64,000 nucleotides of DNA from Streptomyces sp. WMMC500. GTDB lineage: Bacteria > Actinomycetota > Actinomycetes > Streptomycetales > Streptomycetaceae. This document shows positions 1 to 64,000 of the stretch, in pieces. How positions within the stretch are numbered: the first letter of the stretch is position 1; each line of letters starts with the position of its first letter. The position numbers were made by a program, and so were the translations under genes. The notes under the pieces were generated by a model that had not been told where the DNA came from, searched no databases, and saw only the letters and a list, made by a program, of their open reading frames with translations. The stretch is from the NCBI RefSeq assembly GCF_027497195.1, contig NZ_CP114905.1, forward strand, positions 7,914,001-7,978,000, given 5' to 3'.

Positions 1-128
1 TACGCCGCGCACTCCGCGAACCAGGCGCCGGGCTCCTCCGGCAGCCGGGGGAGCAGTACCCCGACGCGGACCGCCCGCCGGGCGGCGGCCGGGACGGCGC
101 CGGAGGGCGCGGGTGGAGATGGGCTCAT
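1..128 (-). CDS. unknown protein, N-terminal fragment cut by window edge
   Basis: Only 42 codons are inside the window. The ATG at 128-126 is preceded by a strong ribosome binding site (GGGGAGG, 6 nt before the ATG), so this is a real gene start. The peptide opens with a Pro/Ala-rich stretch and then a hydrophobic strand (RVGVLLPRLPEEPGAW), which would fit the first beta strand of an alpha/beta fold such as a luciferase-like monooxygenase. That family call is a guess from very little sequence; the rest of the gene lies outside the window. Confidence 0.55.
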   Translation of the reverse strand, partial: MSPSPPAPSGAVPAAARRAVRVGVLLPRLPEEPGAWFAECAA

Positions 129-228
129 CGCGGGCCTCCCCGAGTGGCTGACGAGGGCCATCGGGGGCATACCGTACGCCTCTACGTCGCGGAAGGCAGC
201 GGTTCGTACACCCACGGTTCATGATTTT

Positions 229-238
229 TGAAATTTCA
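229..238. promoter_or_regulatory. palindrome TGAAATTTCA, possible operator
   Basis: This is a perfect 10-bp palindrome in an AT-rich island of otherwise GC-rich DNA, about 100 bp upstream of the leftward gene starting at 128. A near-identical site (TGAAAATTTCA) lies at 1645-1655 between the XRE regulator and its divergent partner. The shared sequence suggests both may be bound by the same regulator, possibly the XRE protein encoded at 708-1568. This is inference from sequence only. Confidence 0.4.
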
Positions 239-284
239 TGTGCCGCGCCACCGCGCGGGGTTGGGCACCGGACCCGTGAACACC

Positions 285-319
285 GAGGGAGGGGACCCCC
301 CCGGGGTGTCCCCTCCCTC
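285..319 (-). terminator. strong hairpin downstream of DUF397 gene
   Basis: Arms 285-296 and 308-319 are perfectly complementary over 12 bp, with an inner CCCC/GGGG extension. It lies about 140 nt past the stop of the leftward XRE-DUF397 pair and could also shield the next leftward gene from read-through. There is no clear T-run. Confidence 0.5.
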
Positions 320-383
320 TCTGTACTCCCGGCCGGCGGCCCACGTCAGCGCATGCGGGCCACTCCCCCGTTCGCCGGGATGG

Positions 384-410
384 ACTCGCCGTCCGGTGCG
401 GACGGCGAGT
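384..410 (-). terminator. 12-bp hairpin just after DUF397 gene
   Basis: Arms 384-395 and 399-410 are perfect 12-bp complements with a 3-nt loop. The hairpin sits about 50 nt after the DUF397 stop codon and is the more likely first terminator of the XRE-DUF397 transcript. Confidence 0.6.
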
Positions 411-458
411 GGACCGGGCGGCGCCGCGGGCGGTGCGCGGGCACGGCGCCGGGCGCGG

Positions 459-707
459 TCACGCGGGGCTCCGCGAGAGCAGGAAGTCGGCTTCGCCCGC
501 CTTGGCGCCCTCGATGAACGCGTCCATCTCACCGGGGGTGTAGATCAGGGCGGGACCGTCGGGGTGGGCCGAGTGCCGGACCGCTATCCGGCCGTCCCGT
601 AGCTTCATGGCCTCGACGCAGTTGCCGCCGTTGCCGCCGCTCCACGGCTTGTGCCAGCCTTCGGTGCCGAGATCGGCGGCCGGCATGCCGTTGTAAATGC
701 GTTCCAT
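459..707 (-). CDS. DUF397 domain protein
   Basis: This small protein (82 aa) has the DUF397 layout: an N-terminal W-K/W-SGG segment (GWHKPWSGGNGGNCVEAM), then V/I-AVRHS and a C-terminal F segment. It directly follows the XRE/DUF5753 gene with no gap (TGA at 710-708, ATG at 707-705), so the two are translationally coupled. In Streptomyces such pairs occur in many copies, and the best-studied ones (the abaA, whiJ and bldB type families) influence development and antibiotic production. DUF397 proteins are thought to act together with the partner XRE protein. The biochemical role is not known. Confidence 0.9.
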   Translation of the reverse strand: MERIYNGMPAADLGTEGWHKPWSGGNGGNCVEAMKLRDGRIAVRHSAHPDGPALIYTPGEMDAFIEGAKAGEADFLLSRSPA

Positions 708-1568
708 TCACAGCTCCTTGCGGAAGTCCCGGAGGACGTCCTTCGTGCGTTGTGCCGTCGCCGCCTGGGCCGCCATGTGGTCCAGGGCGGCGAGGTGTGT
801 GGCCACCTCGTGCCGGCCGTCGAGGTAGACGGCGCCGGTGAGGTACTCGGTGTAGATCATGTCCGGCAGCTCCGGCATGGCGAACCGGAAGAGGACGAAG
901 GGGCTGTACGTGCCCGGGTGGTGTCCGGTGCGGAACTCCGCCATCTGGAACGTGACGTTGGGCAGCGAGGAGAGGTCGAGGAGCCGGTCGACCTGCGCGC
1001 GCATCACCGCGCCGCTGCCCACCGGGCGGCGCAGGACCGTTTCATCGACGATCGCCCAGAACCGCGGCGCGTGCTCGCGGGTGAGCAGTTCCTGGCGCTC
1101 CATGCGCAGCGCGACGTGCCGCTCGATCTCGGCGGGGCCGATCCGGCCGAGGGAGCCGACCTTCAGCACGTGCCGCGCGTAGTCCTCGGTCTGCAGCAGG
1201 CCGGGCACGAACTGCGGCTCGTACGACCTGATGAGCGACGCCGCGCCCTCCAGGCTCACGTACATGCTGAACCAGTCGGGCAGGATGTCGTGGAACCGCT
1301 GCCACCAGCCGGGCTCGTTCGCCTCCTCGGCCAGCGCGACGAAGGCGTCGACCTCCTCCTGGGCGATGCCGTACGCCTGCAGCAGCATCTGCACGTACGG
1401 GATCTTCAGCGCGACCTCGGCGGTCTCCATCCGGCGCACGGTGGCGGGGGCGACGCGCAGGGTCCGGGCAGCCTCCTCGCGCTTGAGCCCGGCCCGCTCG
1501 CGCAGCTCTTGGAGCCGCTTCCCGAGCACGACCTGCCCCACGGTCGGCGCGGACCGCGGTTCGCTCAC
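708..1568 (-). CDS. XRE-family regulator with DUF5753 domain
   Basis: A 286-aa protein starting at GTG 1568-1566, chosen because GGGAGG stands 6 nt upstream; a longer in-frame extension would lack a binding site. Residues about 10-65 form a helix-turn-helix (GKRLQELRERAGLKREEAA, then VAPATVRRMETAE). The remainder matches DUF5753, the putative ligand/partner-binding domain of this actinobacterial family (WWQRF...YVSLEGAA...YEPQFVPGLLQTEDYA). It is coupled to the DUF397 gene behind it and diverges from an anti-sigma-factor-like ATPase gene. This triad (XRE, DUF397, ATPase) is a recurrent Streptomyces arrangement. The palindrome at 1645-1655 in the shared promoter is the likely operator. Confidence 0.9.
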   Translation of the reverse strand: MSEPRSAPTVGQVVLGKRLQELRERAGLKREEAARTLRVAPATVRRMETAEVALKIPYVQMLLQAYGIAQEEVDAFVALAEEANEPGWWQRFHDILPDWFSMYVSLEGAASLIRSYEPQFVPGLLQTEDYARHVLKVGSLGRIGPAEIERHVALRMERQELLTREHAPRFWAIVDETVLRRPVGSGAVMRAQVDRLLDLSSLPNVTFQMAEFRTGHHPGTYSPFVLFRFAMPELPDMIYTEYLTGAVYLDGRHEVATHLAALDHMAAQAATAQRTKDVLRDFRKEL

Positions 1569-1644
1569 GCCATACCTCCCTGTCGGACTGCCGCAAGCAG
1601 TGTGCCACGCCCGGGCCTCGGCGGACACAGTGCAACGGAAACTC

Positions 1645-1655
1645 TGAAAATTTCA
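1645..1655. promoter_or_regulatory. inverted repeat TGAAAATTTCA in divergent promoter
   Basis: This is an AT-rich 11-nt near-palindrome; it extends to a 17-nt imperfect palindrome (1641-1657, one mismatched pair around a central base). It lies 77 bp upstream of the XRE start and just before the rightward -35 element at 1665. The position suits an operator that represses or activates both divergent transcripts. The related perfect palindrome at 229-238 is the only other copy noticed. Confidence 0.5.
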
Positions 1656-1664
1656 CAGTGAGGG

Positions 1665-1693
1665 TTGCCAAGTGACAACGGCGGGGCCATAGT
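1665..1693 (+). promoter_or_regulatory. housekeeping-type promoter of leaderless ATPase gene
   Basis: A TTGCCA (1665-1670) and CATAGT (1688-1693) pair is separated by exactly 17 nt. The expected transcription start is near 1700-1701, which is the GTG start codon of the ATPase gene. This promoter therefore argues for a leaderless mRNA and against an in-frame TTG start at 1665, which would fall inside the -35 box. Confidence 0.65.
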
Positions 1694-1700
1694 TTGGGCT

Positions 1701-2270
1701 GTGAGCCAGTCCACACAGCCGTATCGCTCGGGGGTCGTGACACAGGGCCCCGGCTTGCCGGGATCCCGTTCGGGGGTCGATGCGGCGCGGTGCGGTTTCG
1801 AGGTGCCGGGCCGCGCGGAGGCCGTCACGGTCGCCCGCCGGCTCGCCCGCGAGCAACTGCACCGCTGGGGGGTGGAGGACGAGGTGGGCGACAGCGCCAC
1901 CCTCGTCCTCTCGGAACTGGTGACCAACGCACTGCTGCATACGGGGAGTCGGCGCATAGGGTGCGAGCTGCGCTGCAGCGCCGACCGCCTGCGGCTGGCC
2001 GTCACCGATCAGGGTGCCGAGCCGGGCCGCCTGCGGGTGCAGCGGTCGGCCGCGGACGAGCAGGGGCGGGGGCTGCTGCTCGTCACCGCGGTGAGCAGTA
2101 GCTGGGGGGCGTACGACGCCCGTCCCGGCCCGGGCCTGGTGGTCTGGGCGGAGCTGCTGCGTGAGGAGCCGGCGGCCGGGACGGCCGCCGGCCCGAGCGC
2201 TCCGGGCACCCGCGCGGCGGCCGGCCGGCCGGAGGCCGGTGGGCCCGCCGGCAGGCGGACCGCAGGATGA
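1701..2270 (+). CDS. ATP-binding protein, RsbW/anti-sigma-factor-like
   Basis: A 189-aa protein of the HATPase_c_2 family, the serine-kinase fold of anti-sigma factors. Visible motifs are the N box (LVLSELVTNALLHTG), the G1-type segment (AVTDQG) and the GRGLLLVTAVSSSWG segment. Residues after about 150 form a low-complexity Ala/Gly/Pro/Arg tail that is unlikely to be catalytic. It diverges from the XRE regulator and overlaps the next gene by 4 nt (ATGA), so the two are coupled. The start GTG has no ribosome binding site, but it sits at the predicted transcription start, so it is probably leaderless. Its partner sigma factor or antagonist cannot be named from this window. Confidence 0.85.
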   Translation: MSQSTQPYRSGVVTQGPGLPGSRSGVDAARCGFEVPGRAEAVTVARRLAREQLHRWGVEDEVGDSATLVLSELVTNALLHTGSRRIGCELRCSADRLRLAVTDQGAEPGRLRVQRSAADEQGRGLLLVTAVSSSWGAYDARPGPGLVVWAELLREEPAAGTAAGPSAPGTRAAAGRPEAGGPAGRRTAG

Positions 2271-2692
2271 TGCGCACCGAGCCCGGCGGCCGGCTCCGGC
2301 TGGCCGTGCCGGGCGCGGACACCGCGGCGCTCGGCGGTGACGCGGTGGGCGTGCCCGAGCGGATCGGGTACGACGTGATGGCGCGGCTGCCGCGCGTCGG
2401 CTGCGTCTTCGCCGACGGCAGCCGGTGGTGGTGGATCGTGCCGGCCGGCTCGGACCTCGGTCTGCACTGGCCGCGGAGCGTCGACTACGCGCCGGGCGCC
2501 GCCGTGCCGGGTCCGGCCGCCGGTTCCGGGGGAGCGGCGGCCGGACCCCGGCTGGTGCACCGGCCGGCGGACGGCGTTCCGTACACGCCGCCGATCCCGC
2601 TGTACCTGCTGGTCTGCCGGCGTACCGGCGTCGAGCCCGCCTGGTCCTGCGACGTCGCCCGGGCGGCAGCGGGCCGCAGCGACGCCGCCTGA
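2267..2692 (+). CDS. hypothetical protein, coupled to ATPase gene
   Basis: This 141-aa soluble protein is not a family I recognise. Its ATG overlaps the stop of the RsbW-like gene (ATGA) and is preceded by CAGG, so it is cotranslated. The conserved-looking core runs from about residue 28 to 70 (PERIGYDVMARLPRVGCVF, then a Trp-rich SRWWWIVPAGSD), followed by a disordered Gly/Ala/Pro linker and a hydrophobic PPIPLYLLVCRR segment. It may be an accessory of the anti-sigma system. A second ATG three bases downstream is an equally possible start. Confidence 0.7.
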   Translation: MMRTEPGGRLRLAVPGADTAALGGDAVGVPERIGYDVMARLPRVGCVFADGSRWWWIVPAGSDLGLHWPRSVDYAPGAAVPGPAAGSGGAAAGPRLVHRPADGVPYTPPIPLYLLVCRRTGVEPAWSCDVARAAAGRSDAA

Positions 2693-2713
2693 GCACCCGC
2701 GGCGGACCGGTCG

Positions 2714-2753
2714 GCGGGCACCTCCTCGTTTCGGTTGCGGGGGAGGTGCCCGC
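2714..2753 (+). terminator. terminator hairpin after ATPase operon
   Basis: Perfect 12-bp arms at 2714-2725 and 2742-2753 enclose a 16-nt loop. It starts 21 nt after the stop at 2692, between convergent genes. Confidence 0.65.
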
Positions 2754-2783
2754 GGCCGGCCCGGCGCGGGCACGGCACCGCGC

Positions 2784-2815
2784 GGCCCGCGCCGCCGGTG
2801 GCGGCGGCGCGGGCC
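2784..2815 (-). terminator. terminator hairpin for leftward isomerase-like gene
   Basis: Perfect 13-bp arms at 2784-2796 and 2803-2815 have a 6-nt loop. It lies 37 nt beyond the stop at 2853 of the leftward gene and forms a back-to-back pair with the hairpin at 2714-2753. Confidence 0.6.
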
Positions 2816-2852
2816 CGCCCGCCGGCGCCCTTCCCGCGGGCGCCGACGGGGG

Positions 2853-3830
2853 TCAGCAGCCCCGGCGGCGCAGCGCGACCATCGCGTCGTAGCTCGTCTC
2901 GGCCGCCCAGATCGAGCCCTGCGGCTCCTGCGGGCCGCGGTCCTGCTCCCAGAAGTACAGCGGCAGCCCCGGCGCCCGCAGTCCGCTGAAGAAGCGGCGG
3001 AAGTCCAGCTCGCCCTGGCCGAAGACCACGTCGCGGTACTGGTTCGTCAGCGCCGGGTCCCGCACGCCGTCCTTGACGTGGAAGGCGATGTAGCGCTGCG
3101 GGGCGGCGTTGACGTAGTCCAGCGGGTCGAACTCGCCGAGCTGGTCGCGGAAACGGAGCGAGGCGCCGAACGCCCACAGGATGTCCAGCTCCAGGAAGAC
3201 GTACCGCGGGTCGGTGCCGGCGAGGAACAGGTCGTGGCGCCGCTCGCCGGGCCGGTCGGAGACCGGGCCGAACTCGTTGGTGTGGTTGTGCTGGTAGACC
3301 TTCAGGCCGTAGCCGCGGGCCACCTCGCCGGACTCGTTGAAGCGGTCGGCGCCGGCCTGGATCTCCGCGGCCGTACCGCCGGGGAAGTCGCTGGCGGTGC
3401 CGACGTACCTCATCCCGAGCGTGGCGGCGTTCTCGAACTCCTGCTCGCGGGTGTCCGCGTTGAGCAGCGCGTCGAGCCCGAGGTGGGCGCCGCCGGCGCG
3501 CAGGCCGTTGTCGTCGAGCAGCTTGCGCAGCCTGGGGACGGTCATGTCCGGCTCGGCCGGCGAGGTGTAGCCGGCGAACTCGATGTGCTTGTAGCCGATC
3601 TCGGCCAGCTCCGCCAGCACCGGCGTGAAGCCGCGCTGCTGGATCTGGTCGCGGACGCTGTAGAGCTGCAGGCCGATGCGGCCCCGGGGGATCAGGCCGC
3701 CGCGGCCGTGGCCGCGGGCGGCGGCGGGGGCCGCGAGGGCCGCGGCACCCGCGGCGACGGCGGCGGTGCCGGCCGCCGTACCGGCGGCGGCCCGGAGGAA
3801 TCCACGGCGGTGCAGGCTGGGCTTGCTCAT
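2853..3830 (-). CDS. secreted sugar phosphate isomerase/epimerase-like protein
   Basis: A 325-aa protein with a Tat signal (RRGFLRAAAG near residue 9, then an Ala-rich hydrophobic region ending at AAARG). The mature part is an AP-endonuclease-2/xylose-isomerase-like TIM barrel: GLQLYSVRDQI, HIEFAGY, AHLGL, YQHNHTNEF, FLELDILWA, IAFHVKDG. Metal ligands expected in this fold (Glu, Asp, His) are visible in the HNH, ELD and HVKDG segments. The start at 3830 has GGGAGAG 7 nt upstream. It lies 94 nt behind the sugar dehydrogenase gene on the same strand, a pairing common in Streptomyces and thought to concern extracellular sugar oxidation or keto-sugar turnover. The exact substrate is unknown. Confidence 0.85.
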   Translation of the reverse strand: MSKPSLHRRGFLRAAAGTAAGTAAVAAGAAALAAPAAARGHGRGGLIPRGRIGLQLYSVRDQIQQRGFTPVLAELAEIGYKHIEFAGYTSPAEPDMTVPRLRKLLDDNGLRAGGAHLGLDALLNADTREQEFENAATLGMRYVGTASDFPGGTAAEIQAGADRFNESGEVARGYGLKVYQHNHTNEFGPVSDRPGERRHDLFLAGTDPRYVFLELDILWAFGASLRFRDQLGEFDPLDYVNAAPQRYIAFHVKDGVRDPALTNQYRDVVFGQGELDFRRFFSGLRAPGLPLYFWEQDRGPQEPQGSIWAAETSYDAMVALRRRGC

Positions 3831-3924
3831 GTCGTGTCTCTCCCGCGAGGTGTGGGTGTGGACGGGGTGGGATACCGCGGGAGCGGCGTACGCGCGCACG
3901 CCGCTCCCGCGCCGTGTCGGAGGG

Positions 3925-6024
3925 TCAGGGGACGACCTTCATGACGGCCCGGTCGCTGCCGGTGTGTCCGCTGGGATCGGTGTACTCGGCCACGAACACG
4001 CCGGTGATGTTCCCGTGCGACGGGTCGTGGCCGGAGATGGGCTCGGTCTGGATCGTGCCGGTGCAGCCCGCGGTGGTGCTCTGCGGGTGCCCGTGCGAGT
4101 CGTGGCCGACGATGTAGTGCACGACGACGCCGGCGCAGTCCACCTCGGCCTCGTCGCTCACCGTGACCTCGAACTCCACCGCGTCGCCGAAGTGGAACTC
4201 CTGGTCGTCGACCGGCTTGACCAGCGTCACCTCGGGCGCCTGGTCGCCGACGCTGACGTCCACGTCCATCGCCGCGAACCTGCCGCGGCTGTCGGTGACC
4301 CGGAGGGTCGCCTTGTACGTGCCGTCCTCCTCGTACGTGTGCGAGGGGTCGGCGGCGGTGGAGTCGGTCCTGCCGTCGCCGTCGAAGTCCCAGGCGTAGC
4401 GCACCCGGTCGCCGTCGGGGTCGGCCGTCCCGGCGCTGGAGAACTCGACGGTCAGCGGCGCCAGGCCCTTGACCGGCTCGGCCGCCAGCTTGACGTCCGG
4501 GGCGTGGTTGCCGGTCCTGCCGATGTAGTCGATGCGGGAGAGCTGCGCGTCCGGGTTCTCCGAGAAGTACCCGTCGCCGTACTCCAGCACGTAGAGCGCG
4601 CCGTCCGGGCCGAACTCCAGGTCCATCGGGTTGTCGACGGGCGGCTTGGCGAGCGTCTGGACGACGGGCCGCACATCCGTGACCGCGCCGGAGCGGTCGA
4701 GGCGGAACTCCTTGATGTAGTCGCGGCCCCACTCGGCGAACAGCGGTGCCCCGTCGTAGTACCGCGGCCAGGCGACGTCGTGGTTGCGCAGCGTGGTCAG
4801 CCAGTCGTGGTCGTACGCGGGGCCGGCCATCGGGGCGATGCCCCCGGTGCCCAGGCCCGGGAACTCCGCGGACGCGCCGTAGGAGTACCAGACCTCCGGC
4901 TGCTCCACGGTGGGCAGCTCGGTGCGGCCGGTGTTGTGCGGCGAGGTGTTCACCGGCTTCTCGCAGTCGAACTGCTCGCCGGAGGCTTCGGTGGCGAAGT
5001 CGTAGTCGGTGTAGGGCATCTCGGCCGTCGCGCAGTACGGCCAGCCGTAGTTGCCGGGCTCGTCGAGCACCAGCCACTTGCCCTGCCCGGCCGGGCCGCG
5101 GGCGTCGCTGGCCTCGCGGGCGTCGGGGGAGTAGTCGGCGACGTAGAGCTCGTCGGTCTCGGGGTCGATCTCCGCCCGGAACGGGTTGCGCAGCCCCATG
5201 GCGAAGATCTCGGGGCGGGTCTTGGCCGTGCCGGGGCGGAAGAGGTTGCCCCGGGGGATGGAGTACGAGCCGTCGCCGCGGACCTTGATCCTCAGTACCT
5301 TGCCGCGCAGGTCGTCGGTGTTGGCCGAGGTGCGCTGCGCGTCGAAGGCCGGGTGGCGGCCGTCCCGTTCGTCGATCGGCGCGTAGCCGTCCGACTCGAA
5401 CGGGTTGGTGTCGTCACCCGTGGTCAGGTAGAGGTTGCCCTTCGAGTCGAAGACGATGTCACCGCCGACGTGGCAGCAGATGCCGCGGTCGACCGGGACC
5501 TGGAGGATCTTCTGCTCGGTGGCGAGGTCGAGGGTGTCGCCCTTGAGCTTGTACCGGGACAACTGCAGGTGGCCCTTGTAGGCGTCCCACTCCTCCTCGG
5601 TGCCCTCGAAGGGCGCGTCGCCCTCGTTGGCGGGGGTGAGCGGGTCGTCGACCGGGGTGTCCAGCGGCGGGGAGTAGTAGAGGTAGACCCACTGGTTCTT
5701 GCGGAAGTCCGGGTCGACGGCGACGTTCTGCAGGCCCTCCTCGTCGTGCTGGTACACGTCGAGTTCGGCGGCCAGCTTGTTCACGCCGGTGTCCGGGTCG
5801 TTGAGCCACACCTTGCCGGCGCGGGTCACGTGCAGGACCCGCTTGTCGGGCAGGACGGCGAGGTCGAGCGGCTCGCCCGGGCGGTCGTTGAGCGTGATCT
5901 TCTCGAAGGCGGAATCCGGTGGCGGCTCCCCGGCGGCGTCCGGCGCCGCCGCGGTCGCGCCGGGCGCGACCAGCAGCGCGGCGCTGACCGCGCCGGCGGC
6001 GAACAGGGCCAGTCTTCGTAGCAT
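3925..6024 (-). CDS. secreted sugar dehydrogenase (PQQ/GSDH family) with PKD domain
   Basis: A 699-aa exported protein. The Sec signal is MLRRLALFAAGAVSAALLV, with no lipobox Cys. Residues about 40-490 form the six-bladed beta-propeller of the PQQ-dependent glucose/sorbosone dehydrogenase family (LAVLPDKRVLHVTRAGKVW, GLQNVAVDPDF, CCHVGGDIVFD, RGKVLRIK, FAMGLRNPF, PMDLEFGPDGALYVLEYG). A PKD domain follows (about 530-620; YAWDFDGDGRTDS) and then a last Ig-like domain. The start at 6024 has GGGAGGGG directly upstream; an in-frame extension to 6135 lacks one. PQQ synthesis genes are not in this window. The protein probably oxidises a sugar or polysaccharide end outside the cell; many homologues are uncharacterised. 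Confidence 0.85.
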   Translation of the reverse strand: MLRRLALFAAGAVSAALLVAPGATAAAPDAAGEPPPDSAFEKITLNDRPGEPLDLAVLPDKRVLHVTRAGKVWLNDPDTGVNKLAAELDVYQHDEEGLQNVAVDPDFRKNQWVYLYYSPPLDTPVDDPLTPANEGDAPFEGTEEEWDAYKGHLQLSRYKLKGDTLDLATEQKILQVPVDRGICCHVGGDIVFDSKGNLYLTTGDDTNPFESDGYAPIDERDGRHPAFDAQRTSANTDDLRGKVLRIKVRGDGSYSIPRGNLFRPGTAKTRPEIFAMGLRNPFRAEIDPETDELYVADYSPDAREASDARGPAGQGKWLVLDEPGNYGWPYCATAEMPYTDYDFATEASGEQFDCEKPVNTSPHNTGRTELPTVEQPEVWYSYGASAEFPGLGTGGIAPMAGPAYDHDWLTTLRNHDVAWPRYYDGAPLFAEWGRDYIKEFRLDRSGAVTDVRPVVQTLAKPPVDNPMDLEFGPDGALYVLEYGDGYFSENPDAQLSRIDYIGRTGNHAPDVKLAAEPVKGLAPLTVEFSSAGTADPDGDRVRYAWDFDGDGRTDSTAADPSHTYEEDGTYKATLRVTDSRGRFAAMDVDVSVGDQAPEVTLVKPVDDQEFHFGDAVEFEVTVSDEAEVDCAGVVVHYIVGHDSHGHPQSTTAGCTGTIQTEPISGHDPSHGNITGVFVAEYTDPSGHTGSDRAVMKVVP

Positions 6025-6179
6025 TTCCCCTCCCAGGGGCTCGGACGACAAGGCGGCTGGACACGCTCCTGGGTGGTCGGCCCGTTCGCGCCGTCCTTGA
6101 TCGGCCCGCGCGCTGCGGCTCGTGCGCGGCTTCACTCCCCCCGCCGTCCACCTCCCGATATGTGACGGCGGCCGGTTGG

Positions 6180-6208
6180 AGATTAGACCTCTTCCGACGC
6201 AACGCCAA
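6180..6208 (-). promoter_or_regulatory. candidate promoter of sugar dehydrogenase operon
   Basis: On the minus strand TTGGCG (6208-6203) and TAATCT (6185-6180) are separated by 17 nt. This is a good housekeeping-type promoter about 150 nt upstream of the dehydrogenase start, in an AT-richer stretch (6160-6250). Confidence 0.5.
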
Positions 6209-6276
6209 TGCCTACGACCAGAATTGACGCGACTTTGTCTTGGAAAAGAGCAAACTAGGGGATGGTCACGGACGGT

Positions 6277-7362
6277 TCAGCCCAGGGACGTGCCGCCGGC
6301 GGGCACGTCCGCCGCCTCGCGCTGCCGCGGCAGCAGGACGGGCGCTTCCTGGTGGTGCAGGACGACGTTGCGCACGGGGTGGGCGATCTCGATGCCCTCC
6401 TCCCGGTAGCGCAGTTGCAGCCGCTTGATGAACTCGTGCTTGATACGGAACTGGTCGCTGAACTCCACCGCGCGCAGCACCACCGAGAAGCCGGCGCGCG
6501 AGTCGCCGAACGTGTGGAAGCGGACCACCGGGTCGTACTCCGGCACGCCGCCCTCGACGGCCGCCATCACCTCGCGCGCCACCTCCACCGTGACCCGCTC
6601 GACGAGGTCGAGGTCGCTGGAGAGCGCGACACCGGCCTGCACGACGATGGACAACTCCTGCTCCGGGCGGTGGTAGTTCGTCATGATGGTGCTGGCGAGC
6701 TTGTCGTTGGGGATGACGACGAGGTTGTCCGACTGGGTGCGGATCACGGTGTTGCGCCAGTTGATGTCGGTGACGTAGCCCTCCTCCGCGCTGCTGAGCC
6801 GGATGTAGTCCCCGACCTGCACCGTCTTGGACGCCAGGATGTGCACCCCGGCGAAGAGGTTGGCGAGCGTGTCCTGCAGGGCCAGCGCCACCGCGAGACC
6901 GCCGACGCCGAGCGCGGTGAGCAGCGGCGCGATCGAGATGCCCAGCGTCTCCAGCAGGATCAGCAGCCCGATCGCCAGCACCGCGATGCGGGTGATGTTC
7001 ACCAGGATCGTGGCCGAGCCCACGCCCTGCGAGCGGACGCCCATGAGCTGCGCGACCACCCGGGCCGCCGCGACGGTGACCGTCAGGATGAGGACGGCCA
7101 CGACGATCTGCTCCACCGTGTGCTCGACCGGCCGCTTCAGCGGCAGCGCGGCGGCGGCGATCGAGACGCCGCCGGCCAGCGCGCCCCAGGGGACCATCGT
7201 GCGCAGCGCGCCGACGAGGATGTCGTCGCCGGCCCAGCTCGTCCGCGTCGCGCCCTTGCTCAGCCAGCCCAGCAGCACGCGCAGCAGCACCCCGGCGCCG
7301 ATGCCGCCGAGGATCGCGGAGCCGGCGACGACCAGATCGTGCAGAGTGAGGGCTCGGTTCAC
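6277..7362 (-). CDS. MscS-type mechanosensitive ion channel
   Basis: A 361-aa membrane protein. About four to five hydrophobic helices occupy residues 8-170. The pore-lining helix is recognisable by its Ala/Gly pattern (LLTALGVGGLAVALALQDTLANLFAG), followed by the beta domain (VGDYIRLSSAEEGYVTDINWRNTVIRT and NLVVIPNDKLAST) and the C-terminal alpha/beta domain. It releases solutes under hypo-osmotic shock. The GTG start at 7362 was chosen because it is just before the first transmembrane helix; the upstream AGG is only a weak binding site. The long in-frame extension upstream has no membrane or channel features. Confidence 0.9.
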   Translation of the reverse strand: MNRALTLHDLVVAGSAILGGIGAGVLLRVLLGWLSKGATRTSWAGDDILVGALRTMVPWGALAGGVSIAAAALPLKRPVEHTVEQIVVAVLILTVTVAAARVVAQLMGVRSQGVGSATILVNITRIAVLAIGLLILLETLGISIAPLLTALGVGGLAVALALQDTLANLFAGVHILASKTVQVGDYIRLSSAEEGYVTDINWRNTVIRTQSDNLVVIPNDKLASTIMTNYHRPEQELSIVVQAGVALSSDLDLVERVTVEVAREVMAAVEGGVPEYDPVVRFHTFGDSRAGFSVVLRAVEFSDQFRIKHEFIKRLQLRYREEGIEIAHPVRNVVLHHQEAPVLLPRQREAADVPAGGTSLG

Positions 7363-7762
7363 CGTGATACCTGTCTTCGTTCGGGAACGGGGTACGCCCG
7401 GACGCGTGTGCGAGCGGGCGCGCCCGCCATCCTGCCGTATCCGGCGGGGGAGTCGGTCCCGCGGCCGGGGTACCGGACGGTCCGGTCCCCGAGGCGGCCG
7501 GCGGCGGAGCGGAGGCGGAAGTTCAGGGTCAGCCCTGAGGTGTGCCTCGTGCCGCGCGGCTACGGTGGACGCACCGGCTCCGCTCCGCGGCGGGCGCGTG
7601 GGGATGCACGGGGGACGACGGGGGCGCGCGTGGGGAATCGCCGCGGAGCGGCGGCCGGCACCGCTTTCCCGGCGCGGCGCACCGACGCCCGCGTGACCGG
7701 CGGCGCGCGCCGCCGGTCCGGGGCTGCCGCCGCGGGGGTGCGGCCTGCCCCGCCGGGGGAGT
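7363..7762. other. intergenic region, no gene seen
   Basis: This 400-bp stretch separates two leftward genes and should contain the MscS promoter plus the end of the two-component transcript. Apart from the long palindrome at 7696-7717 and a small TCAGGG/CCCTGA inverted repeat near 7520-7540, I see no coding or RNA feature. Confidence 0.5.
7696..7717 (-). terminator. 22-bp perfect palindrome after response regulator gene
   Basis: The whole 22-nt sequence is self-complementary and can fold as a 9-bp stem with a 4-nt loop. It lies 46 nt downstream of the response regulator stop at 7763. There is no T-run, as is usual for Streptomyces terminators. Confidence 0.55.
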
Positions 7763-8407
7763 TCAGCCGCGCAGATACGTGAGCACGGCGAGCACCCGCC
7801 GGTGCCCCGAGACGTCCGAGTCCAGGCCGAGCTTGGCGAAGATGTTCCGTACATGCGTCTCGACGGTCTTGCCGCCGATCACCAGGTCGCGCGCGATGGC
7901 CTCGTTGGACCGCCCCTCCGCCATCAGCGCCAGTACGTCCCGCTCCCGCGCCGTCAGCCCGGTCAGCGGCTCCGCCGCGCGCGGCGACCGCATGAGGTGG
8001 GTGACCACCCGAGGGTCCACGACGCTCTGGCCGGCGGCCACCCGGCGCAGCGCGCCGGCCAGTTCGTCGCCGTCGGCGACCCGCTCCTTGAGGAGGTAGC
8101 CGAAGCCGCGCGGATCCTCGGTGAGCGCGCGCACGACCGCGCCGGTCTCGACGTACTGGGACAGCAGCAGCACCCCCGTGCCCGGGTGCCGGGCGCGGAT
8201 CGCCGCCGCGGCCCGCAGGCCCTCGTCGGAGTGCGTCGGCGGCATCCTGATGTCGAGCAGCACGGCGTCCGGGCGGTGCCGCTCGACCAGGGCGAGGAGC
8301 GGGCCCGCGTCGCCGCACTGCGCGGGGACGGCGACGCCCGCGTCGCCCAGCAGCCGGACGATGCCCTCGCGCAGGATGGCGGAGTCCTCGGCGACGATCA
8401 CTCGCAC
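7763..8407 (-). CDS. NarL/LuxR-family response regulator
   Basis: A 214-aa two-component regulator. The receiver domain (1-125) has the acidic pocket (AED at 6-8), the phospho-acceptor Asp52 (LLDIRMPP) and the K of YLLKERV. The C-terminal LuxR helix-turn-helix is clear ([23 protein letters not shown], then [15 protein letters not shown]). The GTG at 8407 overlaps the end of the histidine kinase gene by 10 nt, which indicates one operon and coupled translation. The target genes are unknown. Confidence 0.93.
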
Positions 8408-10146
8408 GGCAGCTCCGCGACCACCCGCGTGCCCCCGCCCGGCGGGCTGTGCACCGTGAGCACCCCGCCCACGGCCGAGATCCGGTCGGCCAGCCCGCGC
8501 AGCCCGCCGCCGAGGTGGTCGTGCCGGGCCCCGCCGACGCCGTCGTCCACGGCCTCGACGACCAGCCGGCCGTCGCGGTGGCGCGCGCTGACGCTGACGG
8601 CCCGGGCGCGGGCGTGCTTGGCGGAGTTCGCCAGCGCCTCGCTGACCGTGAAGTACGCGGTGGCCTCCACGTGCGGCGCGAAGCGCCGGTCCTCCGCGGC
8701 CACCACCACCGGCAGCTCCGCCCGCCCGGCCAGCTCCCGCAGTGCCGCCGCCAGGCCCTCGCGGGTCAGCACCGCCGGGTGGATGCCGTGCGCGAGACCG
8801 CGCAGCTCCTCGACGGCCAGCCGCAGGCTCCGCTCCACCTCGCCGACCGACCGGCGCAGCTCCTCGTCCGGGTGGTCGGCCAGGCCCTTCTCCACCCGGC
8901 GCAGCGCCATCAGCGCGAAGACCAGCCGGGCCTGCGCACCGTCGTGCAGGTCCCGCTCCAGCCGCCGGCGCTCGCTGTCCGCGGCCTGGACCACGCGGGC
9001 GCCCGCCGCCCGCGCCTCGGCCTGCAGCCAGACGTTCTCCAGCGCCAGGCGCAGCGCGGCGACCACGGAGCGCAGCAGTTCCTCGTCCTCCGCGACCGCC
9101 GGATCGTGGCGCAGCAGCGCCAGCGGGGCGCCGCCGGCCGCGTCGATCCGGGTGCTGCCCGCCGCCGCCTCCACGACCGGCTCGCCCGCGGCGTCCACGT
9201 ACGCGCCCGCCTCGGGCCGCCACACGCCGAGCCGCAGCCCCGGGTCGCCGAGCACCGGCACGAGCGCCTCGCGCAGCCGGACCGGGTCGGGGTCGCCGCC
9301 GACCTCCATCACCAGCCCGCCGACCTCCGCGCGCTGCAGCCGCATGCGCAGCAGCCCGAAGAGGAAGGCGAGCGGCACGGCGGTCTGGGCCACGTCGGAG
9401 AACAGGCCCACGGCGCCCTCGACCGGCTCGCCAGCGGGCACCAGGACCACGAGCACGTCCCACAGCAGGAAGGACGTGGCGACGACGACGGCGAGCCAGG
9501 CGGGCAGGAGTGCCCGGCGGCGGGCGACGGAGGCGCGTCGCCAGCGCCGTACGACCGCCACCACCACGGCGAGGGAGACGATCCAGCCGATGGCGCGGTA
9601 GCCGGCGTCGAACGTGGGGAAGAGGTCGCCGAGGGCGGGCGCGTAGAGCGGGTTGGGGCCGCAGTCGCGGCAGGCGAGGTACGAGCCGCCGGGGTGGGCC
9701 GCCGGGTCGAAGGCCAGGGTGCGCAGCAGGCCGCCGACGGCGACCAGGCCGTAGGCGAGGGCGACTATGCGGCGGGCGGCGGGGGAGTCGGTGCGGCCGT
9801 CGGGGTAGGCGAGGACGAGGTGGGCGAGGACGGCGACGTTCAGGCCCTCCCACCATGCGCCGGCGGCGAAGAGCGCCGGGACGGTGGTGCCCTGCAGGTT
9901 GCCGAGGAACCAGGTCACGCCCACGGCTGTCATCAGCGCGCCGGTCGCGTTGTGCGGGCGGCGCCACCAGGCGGCCAGCCCCGCGCCCGCGTAGGCCCAG
10001 CCGACGGCGAGGTCGCGCAGGAGGTCGGCGGCGGAGGCGCCAGTCCCGGCGTACGCCCAGGCGCCGACGGCGCCGGAGACGACGGCGGCCACGGCGGCCG
10101 CCACCGTCCAGCAGCGCATCGCCTGCGTGGGCTCCCGGTTGTGCAC
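8398..10146 (-). CDS. NarL-type sensor histidine kinase
   Basis: A 582-aa membrane kinase. About seven hydrophobic segments lie in residues 12-265, a GAF-like or linker region follows, and then a HisKA_3 dimerisation domain with phospho-acceptor His401 ([13 protein letters not shown]). The HATPase domain shows the N box ([16 protein letters not shown]) and G boxes ([19 protein letters not shown]). The GTG start at 10146 has no ribosome binding site, but a TAGCGT -10-like box ends 6 nt upstream, so a leaderless message is plausible; ATG 10119 is an alternative. It phosphorylates the coupled LuxR-type regulator. A CRDCGPNP motif in an extracytoplasmic loop could be a redox or metal-sensing spot; this is speculation. 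Confidence 0.92.
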
Positions 10147-10304
10147 GGGCCAACGCTAAGCCATCCGGCGGGGTGGATGCCCCCGCGAGCCGGCCGGGCG
10201 CCGCCCCGGGCGGGGCGTCTGACCTGGGGCGGGACCCCGGTACGGGCCGGGGGGATTGCCGGAAGGGTGAATTCCGGTAGGAGATGTGACGGGCGCACGG
10301 CAGG

Positions 10305-10357
10305 CCGGGACCCCGTCGTCCGGCTGGGGGGAGAGGTGCCGGACGGCGGGGTCCCGG
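10305..10357 (-). terminator. long hairpin after lytic transglycosylase gene
   Basis: An outer 11-bp stem (10305-10315 with 10347-10357) and an inner 6-bp stem (10318-10323 with 10339-10344) are separated by a 2-nt internal loop. It lies about 50 nt after the stop at 10408 of the leftward gene. Confidence 0.6.
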
Positions 10358-10407
10358 GGATCGCGTGCGCGCGGGTCGGGCCGCGTGGGGGACGGAGCGC
10401 GGCGGGT

Positions 10408-10962
10408 TTAGTAAGCGCCCCAGACGTTGTCGATCGTGCCGTAGCGGTCGGCGGCGTAGTTGCACGCGGCGACGATGTTGGCGACCGGGTCGGTGATCTT
10501 CTTGGCGGTGCCTTCCACGTGGTAGGCCTCGAACGTGGGCGGGATCACCTGCAGCAGGCCCTGCGAGGGGACGCCGTTGATGGCGTTGATGTCCCAGTCG
10601 TTGATCGCGTTCGGGTCGCCGCTGGACTCGCGCAGGATGTTGCGGTGGATCCCGTCGTACGAGCCGGGGATGCCTTCGCGCTCCATGACGACGAGCGCCT
10701 CGTCGATCCAGTCGTCCAGGTTCGTGCCGGACGTGGCCGGTGCCTTGTCCGCCGCCTTGTCCGGTGCCTTGTCCGGTGCCTTGGCCGGCGCCTCGGCCGG
10801 TGCCGTGGCCGGCGCCTTCGCGGGCACGGCCGCCTGGGGCGCGGCTGCGGCCTGCGGCGCGACCGAGACGCTGAGGGCTACGGCCGCGGCGGCGAAGCCG
10901 CCGGCGGCCAGCAGTCGTCGACGGGCGGAGAGGAAGGTGTGCTGAAGAGCGGGAGCAGACAT
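10408..10962 (-). CDS. secreted transglycosylase SLT domain protein
   Basis: A 184-aa exported protein. An N-terminal signal with a twin-Arg-like run ([22 protein letters not shown]) is followed by an Ala/Pro/Lys-rich linker with '[12 protein letters not shown]' repeats (about residues 45-78). The C-terminal domain is a lysozyme-like SLT fold: catalytic Glu in [15 protein letters not shown], then [12 protein letters not shown] and [14 protein letters not shown]. It is likely to cleave peptidoglycan during growth or spore resuscitation. It is monocistronic, with its own terminator. No LysM or other binding domain is present. Confidence 0.88.
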
Positions 10963-11284
10963 GTGTGCGGTCTCTTTCCGTTAGCCAGGTGTGGGGACAG
11001 GCCGCCGGAGGCAATACCGGGCGACTCGGTAGGTTGTACGGGACATAAACCCGGAATGCACACAGCTCAGTTACTATCGCCCATAGTGCGACAAGCCGCG
11101 GGGGCCGCCCCCCGCTGAGGCGCCGGGCGCCCCCGGTGCCGGGGGTGTGTACGACGGCGCTTCGTATGTGACGCAGCCCATATGTGCGAGGTCACAAATG
11201 GGGGGCTATGCCGATCGTTAAAAACGGACATAGGCGTCTATTTGCCATCAAATAGCCGGGCGGTGAGGGTGCTGAAGCGGCGTA
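10963..11284. other. intergenic leader of transglycosylase gene
   Basis: This 322-bp gap contains the upstream region of the leftward transglycosylase gene and the 3' end of the winged-helix gene. It has AT-rich patches (11040-11095 and 11165-11256), including a GATAGT -10-like box on the minus strand near 11080. The last part before the start codon reads GGCTAACGGAAAGAGACCG, which looks structured. Streptomyces cell-wall hydrolase genes often carry a c-di-AMP riboswitch, but I could not align this leader to that consensus. Confidence 0.4.
11238..11255 (-). terminator. AT-rich hairpin followed by T-run
   Basis: Arms CTATTTG (11238-11244) and CAAATAG (11249-11255) have a 4-nt loop. On the minus strand a TTTTT run follows about 15 nt later. 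It lies 30 nt after the stop of the leftward winged-helix gene and is one of few classic-looking intrinsic terminators here. Confidence 0.5.
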
Positions 11285-12442
11285 TCAGCCGGTCAGCTCC
11301 TTGGTCATCGGCGCCGGGAAGCTGACCACGAGCCCCTGCGCCGCGAGCCAGCCCTCCAGCCGCTCCGCCTCCTCCGCGACAGTCCGGCGGGCCTCGGCGC
11401 CGTGGTCGGCCAGCAGCCGGTGGACCACGGCGCCGTCGCGGCGCTGCGCCCAGGCGCCGACGATCTCGCCGCGCCACCAGACCGTGGGCCCGGCGTTCCC
11501 CGCGCTGTCGAAGAGCATCGTGCGGTGGGCCGGGTCCGTGTACCAGTCCCGGTCGCGCCAGCCCATCGTGGCCGGGTCGAGGCCGGGCAGCAGCGCCGCC
11601 CACGGGCCGGGATCCGGGTCCTCGCCGAGATCGCCCGGCAGGACGTATCCGACGCCCTCGCCGAGCGCCACCTCCGCCGCCGCGATCTGGGCCAGCGCGG
11701 CCCGCACCTGGCCCAGGGGCAGCCCGGTCCACCATCTGACGTCCGCGAGCGTCCCCGGCCCGAACGCCGCCAGCCAGCGCCGCACCAGCTCGGCGCGCGC
11801 CCGCGCCGGATCCATCGGCGCCACCGGCGGCGCCACCGCGAAACGGAACTGCCCCGACGTCCAGCCGCCCAGCGGCCGGGTGCGCCGGATCCGGCCCTCC
11901 ATGCCCAGCACCCGCATGACCCCGCTGCCGGCCCTGGGGTGCGACTCGTACGGCTTCCCCGGAGAGAGGGTGTACGTCACGGCCAGCTCCGGCACCGCCG
12001 CCGTGACCTCGGCGGTGGACGCCTCCCCCAGCTCCGCGAGCGCGGCCAGCGCCCGGTCCTCGGCGGCGGCGAGCCAGGCGGCGTCGTACCCGGGCCCGGC
12101 GGTGGCGAGCTGCTTCAGCAGGAGCGCGCGCTCGCGCGCGGCGACGGTCTCGGCGACGGCGAAGCGGAACACGGGCACGAGCTCCGTGGGCACCACCCAC
12201 AGCGTGCGCCGCATGGCGTGCATCCGCTGCAGCGACCCCTCCTCGTACAGCGCCCGGTCCAGCGCGGCGAGCGACGGCTCGCGTAGCCGGGCGCGGGCGG
12301 ACAGCGCGACGGTCGGCGAGTCGGTCGCGTGCAGCCCGGCGAGCGCCTCCGCCACCTCCTCGGGCCGTGCGGCGCGGGCAGGGGCGACGAGCATCTGCCG
12401 GTGCGCGAGCCGGGCGCGGCGCTGCGCGGGGGAGATCACCAT
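11285..12442 (-). CDS. winged-helix DNA-binding protein, AlkZ/YcaQ-like family
   Basis: A 385-aa protein of the HTH_42 (AlkZ-like) family. Visible family marks are the N-terminal LAHRQML and LAGLHATDSPTVALSAR segments, MHAMRRTLWVVP, the central winged-helix part (LGEASTAEVTAAVPELAVTY) and the GGPTVWWRGEIVGAWAQRRDG-like end (NAGPTVWWRGEIVGAW). Characterised members are DNA glycosylases that use a QxQ motif at the position that here reads HAT (residues 38-40), so catalysis may differ or be lost. A TAGGGT box ends 6 nt before the ATG, which indicates a leaderless transcript. It is probably a DNA-repair or DNA-binding protein; the substrate is unknown. Confidence 0.85.
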   Translation of the reverse strand: MVISPAQRRARLAHRQMLVAPARAARPEEVAEALAGLHATDSPTVALSARARLREPSLAALDRALYEEGSLQRMHAMRRTLWVVPTELVPVFRFAVAETVAARERALLLKQLATAGPGYDAAWLAAAEDRALAALAELGEASTAEVTAAVPELAVTYTLSPGKPYESHPRAGSGVMRVLGMEGRIRRTRPLGGWTSGQFRFAVAPPVAPMDPARARAELVRRWLAAFGPGTLADVRWWTGLPLGQVRAALAQIAAAEVALGEGVGYVLPGDLGEDPDPGPWAALLPGLDPATMGWRDRDWYTDPAHRTMLFDSAGNAGPTVWWRGEIVGAWAQRRDGAVVHRLLADHGAEARRTVAEEAERLEGWLAAQGLVVSFPAPMTKELTG

Positions 12443-12454
12443 GCGGCCACCCTA
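12443..12454 (-). promoter_or_regulatory. -10 box of leaderless AlkZ-like gene
   Basis: TAGGGT on the minus strand (12454-12449) lies 6 nt before the ATG at 12442. No ribosome binding site is present, so transcription probably starts at or within a base of the ATG. No convincing -35 was found. Confidence 0.4.
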
Positions 12455-12633
12455 GGAAAGGGGTCTGACACCGGCCCCGTCCCCGACGGCGGGGCTCCGG
12501 CGCACGTACGGCCCGCGGCGGGCCGGAACCCCCCGGGCACCCCCGGAGCGCCGGTGCCGCCCGGGCTCCGCGGCGCCGCCGGCGCCTCGCCGGCCTCGCC
12601 GGGCCCGGGCGCCGCCCCGGCCGCCCGCAGGCG

Positions 12634-13527
12634 CTAACCCTCCCGCACGACCGCCACCGGGCACGGGGCCAGGTGCAGCACGCCGTGGCTGACCGGCCCC
12701 AGTTGTATGCCCGTCGCCCCCGCGGCGGCCGTCGCGTCCGCGAGCGGGGTGCGCCGGGCGCCGAGGACCACGAGGTCCGCCCCGGCCGCCGCCGCCAGCA
12801 GCGTGTCGCGCGGCAGGCCCTCCGGCGACTGCCGCTCCAGCGGTACGTCGGGATGGCGCTCCACCGCCGTGCGCACCGCGCGGCCCAGCGCCCACTCCGC
12901 CTCCCGCATCCGCGGGTCCGGCGCGCCACCCAGGGTGTGCGCGTGCGTGGCCACCCCCCGCTCCGGCGAGCGCCAGGAGTGCACCGCCGTCACGGCGCAG
13001 CCGCGCGCCTGCGCCGCCCGGAACGCGAAGTCCACCGCCGCCGGTTCCGCCCCGTCGTTTCCGGTGCCGAGCACGACCCTGCCGAACTCGCCGCGCCGCG
13101 CCGCCTCTTCGCCCCGTACCACCACCACCGGGCAGGCCGCCCGCGCCGCCACGGTCAGCGCCACGGAACCCAGCGGCAGCGCGTCGTGCCCGCCGCGCCC
13201 CCGGTCGCCGACGACCAGCACCGTGCCCGTCCCCGCCTCGCGCAGCAGCGCCGGCACCGGGTCGCCGGACAGCAGCTCCGCCTCCACGGCCACGCCGGGG
13301 CCCTGCTCGCGGGCGCGGTCGCCCGCGGTCGCCAGGATGTGCTCCGCGACGCTCCGGCCGCGCGGCCGGGCGGTGGTGAACTCCGGCCACGTGCGCTCGT
13401 ACGGCTCCCAGAGCGGCGCGTAGACGATCCGCAGCCCCGCGCCGTGCCGGACCGCCTCGGCCACCGCCCAGTCGAGCGCCGCGAGGCTCGCGTCCGAGCC
13501 GTCCACCCCTGCCACCAGCTTTCTCAT
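12634..13527 (-). CDS. tandem universal stress protein (two Usp domains)
   Basis: A 297-aa cytoplasmic protein with two Usp domains (about 1-145 and 150-297). The first begins VAGVDGSDASLAALDWA and ends with the ATP-binding motif G-x2-G-x9-GS (GDRGRGGHDALPLGS). The second begins VVLGTGNDGAEPAAVDFAF and ends ILGARRT...GPVSHGVLHLAPCPVAVV, where the second glycine of the motif is lost, so only the first domain is likely to bind ATP. Such double Usp proteins respond to hypoxia or other stress in actinobacteria, often under DevR-type control. The start at 13527 is set by the conserved MRKLVAGVDGS opening. There is no obvious ribosome binding site. Confidence 0.9.
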   Translation of the reverse strand: MRKLVAGVDGSDASLAALDWAVAEAVRHGAGLRIVYAPLWEPYERTWPEFTTARPRGRSVAEHILATAGDRAREQGPGVAVEAELLSGDPVPALLREAGTGTVLVVGDRGRGGHDALPLGSVALTVAARAACPVVVVRGEEAARRGEFGRVVLGTGNDGAEPAAVDFAFRAAQARGCAVTAVHSWRSPERGVATHAHTLGGAPDPRMREAEWALGRAVRTAVERHPDVPLERQSPEGLPRDTLLAAAAGADLVVLGARRTPLADATAAAGATGIQLGPVSHGVLHLAPCPVAVVREG

Positions 13528-13792
13528 GACCACGAGGCTTGCACACCGCGCCCGGCGCGGGCGAGGGGGCGCACCCGGGGACCTCGTCTCCGCCGTCGCC
13601 GCCGGGGCTTCGAGGGACGCGGGGGAGCAGGGCACGGGTCGCGCGCCCCGGCCGGACAGGGCAACGCGGCCCGCTCCGGGGCCCGGACGAAGCGCCCGCC
13701 GCCGTACCGGCGCAGAGGTCGGCGGGGCCGGGCAGGAGGACGCGTTCTGTCGCGCCGGCCTCAAGTGATCGGGCACAGAGGGGGACGTGGCC

Positions 13793-13821
13793 TTGTGTGC
13801 TACTCACGAGTTGGTCATACT
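13793..13821 (+). promoter_or_regulatory. candidate promoter of streptogrisin gene
   Basis: TTGTGT (13793-13798) and CATACT (13816-13821) are separated by 17 nt. The leader to the TTG start would be about 110 nt. Confidence 0.35.
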
Positions 13822-13925
13822 CGGCGAGTTGTCTTGCAGTGATAAATCTGTTTGCTGCTTGGCATGCGCATGTCCATCTATATCCTCCAGAATCCACCCG
13901 TCGCCGGGCGGATCCAACCCCCCAT

Positions 13926-13931
13926 AGGAGG
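13926..13931 (+). promoter_or_regulatory. ribosome binding site AGGAGG fixing a TTG start
   Basis: A consensus AGGAGG stands 7 nt before the TTG at 13939. It decides the start against the upstream in-frame ATG at 13852, because the peptide beginning at TTG is a typical secretion signal. Confidence 0.75.
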
Positions 13932-13938
13932 CAGCACG

Positions 13939-15015
13939 TTGAAGTATCGAGCCATATCCAAGAGCCGGTACGCCATCGCGGGCGTCGGCGCCGCCGCGCT
14001 GATCGCGGGCAGTCTGACGCTCGCCACCGCCAACGCCAGCACGAGTGACCCCGTCGCCGACACCCTGTCGTCGGGCGCGGCGAGCGACCTCGCCGGCACC
14101 CTGGTCCAGGACCTCAAGGGCGGGGCCGCCGGGGCGTACTACGACTCCCAGGCGAAGGAACTCGTCGTCAACGTCGTGAACGACGAGGCAGCCGAGCAGG
14201 CCGAGGCGGCCGGCGCCCGTGCGCGTACCGTCGACCACACCACGAAGGAGCTCAAGGCCGCGAAGGCGGACCTGACCCAGGGCGCCGTCGCCGGCACGTC
14301 GCGGGCGCTCGACCCGGTCACCAACCAGGTCGTCGTCACCGCCGACAGCACGGTCAAGGGCGCGGAGCTGGCCGAGTTGAAGAAGGAGGTCGCGGCGCAG
14401 GACGGCAAGGCCGTGCTCAAGCACAGCGAGGGCACCTTCAAGCCGTTCATCTCCGGCGGCGACGCCATCTACACCGGCGGCTCCCGCTGCTCGCTCGGCT
14501 TCAACGTGACCAAGGGCGGGGAGCCGTACTTCCTGACCGCCGGTCACTGCGTCGAACTCGGCGGCACCTCCTGGTCCGAGACCTCGGGCGGGCCCGTCAT
14601 CGGCGAGGCCGAGGCCGCGACCTTCCCGGGCAGCGACCGGGCGCTGGTCAAGTACGTGGCTGACGTCGAGCACCCGAGCGAGGTCGACACCTACGACGGC
14701 AGCGCCCAGGAGATCACCGGCGCGCGTGAGGCCACGGTCGGCGAGACCGTGCAGCGCAGCGGCAGCACCACGCAGCTCCACGACGGCACCGTCGTCGCGC
14801 TCGACGTGTCGGTGACGTACCCCGAGGGCACGGTCGACGGTCTGATCCAGACCGACGTCTGCGCCGAGCCCGGCGACAGCGGCGGCTCGCTCTTCGCGGG
14901 CAGCGACGCGCTCGGCCTGACCTCGGGCGGCAGCGGCGACTGCACCAACGGCGGCGAGACGTTCTTCGAGCCGGTGGTCGCGGCCCTCGACGAGTACGGG
15001 GCCACGATCCCGTAA
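13939..15015 (+). CDS. streptogrisin-type secreted serine protease (S1 family)
   Basis: A 358-aa preproprotease starting at TTG. Residues 1-33 are a signal peptide (SRYAIAGVGAAALIAGSLTLA). Residues about 40-170 are the alpha-lytic-protease-type prodomain. The mature enzyme probably begins at ISGGDAIYTGG (171), nearly the N-terminus of Streptomyces griseus protease B. The catalytic triad is His203 (LTAGHC), Asp233 (GSDRALVKY) and Ser314 (EPGDSGGS). Disulfides likely join Cys184-Cys204 and Cys308-Cys335. The mature length of about 188 aa fits streptogrisins A/B, which are chymotrypsin-like. It is monocistronic and ends at an unusually perfect terminator. Confidence 0.95.
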   Translation: MKYRAISKSRYAIAGVGAAALIAGSLTLATANASTSDPVADTLSSGAASDLAGTLVQDLKGGAAGAYYDSQAKELVVNVVNDEAAEQAEAAGARARTVDHTTKELKAAKADLTQGAVAGTSRALDPVTNQVVVTADSTVKGAELAELKKEVAAQDGKAVLKHSEGTFKPFISGGDAIYTGGSRCSLGFNVTKGGEPYFLTAGHCVELGGTSWSETSGGPVIGEAEAATFPGSDRALVKYVADVEHPSEVDTYDGSAQEITGAREATVGETVQRSGSTTQLHDGTVVALDVSVTYPEGTVDGLIQTDVCAEPGDSGGSLFAGSDALGLTSGGSGDCTNGGETFFEPVVAALDEYGATIP

Positions 15016-15046
15016 CCGAAGGGGTCCACGCACGGGCTGATCACGT

Positions 15047-15092
15047 ACGACCCGCGCCCCCGGCACCGCACGGTGCCGGGGGCGCGGGTCGT
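15047..15092. terminator. 22-bp perfect bidirectional terminator hairpin
   Basis: Arms 15047-15068 and 15071-15092 are perfectly complementary over 22 bp with a 2-nt loop. It separates the convergent protease gene and the diacylglycerol-kinase-like gene, and its last base is the first base of that gene's stop codon complement. Symmetry suggests use in both directions. Confidence 0.8.
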
Positions 15093-15880
15093 CAGCGCAG
15101 CACGTGCAGTGCCGCCGGGAGGACCCGCGCGGTCAGCGGCAGGTCGGGCGCGGGGATGCCGTCGGCCGCGTACGGCACCGGCCGGTCCGCCTCGACGTGC
15201 ACGCCGCGCCCGCGCAGCAGGTCGCCGCGCGCCCGCGTCGGCCGCCCCGGGCCGCCGCCGAGCACGGCGACGTCGAGCGCGCCGTCGTCGAGCCGGACCT
15301 CGGGTCCTGAGCCGGGGGACGGCACGCCGGGGCACGGGGCGTTGGCGACGAGGACCGTGTGGCCGCGCATCTCGTACGGCGTGCCGTCCACGGTGATGCG
15401 GAACAGCGCGGATCGCCGCGACGCCAGCGCCCGCCCGGCCGCCGTACGGGCCGCGCCGGCGCCGATCCACACCGCGCCGAGCGCCACGGCCGGCGCCGCG
15501 CCCGCCACCCGCAGCACGTCCACCGGCCGGGGCTCGCCGTGCAGCAGCAGCTCCGCCAGTTCCTCGGACGCCCGCGGCAGTCCCAGCGCCCGCGCGACGG
15601 CGTTGCGCCCGACCGCCCCGGGCACCAGCCCGCACACCGCGCCGGTCCCGGCGAGCGCCCCCGCCACGGTGCCGGCCATCCCGTCGCCGCCGACCGCGAG
15701 GACGGTGCGGCCCGCGTCGGCGGCGCGCCCGGCGAGTGCGGCGGCATGCCCGAACCCCCGGCTGTACTCCGCCTCGACCTGTGCCCCGGCCCCGCGCAGC
15801 GCGCGGGCCAGCGGAATGAGCGCCGCGGCGCCGGCGGCACGGCCGGCGGCGGGATTGACGATGGCGGTGAAGCGGCGCAT
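15092..15880 (-). CDS. diacylglycerol kinase catalytic-domain protein
   Basis: A 262-aa protein of the DagK/YegS/LCB5 lipid-kinase family: VNPAAGRAAG, then the nucleotide-binding LAVGGDGMAGTVAGAL, and C-terminal DGALDVAVLGG. The family's next motif, normally GTGNDFAR, reads GAVGRNAVARALG here, so the Thr and Asp are absent and kinase activity is uncertain. The short C-terminal part is rich in Arg/Gly. It is about 130 nt from the alkyl-DHAP-synthase-like gene on the same strand, so both may act on glycerolipids. It could phosphorylate diacylglycerol or another lipid alcohol at the membrane. Confidence 0.8.
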   Translation of the reverse strand: MRRFTAIVNPAAGRAAGAAALIPLARALRGAGAQVEAEYSRGFGHAAALAGRAADAGRTVLAVGGDGMAGTVAGALAGTGAVCGLVPGAVGRNAVARALGLPRASEELAELLLHGEPRPVDVLRVAGAAPAVALGAVWIGAGAARTAAGRALASRRSALFRITVDGTPYEMRGHTVLVANAPCPGVPSPGSGPEVRLDDGALDVAVLGGGPGRPTRARGDLLRGRGVHVEADRPVPYAADGIPAPDLPLTARVLPAALHVLR

Positions 15881-16013
15881 GGCGGGCTCCGGTTCGCTGG
15901 TGCGTGCGGTCTTCAGCTCGGCTGCGGATCGGGGGAGGGCGGTACGCGCGGCTCCCGGCGGGCCGGCACCGGGCGCGTACGGCCCGCCCGCCGCGGGCCG
16001 CGCGTACGGCGCC

Positions 16014-17681
16014 TCACTCGTCCGCCCGGGGCAGCAGCACCCCCGGGTTGAGGATGCCCGCCGGGTCGAGCGCCGACTTGACCGCCCGGAGCGCCGCCAC
16101 GCCCAGCGGGCCGATCTCCCGGGCGTACCACGGGCGGTGGTCCGTGCCCACGCCGTGGTGGTGGCTGATGGTGCCGCCGCACTCCAGGATCGCGTCGCCC
16201 GCCGCGCGCTTGGCGCGCTCCCACGCGCCCAGCGGGTCGTCGCCGCGGGCGCCGACCACCGTGAAGTACAGCGACGCGCCCGTCTCGTACACGTGCGAGA
16301 TGTGGCACATCACCAGCGGGGGCGTCCCCGCCGCGGTCAGCGCCTCGGTGAGCGCCCCGCGCACCGCCTCGTACAGCCGGGGCAGCGCCGGCCAGAAGCT
16401 CGCCGTCTCCAGCGTCTCCGCGAAGGCGCCGGCGTCCAGCAGCGCGTCGCGCAGGTACGGGGCCCGGTAGCGGCCCTCGGCCCAGGACTCGCCCGGCTCC
16501 GCGCCGAGCAACTCCCCGCCGGCCGCCCGCAGGACGACCCGCGCCGCCGCCCGGCGGTCCGCCGCCTCGCCCGCCGCGCCCTCGTAGCCGGTGACGACCA
16601 GGCACCCGCCGGACGGGGCCGCACCCGGCGCGCCGATGTCCTCCGGGCGGGCCAGGCCCACCGCCGTCTCGGTCTCGTCGGACAGCCGCAGCACCGTCGG
16701 CAGCGGCCCGTCCTGCGCCAGCGTGCGCAGCGCCGCCGCGCCCCGCGCGAAGTCGGGGAACCGCCAGCCCTCGTACGCCCGTACCTGCGGGAGCGGCCGC
16801 ACCCGCACGGTGACCGAGGTGATCACCCCGAACGCGCCCTCCGAGCCCAGCACCAACTGCCGCAGGTCCGGCCCCGCCGCCGAGCGCGGCGCGCGGCCCG
16901 GCCGCAGCGTGCCCTCCGGCGTCGCCACTGTCAGGCCCACCACCATCTCGTCGAACCGCCCGTAGCCCGCGGACGCCTGGCCGCTGCCGCGCGTGGCGGC
17001 GAAGCCGCCGATCGTCGCCCACTCGAACGACTGCGGGAAGTGGCCGAGGGTGAACCCGCGCTCGCCGAGGAGCCGTTCGGCCTCCGGCGCGCGCAGTCCG
17101 GCGCCGAGCTCGGCGGTGCGCCCGACCTCGTCGAGCGCCGAAAGCCGGTCCAGGCGGCGCAGATCGAGGGCCACCACACCGGAGAAGCCGCCCTCGTTCG
17201 CGTACGGCGCGAGCCCGCCGGTCACCGACGTGCCGCCGCCGAACGGCACCACCGCGACCCGCCGCTCCGCGCACGCCCGCAGCACCGCCAGCACCTCGTC
17301 GTGCCCGCCCGGCAGCACCACCGCGTCCGGCGCGTCCGCGACCGAACCGGCGCGGATGCGCAGCAGGTCGGGCGTGGACTTGCCGCGGGTGTGCCGCACC
17401 CGGCCCGCCGCGTCGGTGCGTACGTGCTCCGCGCCCCCGGCCGCCAGGGCGAGCGCGTCCAGGACGTCCGCGCCGAGCCGCGGCGCCGGCACGTCCAGAT
17501 CCGCAAGGGCCACCGGCGGCGTGTCCGCGGGCCGCACTCCCAGCAGGTCGCGAAGCAGGTCGCGGACGCCGTCGGGGAGCGGGGCCGCCTGCCCGGGATC
17601 GCCCCACCCGTTCCACCGCATGTCCAACGCGAACCTCCCGTACGGGCACACCGCTCCCGCCGGAGGGGTTTCCTCCGCCAC
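16014..17681 (-). CDS. FAD-binding oxidase, alkyl-DHAP synthase-like
   Basis: A 555-aa flavoprotein with the FAD_binding_4 domain (PFGGGTSVTGGLAPY, HFPQSFEWATIGGFAATRGSGQ, LVLGSEGAFGVIT) and the FAD-oxidase C-terminal domain ending in ISHHHGVGTDH and LDPAGILNPGVLLP. The MRWNGWGDP opening and the His-rich SHHHGVG loop are marks of alkyldihydroxyacetonephosphate synthase, which swaps the acyl group of acyl-DHAP for a fatty alcohol in ether-lipid synthesis. Homologues in actinobacteria are often annotated this way without proof, and some act on other 2-hydroxy acids. The GTG at 17681 follows a TGTAAC box by 7 nt (leaderless), while ATG 17621 is an alternative start. It diverges from a TetR gene with only 22 nt between. 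Confidence 0.8.
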   Translation of the reverse strand: MAEETPPAGAVCPYGRFALDMRWNGWGDPGQAAPLPDGVRDLLRDLLGVRPADTPPVALADLDVPAPRLGADVLDALALAAGGAEHVRTDAAGRVRHTRGKSTPDLLRIRAGSVADAPDAVVLPGGHDEVLAVLRACAERRVAVVPFGGGTSVTGGLAPYANEGGFSGVVALDLRRLDRLSALDEVGRTAELGAGLRAPEAERLLGERGFTLGHFPQSFEWATIGGFAATRGSGQASAGYGRFDEMVVGLTVATPEGTLRPGRAPRSAAGPDLRQLVLGSEGAFGVITSVTVRVRPLPQVRAYEGWRFPDFARGAAALRTLAQDGPLPTVLRLSDETETAVGLARPEDIGAPGAAPSGGCLVVTGYEGAAGEAADRRAAARVVLRAAGGELLGAEPGESWAEGRYRAPYLRDALLDAGAFAETLETASFWPALPRLYEAVRGALTEALTAAGTPPLVMCHISHVYETGASLYFTVVGARGDDPLGAWERAKRAAGDAILECGGTISHHHGVGTDHRPWYAREIGPLGVAALRAVKSALDPAGILNPGVLLPRADE

Positions 17682-17688
17682 CGGCCTC

Positions 17689-17703
17689 GTTACACTGTGA
17701 CAG
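17689..17703. promoter_or_regulatory. compact divergent promoter with CTGTGACAG operator
   Basis: Only 22 bp separate two divergent genes. TACACT (17691-17696) lies 7 nt before the rightward GTG, and on the other strand TGTAAC (17694-17689) lies 7 nt before the leftward GTG. Both messages therefore look leaderless and their -10 boxes overlap. A small palindrome CTGTgACAG (17695-17703) touches the TetR start codon and could be part of its operator. Confidence 0.5.
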
Positions 17704-18303
17704 GTGAAGTCGAAACGTCACAAGCCCTCGCTGGACGACCTCGCGCTGGACGCGCTGCGCGACTGCGTCCTGGCCGTGGGCGTGCGCCGCACCACGCTCA
17801 CGGACGTGGCCCGGCGCGCGGGCGTGTCGCGGATGACGCTGTACCGCCGCTGGCCCGACGTGCAGTCGCTGGTCGGCGACCTCATGACGCGCGAGTGGAT
17901 CGACGTCGCGCGCGGGGCGCTGCCCGCCGCGGACGGCGTGGCGAACGCGCGCGAGTTCCTGGTCGCGGGTCTCACGGAGGGCTCGCGCGCCCTGCGCGCG
18001 CATCCGCTGTTCCGCAAGATCCTCGACGTCGACCCCGAGCTGCTGCTGCCGTACATGCTCGACCGCCGGGGCGCCAGCCAGGACGTGCTGCTCGACCTGA
18101 TCGCCGACGACGTGCGCAAGGGCCACGCCGACGGCTCCGTACGCGCCGGGCACGCGGTGCGGCAGGCCAGGGCCGCGCTGCTCGTCGTGCAGTCCTTCAC
18201 CTTCTCGATGCGCACCATGACCGACGAGGACGACCCCGACCTCGGCACCGCCGCGTTCGAGCGCGAGCTGCGCGGTTTGCTGGAGAGGATGCTCGCGCCA
18301 TGA
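17704..18303 (+). CDS. TetR-family transcriptional regulator
   Basis: A 199-aa protein. The N-terminal helix-turn-helix is clear (TTLTDVARRAGVSRMTLYRRWPD), followed by an all-helical ligand domain. It starts at a leaderless GTG, is divergent from the alkyl-DHAP-synthase-like gene and overlaps glpD by 4 nt (ATGA). It therefore probably controls both flanking glycerolipid genes through the shared promoter, perhaps sensing a lipid precursor. Confidence 0.9.
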   Translation: MKSKRHKPSLDDLALDALRDCVLAVGVRRTTLTDVARRAGVSRMTLYRRWPDVQSLVGDLMTREWIDVARGALPAADGVANAREFLVAGLTEGSRALRAHPLFRKILDVDPELLLPYMLDRRGASQDVLLDLIADDVRKGHADGSVRAGHAVRQARAALLVVQSFTFSMRTMTDEDDPDLGTAAFERELRGLLERMLAP

Positions 18304-19931
18304 CCGTGCACCCCGCCGTGCAGCCCGACCCGCAGTCCGCCCCGCCGACATCAGCGGGCGCGGACGGCGCCTCCCGGGACTTCTCCCTCAACGCCCCCCG
18401 CCGCGCCCGCGAGCTGGCCGGGCTGGCCGCCGGCGAGCGGGTCGACCTGCTGGTCGTCGGCCTCGGCGCCACCGGCGCCGGGGTCGCGCTGGACGCCGCC
18501 GCGCGCGGCCTGTCGGTGGCCGCGATCGACGCGCACGACCTGGCGTTCGGCACGTCGCGCTGGAGCAGCAAGCTCATCCACGGCGGGCTGCGCTATCTGG
18601 CCTCAGGACAGGTCGGCATCGCCCGCGAGTGCGCGGTGGAGCGCGGCGCGCTGCTGGAGCGGATCGCACCGCACCTCGTGCACGCCCAGCCGTTCGTCAT
18701 CCCGCTCACCCCGCTGACCGGCCGCGCCCAGGCCGCCGTCGCGTGGGCCGGGCTCCGCTCAGGCGACCTGCTGCGCGTCGCCGCGCGCACGTCCCGCGCG
18801 GCGCTGCCGCCGCCGCGCCGGCTCTCCGCGGTGGAGACCGGGCAGCTCGTGCCCGGCCTGCGGCGGTACGGGCTGCGCGGCGGGCTGCTGTCCTGGGACG
18901 GGCAACTGTCCGACGACGCCCGGCTGGTGACGGCCGTGGCGCGGACGGCCGCGGGGTACGGCGCGCGCGTGCTGACCCGGGCCCGGGCGGTGGAGCTGAC
19001 GGGCTCCGGCGCGGTGGTCCGCGACGAGACGACGGGGGAGCGGCTGCGGATCCGGGCCCGCGCGGTGGTCAACGCGGCGGGGGTGTGGGCCGGTTCGCTG
19101 GTGCCCGGCGTGCGGCTGCGCCCGTCGCGCGGCACGCATCTGGTGCTGCGCGCCGAGGCGCTGGGCATGGGACGCCAGCCGGGCGGCGCGGGAGTGCACA
19201 TCCCGATCCCGGGCGCGACCGGCCGGTTCGCGCTGGTGCTGCCGCAGGACGACGGCCGGGTGTACGTGGGGCTGACCGACGAGCCGGTCGACGGCGAGGT
19301 GCCGGACGTGCCGGCGGCGCCGGAGACGGACGTCGGCTTCCTGCTGGACGTCCTGGACTCCGCGCTCGACGTGCCGGTGCGCCGGTCGGACGTCGTCGGC
19401 GCCTTCGCCGGGCTGCGCCCCCTGCTGGAGAGCGACGGCAGCACCGCCGACCTCTCCCGCAGGCACGCGGTCCGCACCTCGCCGGACGGCGTGGTCACCG
19501 TCGTCGGCGGCAAGCTGACCACGTACCGGCGGATGGCCGAGGACGCCGTCGACGCGGCCGTGGCCGCCGCGGGACTGACCGCGGGCCCGTGCCGTACCGC
19601 GCGGCTGCCGCTCGTCGGTGCCGCGCCGGCGGCCGTGCTGGCCGGGCTGGACGCGCCGCGCCGGCTGGTGCAGCGCTACGGGACGGAGGCGCCGGCGGTG
19701 CAGGCGCTGGCCGCCGCAGAGCCGGCGCTCGCCGCGCCGGTGGTCCCGGGGTATCCGGTCACCGGCGCCGAGCTGGCCTGGGCGGTACGCCACGAAGGGG
19801 CCCTCGACGAGGCCGACCTGCTGGACCGGCGCACCCGGCTGGGGCTGGTGGCGGCGGAGCGGGCGGCCGCGGTGGCGGCCGCCCGCGAGGTGCTCTCCGC
19901 GGTGCCCGGAGCGGTCAGGCCAGGGCGTTGA
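18300..19931 (+). CDS. glpD: glycerol-3-phosphate dehydrogenase, FAD-dependent
   Basis: A 543-aa flavoprotein of the GlpD/GlpA family. The dinucleotide fold is VDLLVVGLGATGAGVALDAAARG, followed by the family marks TSRWSSKLIHGGLRYLASGQ, LSWDGQLSDDARL, RPSRGTHLVL, GRVYVGLTDEP and TVVGGKLTTYRRMAEDAVD, and the C-terminal DAO_C domain. It oxidises sn-glycerol 3-phosphate to DHAP at the membrane, feeding the respiratory chain. Its ATG overlaps the TetR stop. Because an alkyl-DHAP-synthase-like gene is adjacent, this copy may supply DHAP for glycerolipid work rather than for glycerol catabolism; no glpK or glpF is nearby. The 3' end overlaps the opposing lipase gene by 17 nt. Confidence 0.9.
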   Translation: MTVHPAVQPDPQSAPPTSAGADGASRDFSLNAPRRARELAGLAAGERVDLLVVGLGATGAGVALDAAARGLSVAAIDAHDLAFGTSRWSSKLIHGGLRYLASGQVGIARECAVERGALLERIAPHLVHAQPFVIPLTPLTGRAQAAVAWAGLRSGDLLRVAARTSRAALPPPRRLSAVETGQLVPGLRRYGLRGGLLSWDGQLSDDARLVTAVARTAAGYGARVLTRARAVELTGSGAVVRDETTGERLRIRARAVVNAAGVWAGSLVPGVRLRPSRGTHLVLRAEALGMGRQPGGAGVHIPIPGATGRFALVLPQDDGRVYVGLTDEPVDGEVPDVPAAPETDVGFLLDVLDSALDVPVRRSDVVGAFAGLRPLLESDGSTADLSRRHAVRTSPDGVVTVVGGKLTTYRRMAEDAVDAAVAAAGLTAGPCRTARLPLVGAAPAAVLAGLDAPRRLVQRYGTEAPAVQALAAAEPALAAPVVPGYPVTGAELAWAVRHEGALDEADLLDRRTRLGLVAAERAAAVAAAREVLSAVPGAVRPGR

Positions 19932-20751
19932 ACACGGGGTAGTAGCCGCCGGACTGGCCGGCCGCCTTGGGGTGGTACGAGTCACCGATGGGGAAGGTGA
20001 CGCTGTGCAGCCACTCGCTGTCCGAGCAGATCTCGTGCCCGGAGAACGCCGGCCGGACGTCGCCGTACGCGAAGCCGTGGTCGGCCGCGCGCTTGGCGGT
20101 GACGTCGCTCAGCAGGTCCGCGGCGCCGTTGATGGCGGCCCGGGAGCGCTCGCTGATGCCGAAGACGCAGCTTCCGTTGAGCTGGTACATCCGCGGGTAG
20201 CCGAGCACGACGACCCGCGCGTTGGGGGCCCGGGCGCTGATCGCGTCGTACGCGGCGTCCAGCCTGCCGGGCAGGGTGCCTTCGATGTAGGTGCGCGCCT
20301 GGTTGATGCGGTTGACGCAGGCCGACTCGCCCTGGAGCACGCAGGTGGTCATGGCGTCGGCGAAGCCCGCGTCGTTGCCGCCGATGCTGACGGAGACGAG
20401 GGAGGTCGAGGAGTTGAGCGGACCGAGCTGGTTGTTGATGACGTCGCCGGTGACGGCGCCGGAGCAGGCGGTGAAGGAGAAGGACGCCGGGGCGTTCGCG
20501 TTCTTCCACAGCACCGGGTAGGCGTTGTTGCTGCGTTTGCAGTCGCCGCTCGCCGAGTCGTACGAACCGGCGCCCACGCCGGAGGCGTAGGAGTCGCCGA
20601 GCGCCACGTAGTTTTCGGCGTAGGTGCTTTCGGCGTAGGCGCTCTCGCCGACCGCGCTCTCGGCGGCTTGGGCGGGCACGCTGCCGAGCAGCGCCACTGT
20701 GGTGGCGACGAGGAAGCCCAGCAGCAGCCGCAAGGGCCGGGCAGTTCTCAT
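19915..20751 (-). CDS. secreted SGNH/GDSL lipase-esterase
   Basis: A 278-aa exported hydrolase. The signal is RPLRLLLGFLVATTVALLGSVPAQA. The mature enzyme has block I GDSYASG (nucleophile Ser54), block III GGNDAGF (oxyanion Asn) and block V GDSYHP (catalytic His with Asp). Six Cys residues fit the three disulfides of the Streptomyces lipase/phospholipase A1 group. A short repeat (ESAVGESAYAESTYAE, residues 31-46) is inserted right after the signal peptide. The start at 20751 has AGGGGG upstream. It is convergent with glpD, overlapping it by 17 nt. Upstream, 20770-20800 holds inverted repeats (TTAC/GTAA and GGTGGTAACCACACC) that could be operators. Confidence 0.92.
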   Translation of the reverse strand: MRTARPLRLLLGFLVATTVALLGSVPAQAAESAVGESAYAESTYAENYVALGDSYASGVGAGSYDSASGDCKRSNNAYPVLWKNANAPASFSFTACSGAVTGDVINNQLGPLNSSTSLVSVSIGGNDAGFADAMTTCVLQGESACVNRINQARTYIEGTLPGRLDAAYDAISARAPNARVVVLGYPRMYQLNGSCVFGISERSRAAINGAADLLSDVTAKRAADHGFAYGDVRPAFSGHEICSDSEWLHSVTFPIGDSYHPKAAGQSGGYYPVFNALA

Positions 20752-20872
20752 GGAACCCCCTGGGGGTGAGGTTTTACCGGGTGGTAACCACACCCTGCCC
20801 TCTGGAACCCATGTCCATGCCAAGTAGCAACTGCGCGCCTGTGATGCGCCGTTCAACCCCTGTTGCGGGAGT

Positions 20873-22411
20873 TCACGACGGCATGAGCTGATAGTCGGGG
20901 AAGTTGCCCGGTGGCCGCTCGCCCGCCGGCCCCTGGGTGAAGGCGCGCACCAGCAGGTGCCCGCCGACGAACGCGCCGTGCCAGGAGGCACCGGAGCCGC
21001 CGAACAGCTCGGCCCGGTCCCCGCGCGAACGCGGCGCGTTGCGGCCGGTCTTGAACGCCCGTATCTGCGGGGCCACCCGCTCGTAGAACTCCGGGTCGTC
21101 GCAGGAGAGGGTGGCGACCAGGGCGCCGTTGGAGGCGTTCATCGCCGCCAGCAGCTCCGCCTCGGTGTCGACCAGCACGATCGAGTCGACCGGGCCGAAG
21201 GGCTCGGCGTGGTGCAGCGGGGAGGCGGCCGGCGGGTCCAGCAGCGTCACCGGCGCCAGGTACGCGGAGGTGTCCTGGCCCGGCAGCAGCCGCGCGTCCG
21301 CGAGCCGCCCCCGGTACAGCGGCACCGCACCGCGGTCCACCGCGTGCGCCACCAGGTCCGCCAGCTCCTTGGCCTTGGCGGCGTTGATCAGCGGCCCGAA
21401 GTCCAGCTCCGGCAGCGGGTCGTCCGGCCGCTCCACCGCCAGCGGGTGGCCGACGCGCACGGAGTCGACCGCCGGCAGGTACGCCGCCAGGAAGTCGGCG
21501 AAGGCGGCGCGCTGGACGACGAACCGGGGATAGGCGGTGCAGCGCTGCTTGGCGTAGTCGAAGGTCTTGCGCACCTGCGGGGTGAGCGCCGCCCAGCCCG
21601 AGTAGTTCCACACCCCCCAGCAGTTCAGCCCCTCCTGCTCCAGCACGTGGGGCTTGTCCAGGTCGGCCAACGCGGCGGCCACCGCCCCGCCGGCGTCGCG
21701 CCCGCCGACGAAGGACACGCAGCCCAGCTCCGGCGCCCGTACCAGCGCGCCGGACAGCTCGCCGCCGCCGCCGGAGACCAGCGTCAGCGGCAGGCCGGCG
21801 CGTACGGCCAGCGCGCAGGCCAGGGTCAGGCACGCCACACCGCCGTCGGTCGGGGTCTTGGCGACGGCCGCGTTGCCCGCGAGGGCGCACACGAGCATGG
21901 CGTGCACGAGCACGCTCATCGGGTAGTTCCAGCTCGCGATGTTGCTGACCGGGCCGGGCAGCGGCGTCCGGCCGGCGAGCATGCCGTCGATCTCCTCGAC
22001 GTACCAGCGCACACCGTCCACGGCGCGGTCCACGTCGGCCGTGGCCAGCCGCCAGGGCTTGCCGATCTCCCAGACGAGGAGCAGCGCGAGCAGGTCGCGG
22101 TGCTCCTCGATGGCGTCGAGGGCCGCCGACACCCGCGCCTTGCGCTCCGCGAGCGGTACGTGCCGCCAGCTCCGGTGCGCGTCGAGGGCGGTACGCACCG
22201 CGGCGTGCGCGGTGCCGGCGTCCAGCCGGGGCGGCCCCGTGATCGGCGTGCCGTCGACCGGCGAGGTGGCCGGCAGCGGACGGCCGTCGGCCGTCCAGAC
22301 GCCGTTCCAGAGGTTCAGCACGCGCTCGTCGCGGAACGCCTCGGGCGCCGCCGCGAGGCAGCGCGCCCAGGCGTCCGGCCAGGCCGTGCCGGGCTTGAGG
22401 ATGAGGGTCAC
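20873..22411 (-). CDS. aldehyde dehydrogenase family protein
   Basis: A 512-aa NAD(P)-dependent aldehyde dehydrogenase. Visible are the N-terminal substrate-gate region, SNIASWNYPMSVLVHAML and the AVAKTPTDGGV cofactor site. The general base Glu is in VLEQEGLNCWGVWN, the catalytic Cys in AKQRCTAYPRFVV, and the ending is EPFGPVDSIVLVDT. The usual LELGGK motif reads LEQEGL, so this is a divergent clade. It is the last gene of the leftward sucC-sucD-carbonic anhydrase operon, overlapping the previous gene by 4 nt. In the context of the neighbouring CoA enzymes it may oxidise a short aldehyde (for example glyoxylate, glycolaldehyde or a lyase product); this is inference. Confidence 0.87.
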   Translation of the reverse strand: MTLILKPGTAWPDAWARCLAAAPEAFRDERVLNLWNGVWTADGRPLPATSPVDGTPITGPPRLDAGTAHAAVRTALDAHRSWRHVPLAERKARVSAALDAIEEHRDLLALLLVWEIGKPWRLATADVDRAVDGVRWYVEEIDGMLAGRTPLPGPVSNIASWNYPMSVLVHAMLVCALAGNAAVAKTPTDGGVACLTLACALAVRAGLPLTLVSGGGGELSGALVRAPELGCVSFVGGRDAGGAVAAALADLDKPHVLEQEGLNCWGVWNYSGWAALTPQVRKTFDYAKQRCTAYPRFVVQRAAFADFLAAYLPAVDSVRVGHPLAVERPDDPLPELDFGPLINAAKAKELADLVAHAVDRGAVPLYRGRLADARLLPGQDTSAYLAPVTLLDPPAASPLHHAEPFGPVDSIVLVDTEAELLAAMNASNGALVATLSCDDPEFYERVAPQIRAFKTGRNAPRSRGDRAELFGGSGASWHGAFVGGHLLVRAFTQGPAGERPPGNFPDYQLMPS

Positions 22412-22835
22412 GAGGGGGTCTCCGCTCGTCGGGGGCGGATCTCGCGCAGCTCGCCGCCGCGCGTGTAGAGGAAGCCGCGCACCACGTCCTTGTGGGGCAG
22501 CCTTGGAGTCTCCGCGAGCACGTCGAGGCAGCGCACGAGGTCGGCCGCCGGGTCGTCGAGGGCCGCACAGTCCTCGTGGTGCACGAGCACGATCTCGCGC
22601 GTGCCGCCGCGCAGTTGGCTCAGCCGCAGCGAGTCGAGCGCGTCGGGGGTGACGCAGCCGCCCGCGTTGCGGATGACGTGGGCGTCGCCCGGCCGCAGCG
22701 CGAACATGCTCTCCACGCCCAGCCGGGCGTCCATGCAGGCGACGACGGCGACGCGGCTGGCCGGCGTCTTGGCGTCCGGATCGAGCGGGCGGAGAGCCGC
22801 CGCGCCCCGTCGGGCGAGCAGTTCGTCGGCGCCGG

Positions 22836-22839
<4 letters not shown>
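22408..22839 (-). CDS. small beta-class carbonic anhydrase
   Basis: A 143-aa protein of the actinobacterial beta-carbonic-anhydrase type. Zinc-site residues are visible: Cys35-x-Asp-x-Arg (VACMDARLG), then VIRNAGG, and HHEDC with the His and second Cys ligand. [21 protein letters not shown] is the hallmark stretch. It interconverts CO2 and bicarbonate. It overlaps sucD upstream and the aldehyde dehydrogenase downstream by 4 nt each, so it is made with CoA-ligase subunits. It may remove CO2 released by the decarboxylase and formate dehydrogenase steps or supply bicarbonate. Confidence 0.9.
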
Positions 22840-23711
<872 letters not shown>

Positions 23712-23716
23712 GCGGA

Positions 23717-24850
23717 TCAGCTCCTTGCCGGTACGGCCGCCGCCCGCGCGGCGGCGCCGTCCATGGTGTCCAGTTGGGTGAGCAGGGGGTGCCGGGCGTC
23801 GGCGAGGATCCGCCGGCCGAGCTCGGCGCTGTTGCCGTCGAGGCGGACCACGAGCGGCCGGGTCAGCTCGATCCGCTCCAGCGCGCGCACGATGCCGTCG
23901 GCGACCGCGTCGCAGGCGGTGATGCCGCCGAAGACGTTGACGAAGACGGACCGCACGTCCGGGTCGGCGAGGATCACGCCGAGGCCGTCGGCCATGACGT
24001 CCGCGGAGGCGCCGCCGCCGATGTCGAGGAAGTTCGCGGGTGCGGCGCCGTTCGCGGCGACCACGTCGAGGGTCGACATGACCAGCCCGGCGCCGTTGCC
24101 GACGATCCCCACCCGGCCGTCGAGCTTGACGTAGTTGAGCCCCTTCGCGCGTGCCGTCGCCTCCAGCGAACCGGCCTCGTCCGGCACGTCGTACGCCACG
24201 TGCTCCGGGTGCCGGAAGCGCGCGTTGTCGTCCAGCGTCACCTTGCCGTCGAGCGCCAGGACGGCGCCGTCGGCGGTGGTGACCAGCGGGTTGACCTCGA
24301 CCAGCAGCGCGTCCTCGGCCGTGCACACCTCCCAGAGCGCCACCAGCACGGGCATCGCCGCCGCGGGCAGTCCGCCGGCGGTCGCGATCCGCCGCGCGAC
24401 CGCCTCGGTGACGCCCTCCCCGGGGTCCACCGGGATCCGCGCCAGCGCCTCGGGCCGGGACGCCGCGACCTCCTCGACGTCCATGCCGCCCTCGGCCGAG
24501 GCCATCGCCAGGAAGGTTCCCGAGGCGCGGTCCAGCAGGTACGCGACGTAGAACTCCGAGGCGACGTCCACGGTCCGCGCGACCATCACCCTGCGCACCC
24601 GGTGGCCCTTGAGGTCCATGCCGAGGATGTCCCCTGCCGCGGCCTCGGCCGCCGCCGGGTCCGCCGCGCGCCGCACCCCGCCCGCCTTGCCCCGGCCACC
24701 CGTCTTCACCTGGGCCTTGACCACCGTCCCGCCCCCCAGCACCCGGGCCGCCGCCCGGGCCCCCGCCGGGTCCGAGGCCACCGCCGCGTCGGGCACGGGG
24801 ACGCCGTGCCTGCGGAACAACTCCCGCGCCTGGTACTCGAACAGATCCAT
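23717..24850 (-). CDS. sucC: succinate-CoA ligase beta-subunit paralogue
   Basis: A 377-aa ATP-grasp subunit. [20 protein letters not shown] is the canonical opening, [16 protein letters not shown] the nucleotide lid, LLVEVNPLV and FLDIGGGA the metal and subunit-contact motifs, and [10 protein letters not shown] the C-terminal domain. Start 24850 fits the conserved MDLFEYQ and has GGAAGG 10 nt upstream. It is the first gene of the leftward operon and is separated by 165 bp from the divergent ThDP-lyase gene; the operator at 24941-24968 lies between them. Together with the alpha subunit it forms an acid-CoA ligase whose substrate is not shown by sequence. Confidence 0.88.
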
Positions 24851-24940
24851 CTCAAGGGCACCTTCCTCTGGTCGTGTCCGACTTGGAGATTTCCGGTGCA
24901 CGCCCCCTGGACATCGACTCACCGATGCGGGATAACCGTC

Positions 24941-24968
24941 TGCATACAGTATTCGTGTCCTGTATGCA
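24941..24968. promoter_or_regulatory. 9-bp inverted repeat, likely GntR operator
   Basis: TGCATACAG (24941-24949) and CTGTATGCA (24960-24968) form a perfect inverted repeat with a 10-nt spacer, in an AT-rich island between two divergent operons. FadR-type GntR proteins bind short palindromes with TGT/ACA half-sites, and a FadR-type gene is nearby at 31680-32369. It is placed to control both operons. Confidence 0.65.
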
Positions 24969-25015
24969 ATGTACAGAGTGACGGCGAACGCACTGGTGAA
25001 GGGACTGAACTCCCC

Positions 25016-26725
25016 ATGTCCGACGGCACATCCGGCAACCCCGGCACCCCCGGAGACCCCGACGTCATCTCCGGCGGCCACCTGGTCGCCAAGGCCCTCA
25101 AGTCAGAGGGCGTCGAGGTGATCTACACGCTCTGCGGCGGCCACATCATCGACATCTACGACGGCTGCGTCGACGAGGGCATCGAGGTCGTCGACGTACG
25201 GCACGAACAGGTGGCCGCGCACGCCGCCGACGGATACGCGCGGCTCACCGGCAAGCCGGGCTGCGCGGTCGTCACCGCGGGCCCCGGCACCACCGACGCG
25301 GTCACCGGCGTGGCCAACGCCCTGCGCGCCGAGAGCCCGATGGTGCTCATCGGCGGCCAAGGCGCCCTGACCCAGCACAAGATGGGGTCGCTGCAGGACC
25401 TCCCGCACGTCGACATGATGGCGCCGATCACCAAGTTCGCCGCCACCGTGCCGCATACCGCGCGCGTCGCGGACATGGTCTCCATGGCCTTCCGCGAGTG
25501 CTACCACGGCGCCCCCGGGCCCTCCTTCCTGGAGATCCCGCGCGACGTGCTCGACGCCAAGGTCCCCGTGGACAAGGCCCGCATCCCGCAGGCCGGCCAC
25601 TACCGCGCCTCCACCCGCAGCGCCGGCGACCCCGAGGCGATCGAGAAGCTCGCCGACCTCCTCGCGCACGCCGAGAAGCCGGCCGTGCTGCTCGGCAGCC
25701 AGGTCTGGACGACCCGCGGCACCGCCGCCGCCGTGGACTTCGTCCGCGCCCTCAACGTGCCCGCGTACATGAACGGCGCGGGCCGCGGCACCCTGCCGCC
25801 CGGCGACCCGCACCACTTCCAGCTCTCCCGCAGGTACGCCTTCACCGAGGCCGACCTCATCGTCATCGTCGGCACGCCCTTCGACTTCCGGATGGGCTAC
25901 GGCAGGCGGCTCTCGCCGAGCGCGACCGTCGTGCAGATCGACCTCGACTACCGCACCGTCGGCAAGAACCGCGACATCGACCTCGGCATCGTCGGTGACG
26001 CGGGCCTCGTCCTCGCCGCCGCCGCGCAGGCCGCGTCCGGCCGCCTCAACGGCGGCGCCGCCAGGCGCAAGGAGTGGCTGGAGGAGCTGCGCGCGGTGGA
26101 GGAGAAGGCGCGCGAGAAGCGGCTGCCGCAGCTCACCTCCGACGCCTCGCCCATCCACCCGTACCGGCTGGTCAGCGAGATCAACGACTTCCTCACCGAG
26201 GACTCCATCTACATCGGCGACGGCGGCGACATCGTCACCTTCTCCGGCCAGGTCGTCCAGCCGCGCAGCCCCGGCCACTGGATGGACCCGGGCCCGCTCG
26301 GCACCCTCGGCGTCGGCGTCCCGTTCGTGCTCGCCGCCAAGCAGGCCAGGCCCGACAAGGAGGTCGTCACCCTCTTCGGCGACGGCGCCTTCTCGCTCAC
26401 CGGCTGGGACTTCGAGACCCTCGTCCGCTACGACCTGCCGTTCGTCGGCATCGTCGGCAACAACTCCTCGATGAACCAGATCCGCTACGGCCAGGCCGCC
26501 AAGTACGGCGTCGAGCGCGAGCGCGTCGGCAACACCCTCGGCGACGTCCCCTACGACGAGTTCGCGCGCATGCTCGGCGGCCACGGCGAAGAGGTCCGCG
26601 ACCCCGCCGACATCGGCCCCGCGCTGCGCCGCGCCCGCGAGTCCGGCAAGCCGTCGCTGATCAACGTCTGGGTCGACCCGGACGCGTACGCCCCCGGAAC
26701 CATGAACCAGACCATGTACAAGTGA
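25016..26725 (+). CDS. ThDP-dependent lyase/decarboxylase, oxalyl-CoA decarboxylase-like by context
   Basis: A 569-aa enzyme of the acetolactate synthase/oxalyl-CoA decarboxylase/2-hydroxyacyl-CoA lyase superfamily. The N-terminal Pyr domain has the catalytic Glu64 ([16 protein letters not shown]). The C-terminal PP domain has the ThDP motif [18 protein letters not shown]...NN. It is the first gene before formyl-CoA transferase, which argues for oxalyl-CoA decarboxylase (oxalyl-CoA to formyl-CoA and CO2). However, from memory of the Oxalobacter enzyme, its Tyr120-Glu121 pair aligns with Leu126-Gln127 here ([12 protein letters not shown]), which resembles acetolactate synthase and hydroxyacyl-CoA lyase. 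The substrate is therefore uncertain. Start ATG 25016 is the only suitable start; AAGGGA lies 12 nt upstream. Confidence 0.8.
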
Positions 26726-26734
26726 GGTGACCCC

Positions 26735-27964
26735 ATGACGAAGGCTCTGGAGGGCGTCCGCGTCCTCGACATGACCCACGTCCAGTCCGGGCCCTCCGCC
26801 ACCCAGTTGCTCGCCTGGCTCGGTGCCGACGTGATCAAGCTGGAGGCGCCCTCCGGCGACATCACCCGCAAGCAACTGCGCGACCTCCCGGACGTCGACA
26901 GCCTCTACTTCACGATGCTGAACGGCAACAAGCGCAGCATCACCCTCAACACCAAGACCCCGCGCGGCAAGGAGCTGCTGACCGAGCTGCTGCGCCGCAG
27001 CGACGTGCTGGTGGAGAACTTCGGCCCCGGCGCCGTCGACCGCATGGGCTTCACCTGGGAGCGGATCCAGGAGATCAACCCGCGCCTCGTCTACGCCTCG
27101 ATCAAGGGCTTCGGCGAGGGCCCGTACACCGCCTTCAAGGCGTACGAGGTCGTCGCCCAGGCCATGGGCGGCTCCATGGCCACCACCGGTTTCGAGGAGG
27201 GCCCGCCGCTGGCCACCGGCGCGCAGATCGGCGACTCCGGGACCGGCGTGCACACCGTCGCCGGCATCCTCGCCGCGCTCTACCAGCGCACCCGCACCGG
27301 CCGCGGCCAGCGCGTCAACGTCGCCATGCAGCACGCCGTGCTCAACCTCTGCCGCGTCAAGCTCCGCGACCAGCAGCGCCTGGCGCACGGCCCGCTCGCC
27401 GAGTACCCCAACGAGGACTTCGGCGACGAGGTCCCGCGCTCCGGAAACGCCTCCGGCGGCGGCCAGCCGGGCTGGGCGGTCCGCTGCGCGCCCGGCGGGC
27501 CGAACGACTACGTGTACGTCATCGTGCAGCCGGTCGGCTGGCGGCCGCTCACCGAGCTGATCGGCCGCCCGGAACTGGCCGAGGACCCCGAGTGGGCCAC
27601 CCCCGAGGCGCGGCTGCCGAAGCTCGGCAAGATGTTCCAGCTCATCGAGGAGTGGTCGAGCACCCTGCCCAAGTGGGAGGTGCTGGAGAAGCTCAACGGG
27701 CACAACATCCCCTGCGGCCCCATCCTCTCCACCAAGGAGATCATCGAGGACGCCAGCCTGCGGGACAACGGGATCGTCGTCGAGGTCGAGCACCCCGAAC
27801 GCGGCACGTACGTCACCGTCGGCAGCCCGCTCCGGCTCTCCGACTCACCCGCGGCCGTCGGCCGCTCCCCGCTCCTCGGCGAGCACAACCACGACATCTA
27901 CGGCAGCGAACTGGGCCTGACCGCGGAGGACGTGGCCGGCCTCAAGACGGACGGAGTGATCTGA
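26735..27964 (+). CDS. frc: formyl-CoA:oxalate CoA-transferase
   Basis: A 409-aa class III CoA-transferase very close to Oxalobacter FRC as I remember it: [11 protein letters not shown] (Gln17), [32 protein letters not shown] and the glycine loop SGGGQPGW. The catalytic Asp is Asp167 (AQIGDSGTG). It moves CoA from formyl-CoA to oxalate, giving formate and oxalyl-CoA, and the dimer forms interlocked rings. GAGG stands before the ATG and the previous stop is 9 nt away. This is the gene that best anchors the operon to oxalate or formyl-CoA chemistry. Confidence 0.92.
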
Positions 27965-27967
27965 GAG

Positions 27968-30106
27968 ATGGACGGCGCCAAGGACACCGCGGCGGTCCGC
28001 GAACTGCTCGCGGACGTACGCGCCGAGGGCCGCACCGCGCTCACCGCCCCCGAGGCGAAGCGGATCGCGGACGCGTACGGCATCGCCGTGCCCGGCGAGG
28101 GGCTGGCCGGGGACGTGGAGGAGGCGGTGGCGCTGGCCGACGGCTTCGACGGGCCGGTCGTGCTGAAGATCGTCTCGCCGGACATCGTGCACAAGACCGA
28201 CGCCGGGGGAGTGGAGACCGGCCTCGCCGACGCCTCCGCCGTACGCGCGGCGTTCCGGCGGATCGTCGCCAACGCCCGCGCGTACGACCCGGACGCCCGG
28301 ATCGACGGCGTGCAGGTCCAGCAGCAGTTGCCGCCGGGCCGGGAGGTCATCGTCGGGGCCGTCACCGACCCCACGTTCGGCAAGGTCGTCGCGTTCGGTC
28401 TCGGCGGGGTGCTGGTCGAGGTGCTGGGGGACGTCACCTTCCGGCTCGCGCCGGTGACCGCCGACGAGGCCGCCGGCATGCTCGACTCCATCCGCGCCGC
28501 GGAGGTGCTGCGCGGGGTGCGCGGCGAGCCGGGCGTCGACCGGGGGGCGGTGGCCGACCAGATCCGCCGGGTCTCCGAGCTCGCCGCGGACTTCCCCGAG
28601 ATCGCCGAGGTCGACCTCAACCCCGTGATCGCCACCCCCGACGGCGCGCTCGCCGCCGACGTGCGGATCCTGCTGGGCGAGAAGGAGCCGGAGACGCGCC
28701 CGCAGTTCGGCCGCGAGGAGATCCTCGCGGCGATGAACCGGCTGATGAAGCCGCGTTCCGTGGCCGTCATCGGGGCCTCGAACGAGACCGGCAAGATCGG
28801 CAACTCGGTGATGCGCAACCTCGTCGACGGCGGCTTCTCCGGCGACATCCACCCCGTCAACCCGAAGGCCGACGACATCCTGGGGCGCAAGGCGTACAAG
28901 AGCATCGCCGACGTGCCCGGCGAGGTGGACGTCGCCGTCTTCGCCATCCCCGCGAAGTTCGTCCCCGCGGCCCTGGAGGAGACCGGCCGCAAGGGCGTCC
29001 CCAACGCCGTGCTCATCCCCTCGGGCTTCGCCGAGACCGGCGAGCACGAACTCCAGCGGCGGATCACGGACATCGCCGCCGAGCACGGCGTCCGCGTCCT
29101 CGGCCCCAACATCTACGGCTACTACTCCACCTGGCAGGACCTCTGCGCCACCTTCTGCACGCCGTACGACGTGAAGGGCGGCGTGGCGCTGACCTCCCAG
29201 TCCGGCGGCATCGGCATGGCCATCCTCGGCTTCGCCCGGACCACGAAGACCGGCGTCTCCGCGATCGTCGGCCTCGGCAACAAGTCCGACGTGGACGAGG
29301 ACGACCTCCTCACCTACTTCGGCGAGGACGACAACACCACCTGCATCGCGATGCACCTGGAGGACCTGAAGGACGGCCGCGCCTTCGTCGAGGCCGCCCG
29401 CGCCACCGTGCCGAAGAAGCCCGTCGTCGTCCTCAAGGCCGGCCGCACCAGCGCCGGCGCCAAGGCCGCCGGCTCCCACACCGGGGCGCTGGCCGGCGAC
29501 GACGCGGTCTACGACGACGTGCTCCGCCAGGCCGGCGTGATCCGCGCGCCGGGGCTGAACGACATGCTGGAGTACGCCCGCGCCCTGCCCGTGCTGCCCA
29601 CGCCGAAGGGCGACGACATCGTCGTCATCACCGGCGCCGGCGGCTCCGGGGTGCTGCTCTCCGACGCCGTGGTCGACAACGGGCTGCGGCTGATGGAGAT
29701 CCCGGCCGACCTGGACGAGGCGTTCATGCGGTTCATCCCGCCGTTCGGCGCGGCGGGCAACCCGATCGACATCACCGGCGGCGAGCCGCCGGCCACGTAC
29801 GAGGCGACGATCCGGCTGGGCCTGACCGACCCGCGCATCCACGCGCTGGTCCTCGGCTACTGGCACACGATCGTCACCCCGCCCATGGTCTTCGCCGAAC
29901 TCGCCGCCCGCGTGGTGGCCGAGGAGCGGGCCAGGGGCAACGTCAAGCCTGTCGTGGCGTCCCTCGCGGGCGACACGGAGGTCGAGGAGGCGAGCGCGTA
30001 CCTCTTCGAGCGCGGTGTCGTCGCCTACCCGTACACGACCGAGAAGCCGGTCGCCGTACTGGGGGCGAAGTACCGCTGGGCGAGAGCGGCGGGGCTGCTC
30101 GCCTGA
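27968..30106 (+). CDS. NDP-forming acyl-CoA synthetase, fused beta-alpha
   Basis: A 712-aa fused acyl-CoA synthetase of the acetate-CoA ligase (ADP-forming) family, here in beta-alpha order. The ATP-grasp_5 domain is first (about 1-230), with its conserved His75 in VHKTDAGGV. Next comes the CoA-binding Rossmann domain (MKPRSVAVIGASNETGKIGN), then the ligase domains with the phospho-His504 in the GSHTGALAG motif. It starts 3 nt after frc, so it is cotranslated. It may charge oxalate with CoA to prime the cycle, or recover NTP from formyl-CoA or another acyl-CoA. The order and both His residues are intact, so it should be active. Confidence 0.88.
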   Translation: MDGAKDTAAVRELLADVRAEGRTALTAPEAKRIADAYGIAVPGEGLAGDVEEAVALADGFDGPVVLKIVSPDIVHKTDAGGVETGLADASAVRAAFRRIVANARAYDPDARIDGVQVQQQLPPGREVIVGAVTDPTFGKVVAFGLGGVLVEVLGDVTFRLAPVTADEAAGMLDSIRAAEVLRGVRGEPGVDRGAVADQIRRVSELAADFPEIAEVDLNPVIATPDGALAADVRILLGEKEPETRPQFGREEILAAMNRLMKPRSVAVIGASNETGKIGNSVMRNLVDGGFSGDIHPVNPKADDILGRKAYKSIADVPGEVDVAVFAIPAKFVPAALEETGRKGVPNAVLIPSGFAETGEHELQRRITDIAAEHGVRVLGPNIYGYYSTWQDLCATFCTPYDVKGGVALTSQSGGIGMAILGFARTTKTGVSAIVGLGNKSDVDEDDLLTYFGEDDNTTCIAMHLEDLKDGRAFVEAARATVPKKPVVVLKAGRTSAGAKAAGSHTGALAGDDAVYDDVLRQAGVIRAPGLNDMLEYARALPVLPTPKGDDIVVITGAGGSGVLLSDAVVDNGLRLMEIPADLDEAFMRFIPPFGAAGNPIDITGGEPPATYEATIRLGLTDPRIHALVLGYWHTIVTPPMVFAELAARVVAEERARGNVKPVVASLAGDTEVEEASAYLFERGVVAYPYTTEKPVAVLGAKYRWARAAGLLA

Positions 30107-30175
30107 CCCACCCGCACCACCGCAGAGATCAGGACAGGGGGCGCTGACCGAATCTCGATACAAGGGGTGCAACCC

Positions 30176-31561
30176 ATGACGACAACCGAAGACCGGTCGG
30201 TCCTCCCCTACCGGGAGGTGACCGACAGAAACGGCAGGACCTATCGGATAGGCGAGTCCGACGTCGACATCATGGGCCGCAAGCGGAAATGGATGGTGAT
30301 CCTTCCGTGGATCGGCATGATGGGGATCAGCTCGGCGGAGTACGCGTTCGCCTCCGCCGAGGACACGCTGCACACCGCGCACAACTGGGCGAGCGGCCAC
30401 ATCTTCTGGATGATGACCGTGTGGGTGTTCTTCCAGGCCGCGGTCGCGTTCCCGGCCGGGAAGCTGCGCGAGACGGGCAGACTGCCGGCCCGCTTCGCGA
30501 TGATGCTGGGTGCGACCGGCACCCTGCTGGGCTACGTGTCGCTGGCGTACGCGCCGCACGTCGTCGTGGCGTACATCGGCTTCAGCATGTTCAGCGGCAT
30601 GGGCGCCGGCATGGTCTACGCGACCTGCGTCAACATGGTCGGCAAGTGGTACCCGGAGCGTAAGGGCGGCAAGACCGGCTTCGTCAACGGCGGTTTCGCC
30701 TACGGCTCCGTGCCCTTCGTGTTCCTCTTCACCGGCTACATGGACCTGACCAACTTCCGCTGGGTGCTGGTCTCGGTCGGGCTCCTCCTGGCGCTGATGG
30801 TGGGTACGGCCGGGTTCTTCTTCAAGGACCCGCCGAAGAACTGGTGGCCGGAGGCGGTCGACCCGCTCAACCCGCCGGAGGACCCGCGGGCGGCCCGCTC
30901 GCTGAAGATGAACCCGCCCGCGGTCAAGCAGTACACCCCGCGGGAGGCGTTTGCGACGGGCCGCGTGACGCTGATGTGGTTCTGCCTGGCGTGTACGTCC
31001 GGCGTGAACATCTTCGGCATCGCCTTCCAGGTGGACATCGGCGAGGACGCCGGCTTCGCCGGCGGGATCGTGGCCACCGCCATGTCGCTCAAGGCCATCG
31101 TCAACGGCACCGGCCGCGGCGTCATCGGCTGGCTGTCCGACCTCTACGGGCGCAAGCGCTGCCTGATCGTGGTGTGCGCCGTGCTCGGCCTGTCCCAGTA
31201 CGGCATCCTCTGGTCGGCCGAGATGAAGAACCTGCCGCTGTTCCTGATCTTCTCCTCGATCTCCGGCTTCGGCGGCGGTGCGATCTTCCCGATGTTCGCG
31301 GCGCTGACCGCGGACTACTTCGGCGAGAACAACAACGCCTCCAACTACGGCATGGTCTACAGCGCCAAGCTCGTCTCCGGTCTGGGCGCGGGCATGGGCT
31401 CCGTGGTCGTCGGCGCCTGGGGGCACTCCGGCGCCTTCATCCTGGCGGGCTCCATCTCGCTCTTCGCCGGCTGTATGGCGCTGTTCCTGACCCCGCCGGG
31501 CCGGTCGCGGCTGAAGGACATCGAGCCGAACCCGCGGCCGATCAGCAGAGAGACGGACTAG
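30176..31561 (+). CDS. OFA-family MFS transporter (oxalate/formate antiporter type)
   Basis: A 461-aa protein with 12 predicted membrane helices and the MFS loop motif (GWLSDLYGRKRC). The family is that of oxalate/formate antiporter OxlT. YAFASAEDTL and the glycine-rich GFSMFSGMGAGMVYATCVNMVGKWYP stretch are typical. Lys398 (VYSAKLVSGLGAG) is at the place of the substrate-binding Lys of helix 11 in OxlT. ATG 30176 was chosen because AAGGGG stands 8 nt upstream; GTG 30167 is inside that site. It is the last gene of the operon and probably imports oxalate or exports formate. Confidence 0.9.
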   Translation: MTTTEDRSVLPYREVTDRNGRTYRIGESDVDIMGRKRKWMVILPWIGMMGISSAEYAFASAEDTLHTAHNWASGHIFWMMTVWVFFQAAVAFPAGKLRETGRLPARFAMMLGATGTLLGYVSLAYAPHVVVAYIGFSMFSGMGAGMVYATCVNMVGKWYPERKGGKTGFVNGGFAYGSVPFVFLFTGYMDLTNFRWVLVSVGLLLALMVGTAGFFFKDPPKNWWPEAVDPLNPPEDPRAARSLKMNPPAVKQYTPREAFATGRVTLMWFCLACTSGVNIFGIAFQVDIGEDAGFAGGIVATAMSLKAIVNGTGRGVIGWLSDLYGRKRCLIVVCAVLGLSQYGILWSAEMKNLPLFLIFSSISGFGGGAIFPMFAALTADYFGENNNASNYGMVYSAKLVSGLGAGMGSVVVGAWGHSGAFILAGSISLFAGCMALFLTPPGRSRLKDIEPNPRPISRETD

Positions 31562-31611
31562 CCCCGGGTCCCGGTCCCCGACCCGTGGCTCCGCCCCGGG
31601 CGGGGCGGAAC

Positions 31612-31647
31612 CCGCACGACCCGCACGACCCGCACGACCCGCACGAG
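31612..31647. repeat. four tandem copies of a 9-bp unit
   Basis: The unit CCGCACGAC is repeated three times exactly, with a fourth copy ending in G, directly before the terminator stem at 31647-31681. It is noncoding. Confidence 0.85.
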
Positions 31648-31681
31648 AGGCCCCGGCCGACCGCTACCCGGCCGGGGCCTC
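31647..31681. terminator. 13-bp hairpin between transporter and GntR genes
   Basis: Arms 31647-31659 and 31669-31681 are perfect complements with a 9-nt loop. It serves the rightward oxalate operon and the leftward gntR gene, whose stop codon lies in the right arm. Confidence 0.75.
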
Positions 31682-32369
31682 AGCGGTGCTGGATGTCGCG
31701 CTGGCGCTGGTGGTACGAGCGGCGGGTGTGCTCGGTGTGCGCGCGCATGACCTCCTGGGCGCGGGCCTCGTCGCGGTCGTGCACGGCGGCGATCAGCTCG
31801 CGGTGCTCGATCCAGGACTGGGCGCCGCGCTGCCGGGCGACCGGGGTGTAGTACCAGCGGACCCGGCGTCCGACCTGGGCGGCGAGTTCGGCCAGCACGG
31901 CATTGCCGGCCAGCTCCATGACGTAGGCGTGGAAGGCGAGGTTCGCGGCGACGACGGCTTCGAGGTCGTCGGCCGCGACGGCCCGCTCGCCGGTCTCGCA
32001 CAGCTCCTCCAGCCGGACGATGCCCTGGCCGGAGGCGTTGGCGGCGGCGAGGCGGGCGGCCTCGGTCTCCAGCAGCGCGCGCACCACGAGGAGCTGGTCG
32101 GCCTCGGCCTCGGTCGGCTCGTGCACGAACGCGCCCTGGGCGGGGCGCAGATCGACCCAGCCCTCGGTGTTGAGCCGCTGCAGCGCCTCGCGCACAGGCT
32201 GGCGGGAGACGCCGAGGTGGCCGGCCAGCTCGGTCTCGACCAGGTGCTGCCCCGGCGGGAGGGTGCGCGTGATGATCAGTTCCAGCAGGGCCTCGTACAC
32301 CCGCTCACGCAGCGGGCCCGGCCGTTCCAGCCGGGGCATCGCCCCCTGGGGCAGTCCCTGGGACAGCAT
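31680..32369 (-). CDS. GntR-family regulator, FadR subfamily
   Basis: A 229-aa regulator. The winged helix is residues about 18-80 (LRERVYEALLELIITRTLPPGQHLVETELAGHLGVSRQPVREALQRL), followed by an all-helical FCD ligand domain with the metal-binding His pattern (NLAFHAYVMELAGN, EHRELIAAVHDRD, RAHTEHTRRS). Ligands of this subfamily are commonly small carboxylic acids. GGGGGAG precedes the ATG. It is flanked by the oxalate operon and the moeA/formate dehydrogenase genes, and the TTGTCTACAG site upstream of its own start recurs in front of the formate dehydrogenase operon, so it is probably the local repressor. Confidence 0.92.
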   Translation of the reverse strand: MLSQGLPQGAMPRLERPGPLRERVYEALLELIITRTLPPGQHLVETELAGHLGVSRQPVREALQRLNTEGWVDLRPAQGAFVHEPTEAEADQLLVVRALLETEAARLAAANASGQGIVRLEELCETGERAVAADDLEAVVAANLAFHAYVMELAGNAVLAELAAQVGRRVRWYYTPVARQRGAQSWIEHRELIAAVHDRDEARAQEVMRAHTEHTRRSYHQRQRDIQHR

Positions 32370-32415
32370 CGATCTCCCCCACCCTCCGTCGCCCCTGCGG
32401 CAGGCGAATTGGCTT

Positions 32416-32425
32416 TTGTCTACAG
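32416..32425. promoter_or_regulatory. TTGTCTACAG site upstream of gntR
   Basis: This 10-mer lies 47 bp upstream of the gntR start. Its exact reverse complement is found at 33791-33800 in front of the ketopantoate-reductase-like/formate dehydrogenase operon. A second partial half-site (AGTCTAC) directly follows. It is a likely autoregulatory operator. Confidence 0.55.
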
Positions 32426-32496
32426 TCTACCGAGAGCCTCCGATGGTCATGAGTGCCCCCCGTGGTGAGGAAGTTCACACCTTTTGTGGCGCGGTG

Positions 32497-33708
32497 TCAG
32501 CGGGGCAGCCGAAGCAACTCCACGTCGTCGGCACCGCCCGGCGGCAGCACCGCCACGGCGTCCGCCGCCGCGGCGCCCCAGAGCAGCCCGGGGCGGTCGT
32601 GGCCGACCGGGACGGCGCGGGTGCCGTCGAGCGTCACCGGCACGAGCCGGGTGTCGCGCGGGTGCGGGGCAGGGGCGTAGCCGGTGGCGGCCGGGCCGAG
32701 CCGGGCGCGCCAGGGCGGCGGGGGAGTGCGGCCCGCCAGCCGTTCCAGGAGCGGTACGAGAAGCGTCAGACATGCCGCGAAGGCGGCGTACGGGTTCCCC
32801 GGCAGGCCGACGACCGGCGGCCCGCCGCCGGGCAGCCGGGCCAGCAGTTGCGGATGCCCCGGCCGGCAGGCGACCCCGTCGACGAGCATGTCGGCGCCCA
32901 GGTCGGCCAGCGCCGGGCGCAGATGGTCGGCCGGCCCGCGGGACGAGGCGCCGCACACCGCGACGGCGTCGGCCCCGCCCGCCGCCCGGGTCAGCGCGGC
33001 GGCCAGCGGGGGGCGGCCGTCGGGCAGATAGGTCACGGGCTGCGGCGCGCCGCCTGCCCAGGCCACGACGCCGGGCAGCAGCGGGCCGATCGCGTCGCGG
33101 ACCCGGCCGGCCGGCGGGGTGCCGCGGCGCACCAGCTCGTCGCCGGTGACGAGGAGCGCGACGCGGGGGCGGCGGTGCACGGCGACCCGGTCGTACCCGA
33201 GGCTCGCCGCGAGCCCCAGCGCCGCCGGGGTCAGGACGGCGCCGGGCGGGAGCACCTCGGCGCCGGCCGGGCACTCCTCGCCGCGCCGCCGGACGTGCCG
33301 GCCGGGCCGCACGGCGCCGGCCACCGACGCGCCGGTGCGCAGGGCGTCTTCGTACGGCAGCACCGCCTCGGCGGCTTCGGGCACCCGGGCGCCGGTGGCG
33401 ACCTCCAGCGCCCGCCCGGCCGCGAGCCGCGCCACGGGCGGCTCCTGCCCGGCCAGCACCCGCCCGGCGACGGCCCACGGCCCCGGCCCGGCGACGGCGT
33501 AGCCATCCATCGCGGCGGTGTCGAACGCCGGCAGCGGCGCGCGGGCCGTCAACGGCTCGGCGAGCGCCTGCCCGTGGGCGCGGCGCAGCGGGGTGTCGTG
33601 GACGTCGAGCGGGCCGGCCGCGGCTGCGGCGGCGGCGCGCGCCCCGGGCCAGCTCAGCGCGGCGGGGCGTGCGGTGGGGGCTGGGGGAGTGGTTCCGAGC
33701 GTCGTCAT
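32497..33708 (-). CDS. moeA: molybdopterin molybdotransferase
   Basis: A 403-aa MoeA. PLPAFDTAAMDGYAV is the hallmark N-terminal segment. The central MoCF domain shows VALLVTGDELV, DAVAVCGASSRGPADHL and VVGLPGNPYAAFAACLTLLVPLLERL, and a C-terminal beta-barrel follows. It inserts molybdate into adenylylated molybdopterin. In the family the central domain normally has a GGVSMG-type loop; here it reads CGASSRGPADH, a known actinobacterial variant. Start 33708 has GGGAGG 6 nt upstream. The location beside a molybdenum formate dehydrogenase operon suggests a dedicated cofactor supply. Confidence 0.9.
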   Translation of the reverse strand: MTTLGTTPPAPTARPAALSWPGARAAAAAAAGPLDVHDTPLRRAHGQALAEPLTARAPLPAFDTAAMDGYAVAGPGPWAVAGRVLAGQEPPVARLAAGRALEVATGARVPEAAEAVLPYEDALRTGASVAGAVRPGRHVRRRGEECPAGAEVLPPGAVLTPAALGLAASLGYDRVAVHRRPRVALLVTGDELVRRGTPPAGRVRDAIGPLLPGVVAWAGGAPQPVTYLPDGRPPLAAALTRAAGGADAVAVCGASSRGPADHLRPALADLGADMLVDGVACRPGHPQLLARLPGGGPPVVGLPGNPYAAFAACLTLLVPLLERLAGRTPPPPWRARLGPAATGYAPAPHPRDTRLVPVTLDGTRAVPVGHDRPGLLWGAAAADAVAVLPPGGADDVELLRLPR

Positions 33709-33790
33709 CAGCGGCCTCCCGCGGTTGCGGTGCGGCCCAACGGGCCGCCGTAGAAGGGGTGCACGACCCTTGACCTCCGTGAAAGGGATA

Positions 33791-33814
33791 CTGTAGACAA
33801 TATTCTGTCGACTA
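33791..33814. promoter_or_regulatory. CTGTAGACAA operator in front of formate dehydrogenase operon
   Basis: CTGTAGACAA (33791-33800) is the exact reverse complement of the site upstream of gntR. It is followed by ATATTCTGTCGACTA, which contributes an inverted TGTC half-site (GACA-N6-TGTC). It lies between divergent moeA and the rightward operon, 46-70 bp before the first start codon. Confidence 0.6.
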
Positions 33815-33859
33815 GGAAAGAGCCCCCCGCGATCGCATCGCACGCAAGGGAGCCCGCCA

Positions 33860-34933
33860 GTGAAAGTCGCAGTTGTCGGCGCCGGCGCGATCGGTGCCTA
33901 CGTCGGAGCCGCGCTCCACCGCGCCGGAGCCGACGTCCATCTCATCGCCCGCGGACCCCATCTGGCCGCCATGCGCCGCGCAGGCGTCAGCGTCCTCAGC
34001 CCGCGCGGCGACTTCACCGCCCGCCCCGAGGCGACGGACGACCCGGCGGCCGTGGGCCCCGTCGACTACGTCTTCCTCGGGCTGAAGGCGAACTCGTACG
34101 CCACCAGCGGCCCGCTCGTCCACCCGCTGCTGCACGACGAGACGGCGGTCATCGCCGCCCAGAACGGCATCCCCTGGTGGTACTTCCACGGCCTGCCGGG
34201 CCCGTACACGGGACAGCGCATCGAGAGCGTCGACCCCGGCGGCGCCGTGACCCGCACCCTGCCGCCCGAGCGCGCCATCGGCTGCGTCGTCTACGCCGCC
34301 ACGGAACTGGCCGCCCCCGGCGTCGTACGCCACCTGGAGGGCACCCGCTTCTCCATCGGTGAGCCGGGCGGCACGATCAGCCCGCGCTGCCTCGACTTCA
34401 GCGCGGCCATGCAGGCCGGCGGGCTCAAGTGCCCCGTCGAACCCGACCTGCGCAACGACATCTGGATCAAGCTGCTCGGCAACATCTCGTTCAACCCGAT
34501 CAGCGCGCTCACCCGCGCCACCATGGGCGAGATCGCCGGGCACACGGGCACCCGCGAGCTGGTCACGGCCATGATGCGGGAGACCCTGGAGGTCGCCGCC
34601 CGGCTCGGCAGCCGGCCCGACATCTCCCTGGAACGGCGGCTCGACGGCGCCGCGCGCGTCGGCGACCACAAGACCTCCACCCTCCAGGACCTGGAGCGGG
34701 GCAAGCCGCTCGAACTCGACGTGCTGCTCGCCGCCGTGGTCGAACTGGCCGGCCTGACCGGCGTCCCGGTGCCGACGGTGCGCGCCATCGCCGCGGTCGC
34801 CGGCCTGCTCGCCGAGACGTCGGCACGTACCCCCGCCGCAGGAAACCCGAGCAACCCCACCAGCCAGGACAGCAGCCAGACCAGCAGCCAGGACAGCCAG
34901 GACAGCCAGGACACCGCCAGGAGCGCCTCATGA
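33860..34933 (+). CDS. 2-dehydropantoate 2-reductase-like protein
   Basis: A 357-aa NADPH-dependent reductase of the ApbA/PanE fold: VAVVGAGAIGAYVGAALHRAG (nucleotide site), FLGLKANSY, and the catalytic Lys in NDIWIKLLGNISFNPISALT; the Ser/Asp substrate motif near GDHKTSTLQDLERGKPLELD is present. The last 35 residues are a Ser/Gln/Asp-rich tail encoded by 9-bp repeats. It is the first gene of the formate dehydrogenase operon, behind the GntR-type site, and overlaps the next gene by 4 nt. True panE need not be here, so it may reduce another 2-keto acid (glyoxylate- or hydroxypyruvate-like). Confidence 0.85.
   Translation: MKVAVVGAGAIGAYVGAALHRAGADVHLIARGPHLAAMRRAGVSVLSPRGDFTARPEATDDPAAVGPVDYVFLGLKANSYATSGPLVHPLLHDETAVIAAQNGIPWWYFHGLPGPYTGQRIESVDPGGAVTRTLPPERAIGCVVYAATELAAPGVVRHLEGTRFSIGEPGGTISPRCLDFSAAMQAGGLKCPVEPDLRNDIWIKLLGNISFNPISALTRATMGEIAGHTGTRELVTAMMRETLEVAARLGSRPDISLERRLDGAARVGDHKTSTLQDLERGKPLELDVLLAAVVELAGLTGVPVPTVRAIAAVAGLLAETSARTPAAGNPSNPTSQDSSQTSSQDSQDSQDTARSAS
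34861..34911. repeat. CAGCCAGGA repeats encoding SQD tail
   Basis: Three tandem exact copies of CAGCCAGGA lie at 34885-34911, with a further copy at 34861-34869 and degenerate units between. They encode the Ser-Gln-Asp-rich C-terminus of the reductase, and replication slippage could change its length in frame. Confidence 0.8.
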
Positions 34934-36872
34934 AGGACCGCAGCCGGACCCCGAAGCAGTACCCGCGGCTCACCCACCCGCTCGTCCGCGGCGCGGACGG
35001 CGAGCTGCACCGGGCGACCTGGGAGGAGGCGCTCGACGCCGCCGCGCGCGGCTTCACCGCGACCACGGACGCGTACGGCCCCGACGCCTTCGGCATGTTC
35101 TCCTGCGCCCGCTCGACGAACGAGATGAACTACGTCGCGCAGAAGTTCACCCGCGTCGTCATCGGCACCAACAACGTCGACTCCTGCAACCGCACCTGCC
35201 ACGCACCCAGCGTCGCGGGCCTGTCCGCCGTCTTCGGCTCCGGCGGCGGCACCTCCTCGTACGCGGAGGTCGAGGAGACCGACCTGATCGTGATGTGGGG
35301 CTCCAACGCCCGCTTCGCGCACCCGATCTTCTTCCAGCACGTGCTGAAGGGCATCCGCAACGGGGCCAGGATGTTCGCCGTCGACCCGCGCCGCACCGGC
35401 ACCGCCGAGTGGGCCGACCGCTGGCTCGGGCTCGACGTCGGCACCGACATCCCGCTCGCCCACGCCGTCGGCCGCGAGATCATCCACGCCGGGCTCGCCA
35501 ACACCGCGTTCGTCGCACGCGCCACCAGCGGCTACGAGGAGTACGCCGCCGCCGTCGAGCCCTGGACCCTCGCCGCCGCCGAGCAGGTCACCGGCGTCCC
35601 CGCCGAGGCCATCCGCGAGCTGGCGCACGCGTACGCCACCGCGGAGCGCGCCCAGTTGTGCTGGACCCTCGGCATCACCGAGCACCACAACGCCACCGAC
35701 AACGTCCGCGCGCTGATCAACCTCGCGCTCCTGACCGGCCATGTCGGCCGCCGCGGCAGCGGGCTGCAGCCGCTGCGCGGGCAGAACAACGTCCAGGGCG
35801 GCGGCGACATGGGCGCCATCCCCAACCGGCTGCCCGGGTTCCAGGACATCCTGGAGCCGGGCGTACGGGAGCGCTTCGAGACCGCCTGGGACGCGGTCAT
35901 CCAGCCCCGCTACGGCCTCAACCTCACGGAGATGCTCGACGGCATCGAACGCGGCACGCTGAAGGCCGTCTACTGCATCGGCGAGAACCCCGCGCAGTCC
36001 GAGGCCGACAACGAGCACACGATCCAGCGGCTGCGCGCCCTCGACCACCTCGTCGTCCAGGACATCTTCCTGACGAAGACCGCCCTGCTCGCCGACGTCG
36101 TGCTGCCCGCCTCCGCCGCCTGGTGCGAGACCGAGGGCACCACGACCAACAGCGAGCGGCGCGTCCAGCGTGTCCGCAAGGCCGTACGCCCGCCCGGCGA
36201 GGCGCGCGACGACATCGACATCCTCTGCGACCTGGCCCGCCGGCTGGGCCACGACTGGAAGTACGGCGAGGCGCAGGAGGTCTGGGACGAGCTGCGCGCG
36301 GTCTCGCCGGACCACGCGGGGATGACGTACGCGCGCCTGGAGGAGCACCAGGGCATCCAGTGGCCCTGCCCCAGCGAGGACCGGCTGGAGCCGACGTACC
36401 TGCACGGCCGGCTCTGGGAGACCGACCCCGAACGCCGCGGCACGCGCGCGGCCTTCGGCCCGGTGCTGCACTCCCCGCCGGTGGACCTGCTGGACGACGA
36501 CTACCCGCTGCGGCTCACCACCGGCCGGCGGCTCGACTCGTACAACACCGGCGTGCAGTCCAGCAGCTTCGCCTCGCCGCTGCGGCGCGGCGAGAACATC
36601 GAGCTGTCGCCGGAGGACGCGGCGGCCTACGGCGTCGCCCACGGCGAGGAGGTCCGCATCACCTCGCGCCGCGGCTCGGTCGTCGCCCCGGTGTGGATCG
36701 ACGCCGGGCTGCGGCCCGGGCTGGCGTTCATGACGCTGCACTTCCCGGACGAGGTCGACACCAACCAGTTGACGATCGAGGCGACCTGCCCGATCGCGGG
36801 CACGGCGGAGTACAAGGCGGCGGCGGTACGGATCGACAAGCTCGCACTCGCCGACCGGCAGGCGGTGCCCTC

Positions 36873-36882
<10 letters not shown>
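34930..36882 (+). CDS. formate dehydrogenase catalytic subunit, C-terminal part (split)
   Basis: A 650-aa molybdopterin-oxidoreductase chain lacking the usual N-terminal [4Fe-4S] domain. It begins at the point (PRLTHPLVRGADGELHRATWEEAL) where a normal FdhA continues after its Fe4S4 domain. The Mo ligand is Cys90 and the active-site His is His91 (NRTCHAPSVAGL), so it is the Cys, not selenocysteine, form. GQNNVQGGGDMG and CIGENPAQSEAD are formate-dehydrogenase marks, and the C-terminal molydop-binding domain (LRLTTGRRLDSYNTGVQ) is intact. The missing N-terminal piece is encoded at 38924-39796. It oxidises formate to CO2. ATG 34930 overlaps the reductase stop. Confidence 0.9.
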
Positions 36883-38923
<2,041 letters not shown>

Positions 38924-38927
<4 letters not shown>

Positions 38928-39796
38928 CCAGTGTCCCGCTCGGCCTGCCGCGCCGCCGCGTCGCGTTCGAACTCGACGGCGAGACCGTCCACGCCCTGGA
39001 GGGCGACACGATCCTCGACGCCTGCACCGCCGCGGGCAAGGACATCCCGACCCTCTGCTACGGCGACACGCTCACGCCCAAGAACGCCTGCCGGGTCTGC
39101 GTCGTGGAGGTCGAGGGCTCCCGTACGCTCGCGCCCGCGTGCTCGCGCCGCGCGGAGCCGGACATGAAGGTCCGTACGGACAGCGAGCGCGCCCGGCACA
39201 GCCGCCGGCTGGTCCTCGAACTCCTCGCCTCCTCCACCGACCTGTCGACGACGCCCCACGTCGCCGGCTGGATCGAGGAGTACGGCGCGGAGCCCGACCG
39301 CTTCGGCCCGGACGCCGCGACCGTGGCCGGCCGCGGCGCGAAGGTCGACAACGACCTCTACGTGCGCGAGTACGGCAAGTGCATCATGTGCTACAAGTGC
39401 GTCGACGCCTGCGGCGACCAGTGGCAGAACACCTTCGCCATCGCCGTCGCCGGCCGGGGTTTCGAGACGACGATCGCGGTGGAGCACGACGGCCCGCTGC
39501 CCGACTCGGCCTGCGTCTACTGCGGCAACTGCATCGAGGTCTGCCCCACCGGGGCGCTCAGCTTCCGGACCGAGTACGAGATGCGCGCCGCCGGCACGTG
39601 GGACGAGGAGGCGCAGACGGAGACGACGACGGTGTGCGCGTACTGCGGGGTGGGCTGCAACCTCACGCTGCACGTGCAGGACAACCGGATCGTCAAGGTC
39701 GGCTCGCCGCACGACAACCCGATCACGCGGGGCAACCTGTGCATCAAGGGCAGGTTCGGCTATCAGCACGTCCAGAACGTCCAGGGTGCGGAGTGA
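38924..39796 (+). CDS. formate dehydrogenase Fe-S protein with N-terminal part of catalytic chain
   Basis: A 290-aa electron-transfer subunit. Its [2Fe-2S] ferredoxin domain has ligands Cys45, Cys56, Cys59 and Cys73. Two [4Fe-4S] clusters follow (Cys153/156/159/163 and Cys197/200/203/207), then the molybdopterin Fe4S4 domain (Cys238, Cys241, Cys245, Cys273; VCAYCGVGCNL and NLCIKGRFGYQHV). In usual NAD-linked formate dehydrogenases this whole block is the N-terminus of the catalytic subunit. Here it is a separate gene placed after the catalytic and diaphorase genes, overlapping the latter by 4 nt. It ends where the catalytic chain at 34930 begins, so the two must assemble to bind the full cofactor set. 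Confidence 0.9.
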
Positions 39797-39802
39797 TCGG
39801 CG

Positions 39803-40657
39803 ATGGGTCGGGTGACGGTGCGGCGTCCGGTGACGCGGGTGCGTGGCGGGCGGGTGGAGCGGCGGCCGGACACGCTGGTGGCGGAGGAGCCGCTGGAGAT
39901 CCGGGTGGGTGGTCGGGCGTTGGCGGTGACGATGCGGACGCCGGGGGACGACTTCGCGCTGGCGGCGGGTTTTCTGGTCAGTGAGGGGGTGCTGGCCCGG
40001 GGCGGGGAGTTGGCGGGGATCACGTACTGCGCGGGTGCCGTGGACGGTGCGGAGGGCGGGAACACGTACAACGTGGTGGATGTGCGGCTGGCGGCGGGGG
40101 TGCCGGTGCCGGACGTCACGCTGGAGCGCAACGTGTACACGACGTCGTCGTGCGGGCTGTGCGGCAAGGCGAGCCTGGACGCCGTCCGCACCACCACCCG
40201 CTGGCCGATCGCCGACGACGGTGAGACGAAACTCACTCCGGACGTCCTGGCCGCGCTGCCGGACCGGTTGCGGGCGGGGCAGCGGGTCTTCGACCGCACC
40301 GGCGGGCTGCACGCCGCCGCCCTGTTCACCCCGGCCGGTGAGCTGGTCGATCTGCGGGAGGACGTGGGCCGGCACAACGCGGTGGACAAGCTGGTCGGGC
40401 GGGCGTTGCAGCAGGACCGGCTGCCGTTGGGCGAGACCGTGCTGATGGTCTCGGGCCGGGCGTCCTTCGAGCTGGCGCAGAAGGCGGCGATGGCCGGGAT
40501 CCCGGTACTGGCCGCGGTCTCCGCGCCGTCGTCGCTGGCCGTCGATCTCGCGGTGGAGACCGGGATGACGCTGGTGGGCTTCCTGCGCGGCGACACCATG
40601 AACGTGTACGCGGGCGAACACCGCATCGCCCCGCACCGTACGGTCGCGGGCGTCTGA
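39803..40657 (+). CDS. fdhD: formate dehydrogenase sulfur-carrier protein
   Basis: A 284-aa FdhD. RTPGDDFALAAGFLVSEGVL, the catalytic SSCGLCGKASL loop with the sulfur-carrying Cys pair, REDVGRHNAVDKLVG, SGRASFELAQKAAMAG and TLVGFLRGDTMNVYAG are all canonical. It passes sulfur from a cysteine desulfurase to the bis-MGD cofactor, which formate dehydrogenase needs for activity. It starts 6 nt after the Fe-S gene and ends the operon. Codon choice shifts abruptly from C-ending to G-ending at this gene, which may mark a separate origin from the upstream genes. Confidence 0.93.
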   Translation: MGRVTVRRPVTRVRGGRVERRPDTLVAEEPLEIRVGGRALAVTMRTPGDDFALAAGFLVSEGVLARGGELAGITYCAGAVDGAEGGNTYNVVDVRLAAGVPVPDVTLERNVYTTSSCGLCGKASLDAVRTTTRWPIADDGETKLTPDVLAALPDRLRAGQRVFDRTGGLHAAALFTPAGELVDLREDVGRHNAVDKLVGRALQQDRLPLGETVLMVSGRASFELAQKAAMAGIPVLAAVSAPSSLAVDLAVETGMTLVGFLRGDTMNVYAGEHRIAPHRTVAGV

Positions 40658-40683
40658 TCCGGCCCCGTCGCGTGCGCGGGCGC

Positions 40684-40725
40684 GGGGCCGGCCGGCGGGG
40701 TGCGCCCCCTGCGCCGGCCGGCCCC
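40684..40725 (+). terminator. 14-bp hairpin ending the formate dehydrogenase operon
   Basis: Perfect 14-bp arms (40684-40697 and 40712-40725) with a 14-nt loop, 26 nt after the fdhD stop. Confidence 0.7.
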
Positions 40726-40875
40726 CGACGCCCGCGCGGCCGTGCCGCGGGCCGCCGCCCGACGCCCCGTCTTGACCGGAGCTTTGGCCCGCCCCTCTTG
40801 TCCCGGCCGGGCGTTCACCGAAGACTTGACGCAAAGAGCAGAATGCACATCTGCGTTGGAGCGTGAGCGACCACC

Positions 40876-41502
40876 GTGACCGGGAAGAGAACGCTGGGCC
40901 CTCGGGTGCGGCCACTCGGGCCCCGCCCCGGCCGTCCCGACACCAGGGCGGACATCATCCGCGCCGCCAAGCGCATGTTCGCCCGCGGCTACGCGTCCTG
41001 CAGCCTGCGCGCCGTCGCGCGCGAGGCCGGCGTCGACCCGTCCCTTCTCGTCCAGTTCTTCGGCAGCAAGGAAGGGCTGTACCTCGCCGCCATCGCCGAC
41101 GTGATGCGCCCCGACGAGGTACTCGGGCAGATCGTCGGCGAAACCACCGAGGGGCTGGGCCGGCGGCTGGCCGCCTACTACTTCGATCTGTGGGACGACG
41201 CCGAGACCAGGTGGCCCTTTCAGGCGATCCTGCTCTCCGCCGCCTCGTACCAGCCGGCCGCCAACGTGCTGCGCGACTTCATCACCCGCGAACTGGTCGC
41301 ACGCGTCGCCGCCCGCGCCGTCAAGGACCGCGCGGAGCTGCGCGCCGGCCTCGCCGGCTCCCACCTCGTGGGCACCGCCCTGGTGCGCTACGTGGTGCGC
41401 TTCGGCCCGCTCGCCGAGTTGCCCCGGCGGGAGCTGGCCGAGATCGTCGGCGGCACCATCGACGGCTATCTCTTCGGCCCGCTCCCGGCCGCCGCGCACT
41501 AG
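40876..41502 (+). CDS. TetR-family regulator preceding the lar locus
   Basis: A 208-aa protein with a TetR helix-turn-helix (SLRAVAREAGVDPSLLVQFFGSKEGLY) and a C-terminal TetR ligand domain. The GTG start at 40876 fits the domain; there is no strong binding site. A GCAGA-N7-TCTGC inverted repeat about 25-40 nt upstream could be its operator, near a TTGACG -35-like box at 40826. It lies 165 bp before the di-iron gene on the same strand and is the only regulator of the lar-type locus. Confidence 0.88.
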   Translation: MTGKRTLGPRVRPLGPRPGRPDTRADIIRAAKRMFARGYASCSLRAVAREAGVDPSLLVQFFGSKEGLYLAAIADVMRPDEVLGQIVGETTEGLGRRLAAYYFDLWDDAETRWPFQAILLSAASYQPAANVLRDFITRELVARVAARAVKDRAELRAGLAGSHLVGTALVRYVVRFGPLAELPRRELAEIVGGTIDGYLFGPLPAAAH

Positions 41503-41569
41503 CGTGCCGAGTCAACCCCGCGGGTTTCTGCTGCGTCAGGGGTGGGGGCAGTGGCGCCCGGGATCGGCT

Positions 41570-41605
41570 GCGATCTAGAATCGCGAGCTAACTCAACAGA
41601 TGTTG
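41570..41605. promoter_or_regulatory. AT-rich control region with two inverted repeats
   Basis: Between the TetR gene and the di-iron gene, GCGAT-N5-ATCGC (41570-41584) encloses a TAGAAT -10-like box (41576-41581), and CAACAGATGTTG (41594-41605) is a second repeat. This is the probable promoter/operator of the lar locus; no convincing -35 was found. Confidence 0.45.
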
Positions 41606-41667
41606 ATAAAGGGCTTCCAGCCGTGATGGACTCGGCGTAATCGGCGCATCTGCCGGAGGGGAGAGCA

Positions 41668-42585
41668 ATGGCCTTCGACATACCGGGCTACATCAACACG
41701 GCCGGACGCGTCCAAGTCGACGACCTGGACCTCGACGCGTTCGCCGAGCGCCCCCTGTCCGCGGAGGCGCTGCGCTGTCTGCGGTACATGTCGGACGTGG
41801 AGAGCCACACGGTCTGCTACCTGCGGGACGTGCTGGTCACCCCGTCCCACCGGGACCCGGACGTGACGGCGTTCATGTCGATGTGGGCCTTCGAGGAGTT
41901 CTGGCACGGCGAGGCGATCGACTCCGTGCTGCGCGCCCACGGGCAGAAGGCCGACTACGACCACATCCGCGAGGTGCGGGAGGCCCAGGGGCTCAGGGAC
42001 CGGCTGGCGCCGATCTACCAGTCCATCGCGGCCAACGCCATCGGCGACGACTTCGTCGCCGTGCACATGACGTGGGGTGCCATAAACGAGTGGTCCGCGC
42101 ACGCCGCGTACGGCAGCCTCATCGACAAGGAGCAGCACCCCGAACTGACCAAGCTGCTCGGCCGGATACAGCGCCAGGAGTCCCGGCACCTCGCGTTCTA
42201 CGCCAGCCAGGCCAAGGAGCGCCTGGAGCGCTCCCAGCGCGCCCGTTCGCTGGCCCGCTGGGTGACCGAGCGCTTCTGGCAGCCCGTCGGCTCCACCATC
42301 CAGCCGAGGGAGGAGACCCGCTTCGTGCTGCGGCACCTGCTGGGTGACGAGGCGGGCGCCGCCGCCGTGCGCAAGATCGACGAGAAGGTGCACAAGCTGC
42401 CCGGCATGGACGGGCTCAACCTGGTCCAGCGCGGCGTCGCGGACTTCGGCGCCGGCGTGCCGGTGGCCGGCGTCGACACCGCGCGGCCCGGCTCGCGCAA
42501 GCGGCTGGTCGCGGGCGCCGCGCTGGTCGCGGGTGCGGCCGGGATCGCCGCCGTACGACGTCGATCGGCGGGCTCGCACGCATGA
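41668..42585 (+). CDS. ferritin-like di-iron protein (acyl desaturase/oxygenase type)
   Basis: A 305-aa helical protein with the full carboxylate-bridged di-iron set: Glu45, Glu77-x2-His80 (AFEEFWHGEA), Glu141 with His145 (INEWSAHAAY) and Glu171-x2-His174 (QESRHLAFYA). The spacing resembles acyl-ACP desaturases and related oxygenases, which act on fatty acyl chains. A C-terminal hydrophobic Ala/Val stretch (RLVAGAALVAGAAGIAAV) suggests membrane attachment. GGAGGGG stands before the ATG. It overlaps larE by 4 nt, so it belongs to the nickel-pincer operon. The substrate is unknown; the link to fatty acyl reductase and acyltransferase genes points to a lipid. Confidence 0.85.
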   Translation: MAFDIPGYINTAGRVQVDDLDLDAFAERPLSAEALRCLRYMSDVESHTVCYLRDVLVTPSHRDPDVTAFMSMWAFEEFWHGEAIDSVLRAHGQKADYDHIREVREAQGLRDRLAPIYQSIAANAIGDDFVAVHMTWGAINEWSAHAAYGSLIDKEQHPELTKLLGRIQRQESRHLAFYASQAKERLERSQRARSLARWVTERFWQPVGSTIQPREETRFVLRHLLGDEAGAAAVRKIDEKVHKLPGMDGLNLVQRGVADFGAGVPVAGVDTARPGSRKRLVAGAALVAGAAGIAAVRRRSAGSHA

Positions 42586-43571
42586 CGGACGCCGGCCCCG
42601 CCGCGCACCACGGCCCCGCCGGCCTGCGCGGGTCCACCGCCACCGGCACCGGTGACCCCGCGGCGGCCGCCCCCGCCGCGGGGCCGGCCCTCGCGGAGCC
42701 CGGTGCCGCGGCCGCGGCCGCCGCGCTGCTGGCGGAAGTCGGACGACTCGGCAGCGTCGCGGTGGCATACTCCGGTGGCGTGGATTCCACGGTCGTCCTC
42801 GCCGCGGCCGTACGCGCCCTCGGCCCAGGCCGGGCCGTCGCCGTCATCGCCGACTCGCCCGCGCTGGCCCGCGGCGAGTTGGCCCTCGCCCGCGACACGG
42901 CGGCGGACCTCGGCGCCGAACTCGTCGTGCTGGACACCGACGAGCTGTCCGTCGCGGGCTATCGTGCCAACGCCGGCGACCGCTGCTACTTCTGCAAGCA
43001 GACCGTCCTCGGCCGGGTCGCCGGCTACGCCGCGGAGCACGGCTTCGCCCACGTCGCCACCGGCACCCACCTCGACGACCGCCGCGCCGCCCACCGCCCC
43101 GGGCTGCGCGCCGCGAAGGAACTCGCCGCCGCCGAGCCGCTGGCCGCCGCCGGGCTCGGCAAGGCCGCGGTGCGCGCGCTCGCGCGGGCCTGGGGCCTGC
43201 CGGTCGCGGAGAAGCCCGGCATGCCCTGCCTGGCGTCCCGCATCGCGGTGGGCGTCCCCGTCTCCAAGGACCGGCTGCACCTGGTCGAACGGGCCGAGGA
43301 GCGGGTCCGCGAGACGCTGGACGAGCACCGCGTGGGCGCCCGCGACGTGCGCGTACGCCTGCTGAAGCAAGGCTTCCGGATCGAACTGGACGCGCCCGCC
43401 CACCGCGAGGTCGCCGCCGCGCACGGCCTCGGCGACACGCTGCTGCGCGAGGTCGCCGCCGTCGGCCCGCTCGGCGAGGGCAGCCTCGCCCCGTACCGCA
43501 CGGGCGCGGTCAGCACCGCCGCCCGCGCCGCCGCCCGCACCGCCTCTCCCGATGGAGCGCCGGCGCGATGA
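42582..43571 (+). CDS. larE: nickel-pincer cofactor synthesis sulfur transferase
   Basis: A 329-aa PP-loop enzyme. The ATP loop is AVAYSGGVDST (64-70), followed by GDRCYFCK (Cys135, Cys138), GTHLDDRR and the sacrificial-type cysteine Cys216 in KPGMPCLASRIAVG. LarE adenylates pyridinium-3,5-biscarboxylate mononucleotide and converts its carboxylates to thiocarboxylates. An N-terminal 50-residue Ala/Pro/Gly extension is unusual and probably disordered. It overlaps both neighbours by 4 nt. Whether it uses its own Cys sulfur or a cluster held by several Cys cannot be told from sequence. Confidence 0.92.
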   Translation: MTDAGPAAHHGPAGLRGSTATGTGDPAAAAPAAGPALAEPGAAAAAAALLAEVGRLGSVAVAYSGGVDSTVVLAAAVRALGPGRAVAVIADSPALARGELALARDTAADLGAELVVLDTDELSVAGYRANAGDRCYFCKQTVLGRVAGYAAEHGFAHVATGTHLDDRRAAHRPGLRAAKELAAAEPLAAAGLGKAAVRALARAWGLPVAEKPGMPCLASRIAVGVPVSKDRLHLVERAEERVRETLDEHRVGARDVRVRLLKQGFRIELDAPAHREVAAAHGLGDTLLREVAAVGPLGEGSLAPYRTGAVSTAARAAARTASPDGAPAR

Positions 43572-44317
43572 GCGACCCGCACGGCAGCGCCCTCGACGCC
43601 ACCGGCACCCCGCCGGGGGAGGCGGGGCTGCTGGACGGCGTCGTCGCCGAAGTCGGCGACTTCGCCCGCCTCGACGTGGACCGGCGCCGCCGCACCGGCG
43701 TGCCCGAGGTCGTCTACGCGGACGGCAAGACCCCCGAGCAGACGCTCCGGCTCCTCGCCGAACTGCGCCGCCGCACGCCCGACTTCCCGGCGCTGGCCAC
43801 CCGCTGCCCCGAGGAGGTGCTGCGAGCCGCGCCAGACGCCTTCGCGGACGAGCCTGTACGGGTCGACGCGCGCGCCCGCACCGTCACCGTGGGCCCGCTG
43901 CCGGCCCCCCGCGGCACCGTCGCCGTGCTCACCGCCGGCACCAGCGACCTGCCCGTCGCCCGCGAGGCCGTCGCCACCCTCGACGCCCTCGGCACCGGCT
44001 CCCGGCTCTACGCCGACGTCGGCGTCGCCGGCCTGTCCCGGCTGCTCGCGGTGCTCGGCGACGTGCGCGCCGCGGACTGCGCGATCGTCGTCGCGGGCAT
44101 GGACGGCGCGCTCCCGAGCGTCGTCACGGGCCTGCTCACCGCCCCCGTCGTCGGCGTCCCCACCAGCGTCGGCTACGGCTTCGCCGACGCCGGCCGCGCC
44201 GCCGCCGGCGCGATGCTCGCCTCGTGCGCCCCCGGGCTCACGGTCGTCAACATCGACAACGGCTTCGGCGCCGCCGTCCACGCCGCCAAGGTCGTGGGGG
44301 TGCGTGCCGGTGACTGA
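43568..44317 (+). CDS. larB: pyridinium-3,5-biscarboxylic acid mononucleotide synthase
   Basis: A 249-aa LarB with the AIR-carboxylase-like C-terminal domain: VVYADGKTPEQTL, VAVLTAGTSDLPVAREA, IVVAGMDGALPSVVTGL, VGVPTSVGYG and Cys220 in LASCAPGLTVVNIDNGFGAA, equivalent to the Cys that forms the covalent adduct in Lactobacillus LarB. It carboxylates and hydrolyses nicotinic acid adenine dinucleotide as the first step of the nickel-pincer nucleotide. It overlaps larE by 4 nt. Confidence 0.93.
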   Translation: MSDPHGSALDATGTPPGEAGLLDGVVAEVGDFARLDVDRRRRTGVPEVVYADGKTPEQTLRLLAELRRRTPDFPALATRCPEEVLRAAPDAFADEPVRVDARARTVTVGPLPAPRGTVAVLTAGTSDLPVAREAVATLDALGTGSRLYADVGVAGLSRLLAVLGDVRAADCAIVVAGMDGALPSVVTGLLTAPVVGVPTSVGYGFADAGRAAAGAMLASCAPGLTVVNIDNGFGAAVHAAKVVGVRAGD

Positions 44318-44460
44318 ACAGCTCGGCGGACGCCCGGCCTTCGCGTACGGCGTCGCCCACCCGGGCCAGGCGGCCCCGTGCGCAGGTGTGGCGGGGGAGA
44401 CGTACGGGAAGGGCTCTCCCAGCGATCATGAACGGGACCTGCCGGCGGGGGTGGCACACG

Positions 44461-45717
44461 GTGGCTGAGGGGACGGCCGCGGCCCATCTCGACTGCACCG
44501 CGGGGGTGGCCGGCGACATGCTGCTCGGCGCCCTGCTCGACGCGGGCGCAGACCTCGCCGCGGTACGGGACGCGGTCGCGGCGCTCAAGGTCGACGGGCT
44601 CGGCGTGTCCGTGGCGCGCGACCGCCGCGGCGGCTTCGGGTGCAACCGCGTCACCGTCCACCGCCCCGCCGTCCCCGACCGCCACCGCCACCTCGCCGAC
44701 GTCCTCGCGGACCTCGACCGCGCGGCCGGCGCCGGACTCGCCGCGCGGGCCGCGGACTTCGCCGCCCGCGTCTTCCGGCTGCTCGCCGAGGCCGAGGGCA
44801 AGGCGCACGGCACCACGGCGGCGGAGGTCCACTTCCACGAGGTCGGCGCCTTCGACGCGCTCGCGGACGTCGTCGGCTGCGCCGCCGCACTCGACGACCT
44901 CGGCCTGCTCGCCCCCGGCGCCGCCGTCACCTGCTCCCCGCTGGCCGCGGGCAGCGGGGAAGTCGACTGCGCGCACGGCCGGATGCCCGTCCCCGTACCT
45001 GCGGTGCTGCACCTGGCAGCCGCCGGCGGCCTCGCGCTGACCGGCGGCGGGCTCGCCGGCGAGCGCACCACGCCCACCGGCGCCGCGCTCGTCGCCGCCC
45101 TCGCCGCTCCCGGCCCGCTGCCCGACATGGCGGTACGGGCCGTGGGCACCGGCGGCGGCAGCCGCGACACCCCCGACCGCCCCAACATCACCCGCGTCGT
45201 CGTCGGCACCCTCGCCGCCCCGGCGGCCGGCGGGCCCGCCGAGGGCGAGGTCACCGTCGTGGAGAGCACCGTCGACGACCTCGACCCGCGGCTGTGGCCC
45301 TCGGTCCTCACCGCCCTGCGCGCCGCCGGCGCGTGGGACTGCTGGACCACCGAGACCGTGGGCCGGCACGGCCGCCCCGGCCGCGTCGTCACGGCGCTGT
45401 GCGCGGCGGAGGTGCGGCCCGCCGTCGCCGACGCGCTGTTCCGCCACACCACCACGCTCGGCGTCCGCTGGTCCGCCCACCGGCGCCTGATGCTGCCCCG
45501 GCAGAGCGCCGTGGTGGCCGTGGGCCCGCCCGGCGCCGAGCAGCAGGTCACCGTCAAGGTCGCCGAAGGACCCGGCGGCGCGCTCACCGTACAGCCGGAG
45601 CTGGCCGAGGCGGAGTCCGCGGCGGCCGCGCTGGGCTGGCCCGTACGCGCGGTGTGCGAAGCTGCCGCAGTCCGCTACCGGGGCGACCTGGCGGTGCCGC
45701 GGCCCGCCACCGGTTGA
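44461..45717 (+). CDS. larC: nickel-pincer cofactor nickel insertase
   Basis: A 418-aa LarC. AHLDCTAGVAGDMLLGALLDAGAD is the N-terminal hallmark. The central part has VHFHEVGAFDALADVVG, CSPLAAGSG, GRMPVPVPAVLHL and GERTTPTGAALVAAL, and the C-terminal CTP-binding domain has VVESTVDDLDPRLWP. LarC inserts nickel into the pincer nucleotide using CTP. In Lactobacillus plantarum larC is split and joined by a programmed frameshift; here it is one continuous frame. GTG 44461 was taken as start because the conserved region follows directly; ATG 44428 is possible. There is a 143-nt gap after larB. Confidence 0.92.
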   Translation: MAEGTAAAHLDCTAGVAGDMLLGALLDAGADLAAVRDAVAALKVDGLGVSVARDRRGGFGCNRVTVHRPAVPDRHRHLADVLADLDRAAGAGLAARAADFAARVFRLLAEAEGKAHGTTAAEVHFHEVGAFDALADVVGCAAALDDLGLLAPGAAVTCSPLAAGSGEVDCAHGRMPVPVPAVLHLAAAGGLALTGGGLAGERTTPTGAALVAALAAPGPLPDMAVRAVGTGGGSRDTPDRPNITRVVVGTLAAPAAGGPAEGEVTVVESTVDDLDPRLWPSVLTALRAAGAWDCWTTETVGRHGRPGRVVTALCAAEVRPAVADALFRHTTTLGVRWSAHRRLMLPRQSAVVAVGPPGAEQQVTVKVAEGPGGALTVQPELAEAESAAAALGWPVRAVCEAAAVRYRGDLAVPRPATG

Positions 45718-45778
45718 CGCCGGTCCGCACGAGAAACAGAGACCGGCATATGCAAGACCAGACCAGGGGAGGGCACGA

Positions 45779-48142
45779 GTGACGGGGACTTACCGCATCG
45801 GGCGACTCGACGACGCGCACGTCCTGCTGACCGGGGCCACCGGCTTCATCGGGCAGGCGCTGCTGGAGCGGCTGCTGTCCGGCCATCCGGGCACCCGCGT
45901 CTCGATCGTCGTCCGCCCGCGGGGCAACGGCGGCGCCGCCGAGCGCTTCCGCCGCCTGCTGCGCAAGGACGTCTTCCGCGGCTGGCGCGAGCAGGTCGGC
46001 GACGAGGCCGCGTTCGCCGAGGCGGAGCGGCGCGTCACCGTCATCGAGGGCGCGCTCGACCGGCTGGACGACGTCGAGTTCCCCGGCGACATCGACGTGG
46101 CCATCCACTGCGCCTCGTCCGTCTCCTTCGACCCGCCCATCGACGAGGCGTTCCGCAGCAACGTCTCCGGTGCCGTCGCGCTGTACGAGAAGCTGGGGCG
46201 GCAGGAGCGCCCGCCGCACATCGTGCACATCTCCACCGCGTACGTCTCCAGCGGCGGCCAGGGCCTCGTCCGCGAGGGCCGGCTCACCCACGACATCGAC
46301 TGGCGTGGCGAGCTGGCCCAGGGCCTGGCCGCCCGCGACGACGTCGAGCGCGCCTCCCGCCGCCCCGAAGTGCTGCGCAAGGCGCTGGAGAAGGCCGGCC
46401 GGGACCACGGCAAGGCGGGACCGCAGATCGCCGCCAAGGACGCCGAGGACGCGCGCCGCGCGTGGGTGGAGGAGCGGCTCGTCACCCACGGCGCCACCCG
46501 CGCCGAGATCCTCGGCTTCTCCGACGTCTACACCTTCACCAAGGCGATGTCCGAGCGCGCCGTCGAGGAACTGTGGGCGGGCCGGCCCCTGTCCATCGTG
46601 CGGCCCGCGATCGTGGAGAGCGCGCTGCGCCATCCGTACCCCGGCTGGATCGACGGCTTCAAGATGGCCGACCCGCTGATCATCGCGTACGGCAGCGGGC
46701 TGCTGCGCGACATGCCGGGACAGCCGGACACCGTGATGGACGTCGTCCCCGTCGACCTCGTCGTCAACGCCACCCTCGCCGCCGCCGCGGCCCCGCCCGA
46801 GGAGGGCGCGGAGCCGCACTACTTCCACGTCGGCTCCGGCGCCACCAACCCCCTCACGCTGCGCGACCTGTACAAGCACGTGCACTCGTACTTCCGCCGC
46901 GACCCGCTGCCGGAGAGCAGCGGCCGCGGTCACGTACGGCCGCCGTCGTGGACCTTCCCCGGCGCCTCCCGCGTGGAGTTCGCGCTCGGCGCCGGCGAGC
47001 GCGCCGCGAACTTCGCGGACAAGCTCCTCGGCCAGTTGCCCGGCACCGAGCGCACCCAGGAGTGGGCGAGCAGGCTGCACAAGGAGAAGCGCTCCCTGGA
47101 GACGCTGCGCCGCTACTCCGATCTGTACGGCGTCTACACCCGTACCGCCGTCGTCTACGACGACCGCGAGCTGCGCGCGCTGGGCGACGCGCTGCCCGCC
47201 GACCGCGCCGCCGAGCACGGCTTCGACCCCGCCGAGATCGACTGGTACACGTACCTCGAAGAGGTCCACTGCCCCAAGGTCACCGCGCCGCTGCGGGCGA
47301 GAACCGGCGGGGGCCGCACCACCCGCAAGCCGAACCCGGCCGCGCTCCCGCCCGGCGCCGCCGCCGGGGGCAGCACCGCCGCCGTCTTCGACCTGGACGG
47401 CACGATCATCGCCTCCGACATCGTCGAGTCCTACGTCTGGACCCGGCTGGCGTCGCTGCCGCGCGGGCGCTGGGCGCCCGAGCTGTTCGACCTCGCCCGC
47501 AACGCGCCCCGCTACCTGCTCGCGGAGCGGCGCGACCGCGGCGACGTGATGCGCTCGTTCTTCCGCCGGTACGAGGGCGCGCGCGCCGAGGAGTTGCGCG
47601 CCCTGGTCGCCGAGCAGGTCGGCGACGCGCTGCTGCACCGCGTGATGCCCGAGGCGGTACGCCGCATCCGGGCCCACCGCGCCGCCGGCCACCGCACCGT
47701 GCTCATCACCGGGAGCCTCGACATCCTCGTGGAGCCGCTGCGGCCGCTCTTCGACGACATCGAGGCCACCCACCTCGCCGAGCACGACGGCGTCCTGACC
47801 GGCTTCCTGCGCACCCCGCCGATCGTCGGCGAGGGCCGCGCGGCGTGGCTGCAGAGCCACGCCCGCGAGCGGGAGCTCGACCTCGGCGCCAGCTTCGGCT
47901 ACGCCGACAGCTACTCGGACCGGCCGCTGCTGGAGGCCGTGGGCAAGCCGCACGCGGTCAACCCCGACACCCGGCTGTTCCGGCATGCCAAGCGCCACCG
48001 CTGGGAGATCGCCCGCTGGGGGACGCACACCGCGAGCCGCTGGGACGCGCTCGCGGGCACCGTGATCAGCCACACCCGGCCGCGGCCCGTACGGGCCCTG
48101 CCCGCGGCCGGCCGCACCGCACCCGACGGAGAGGCCCGATGA
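45779..48142 (+). CDS. fatty acyl-CoA reductase-like SDR fused to HAD-IB hydrolase
   Basis: A 787-aa two-domain protein. Residues 10-360 are an extended SDR of the NAD_binding_4 (fatty acyl-CoA reductase, male-sterility) type: VLLTGATGFIGQALLERLL (TGATGFIG at 18-25), HCASSVSFD, catalytic Tyr251-x3-Lys255 and RPAIVESAL. A FAR_C-like middle follows. From about 530 a HAD-IB phosphatase domain begins (VFDLDGTIIASDIVESY, nucleophile Asp538), with ITGSLDILVEPL and GYADSYSDRPLL. It likely reduces an acyl-CoA to aldehyde/alcohol and removes a phosphate in the same pathway. The GTG start at 45779 has a GGGGAGGG site. Confidence 0.87.
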   Translation: MTGTYRIGRLDDAHVLLTGATGFIGQALLERLLSGHPGTRVSIVVRPRGNGGAAERFRRLLRKDVFRGWREQVGDEAAFAEAERRVTVIEGALDRLDDVEFPGDIDVAIHCASSVSFDPPIDEAFRSNVSGAVALYEKLGRQERPPHIVHISTAYVSSGGQGLVREGRLTHDIDWRGELAQGLAARDDVERASRRPEVLRKALEKAGRDHGKAGPQIAAKDAEDARRAWVEERLVTHGATRAEILGFSDVYTFTKAMSERAVEELWAGRPLSIVRPAIVESALRHPYPGWIDGFKMADPLIIAYGSGLLRDMPGQPDTVMDVVPVDLVVNATLAAAAAPPEEGAEPHYFHVGSGATNPLTLRDLYKHVHSYFRRDPLPESSGRGHVRPPSWTFPGASRVEFALGAGERAANFADKLLGQLPGTERTQEWASRLHKEKRSLETLRRYSDLYGVYTRTAVVYDDRELRALGDALPADRAAEHGFDPAEIDWYTYLEEVHCPKVTAPLRARTGGGRTTRKPNPAALPPGAAAGGSTAAVFDLDGTIIASDIVESYVWTRLASLPRGRWAPELFDLARNAPRYLLAERRDRGDVMRSFFRRYEGARAEELRALVAEQVGDALLHRVMPEAVRRIRAHRAAGHRTVLITGSLDILVEPLRPLFDDIEATHLAEHDGVLTGFLRTPPIVGEGRAAWLQSHARERELDLGASFGYADSYSDRPLLEAVGKPHAVNPDTRLFRHAKRHRWEIARWGTHTASRWDALAGTVISHTRPRPVRALPAAGRTAPDGEAR

Positions 48143-49377
48143 GCCTGGCGCTTCAGTACCACCGTTCGCCCGCGCGCTTCCTGGCCGCCCGCGGGCTCAG
48201 CCGCACCCGCAACCGTGCCGCCGGCTCGCTGGCCGGCTCGCTCGCCCCGCTGCGGCTCACCCGCGACCGGCGCGACCTGCCCAAGGGCGACGGCTGGACC
48301 CGGCTGGCGCCCAGCCTGTCCGGCATCTGCGGCTCGGACCTCGGGATGCTCAACGGCACCGTGTCGCCGTACCTGGCGGCGCTGACGTCCACGCCGTTCG
48401 TGCCGGGACACGAGGTCGTCGGCACCACCGTCGACGACCTGCCGGCCATCCCGCGCGGCACCCGCGTCGTGCTCGACCCGGTGCTGTCCTGCGCGGTACG
48501 CGGCCTGCCCGAGTGCGACGCCTGCCGCGCCGGGCACACCAACCGCTGCGACCACATCACCTCCGGGCACCTCTCGCCCGGCATGCAGACCGGCTACTGC
48601 GCCGACACCGGCGGCGGCTGGGCCCAGCGCATGGTCGCCCACGAGCACCAGCTCCGCCCGGTGCCCGACGACCTGCCGGACGAGCGCGCGGTGCTCATCG
48701 AGCCGCTGGCCTGCGCGATCCACTCGGTGCGCCGGGTGCCGATCGAGCCGGGCGCCGCGGTGCTGGTCATCGGGGCCGGCACGGTGGGTCTCTTCACCGT
48801 GCTGGCGCTGCGGCAGCTCACCGAGGCGGGCACCATCCACGTGGTCGCCAAACACGGCCACCAGCGCGAACGGGCGCTTGCGCTGGGCGCGGACGAGGCC
48901 GTGGAGCCGGACCGCGCGCTGCGCGCCGTCCGCCGGATGACCTCGGCGCTCGCCCAGCGCCCCGAGATGGGCGCGGAGTTCCTGCTCGGCGGGGTGGACA
49001 TCGCCTTCGAGTGCACCGGCGGCGGCGCCGGCCTGGACACCGCGCTGCGTACCGTACGGGCCGGGGGCACGGTCGTCGTCTCCGGCATCCCGGGGGGCGC
49101 CGACCTGACCCCGCTGTGGTACCGGGAGCTGAGCCTCGTGGGCGCGTACACGACCAGACGCCGCGAGGACGTGACGGACGACGAGCGCGACGCGGGCCCC
49201 GACGGCCGCGCCGGCACCGACTTCGACAAGGCGGTGCAGCTCGCCGCCACCGCGCCCCTGGACGGCTACGTCGAACGCTATGCGCTCCAGCAGTGGCGCC
49301 CCGCGCTGGAGCACGCGTTCGCGGCCGGCTCCGCGGGTTCCGTCAAGATCGCCTTTGACCCGACCCTGGACGGCTGA
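48139..49377 (+). CDS. zinc-dependent alcohol dehydrogenase (MDR family)
   Basis: A 412-aa medium-chain dehydrogenase. The catalytic zinc site is SGICGSDLG and PGHEVVG. Structural-zinc-like cysteines are present (CAVRGLPECDACRAGHTNRCDH), and the Rossmann fold is AAVLVIGAGTVGLFTVLALRQL. The first 45 residues (LAARGLSRTRNRAAGSLAGSL) form an extra basic segment not usual in the family. It overlaps the reductase/HAD gene by 4 nt and probably interconverts the alcohol and aldehyde or keto form of that enzyme's product. Confidence 0.88.
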   Translation: MSLALQYHRSPARFLAARGLSRTRNRAAGSLAGSLAPLRLTRDRRDLPKGDGWTRLAPSLSGICGSDLGMLNGTVSPYLAALTSTPFVPGHEVVGTTVDDLPAIPRGTRVVLDPVLSCAVRGLPECDACRAGHTNRCDHITSGHLSPGMQTGYCADTGGGWAQRMVAHEHQLRPVPDDLPDERAVLIEPLACAIHSVRRVPIEPGAAVLVIGAGTVGLFTVLALRQLTEAGTIHVVAKHGHQRERALALGADEAVEPDRALRAVRRMTSALAQRPEMGAEFLLGGVDIAFECTGGGAGLDTALRTVRAGGTVVVSGIPGGADLTPLWYRELSLVGAYTTRRREDVTDDERDAGPDGRAGTDFDKAVQLAATAPLDGYVERYALQQWRPALEHAFAAGSAGSVKIAFDPTLDG

Positions 49378-49508
49378 CCGGGCACGAATGGCAGGGTAGG
49401 GGCCGACACCGGAGTCGGCCGCCCCCCACCGCCGTACGCAGCCGCCGGGCACCCGACGCCCGCACCGCCGCCCGCTGCAGGCGCCGGCGACCACACTGAG
49501 GAGAGAGC

Positions 49509-51086
49509 GTGAGCAGACCAGGCTTCGTGCTGGAAGTCGACGAACGAACCCCGCCCCTGCTGGTGCACGAGGGCGAGAATTTCCGGCTGGAGCGGCTGCC
49601 CCACGGCACCCGGGTGATCTACCCGCCCGACTCGCTGCCCGGCATCCGCGACCTCGACGGGGTCATCCGCCGCGCGCTGCTCGAACCGCACGGCAGCGAA
49701 CCCCTGCCCGAGCTGCTGTTCGCCGGCATGCGGCTGACGATCGTCTTCGACGACCTGTCGCTGCCGCTGCCGCCGATGCGCCGGCCCGACGTGCGCCAGC
49801 GCATCATCGAGCAGGTGCTGGAGATGGCGGCGGCCAAGGGCGTCGACGACGTCGAGCTGATCGCCGCCAACGCCCTGCACCGGCGCATGACCCCGGCGGA
49901 GCTGCAGCACGTCGTGGGCGACCGGGTGTTCCGGTCGTTCTTCCCGCAGCACCTCACCAACCACGACGCGGAGGACCGCGACAACCTCGTGCACCTCGGC
50001 GACACCGCGGAGGGCGAGGAGGTCGAGATCAACCGGCGGGCGGCCGAGAGCGACCTCGTCGTCTACGTCAACATCACCTCGACGGCGATGAGCGGCGGGC
50101 CCAAGTCGGTGTCGGTGGGCCTGGCCAGCTACCGCAGCATCCGCCACCACCACAACGTGCACACGCTGCGGCACTCCCGGTCGTTCAACGACCCGCCGAA
50201 GTCGGCCATGCACCACTCGTACAACCGCATGCACGACCTGATCGGCGGCCAGGTCAAGGTGTTCACCGTCGAGACGACGCTGAACAACGACACCTTCCCG
50301 TCCGCCACCCGCTTCCTCAACAAGCGCGAGTGGGAGTGGAACTACGGCGACCAGGCCGCGTACCTCGCCTCCCGGCGCGGCAACGCGCTGATGACGCCGT
50401 CGATGCGGCGCCGGCTGTGGCACAAGACGGAGGCGCCGTACGGGGTCACGGGAGTGAACGCCGGCGCGCCGAGCGAGGTGCACCCGATCACCCTGCGCAA
50501 CGTCCACCGCCAGCAGCTCACCGAGGTGCAGGGGCAGGCCGACGTCGCGGTCTACGGCCTGCCGTACATCTGCCCGTACAACGTCAACTCGGTGATGAAC
50601 CCGATCCTGACGATGTGCCTGGGCCTCGGCTACTTCTTCAACCTCTACCTGAACAAGCCGATCGTGCGGGAGGGCGGCGTCGGGATCTTCTACCACCCGA
50701 TGCCGAACGAGTTCCACCCCGTCCACCACCCCAGCTACATCGACTTCTACGAAGAGGTGCTGGCCGAGACCACCGACCCGGCGGTCATCGAGGCCAAGTT
50801 CGAGAAGCAGTTCGCCACCGACCCGTGGTACACACACCTCTACCGCAAGAGCTACGCCTACCACGGCGTGCACCCCTTCTACATGTGGTACTGGGGCGCC
50901 CACGCAATGCAGCACCTGGGTCAGGTCATCTTCGTCGGCGCGGACCGGAGCGCGGCCTCCCGGCTCGGCGTGCAGTCGGCGTCGACGCTGAACGACGCGC
51001 TGCAACTGGCCTCGCAGACGGTGGGCACCAGCCCCTCCATCACGTACCAGCACATGCCGCCGCTGACCCTGGCGTCCGTCCGATGA
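49509..51086 (+). CDS. LarA-family nickel-pincer enzyme, divergent
   Basis: A 525-aa LarA homologue (DUF2088 plus C-terminal domain). Residues expected to hold the nickel-pincer nucleotide are present: Lys199 (MSGGPKSVSVG), with His215 sixteen residues later as in lactate racemase (Lys184/His200), and His124 (ANALHRRMTPAEL) for the first catalytic His. The second catalytic His of lactate racemase, ten residues before the Lys, is absent here (NITSTAMSGG), and the protein is about 100 aa longer. It is therefore unlikely to be a lactate racemase. GAGGAGAG precedes the GTG start. It overlaps the acyltransferase gene by 4 nt. It probably racemises or epimerises a 2-hydroxy acid or a hydroxylated lipid. 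Confidence 0.88.
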   Translation: MSRPGFVLEVDERTPPLLVHEGENFRLERLPHGTRVIYPPDSLPGIRDLDGVIRRALLEPHGSEPLPELLFAGMRLTIVFDDLSLPLPPMRRPDVRQRIIEQVLEMAAAKGVDDVELIAANALHRRMTPAELQHVVGDRVFRSFFPQHLTNHDAEDRDNLVHLGDTAEGEEVEINRRAAESDLVVYVNITSTAMSGGPKSVSVGLASYRSIRHHHNVHTLRHSRSFNDPPKSAMHHSYNRMHDLIGGQVKVFTVETTLNNDTFPSATRFLNKREWEWNYGDQAAYLASRRGNALMTPSMRRRLWHKTEAPYGVTGVNAGAPSEVHPITLRNVHRQQLTEVQGQADVAVYGLPYICPYNVNSVMNPILTMCLGLGYFFNLYLNKPIVREGGVGIFYHPMPNEFHPVHHPSYIDFYEEVLAETTDPAVIEAKFEKQFATDPWYTHLYRKSYAYHGVHPFYMWYWGAHAMQHLGQVIFVGADRSAASRLGVQSASTLNDALQLASQTVGTSPSITYQHMPPLTLASVR

Positions 51087-52111
51087 GCGGCGCGAAGGGC
51101 CCCGCCAAGGGCCGCCGGTCCGGGAAGGGCAGCCTGCGCGGCGACCTCGCGATGGTGCGGGCGGGCCGCGACTGGCGCGGCCGCGCGCTGGCCCCCCGCG
51201 GCTACCGGACCCCGGGCGGCAGCGCGGCGGGCTTCGGGGCGGGGAAGGTGGAGCAGAAGACCTTCCCCACCGCGTGGGCGCGCACGCCCGCGGCGCGCGC
51301 CGTGCGCAACGTGCTCCAGCGCGGGGTGCTCAAGCAGTACGCCTGGGCCAAGACCCGGCCGCAGATCGAGGGCCTGGACCTGCTGGAGTCGCTGCGCGGC
51401 CCGGCGATCTTCGTCGCCAACCACTCCAGCCACCTCGACACCCCGCTGATCCTCGGCTCCCTGCCCCGCCGCATCGCCGACCGCACGGCGGTCGGCGCGG
51501 CGGCGGACTACTTCTTCACCTCCACGGCGGTCAGCATCACGACCGCCCTGATGTTCAACGCGTTCCCCGTGGACCGCTACGGGTCGCGCCGCGGCGGGGT
51601 GTCGCTGCCGGCGGAGCTGATCGACGACGGCTGGAGCCTGCTGCTCTACCCGGAGGGCACGCGGTCCCACGACGGCTGGATGAGCTCGTTCAAGATGGGC
51701 GCGTCGAGGCTGTGCGTGAACATGGGCATCCCGGTCGTCCCGGTGGCGGTCCGCGGCACGTTCGCGGCCATGCCGCGCGGCAAGGCCCTCCCGACCCGCA
51801 CGGGCACGCGCCTGGTGGTCCGCTTCGGCCGCCCCCTGCCCCCGCAGGAGGGCGAGTCGGTCACCGACTTCCGCGCCCGCATGCTGCGCCACATCGCCGC
51901 CCTGTGGGCGGAGGAGGACCTGGGCTGGTACCAGTCGCTCCGCGCGGCGGAGGAGGGCCGCCTGACCCTCCCCGAGGGCCGCACGACGGCGCTCCCGCTG
52001 ACGGCGACGCCGGTGGAGCAGGGGAAGCCGGTGGCGGAGTGGCGACGGGTGTGGGAGGCGACGAGACCGTCGATGGGGGACGGCCGCCGGAAGGTGTGGC
52101 GGGACGACTGA
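51083..52111 (+). CDS. PlsC-type 1-acyl-glycerol-phosphate acyltransferase
   Basis: A 342-aa acyltransferase. Catalytic motif I is VANHSSHLDTPL (His-x4-Asp), motif II NAFPVDRYG, motif III LLYPEGTRSHDG and motif IV VPVAVRGTF. The first 60 residues are basic and Gly-rich, so they may be a membrane-binding tail. It follows the LarA-like gene with a 4-nt overlap and ends the locus. It probably transfers an acyl chain to an sn-glycerol-phosphate or other hydroxyl acceptor made by the upstream enzymes at the inner membrane face. Confidence 0.9.
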   Translation: MSGAKGPAKGRRSGKGSLRGDLAMVRAGRDWRGRALAPRGYRTPGGSAAGFGAGKVEQKTFPTAWARTPAARAVRNVLQRGVLKQYAWAKTRPQIEGLDLLESLRGPAIFVANHSSHLDTPLILGSLPRRIADRTAVGAAADYFFTSTAVSITTALMFNAFPVDRYGSRRGGVSLPAELIDDGWSLLLYPEGTRSHDGWMSSFKMGASRLCVNMGIPVVPVAVRGTFAAMPRGKALPTRTGTRLVVRFGRPLPPQEGESVTDFRARMLRHIAALWAEEDLGWYQSLRAAEEGRLTLPEGRTTALPLTATPVEQGKPVAEWRRVWEATRPSMGDGRRKVWRDD

Positions 52112-52116
52112 GCGCG

Positions 52117-52140
52117 CGCCCCCGCGGCGCGGCGGGGGCG
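52117..52140 (+). terminator. 9-bp hairpin after acyltransferase gene
   Basis: Perfect arms 52117-52125 and 52132-52140 with a 6-nt loop, starting 5 nt after the stop codon; likely end of the lar-locus transcript. Confidence 0.6.
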
Positions 52141-52829
52141 TTGTCCGCGCCGGAGGCGCGGTTGCGGGGGTCCGGTGGACCTTGAGGGGCGCAGCTTCTC
52201 CGCGGGGGTCCGGGCGGAGCCCGTAGAGGCTGTTTGCGCGCGAGCCGCGCCGGCGGGTTTCGTGGAGCCGCGAGAGGGCGCGGGGGCGGAGCCCTCGGAT
52301 CCGGCCGTGCCGAAGGCACCGAAGTGGGGTTGAGTGCGGAGGCCGGGGCTGCTGTGGGCGCGCCCAGACGCGCCGGCGGGTTCGTGCTGGAGCCGCGAAG
52401 GGTGCGGGGGCGGGGCCAGGCGGGAGGCGCCCTCGGATGCGGCCGTGCCGGAGGTGTGGTTGCGGAGTTGGGGGCGGAGCCCCGGGATGCCGTCCGTGTG
52501 CGGAAATGCGGTGGCGGGGATCGGGGTGGAGCCCGAGGGGCGTAGCCCCGCCGGGGGTGCGGGGGCGGAGCCCCGGGTGGGCCGTGCCGGAGGTGTGGTT
52601 GCGGGTTTCGGGGCGGAGCCGCGGGGGTGTAGGGGGTAGCCCCGCCGGGGGTGCGGGGGCGGAGCCCCCGGGTGGGCCGCGCCGGAGGCGCGGCCGCGGG
52701 GTCCGGGGCGCAGCCCCGGTTTCGGGAAGGGGCGGGGTCGGGGAAAACCCCCCCGGTACGGCACCACGCGGGTACGGGGAGCACCGCGCCACCCCGCCGG
52801 TGTCAGTGCGCGGTGGCAGACTCGGGACC
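52141..52829. repeat. GC-rich intergenic repeat patch
   Basis: This noncoding stretch of about 690 bp is built from alternating short modules: 'CGGGGGCGGAGCCC', 'GCCGTGCCGGAGGTGTGG' and 'GTTGCGGG...'. A 25-nt sequence occurs identically at 52441-52465 and 52580-52604, and the segment 52714-52745 matches the NuoE-NuoF linker DNA at 31 of 32 positions. Most modules are inverted G-run/C-run pairs able to form hairpins. Long open frames through it are compositional and have no family features. Confidence 0.8.
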
Positions 52830-54500
52830 ATGCGCTGGGCCATGGCCGACGGACCACACGGCAACGTCACCGTCTGCCCCGTCGACCCCGCCGGCACCCC
52901 CGCCGGCCCCGAACACACCTACCGCCACCCCGCCGACGCCCTCCGCCACCACCCCACCGCCGACCGCTGGATCTGGGCCTCCACCGCCGCGTTCTACCCC
53001 CGCCTCCTCGACGCCGGCCTCTCCGTCCCCCGCTGCCACGACGTCGAAGCCGCCGAGGCCATCCTCCTCGGCCACGAAGGGATGTGGGGCCTGCCCCGCT
53101 CCCTCGCCGCCGCCTGGGCGCGACTGCGCGGGCACCCCGTCCCGGACGACCCGCCGCCCCGCTCGTTCGCCGGCGAGCCCGCGCCCGCCCTCTTCGACGC
53201 CGTCCCCGCGAGCCCCCACGGCACCGACCCCCTGCCCGCCCTCCTCGCCGTCCACGCCGCGCAGCAGGACCGTATCGCCGCCTCCGCCCACCCGCACCGC
53301 CTCCGGCTCCTCGTCGCCGCCGAGTCCGCCGGCATGCTCGTCGCCGCCGAGATGCACCGCGCCGGCCTCCCCTGGCGCGCCGACGTGCACGACGCCCTGC
53401 TCACCGAGCTGCTCGGCGGCCGGTACCCCGGCGGCCTGGAGCCGCCCCGCCTCGCCCGACTCGCCGACGACGTGTCCCGCGCGTTCGGCGAGCGGGTCCG
53501 CCCCGACCTGCCCGCGGAGGTCGTCCGCGCCTTCCGCAAGGCCGGCGTCGGCGTCACCTCCACCCGCAAGTGGGAGTTGCAGGACATCGACCATCCCGCC
53601 GTCGCCCCGCTGCTGGAGTACAAGAAGCTCTACCGGCTGCACACCGCCCACGGCTGGTCCTGGCTGCAGACCTGGGTGCACGACGGCCGGTTCCGCCCCG
53701 AGTACCTGCCGGGCGGCGCCATGTCCGGCCGCTGGACCACGCACGGCGGCGGCGCGCTGCAGATCCCGCGCGTCGTGCGCCGCGCGGTGGTCGCGGACGA
53801 GGGCTGGCGGCTGGTGGTCGCCGACGCGGACCAGATGGAGCCGCGGGTGCTGGCCGCCGTCTCCCGCGACGCGGGGCTGATGGCGGCGGCGGACGGCACC
53901 CGGGATCTGTACGAGGCGCTGGCGGACCGCGCGTTCGCGGGCGGGCGCGCGGAGGCGAAGCTCGCGCTGCTGGGGGCCATCTACGGGCAGACCTCCGGCG
54001 ACGCGCTGACGTACCTGGCGGATCTGCGCCGCCGCTTCCCCACCGCGGTCGCGTACGTGGACGAGGCCGCCCGCGCCGGCGAGGAGGGCCGGCTCGTACG
54101 GAGCCATCTGGGCCGTACGTGCGCGCCCTCGGAGGCGGCGGACGACGGTGAGGCGGGGCTGCCGCAGGAGGACGACGAGGGCGGCGCGACGGCGCGCGGA
54201 GGCGCCGCGGCGCGGGCGCGGGGCCGGTTCGCGCGCAACTTCGTGGTGCAGGCCAGCGCGGCGGAGTGGGCGCTGTGCCTGCTGGCGGCGCTGCGGCAGG
54301 AACTGGCGGGGATGCGGGCGGAGCTGGTGTTCTTCCAGCACGACGAGGTGATCGTGCACTGCCCGGAGCAGGAGGCGCCGGCGGTGGAGAAGGCGCTGAC
54401 GGCGGCGTCGGCGCGGGCGGGGGAGGTGATGTTCGGCGAGACGCCGGTGGTGTTCTCGTTCACGACCGCGGTGGTGGAGTGCTACGCGGACGCGAAATAA
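52830..54500 (+). CDS. bifunctional 3'-5' exonuclease/DNA polymerase, PolA-like
   Basis: A 556-aa A-family DNA polymerase-like protein. The N-terminal part is a degenerate exonuclease-like domain (about 1-170). The polymerase core has motif A (LVVADADQMEPRVLAA, for the usual DYSQIELR), motif B (AKLALLGAIYGQTSGDAL) and motif C (VFFQHDEVIVHCP). It is shorter than DNA polymerase I, lacks the 5' nuclease domain and is a known stand-alone family in actinobacteria, thought to work in repair or translesion synthesis. The start ATG 52830 has no binding site; a CAGACT box 7 nt upstream suggests a leaderless message, while ATG 52842 is an alternative. Confidence 0.88.
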   Translation: MRWAMADGPHGNVTVCPVDPAGTPAGPEHTYRHPADALRHHPTADRWIWASTAAFYPRLLDAGLSVPRCHDVEAAEAILLGHEGMWGLPRSLAAAWARLRGHPVPDDPPPRSFAGEPAPALFDAVPASPHGTDPLPALLAVHAAQQDRIAASAHPHRLRLLVAAESAGMLVAAEMHRAGLPWRADVHDALLTELLGGRYPGGLEPPRLARLADDVSRAFGERVRPDLPAEVVRAFRKAGVGVTSTRKWELQDIDHPAVAPLLEYKKLYRLHTAHGWSWLQTWVHDGRFRPEYLPGGAMSGRWTTHGGGALQIPRVVRRAVVADEGWRLVVADADQMEPRVLAAVSRDAGLMAAADGTRDLYEALADRAFAGGRAEAKLALLGAIYGQTSGDALTYLADLRRRFPTAVAYVDEAARAGEEGRLVRSHLGRTCAPSEAADDGEAGLPQEDDEGGATARGGAAARARGRFARNFVVQASAAEWALCLLAALRQELAGMRAELVFFQHDEVIVHCPEQEAPAVEKALTAASARAGEVMFGETPVVFSFTTAVVECYADAK

Positions 54501-54528
54501 GGGCGGGCGGAGCGGCGGGCCCACGAGG

Positions 54529-54540
54529 TAGAACGGTTGC
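54529..54540 (+). promoter_or_regulatory. -10 box TAGAAC of leaderless methyltransferase gene
   Basis: TAGAAC (54529-54534) ends 6 nt before the GTG at 54541, with no ribosome binding site, between the polymerase stop (54500) and the next gene. Confidence 0.45.
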
Positions 54541-55518
54541 GTGCCAGACACCCCGCCGCACGAAGCGCCACCGCCCCCGTCCCCACCGCCCGCGTCCCCG
54601 CCGCCCGTGTCCCCGCCGCCCGTGCCCGTGTCCCCGCCGCCCCCGTCGCCGGCGCCCGCGTTCCCACCGCCGGCATCCGCGCCCCACGACGCCCCGCCAC
54701 CCGACGGCGTCGTCGCCCGCCTGCGCGCCGCCGGCTGCGTCTTCGCCGAGGACGAGGCCCGCCTCCTGCGCGCCGCCGCCTCCGCCCCGGCCGAGCTGGA
54801 CGCCCTCGTGGCGCGCCGTGTCGCCGGGTGGCCCCTGGAACAGGTCCTGGGCCGGGCCGAGTTCTGCGGGCTGCACATCGTGGTCGAGCCCGGCGTGTTC
54901 GTACCGCGCAGGCGCAGCGAGTTCCTGGTCCGCCGGGCCGCGCGGGCGGCGCACGGCCTCCGCCGCCCCGTCGTCCTCGACCTGTGCTGCGGCTCCGGCG
55001 CCATCGGCGCCGCGGTCGCCGCCGCGGTGCCCGGCGCCGAACTGCACGCCGCCGACGTCGACCCGGCCGCGGTCCGCTGCGCCCGGCGCAACGTCGGGCC
55101 CGCCGGGGGGACGGTCTACGAGGGCGACCTGTACGCCGCCCTGCCCGCCCGCCTCCGCGGTCGCGTCGACGTGCTCGTCGTCAACGCCCCGTACGTGCCC
55201 ACCGCCGAGGTCCCGTTCCTGCCGCCCGAGGCCCGCGACCACGAGCCGCTGACCGCGCTCGACGGCGGCGCCGACGGGCTCGACGTCCAGCGCCGCGTGA
55301 TCGCGGACGCCCCGCGGTGGCTGGCACCCGGCGGCCTGCTGCTCGTGGAGACGAGCGAGCGGCAGGAGCCCCGCACCCGCGCGGCCGTCGTCGCCGCCGG
55401 GCTGACGGCGCACACGGCGACGTGCGCGGACCTGGCGGCGACGGTCGTCACCGGCCGCGCCGGGCGGCGGGGCCCGGGCCGCTCCGTCAGACGAACCCCC
55501 GCACCCGGTGCTGCATGA
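54541..55518 (+). CDS. PrmC/HemK-related putative glutamine methyltransferase
   Basis: A 325-aa protein. Residues 1-55 are an almost pure Pro/Ala/Ser/Val tract. The remainder is a PrmC-related methyltransferase: VPRRRSEFLV, SAM motif I VLDLCCGSGAIGAAVAA, and the substrate motif reads NAPYVP where true PrmC has NPPY. This matches the actinobacterial PrmC-related family (TIGR03704) rather than the release-factor methyltransferase, so the target is uncertain. Its 3' end overlaps the opposing DUF4185 gene by 32 nt. The proline tract may vary in length because it is encoded by repeats. Confidence 0.85.
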   Translation: MPDTPPHEAPPPPSPPPASPPPVSPPPVPVSPPPPSPAPAFPPPASAPHDAPPPDGVVARLRAAGCVFAEDEARLLRAAASAPAELDALVARRVAGWPLEQVLGRAEFCGLHIVVEPGVFVPRRRSEFLVRRAARAAHGLRRPVVLDLCCGSGAIGAAVAAAVPGAELHAADVDPAAVRCARRNVGPAGGTVYEGDLYAALPARLRGRVDVLVVNAPYVPTAEVPFLPPEARDHEPLTALDGGADGLDVQRRVIADAPRWLAPGGLLLVETSERQEPRTRAAVVAAGLTAHTATCADLAATVVTGRAGRRGPGRSVRRTPAPGAA

Positions 55519-56641
55519 CGCGGTACGGCCAGTTCTCCGCCGTGTTCCACTGACTCACCGCCAGATGGAGGTTGTCCGGCGTCGAGCCCGGGATGACGTA
55601 GCCGCCGTACAACTGCGCCACGTGGGAGTCGTCCTCGTTGCCCCACTGCCCGCCCCACACCAGCGTCCGGCGGTGCGCCTCGTACAGGTTGGACGTGGGC
55701 GTGTCCATGAGGATGCCGTCGATGCGGTAGTCGGCCTCGTTGAACCACGTGAGGATCCACTTGCCCGCCATCGGCCGCAGGCACATCTCGCCGAAGCGCC
55801 CCTCCAGCACCGGCGTCGGCGGATTGCCCCACGCCCAGGCGCCGTTGCGGTAGCCCCACGGCTCGTACGCGCCGGGGTCGGCGATCCGGGCCGCGGGCAC
55901 CCGGTGCAGGATCATCGGCTTGCTGCGGGTGAACTCCGTGGAGAACACGTACACGAAGCCGTCGTTCCCCTCCGCCCAGGTGAGCAACTGGAAGAGCCCG
56001 CCGTGCAGGTCGGGGGCGAACTTCGCGCCGGTGTGCACCCAGGTGGCGCCGTTGTCGTCGGAGCGCCAGATCTCCGTCCAGACGACGTTGCCGAGGCCCT
56101 TGTTGACCATGGCGTGCAGATACATCGTCGAGCCGATGGTGATCACGTCGGACGGCAGGACGGTGGAGAAGACGGGGTTGTCGTGCTCGTACGGCCACAG
56201 TTGCTGCGCCGCCGCCCCGCCCACGGCGCCGGACCAGGTGACGCCGGCGTCGAGGTCGGTGGTGGTGGAGTACAGCGCGACGGGCGAGCGCCACCAGCCG
56301 CCGCCGACGCGCGCCTCCTCGAACGTGTCGCCGAAGACGAAGAGCATCCGGCCGTCCGGCGTGCGCACGGGGATGCCCAGGTCGGTGGCCTCCATGCGGT
56401 ACGCGGTGGTGATCCCGGGCCCGGTGAGGTCCCGGATCTTCGTCACCTCCAGCGCCTGTGCGCCGCGTCCGGCGGCGGCGCCGCCCGCCGTACCGCCGGC
56501 GCCGCCGGCCGCTCCCGCCGCGGCCTGCCCGGCCCCCAGCAGCACCCCGCCGCCGACCGCGGCACCGGCCGCCGTTCTCAGGAACCGCGCCCTGCTCATC
56601 GGCGCGCCGCGCCCTCGTCCGCCCTCGCGATGACTGCCCAT
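55487..56641 (-). CDS. exported DUF4185 protein
   Basis: A 384-aa protein with a Tat-like signal (SRARFLRTAAGAAVGGGVLLGAG), an Ala/Gly linker and a DUF4185 domain, a five-bladed beta-propeller-like fold: LGIPVRTPDGRMLFVFGDTFEE, SPVALYSTT, DNGATWVHTG, KWILTWFNEADYRIDGIL and YGGYVIPGS. Members are often near glycan enzymes and may bind or cleave a carbohydrate, but no function is established. ATG 56641 was chosen because AGGAGG lies 5 nt upstream; ATG 56599 would make a more compact signal. Confidence 0.85.
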   Translation of the reverse strand: MGSHREGGRGRGAPMSRARFLRTAAGAAVGGGVLLGAGQAAAGAAGGAGGTAGGAAAGRGAQALEVTKIRDLTGPGITTAYRMEATDLGIPVRTPDGRMLFVFGDTFEEARVGGGWWRSPVALYSTTTDLDAGVTWSGAVGGAAAQQLWPYEHDNPVFSTVLPSDVITIGSTMYLHAMVNKGLGNVVWTEIWRSDDNGATWVHTGAKFAPDLHGGLFQLLTWAEGNDGFVYVFSTEFTRSKPMILHRVPAARIADPGAYEPWGYRNGAWAWGNPPTPVLEGRFGEMCLRPMAGKWILTWFNEADYRIDGILMDTPTSNLYEAHRRTLVWGGQWGNEDDSHVAQLYGGYVIPGSTPDNLHLAVSQWNTAENWPYRVMQHRVRGFV

Positions 56642-56662
56642 GGGCCCTCCTGAAGGTCCTGA

Positions 56663-56674
56663 GAAATCGATTTC
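56663..56674. promoter_or_regulatory. 12-bp palindrome GAAATCGATTTC
   Basis: A perfect palindrome in the leader of the DUF4185 gene, 22 bp before its start; it could be an operator or overlap the promoter. A TTGACG -35-like box on the minus strand lies at 56719-56714. Confidence 0.4.
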
Positions 56675-56786
56675 ACGCGCTCGGGCACAGAGCCTCCCAT
56701 CGCGTTACGGGACCGTCAACAACGCCGGCACGCCCGCCGTGCGCGAGGAGTTCCGGCCGCCGGGCCGCCCGCCCGTCCGCCGGCCG

Positions 56787-57788
56787 CTACCTCCGCGCGC
56801 GCCCGTCCGGTCGGCCGCCCTCGTCCCGCTGCGCCGTGACGAGCACCTCGCCCGGCGGCGTGCGGTAGTACAGCACCGACCGCCCCGCGCGTCGCCGCCC
56901 CACCAGCCGGGCGTCGCGCAGCACCTTCAGGTGCCGCCCCACCGAGCCGAGGCCCTGCCCGGTGAGCGCCACCAACTGCGTGGTGCTCTTCGGGGTGTCC
57001 AGCAGTGCCAGCACCGTCGCCCGCGCCGGGCCGAGGAGGCGCCCCAGGGACTCGGGCGGCGCGGCGGTGCCGGTGTCGGCGAGGGCGCCGGCGCACGGGT
57101 AGACGAGGGCGTAGCGGTGTGGCGCATCCCAGCAGACCCAGCCGGTGCGCGGCACGACGGGCACGAACAGCAGCCGGGCGCCGGAGACGTCCCGCGGCGG
57201 GTAGTCGCGCACGTTGATCTGCAGCCGGCTCGCGCCCAGCCACCGCGTCCCCGGCCGCAGCGCGTCCAGCGCCGCCGCCCAGCCGCCCTGCCCCACCTGC
57301 GCGGTGCGCGCCACGATGTCCGCCTCGATGATCCGCCGGCGCCGCGGCCAGTCCGGCAGCACCGTCTCGCGCCACACCCATTCCATGACGTCCGCCGCCC
57401 GCCGCGGCAGGTCGTCCCGGCGCAGCCGCTCCGGCAGCCGGCCGTCGAGGGATACGGCGACGTCGGCGCGGGCGGCGTCCGGCGGTGTGGCCCGTACCGC
57501 CGCAAGCTCCTCCTCGAACGACACCCCGGCGGCTCCGGTGGGCGTCGGGGTGAGGAAGTCCGCGTTCCACGGCCGCAGCAGGCCCGCCCCGACCAGCTCG
57601 TCGGTCACCGGGTCCGCGGCCTGCCGCGCACGGTAGCCCGGCAGGTGGGCGTCGAGCCAGGCGCGTTCGCCGGGGTGCGCGGGGGCGCCCCGCGCCAGCG
57701 TCTTCAGACACGCGATCGTCTCGGCGAGCGGCGAGACGACGAACCGGCTCCCGGCCAGGGTGTCCGCGTCGACCTGCCACCACCCCAT
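56787..57788 (-). CDS. ArsR-family regulator with long N-terminal domain
   Basis: A 333-aa regulator. The first about 240 residues are the DUF5937-type domain often found with actinobacterial ArsR proteins (RFVVSPLAETIACLKTLA...). The C-terminal winged helix is clear (PARATVLALLDTPKSTTQLVALTGQGLGSVGRHLKVLRDARLVGRRRAGRSVLYYRT). No CxC metal site is visible, so it is probably not a metal sensor. Start 57788 has GGGAGG 8 nt upstream. It is divergent from an MFS exporter gene with 61 bp between, so it probably represses that gene. Confidence 0.88.
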   Translation of the reverse strand: MGWWQVDADTLAGSRFVVSPLAETIACLKTLARGAPAHPGERAWLDAHLPGYRARQAADPVTDELVGAGLLRPWNADFLTPTPTGAAGVSFEEELAAVRATPPDAARADVAVSLDGRLPERLRRDDLPRRAADVMEWVWRETVLPDWPRRRRIIEADIVARTAQVGQGGWAAALDALRPGTRWLGASRLQINVRDYPPRDVSGARLLFVPVVPRTGWVCWDAPHRYALVYPCAGALADTGTAAPPESLGRLLGPARATVLALLDTPKSTTQLVALTGQGLGSVGRHLKVLRDARLVGRRRAGRSVLYYRTPPGEVLVTAQRDEGGRPDGRARR

Positions 57789-57849
57789 CGCTTTCGCCTC
57801 CCGGCGAAACTCTAACCCCCGCGCCGCGCTCTGCCCGAGGCTGCCCGGC

Positions 57850-59121
57850 ATGCGCACGTATCGCGAGCTGTTCCGCGCCCCCGAGTTCACGCCGCTCTTC
57901 GCCGCCTCCTCGCTTCAGGTCGCCGGGCTGACGATCAGCGGCCTGGCGCTCGGCACGCACATCTACGAGGAGACCGGCTCCCCGCTGCTGTCGGCCCTCG
58001 CCATGTTCGGCCCCTCGCTCGCCCAGGTGCTCGGCGCGACCCTGCTGCTCTCCGCCGCCGACCGGCTGCCGCCGCGCGGCGCCATGACCGCGCTCGCCGT
58101 CGTCTACGCCGCCGCGACCACCGCGCAGGCCGCGCCGGGCCTGCCGGTGTGGGGGGCGTTCGCGATCCTGCTCTGCCTCGGCCTGCTCGCCTCGGTGGGC
58201 GGCGGGGTGCGCTACGGGCTGCTCAACGAGATCCTGCCGCGCGACGGTTACCTGCTCGGCCGGTCGGTGGTCAACATGTCCGCCGGCGCCATGCAGATCG
58301 CCGGCTTCGCGGTCGGCGGGGTGCTCGTGACGGCGCTGTCGCCGCGCGGCACGCTCCTCGTCGCCGCCGCGGCGTTCCTCACCGGGGCCGCGGTGGCCCG
58401 CGCCGGGCTCGGCCGCCGGGCGCCGCGGGCGGCCGGCCGGCCCTCGGTCGCGGAGACCTGGCGGGTCAACGGGCTGCTGTGGTCCTCGCGGCACCGCCGC
58501 ACGCTCTACCTGGCGCTGTGGCTGCCCAACGGCCTCGTCGTCGGCGCCGAGTCGCAGTTCGTGCCGTACGAACCGGACCGCGCCGGCGTCCTGCTGGCCC
58601 TGGCCGCGCTGGGCATGCTCACCGGCGACGTGCTCGCGGGCCGGGTCGTGCCGGCCCGGTGGCGGCCCCGGCTCGGGGTGCCGCTGCTGTTGCTGCTGGC
58701 CGTCCCGTACGCGGTCTTCGCGCTGCGCCCGCCGCTGGCCGTCACGGCGGTCGCCGTCACCGTGGCCTCGGTCGGCTTCGCCGCCAGTCTCGTCCAGCAG
58801 GAGCGGCTGATGGCGCTGACCCCGGACGAACTCAGCGGCCAGGCCCTCGGGTTGCACACCTCCGGCATGCTCACCATGCAGGGCGTCGCCGCCGCCCTCG
58901 CCGGCGGCATCGCGGAGCTGACCTCGCCGGCGACGGCGGTGGCCGCGATGGCGGCGCTCTCGGTCGCCGTCACGCTGGCCCTGGCGCCGGGCCTGCGGGC
59001 CGCCGGCACCGCGGCGGTGGACCCGGCCCCGCGCCCGCCCGGTGGCGGGGGCGGGACGCGGGACCGGGAGTCGGAGGCCGGCCCGGCGGAGGTCAGGCTT
59101 CGGGCGCCCCGGGCCAGGTGA
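57850..59121 (+). CDS. MFS transporter (drug/metabolite exporter type)
   Basis: A 423-aa protein with about 11-12 hydrophobic segments. It opens MRTYRELFRAPEFTPLFAASSLQVAG, a common start in actinobacterial MFS exporters; LNEILPRDGYLLGRSVVNMSAGAMQIAGFAVGG is the typical helix 4-5 region. The last 35 residues are a charged, disordered tail. It is divergent from the ArsR gene, so it probably exports a compound sensed by that regulator. The end overlaps the opposing GH30 gene by 29 nt. Confidence 0.88.
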   Translation: MRTYRELFRAPEFTPLFAASSLQVAGLTISGLALGTHIYEETGSPLLSALAMFGPSLAQVLGATLLLSAADRLPPRGAMTALAVVYAAATTAQAAPGLPVWGAFAILLCLGLLASVGGGVRYGLLNEILPRDGYLLGRSVVNMSAGAMQIAGFAVGGVLVTALSPRGTLLVAAAAFLTGAAVARAGLGRRAPRAAGRPSVAETWRVNGLLWSSRHRRTLYLALWLPNGLVVGAESQFVPYEPDRAGVLLALAALGMLTGDVLAGRVVPARWRPRLGVPLLLLLAVPYAVFALRPPLAVTAVAVTVASVGFAASLVQQERLMALTPDELSGQALGLHTSGMLTMQGVAAALAGGIAELTSPATAVAAMAALSVAVTLALAPGLRAAGTAAVDPAPRPPGGGGGTRDRESEAGPAEVRLRAPRAR

Positions 59122-60604
59122 AGGTGGCGACCGCGCCCGCGGGCAGCTCGTACGTCAGCGACGCGCCGTTCTCCGTCACCGAGAACGTCCGTGCGCCGCC
59201 GGTGGCGTTGAGCACGACCGCGGCGCGGGAGCCGTCCGGGTTCTCGAAGACGACGTTCTGCACGCCGCCGGGCCCCTCGGTCGTCGAGCCGACGCGCACG
59301 GCGCCGCGGTCCACGAACTTCGAGACGTGGCCCAGCAGGTAGTACTCCGCGTTCTTCGTGACCGTGCCGCCGTCGACCTCGACCACGCCGTTGCAGCGGG
59401 TGCCGCAGTGCCCGAAGTGCGGCCCGCCCTGCGCGTCGAGGGCGAGGTTCCAGATCACCACGGTCTCGGAGCCGGTCCGCAGGCTGCGGATGACGAGGTT
59501 CTCCGTCTGCCACTTCAGCGTGTCGGCGAAGGTACGCGAGCCGTCGTCGCTGTCGGTGCCCGAGCACTCGGTGAAGAACACCCGGTGCCCGGCGTCGCGC
59601 ACCTGCTGCTGCGCCTCGGGCTGCCCGCCGTAGCAGTGGAACGCCGCTCCCTGCACGCGGTCGAGGTCGCCGGTGGCGTCGAGCACCTGGAGCGGGTAGT
59701 CGGGGCGGTCCCAGTTGTGGTCGTAGACGAAGAGCTGCGTGCCGAGCCCGGCCGCGGCGAGCTTCCCGTCGAGCACGCGCAGGAAGTCGGCCTGTTCGGC
59801 CGCCGACATGCCCATCGAGGGGTACGAGGTCTCGAACAGCGGCTCGTTCGCGACCGTCAGATCGTCGACCGGCACGCCCGCCTCTGCGTACGCGTTCAGC
59901 GCCTTGACCAGGTAGTCGGCGTAGTCGCCGTAGTGCTCGGGCGCGAGGCTGCCGCCCTCCAGCTTCCCCGAGTCCTTCATCCAGCCGGGCGCCGACCAGG
60001 GCGTCGCCATGACGCGGATGTCGCCGTTCACCTCGCGCGCCTGGTTGAGCAGCGGCAGGATCTCGGCGCGGTCGCGGTCGACGGAGAAGGAGCCCTGCTG
60101 GTCCTCGTACGAGTAGTAGGGCAGCTCGGCGACGAAGTCGGTGCCGCCGAAGGGCTGGCGCAGGTAGTCGAGTCCGATGCCCGCGCCGCCGGTGGAGAAC
60201 AGGTCGGTCATGAGCGAGTCCCGCGTGCCCTGCGGCAGATCGGAGATCAGCCGCGCGGACGCCTCGGTGAGGGACGCGCCCGCGCCGGTGAACTCCTGCG
60301 CGCGCTCGCCGGTGTCGACGGCGATGTCGGTCTCCTGCGGTGCGCCGTCGAACGCGGCGCCGTCCGCCGGGGCGAGCTTGCTGCTCCCGTCGGCCGTGGT
60401 GATCCAGACCTCGGCGGTGGTCTCGGCGGCCTGCGCCGGCGCGGCGAGTCCGTAGCCGCCGGCGGCGAGCAGCAGCGCGCCGGCCGCGGCGACCGCCTTG
60501 GCGGTGCGCGAGCGCGGCAGCGGGACGGCGCGCCCGGCACGCACGCGCCGCGGGCGGCGGCGCGGGGGCCGTGCGGGTCGGGACGGGGCGGGTGCGTCGT
60601 GCAT
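59093..60604 (-). CDS. secreted glycoside hydrolase family 30 (glucosylceramidase-like)
   Basis: A 503-aa exported enzyme. An Arg-rich N-terminus with hydrophobic AKAVAAAGALLLAAGGYGLAAPAQA is the signal. The GH30 TIM barrel has FTGAGASLTEASARLI, YLRQPFGGTDF, ATPWSAPGWMKDSG, the acid/base Glu in TVANEPLFETSYPSM and the nucleophile Glu in VFFTECSGTDS. A small beta domain closes the chain. It cleaves beta-glucosyl (or similar) bonds outside the cell. AAGGAG precedes the ATG. It lies 130 nt upstream of the GH1 gene's stop on the same strand, forming a glycan-use neighbourhood. Confidence 0.9.
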   Translation of the reverse strand: MHDAPAPSRPARPPRRRPRRVRAGRAVPLPRSRTAKAVAAAGALLLAAGGYGLAAPAQAAETTAEVWITTADGSSKLAPADGAAFDGAPQETDIAVDTGERAQEFTGAGASLTEASARLISDLPQGTRDSLMTDLFSTGGAGIGLDYLRQPFGGTDFVAELPYYSYEDQQGSFSVDRDRAEILPLLNQAREVNGDIRVMATPWSAPGWMKDSGKLEGGSLAPEHYGDYADYLVKALNAYAEAGVPVDDLTVANEPLFETSYPSMGMSAAEQADFLRVLDGKLAAAGLGTQLFVYDHNWDRPDYPLQVLDATGDLDRVQGAAFHCYGGQPEAQQQVRDAGHRVFFTECSGTDSDDGSRTFADTLKWQTENLVIRSLRTGSETVVIWNLALDAQGGPHFGHCGTRCNGVVEVDGGTVTKNAEYYLLGHVSKFVDRGAVRVGSTTEGPGGVQNVVFENPDGSRAAVVLNATGGARTFSVTENGASLTYELPAGAVATFTWPGAPEA

Positions 60605-60653
60605 GGTGCGGCTCCTTCGGTGTGGGGGGTGGATGAACCGCGGGGGTCGAGGA

Positions 60654-60715
60654 CCGCCCGGGCGCGCCGTCGCGGTGGGGGGATTCCGCGGGGACGCGGC
60701 GGCGGGCCCGGGCGG
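60654..60715 (-). terminator. 10-bp hairpin with long loop after GH1 gene
   Basis: CCGCCCGGGC (60654-60663) pairs with GCCCGGGCGG (60706-60715) across a 42-nt loop, 18 nt beyond the GH1 stop. The long loop makes this only a weak terminator candidate. Confidence 0.35.
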
Positions 60716-60733
60716 GGCGTGGTGGCCTGCGTG

Positions 60734-62962
<2,229 letters not shown>

Positions 62963-62970
<8 letters not shown>

Positions 62971-63970
62971 GGGCCGCCTTCCTTCCCCGGGAGGTGAGCA
63001 CCAGATAGCCGGCCGTCACGACCAGCAGGAAGAGCAGCAGCAGCACGGACATGGCCGAGCCGGCGCCGAAGTTCCAGGTGACGAAGGACGACTGGTAGAT
63101 GTGGATGGAGATGATGTCCGCGGACTCCGGCGCCGACTTGCCGAAGAGGATGTACGGCACGTTGAAGTCGTTGAAGGTCCACAGGAACAGCACGAGGACC
63201 AGCACCTGGTTGACGGGCCGCAGCGACGGAAGCGTGATCCGGCGGATCTGCTGCCAGATTCCGGCGCCGTCGATCGCGGAGGCCTCGTACACCTCGCGCG
63301 GAATGTTCTGCAGCGCGGCGGTGAGCACGAGGAACGCGAACGGCCACGTGCGCCAGACCGAGACGACGACCAGCGAGATGAACGCGTTGTCGCCGATCAG
63401 CCAGAACGTCGGCTGGCTGGTCAGCCCCAACTGGTCGTGGATCACGTGGTTCACCAGGCCGTTGTCCCGCTGGAGCATGAACGACCAGGTGATGACGGCG
63501 GTGTAGACGGGCAGCGCGTACGGGGTGAGGAAGATCGCGCGCAGCAGCCCGCGGCCGCGGAAGGCGTCCTGCATGAGGATCGCCGCGGTGACGCCGAGCA
63601 GCCACGAGAAGCCGACCGCGAGCACCGTGAACGCGCAGGTGATGAAGAAGGACTGCAGCAGCGCCTCGCCGACCGGGGCGTCGAAGTCGACGGCGACGCG
63701 GAAGTTGTCCAGGCCCGCCCAGGGCGCGGCGCCCCAGTCACGGATGTAGTGCTGGGTCAGCTCCTTGAAGCTCATCACCACGCCGACGGCCATCGGCACC
63801 AGGTGGATCAGCAGCTCCAGCAGCAGGGCGGGCAGCAGCAGGAGGTACGGCAGGGCGCCGCGCCGCACACGGCCGCGGCCGGCGCGGCGGCGCTTGCGGG
63901 CGGCGCCCCGGCCGGCGGGCGGCTTGTCGCCGGGGCCGGCCGGGGGCGTGTCGAGGGTGGTCGCGGTCAT
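62963..63970 (-). CDS. carbohydrate ABC transporter permease (MalF/CebF type)
   Basis: A 335-aa permease. The first about 40 residues are a basic, disordered tail (AARKRRRAGRGRVRR), followed by six helices and the EAA loop YEASAIDGAGIWQQIRRITLPSLRPV. It overlaps the partner permease by 8 nt. It forms the translocation channel of the same CUT1 importer. Confidence 0.92.
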
Positions 63971-63980
63971 CCGGGGCCGC

Positions 63981-64000
63981 TCACTTCTGCATCTGCTGCT
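63981..64000 (-). CDS. last codons of a probable sugar-binding lipoprotein
   Basis: Only the end of a leftward gene is inside the window (QQMQK and TGA at 63983-63981), 10 nt before the MalF-type gene. In CUT1 operons the solute-binding protein gene normally precedes the permeases, so this is the likely identity. The sequence itself is too short to prove it. Confidence 0.5.

Follow-up and report, generated by a model that had tools for sequence, protein, structure and literature searches.

To our knowledge, the nickel-pincer (NPN) enzymes with an established reaction are hydroxy-acid racemases or epimerases. In LarA, K184 is the lysine that anchors the NPN cofactor, H200 is the histidine that ligates the nickel, H108 is the first catalytic histidine, and Arg75 contacts both the cofactor and the substrate carboxylate (PMC7583248). 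Among the LarA homologs (LarAH), groups 14 and 15 are orphans, to which no reaction or pathway is assigned in the available parts of PMC7583248 and PMC12611868. The absence of a His174 equivalent from both groups has already been noted (PMC12611868, section 2.1), and of the seven racemase/epimerase activities for which a Frankia LarAH14 was assayed, none was detected (PMC7583248, Table 1). Table S1 of PMC7583248 gives the neighboring COGs of each LarAH group, and part of the genomic context may already be tabulated there.

Here we analyze a stretch of 64,000 nucleotides (the window) from Streptomyces sp. WMMC500, a soil-type bacterium, which encodes a LarA homolog of the LarAH14/15/16 group (hereafter LarA14). 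This gene belongs to a four-gene core that recurs in actinobacteria and suggests an undescribed lipid pathway, possibly one for ether-linked membrane lipids. Among the literature matches listed, none describes this cassette.

The Operon in the Window

Eight co-directional genes occupy positions 41668-52111 of the + strand (table 1). The initial annotation had reported eight such genes with four 4-nt overlaps, and the open reading frame (ORF) map agrees, placing the overlaps at 42582-42585, 43568-43571, 48139-48142, and 51083-51086. A TetR gene lies on the same strand upstream of the first operon gene. The complete LarE-LarB-LarC pathway and the LarA-type enzyme are all confirmed by matches over curated cut-offs, as are, by Pfam, the fusion of a fatty-acyl reductase (FAR) to a HAD phosphatase, the zinc dehydrogenase (ADH), and PlsC.

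Table 1. Genes of the operon and the adjacent regulator, in positions of the window
Feature	Coordinates	Strand	Evidence
TetR-family regulator, probably local	40876..41502	+	PF00440 and PF17920 over cut-off
Ferritin-like diiron-type protein (putative), accessory, 305 aa	41668..42585	+	Sub-threshold matches; conserved ligand-type residues
LarE sulfur transferase, CXXC-C type	42582..43571	+	TIGR00268, 240 bits (cut-off 150)
LarB, cofactor biosynthesis	43568..44317	+	NF033503, 238 bits (cut-off 175)
LarC, LarC1 and LarC2 in a single ORF (start uncertain: 44386, 44428 or 44461)	44386..45717	+	PF01969, 355 bits; TIGR00299, 173 bits (cut-off 90); LarC2 NF052512, 97 bits (cut-off 50)
FAR-HAD fusion, 787 aa	45779..48142	+	PF07993, PF12710, TIGR01490
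Zinc medium-chain dehydrogenase (ADH), polyol/ketose-reductase type	48139..49377	+	PF08240/PF00107
LarA homolog, LarAH14/15/16 group (LarA14)	49509..51086	+	NF052592, 907 bits (cut-off 740); Lar_N domain PF09861, 145 bits (cut-off 23.3)
PlsC/AGPAT-type acyltransferase	51083..52111	+	PF01553

The first protein of the operon matches no Pfam or NCBIfam family at E 0.001, its sub-threshold matches being FA_desaturase_2 (E 0.0025), R2, and rubrerythrin. Residues of the ligand type (E45, E77xxH80, E141, and E171xxH174) are conserved in an alignment of nine sequences, and some of the 120 relatives listed bear the name 'ferritin-like domain-containing protein' or 'rubrerythrin' at the source, most others being unnamed or hypothetical. 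Because of these residues and names, the earlier assignment as a ferritin-like di-iron protein is supported but not proven.

LarB, LarC, and LarE are all encoded in the window, and in LarE the residues C135, C138, and C216 are more than 95% invariant (n=32 sequences). A genome-wide search found a single Lar_N protein and a single LarC; therefore, the cofactor pathway appears dedicated to this LarA14. LarC, the sole cofactor gene tested genome-wide in the relatives, is present in 76 of the 86 genomes that encode LarA14 and was undetected in the other 10, two of which (G263 and G294) are more than 95% complete.

Each partner of LarA14 resembles solved enzymes. In the fusion protein, the reductase comprises residues 1 to about 510 and the HAD-IB phosphatase about 533-740; the fatty acyl-CoA reductase 7eoz matches residues 13-527 (E 4e-51), and the TGxTGFxG and Y251xxxK255 residues are more than 95% invariant in the alignment. 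The same holds for C64, H91, E92, C126, C129, and C137 of the ADH, whose solved relatives are 4ej6 (of unnamed function), ketose reductase 1e3j, YahK 1uuf, and butanediol dehydrogenase 6ie0. PlsC matches the 1-acyl-G3P acyltransferase 5kym (E 1.7e-15) as well as TIGR00530 below its cut-off, and its NHxSHxD and PEGxR residues are conserved.

A Conserved Four-Gene Cassette

FAR-HAD, ADH, LarA, and PlsC occur all in order at 87 of the 92 non-redundant loci with enough flank, as counted with single-sequence queries. Among 396 sampled Actinomycetota genomes, 86 encode LarA14 over cut-off: 84 encode it together with FAR-HAD and 2 encode it alone, and a further 10 encode FAR-HAD alone (Fisher p 8.5e-72, phylogeny ignored). 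LarA fragments are present in five of these last 10, so that LarA14 accompanies FAR-HAD in 84 of 94 genomes over cut-off, or in 89 when fragments are counted. By locus order and by genome co-occurrence, the association of these genes is far beyond chance, and it supports the earlier proposal that the LarA-type enzyme is wired into an acyl or glycerolipid pathway. Furthermore, LarA14 is the most conserved of the four cassette proteins (mean pairwise divergence 0.34 vs 0.45-0.54).

At two Rubrobacteraceae loci (L067 and L069) the cassette is spread out, with no PlsC detected within the 20 kb examined; ADH was undetected at L061, L093, and L094, and the HAD count (88) is an underestimate owing to the positional limits applied at loci without ADH. 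Twenty divergent LarAH loci (L152-L171, LarA profile 83-523 bits) were considered as extra support and rejected, since none has the FAR-HAD/ADH/PlsC set, the lone matches being an opposite-strand ORF scoring for HAD/FAR at L153, a weak ADH at L162, and LarC at L167. Thus, only the LarA group over cut-off shows the link.

The eight-gene operon as a conserved unit is likewise rejected. At the 71 loci with long flanks, larB, larC, and larE are all nearby in 19 and the diiron gene in 5, making these genes optional across loci. Relatives of the diiron gene were found at 7 of 117 LarA14 loci, and larE is present in all 7. Thus, of the actinobacterial linkage envisaged in the initial annotation, the tie of the non-lar genes to larA stands, and a tie to larBCE is missing from most of the 71 loci.

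No additional universal neighbor was found at 120 loci, in a count that used a codon-GC filter, which may drop real genes, and in which 7 cluster representatives were checked against Pfam. The commonest extra neighbor is a TetR ORF (24 of 120 loci, on the strand opposite LarA in 16 of the 24), followed by an AMP-binding ORF (15 of 120). At 3 of 120 loci, FAR is preceded by an ORF of the CDP-alcohol phosphatidyltransferase type, and Pfam confirmed one of the three.

The Active Site of LarA14

K199, H215, and H124, which align with K184, H200, and H108 of LarA, are present in 117 of 117 LarA14 loci, and D82 in 116. By contrast with these retained positions, residue 85, the Arg75 equivalent, is aliphatic throughout (L in 93, I in 22, V in 2), and residue 190, equivalent to the second catalytic histidine His174, is N in 101, T in 15, and S in 1. 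Around Lys298 of L. plantarum LarA, the C-terminal domain of LarA14 gives no alignment. The comparison shows LarA14 to have kept the cofactor-anchoring residues and to have lost those needed for the racemization of an alpha-hydroxy carboxylate.

These changes argue against ordinary alpha-hydroxy-acid racemization. LarA14 probably binds NPN and catalyzes hydride transfer on a lipid or lipid precursor rather than racemizing a free hydroxy acid. A hydroxylated lipid or its precursor, which the initial annotation had put forward as the substrate, stands as one option only.

Distribution and Ether-Lipid Context

LarA14 is rare in Streptomycetaceae (6 of 200) and near-core in Rubrobacteraceae, where it is found over cut-off in 30 of 39; at E 1e-60, it is found in 21 of the 22 good genomes of this family, in one of them as a fragment. 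The cassette is also carried by Nocardioides, Kribbella, Frankia, and Actinomadura. The title of one study names mixed ether/ester lipids as dominant in five species of Rubrobacterales. Our guess that the cassette concerns ether lipids follows from this report by title and the near-core standing of LarA14 in Rubrobacteraceae. For Acidimicrobiia, no paper that joins this class with ether lipids is among the matches listed.

There is no known ether synthase among the cassette genes. PF06050 (HGD-D domain), which we take to be the marker domain of Ger/PlsA, was found in 0 of 12 genomes searched, including 8 of Rubrobacteraceae and that of the window. One of these genomes (G041), the sole genome examined for AGPS, encodes three FAD-oxidase_C proteins. 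In a PDB search, one of them matched glycolate oxidase best (E 2.9e-80, vs E 4.2e-22 for AGPS), and inspection by eye suggests that the remaining two are FeS-fused dehydrogenases; so far as these comparisons go, the three resemble such enzymes more than AGPS.

Discussion

We tentatively favor the hypothesis that the conserved cassette of FAR-HAD, ADH, LarA14, and PlsC, preceded in this operon by larEBC and the diiron gene, serves lipid biosynthesis in actinobacteria and has a nickel-pincer enzyme at its center. That its product is an alkyl-ether glycerolipid is possible but somewhat doubtful. A possible mechanism, each step of which is predicted from family membership, would begin with the production of a fatty aldehyde or alcohol by FAR, and LarA14 would stand in for alkyl-DHAP synthase. 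With H124 acting as the only base, the NPN cofactor would take a hydride from an alcohol of the glyceryl acceptor; the removal of this hydride would permit a C-O bond to form between the acceptor and the fatty alcohol or aldehyde, after which the hydride would be given back. The ketose-reductase-like ADH could reduce a keto intermediate, PlsC would acylate sn-2, and the HAD domain would remove the phosphate. We know of no ether formation by an NPN cofactor. On this mechanism, LarA14 would be the first non-isomerase nickel-pincer enzyme, joining a fatty alcohol or aldehyde to a glyceryl backbone by transient hydride removal in an oxygen-tolerant alkyl-ether route independent of AGPS, ElbD, and Ger/PlsA, a speculative proposal that we regard as unlikely.

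Two alternatives keep LarA14 within lipid synthesis. It is rather unlikely, but conceivable, that LarA14 isomerizes, or shifts a hydride within, a backbone of the small-polyol or sugar-phosphate type, which ADH likewise oxidizes or reduces before PlsC acylates it, with FAR giving a separate fatty-alcohol part, so that the product would be a non-ether acylated polyol lipid. The resemblance of ADH to polyol dehydrogenases is consistent with this, as are the nearest solved relatives of LarA14 (9q2u and 9q3j), single-histidine homologs suspected of acting on carbohydrates (PMC12611868, section 2.6); yet both structures are distant (profile E 5.5e-46 and 9.2e-36) and come from a different genomic context, and FAR-HAD travels with LarA14, putting acyl reduction next to the enzyme. 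Nearest to known LarA chemistry, at C2 of a 2-hydroxyacyl group, would be the synthesis of long-chain 1,2-diol or 2-hydroxyacyl lipids, in which LarA14 would invert or isomerize a 2-hydroxyacyl thioester or aldehyde, FAR would reduce it, PlsC would acylate the 2-OH, and HAD would dephosphorylate. FAR and PlsC are compatible with such a route, a thioester substrate would account for the lost carboxylate-binding arginine, and Thermomicrobium roseum has 1,2-diol membranes, the synthesis of which is said to need clarification in its details (PMC2615216). However, the His174 equivalent is replaced in every one of the 117 loci, making two-base racemization by LarA14 unlikely, and none of the recurrent neighbors, of which 7 cluster representatives were checked against Pfam, was conspicuous as a 2-hydroxylase-type gene. 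We consider this route unlikely.

FAR and acyltransferases are typical of wax and alcohol pathways, and the AMP-binding ORF near some loci would also suit a cluster for fatty alcohols or for wax or storage lipids, with LarA14 in an incidental or regulatory role; this is improbable given that LarA14 is the most conserved member and accompanies FAR-HAD in 84 of 94 genomes over cut-off. Several source annotations name relatives of LarA14 lactate racemase, but it is scarcely credible that LarA14 is an ordinary racemase of lactate or hydroxy acids whose neighbors are there by chance, in view of the conserved cassette, the inactive Frankia protein (PMC7583248), and the changed Arg75 and His174 equivalents; the changes in catalytic residues across the 117 loci led us to disfavor this candidate.

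With the partners of the orphan group defined, its substrate can be sought among acyl chains and glycerolipids, as opposed to further free hydroxy acids. If the ether-lipid reading is true, it would point to the way in which aerobic Rubrobacterales form ether lipids and would add new chemistry to the NPN cofactor.

Comparison with Known Systems

The operon shares the cofactor pathway LarB, LarC, and LarE with the lactate racemase operon of lactobacilli and differs from it in a LarA of another group, other partners, and the loss of catalytic residues. The comparison with such operons drawn in the initial annotation is of limited use because LarA14 belongs to an orphan group without activity in its Frankia member (PMC7583248). 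The ether-lipid (elb) operon of Myxococcus xanthus, an aerobic bacterium, likewise brings together FAR, a HAD phosphatase (ElbB), and AGPAT (ElbD being FAR/ACS/ACP/AGPAT), a likeness judged by family; no LarA or NPN genes are described in the available part of that account (PMC9131029). Moreover, the cassette FAR is fused to HAD only and is without the ACS and ACP domains of the ElbD type.

Among solved structures, the single-histidine LarASp and LarABw (9q2u and 9q3j) are closest. As in these, the lysine and the nickel-ligating histidine are kept in LarA14 and the second catalytic histidine gives way to Asn, as seen at 101 of the 117 LarA14 loci; the conserved H455 of LarA14 lies, counted along the alignment, at the position of H401 of LarASp. 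In contrast, LarASp has K76 at the R75 position, which is aliphatic in LarA14, the aligned stretch bearing the His/Asn has 4 fewer residues, and the context of LarA14 is lipid, not carbohydrate. With LarAH groups 14/15 (NF052592) LarA14 shares its family by the curated cut-off, and what is added here is the conserved partnership with FAR-HAD, ADH, and PlsC.

Conservation of the Cassette

Comparison of related loci indicates that LarA14, the LarA homologue of the window, belongs to a real and conserved cassette of lipid type, in which this orphan nickel-pincer enzyme is accompanied by a FAR-HAD fusion, a zinc dehydrogenase (ADH) and a PlsC acyltransferase. The initial annotation had proposed eight genes as a candidate pathway in which a nickel-pincer enzyme may act on a hydroxylated lipid or its precursor. 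Its genes and positions agree with ours, all eight lying on one strand with four 4-nt overlaps, and its pathway idea stands in outline, in that a lipid-type cassette surrounds LarA. However, the eight genes are not a conserved unit: in the 71 loci whose flanks reach 8 kb or more upstream and 6 kb or more downstream, the full set of larB, larC and larE is present in 19 (one or more of the three in 20), and the diiron gene in five. As far as our literature searches go, this lipid-type cassette around an orphan nickel-pincer enzyme is undescribed.

Coordinates of the features discussed
Feature	Sequence	Position	Strand	Remarks
Formate-dehydrogenase-type locus	window	37892-40657		just upstream of the operon
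Operon	window	41668-52111	+	in order: diiron-type protein, LarE, LarB, LarC, FAR-HAD fusion, zinc dehydrogenase, LarA homologue, PlsC
LarE	window	42582-43571	+	cysteines C135, C138 and C216 kept
LarA14	window	49509-51086	+	LarA homologue
CDP-alcohol phosphatidyltransferase ORF	locus L047	4698-5378		directly upstream of FAR
AMP-binding gene	locus L112	15292-17085		acyl-CoA ligase type

The loci comprise 40 of the 86 LarA matches over the cut-off in 396 Actinomycetota genomes and, from titled genome records, the best 80 of at least 584 relatives that were confirmed there; they are close relatives by choice, and the 18 aligned to the LarA of the window share 53-71% identity with it. Removal of near-duplicates reduced 120 loci to 117, and 92 of these extend 4.2 kb or more upstream of LarA and 1.5 kb or more beyond it downstream. 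Within the 92, FAR was found in 91, HAD in 88, ADH in 88 and PlsC in 90, with all four genes in order on one strand in 87. PlsC was not found in two Rubrobacteraceae loci (L067 and L069), where the cassette genes are spread out, and ADH was not detected in L061 or in two Streptomyces loci, L093 and L094; in the last three HAD is present beyond the position window of our script and hence went uncounted. The order in S. altiplanensis (L093) and Streptomyces sp. DH37 (L094) is larE-larB-larC-FAR-HAD-larA-plsC, and ADH may thus be replaceable. The diiron gene turns up in seven of the 117 loci, each time with larE. A TetR gene lies upstream of the operon in the window and near 24 of the 120 loci, the next commonest neighboring family being near 15. 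That family is an AMP-binding gene, seen mainly in Nocardioides. Loci of a divergent LarA branch from other actinobacterial families (L152-L158; profile scores of 393-523 bits) are without the FAR-HAD/ADH/PlsC set.

Across the 396 genomes, LarA over the group cut-off and FAR-HAD at E <= 1e-40 occur together in 84, LarA alone in two and FAR-HAD alone in 10 (Fisher p = 8.5e-72, uncorrected for phylogeny). Five of these 10 carry LarA fragments, as does a sixth genome, G277, which is without FAR-HAD. Of the 86 genomes with LarA, 76 yielded a LarC and none was detected in the other 10, two of which (G263 and G294) are >95% complete and carry the LarA/FAR cassette; a divergent LarC, missing sequence or absence of the cofactor are the options there. 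LarA is the most conserved cassette protein, with a mean pairwise divergence of 0.34 versus 0.51 for FAR, 0.50 for HAD, 0.45 for ADH and 0.54 for PlsC, the last being the least secure value, with some frames too long in the alignment.

Cofactor Genes and Partner Enzymes

Curated models back the identities of LarE, LarB and LarC, the LarA homologue reaches 907 bits with the NCBIfam model for LarAH14/15/16 (cut-off 740), and Pfam finds FAR, HAD, ADH, LarC, LarA and PlsC domains. The diiron-type protein has sub-threshold matches only, to fatty acid desaturase 2, R2 and rubrerythrin; its E, ExxH, E, ExxH residue set is kept across nine sequences. Since the genome, a single 8.6-Mb contig, encodes one Lar_N protein and one LarC, the cofactor pathway appears to serve LarA14 alone. 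LarE retains its three cysteines, as does the oxygen-labile [4Fe-4S] LarE of Thermotoga (PMC9283937); here they sit in a presumably aerobic, Streptomyces-like organism. The frame of the nearby formate-dehydrogenase-type locus has 2Fe-2S, 4Fe-4S and molybdopterin Fe4S4 domains and ends right after the Fe4S4 domain, with FdhD directly next.

Along its length FAR aligns with 7eoz, a fatty acyl-CoA reductase of solved structure (E 4e-51), and its nucleotide-binding and YxxxK residues are retained. For ADH, four dehydrogenases of solved structure match at E 1e-15; one is a ketose reductase and another a butanediol dehydrogenase. PlsC, with its motifs kept, matches the 1-acyl-G3P acyltransferase 5kym. 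A CDP-alcohol phosphatidyltransferase-type ORF upstream of FAR in three loci (L047 and its clustered relatives L037 and L048; Pfam confirms one) would suit a phospholipid product and is a hint of one.

The closest solved relatives of LarA14 are the single-histidine LarASp and LarABw (9q2u, 9q3j). By positions read off a profile alignment, the NPN-linking lysine (K199), the nickel histidine (H215) and the first catalytic histidine (H124) are invariant in the 117 loci, and D82, at the Asp72 position of LarA, is kept in 116. The Arg75 position (85) holds Leu, Ile or Val in every locus, and the His174 position (190) holds Asn in 101, Thr in 15 (the residue of the window as well) and Ser in one, within a stretch four residues shorter than in LarA. 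This pattern fits the loss of His174 in groups 14 and 15 (PMC12611868) and the proposal that enzymes without it may do other hydride chemistry (PMC7583248). The latter paper reports for a Frankia LarAH14 none of seven activities assayed; because Frankia loci carry the cassette (e.g., L102, L105 and L109), that protein is probably the orthologue of LarA14.

Possible Products of the Cassette

Our first guess is that the cassette may make ether lipids, given a gene set like that of the elb ether-lipid operon, a near-core LarA gene in Rubrobacteraceae, and the title of a 2023 paper (cited in PMC11150832) that names mixed ether/ester lipids as dominant in five Rubrobacterales species. The LarA gene is over the cut-off in 30 of 39 genomes of the family of G041, taken as Rubrobacteraceae, and found in 21 of 22 good ones at E 1e-60, one by fragment, and in just six of 200 Streptomycetaceae. 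None of 12 genomes, eight of them Rubrobacteraceae, has the HGD-D domain, which we take to mark Ger/PlsA. In G041, the sole genome checked for AGPS (its family taken as Rubrobacteraceae from its relative R. radiotolerans P0143, at 79% identity), one of three FAD-oxidase_C proteins resembles glycolate oxidase in a PDB search and the other two look, by eye, like FeS-fused dehydrogenases. Against ether lipids, PlsC is not adjacent in the two Rubrobacteraceae loci examined, and we know of no ether formation by the nickel-pincer cofactor. A 1,2-diol or 2-hydroxyacyl pathway is possible, as is one that acylates a polyol.

The ether-lipid reading draws on two known systems. According to PMC9131029, the elb operon of Myxococcus joins FAR and HAD functions with an acyltransferase of AGPAT type, a combination also present in the cassette, and the mammalian ether route employs FAR, alkyl-DHAP synthase, a keto-reductase and acyltransferases. 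Set against the latter, the cassette would supply FAR, a ketose-reductase-like ADH and an acyltransferase, so that LarA14 would be left in the place of alkyl-DHAP synthase, a placement that we infer, as we would any mechanism for it.
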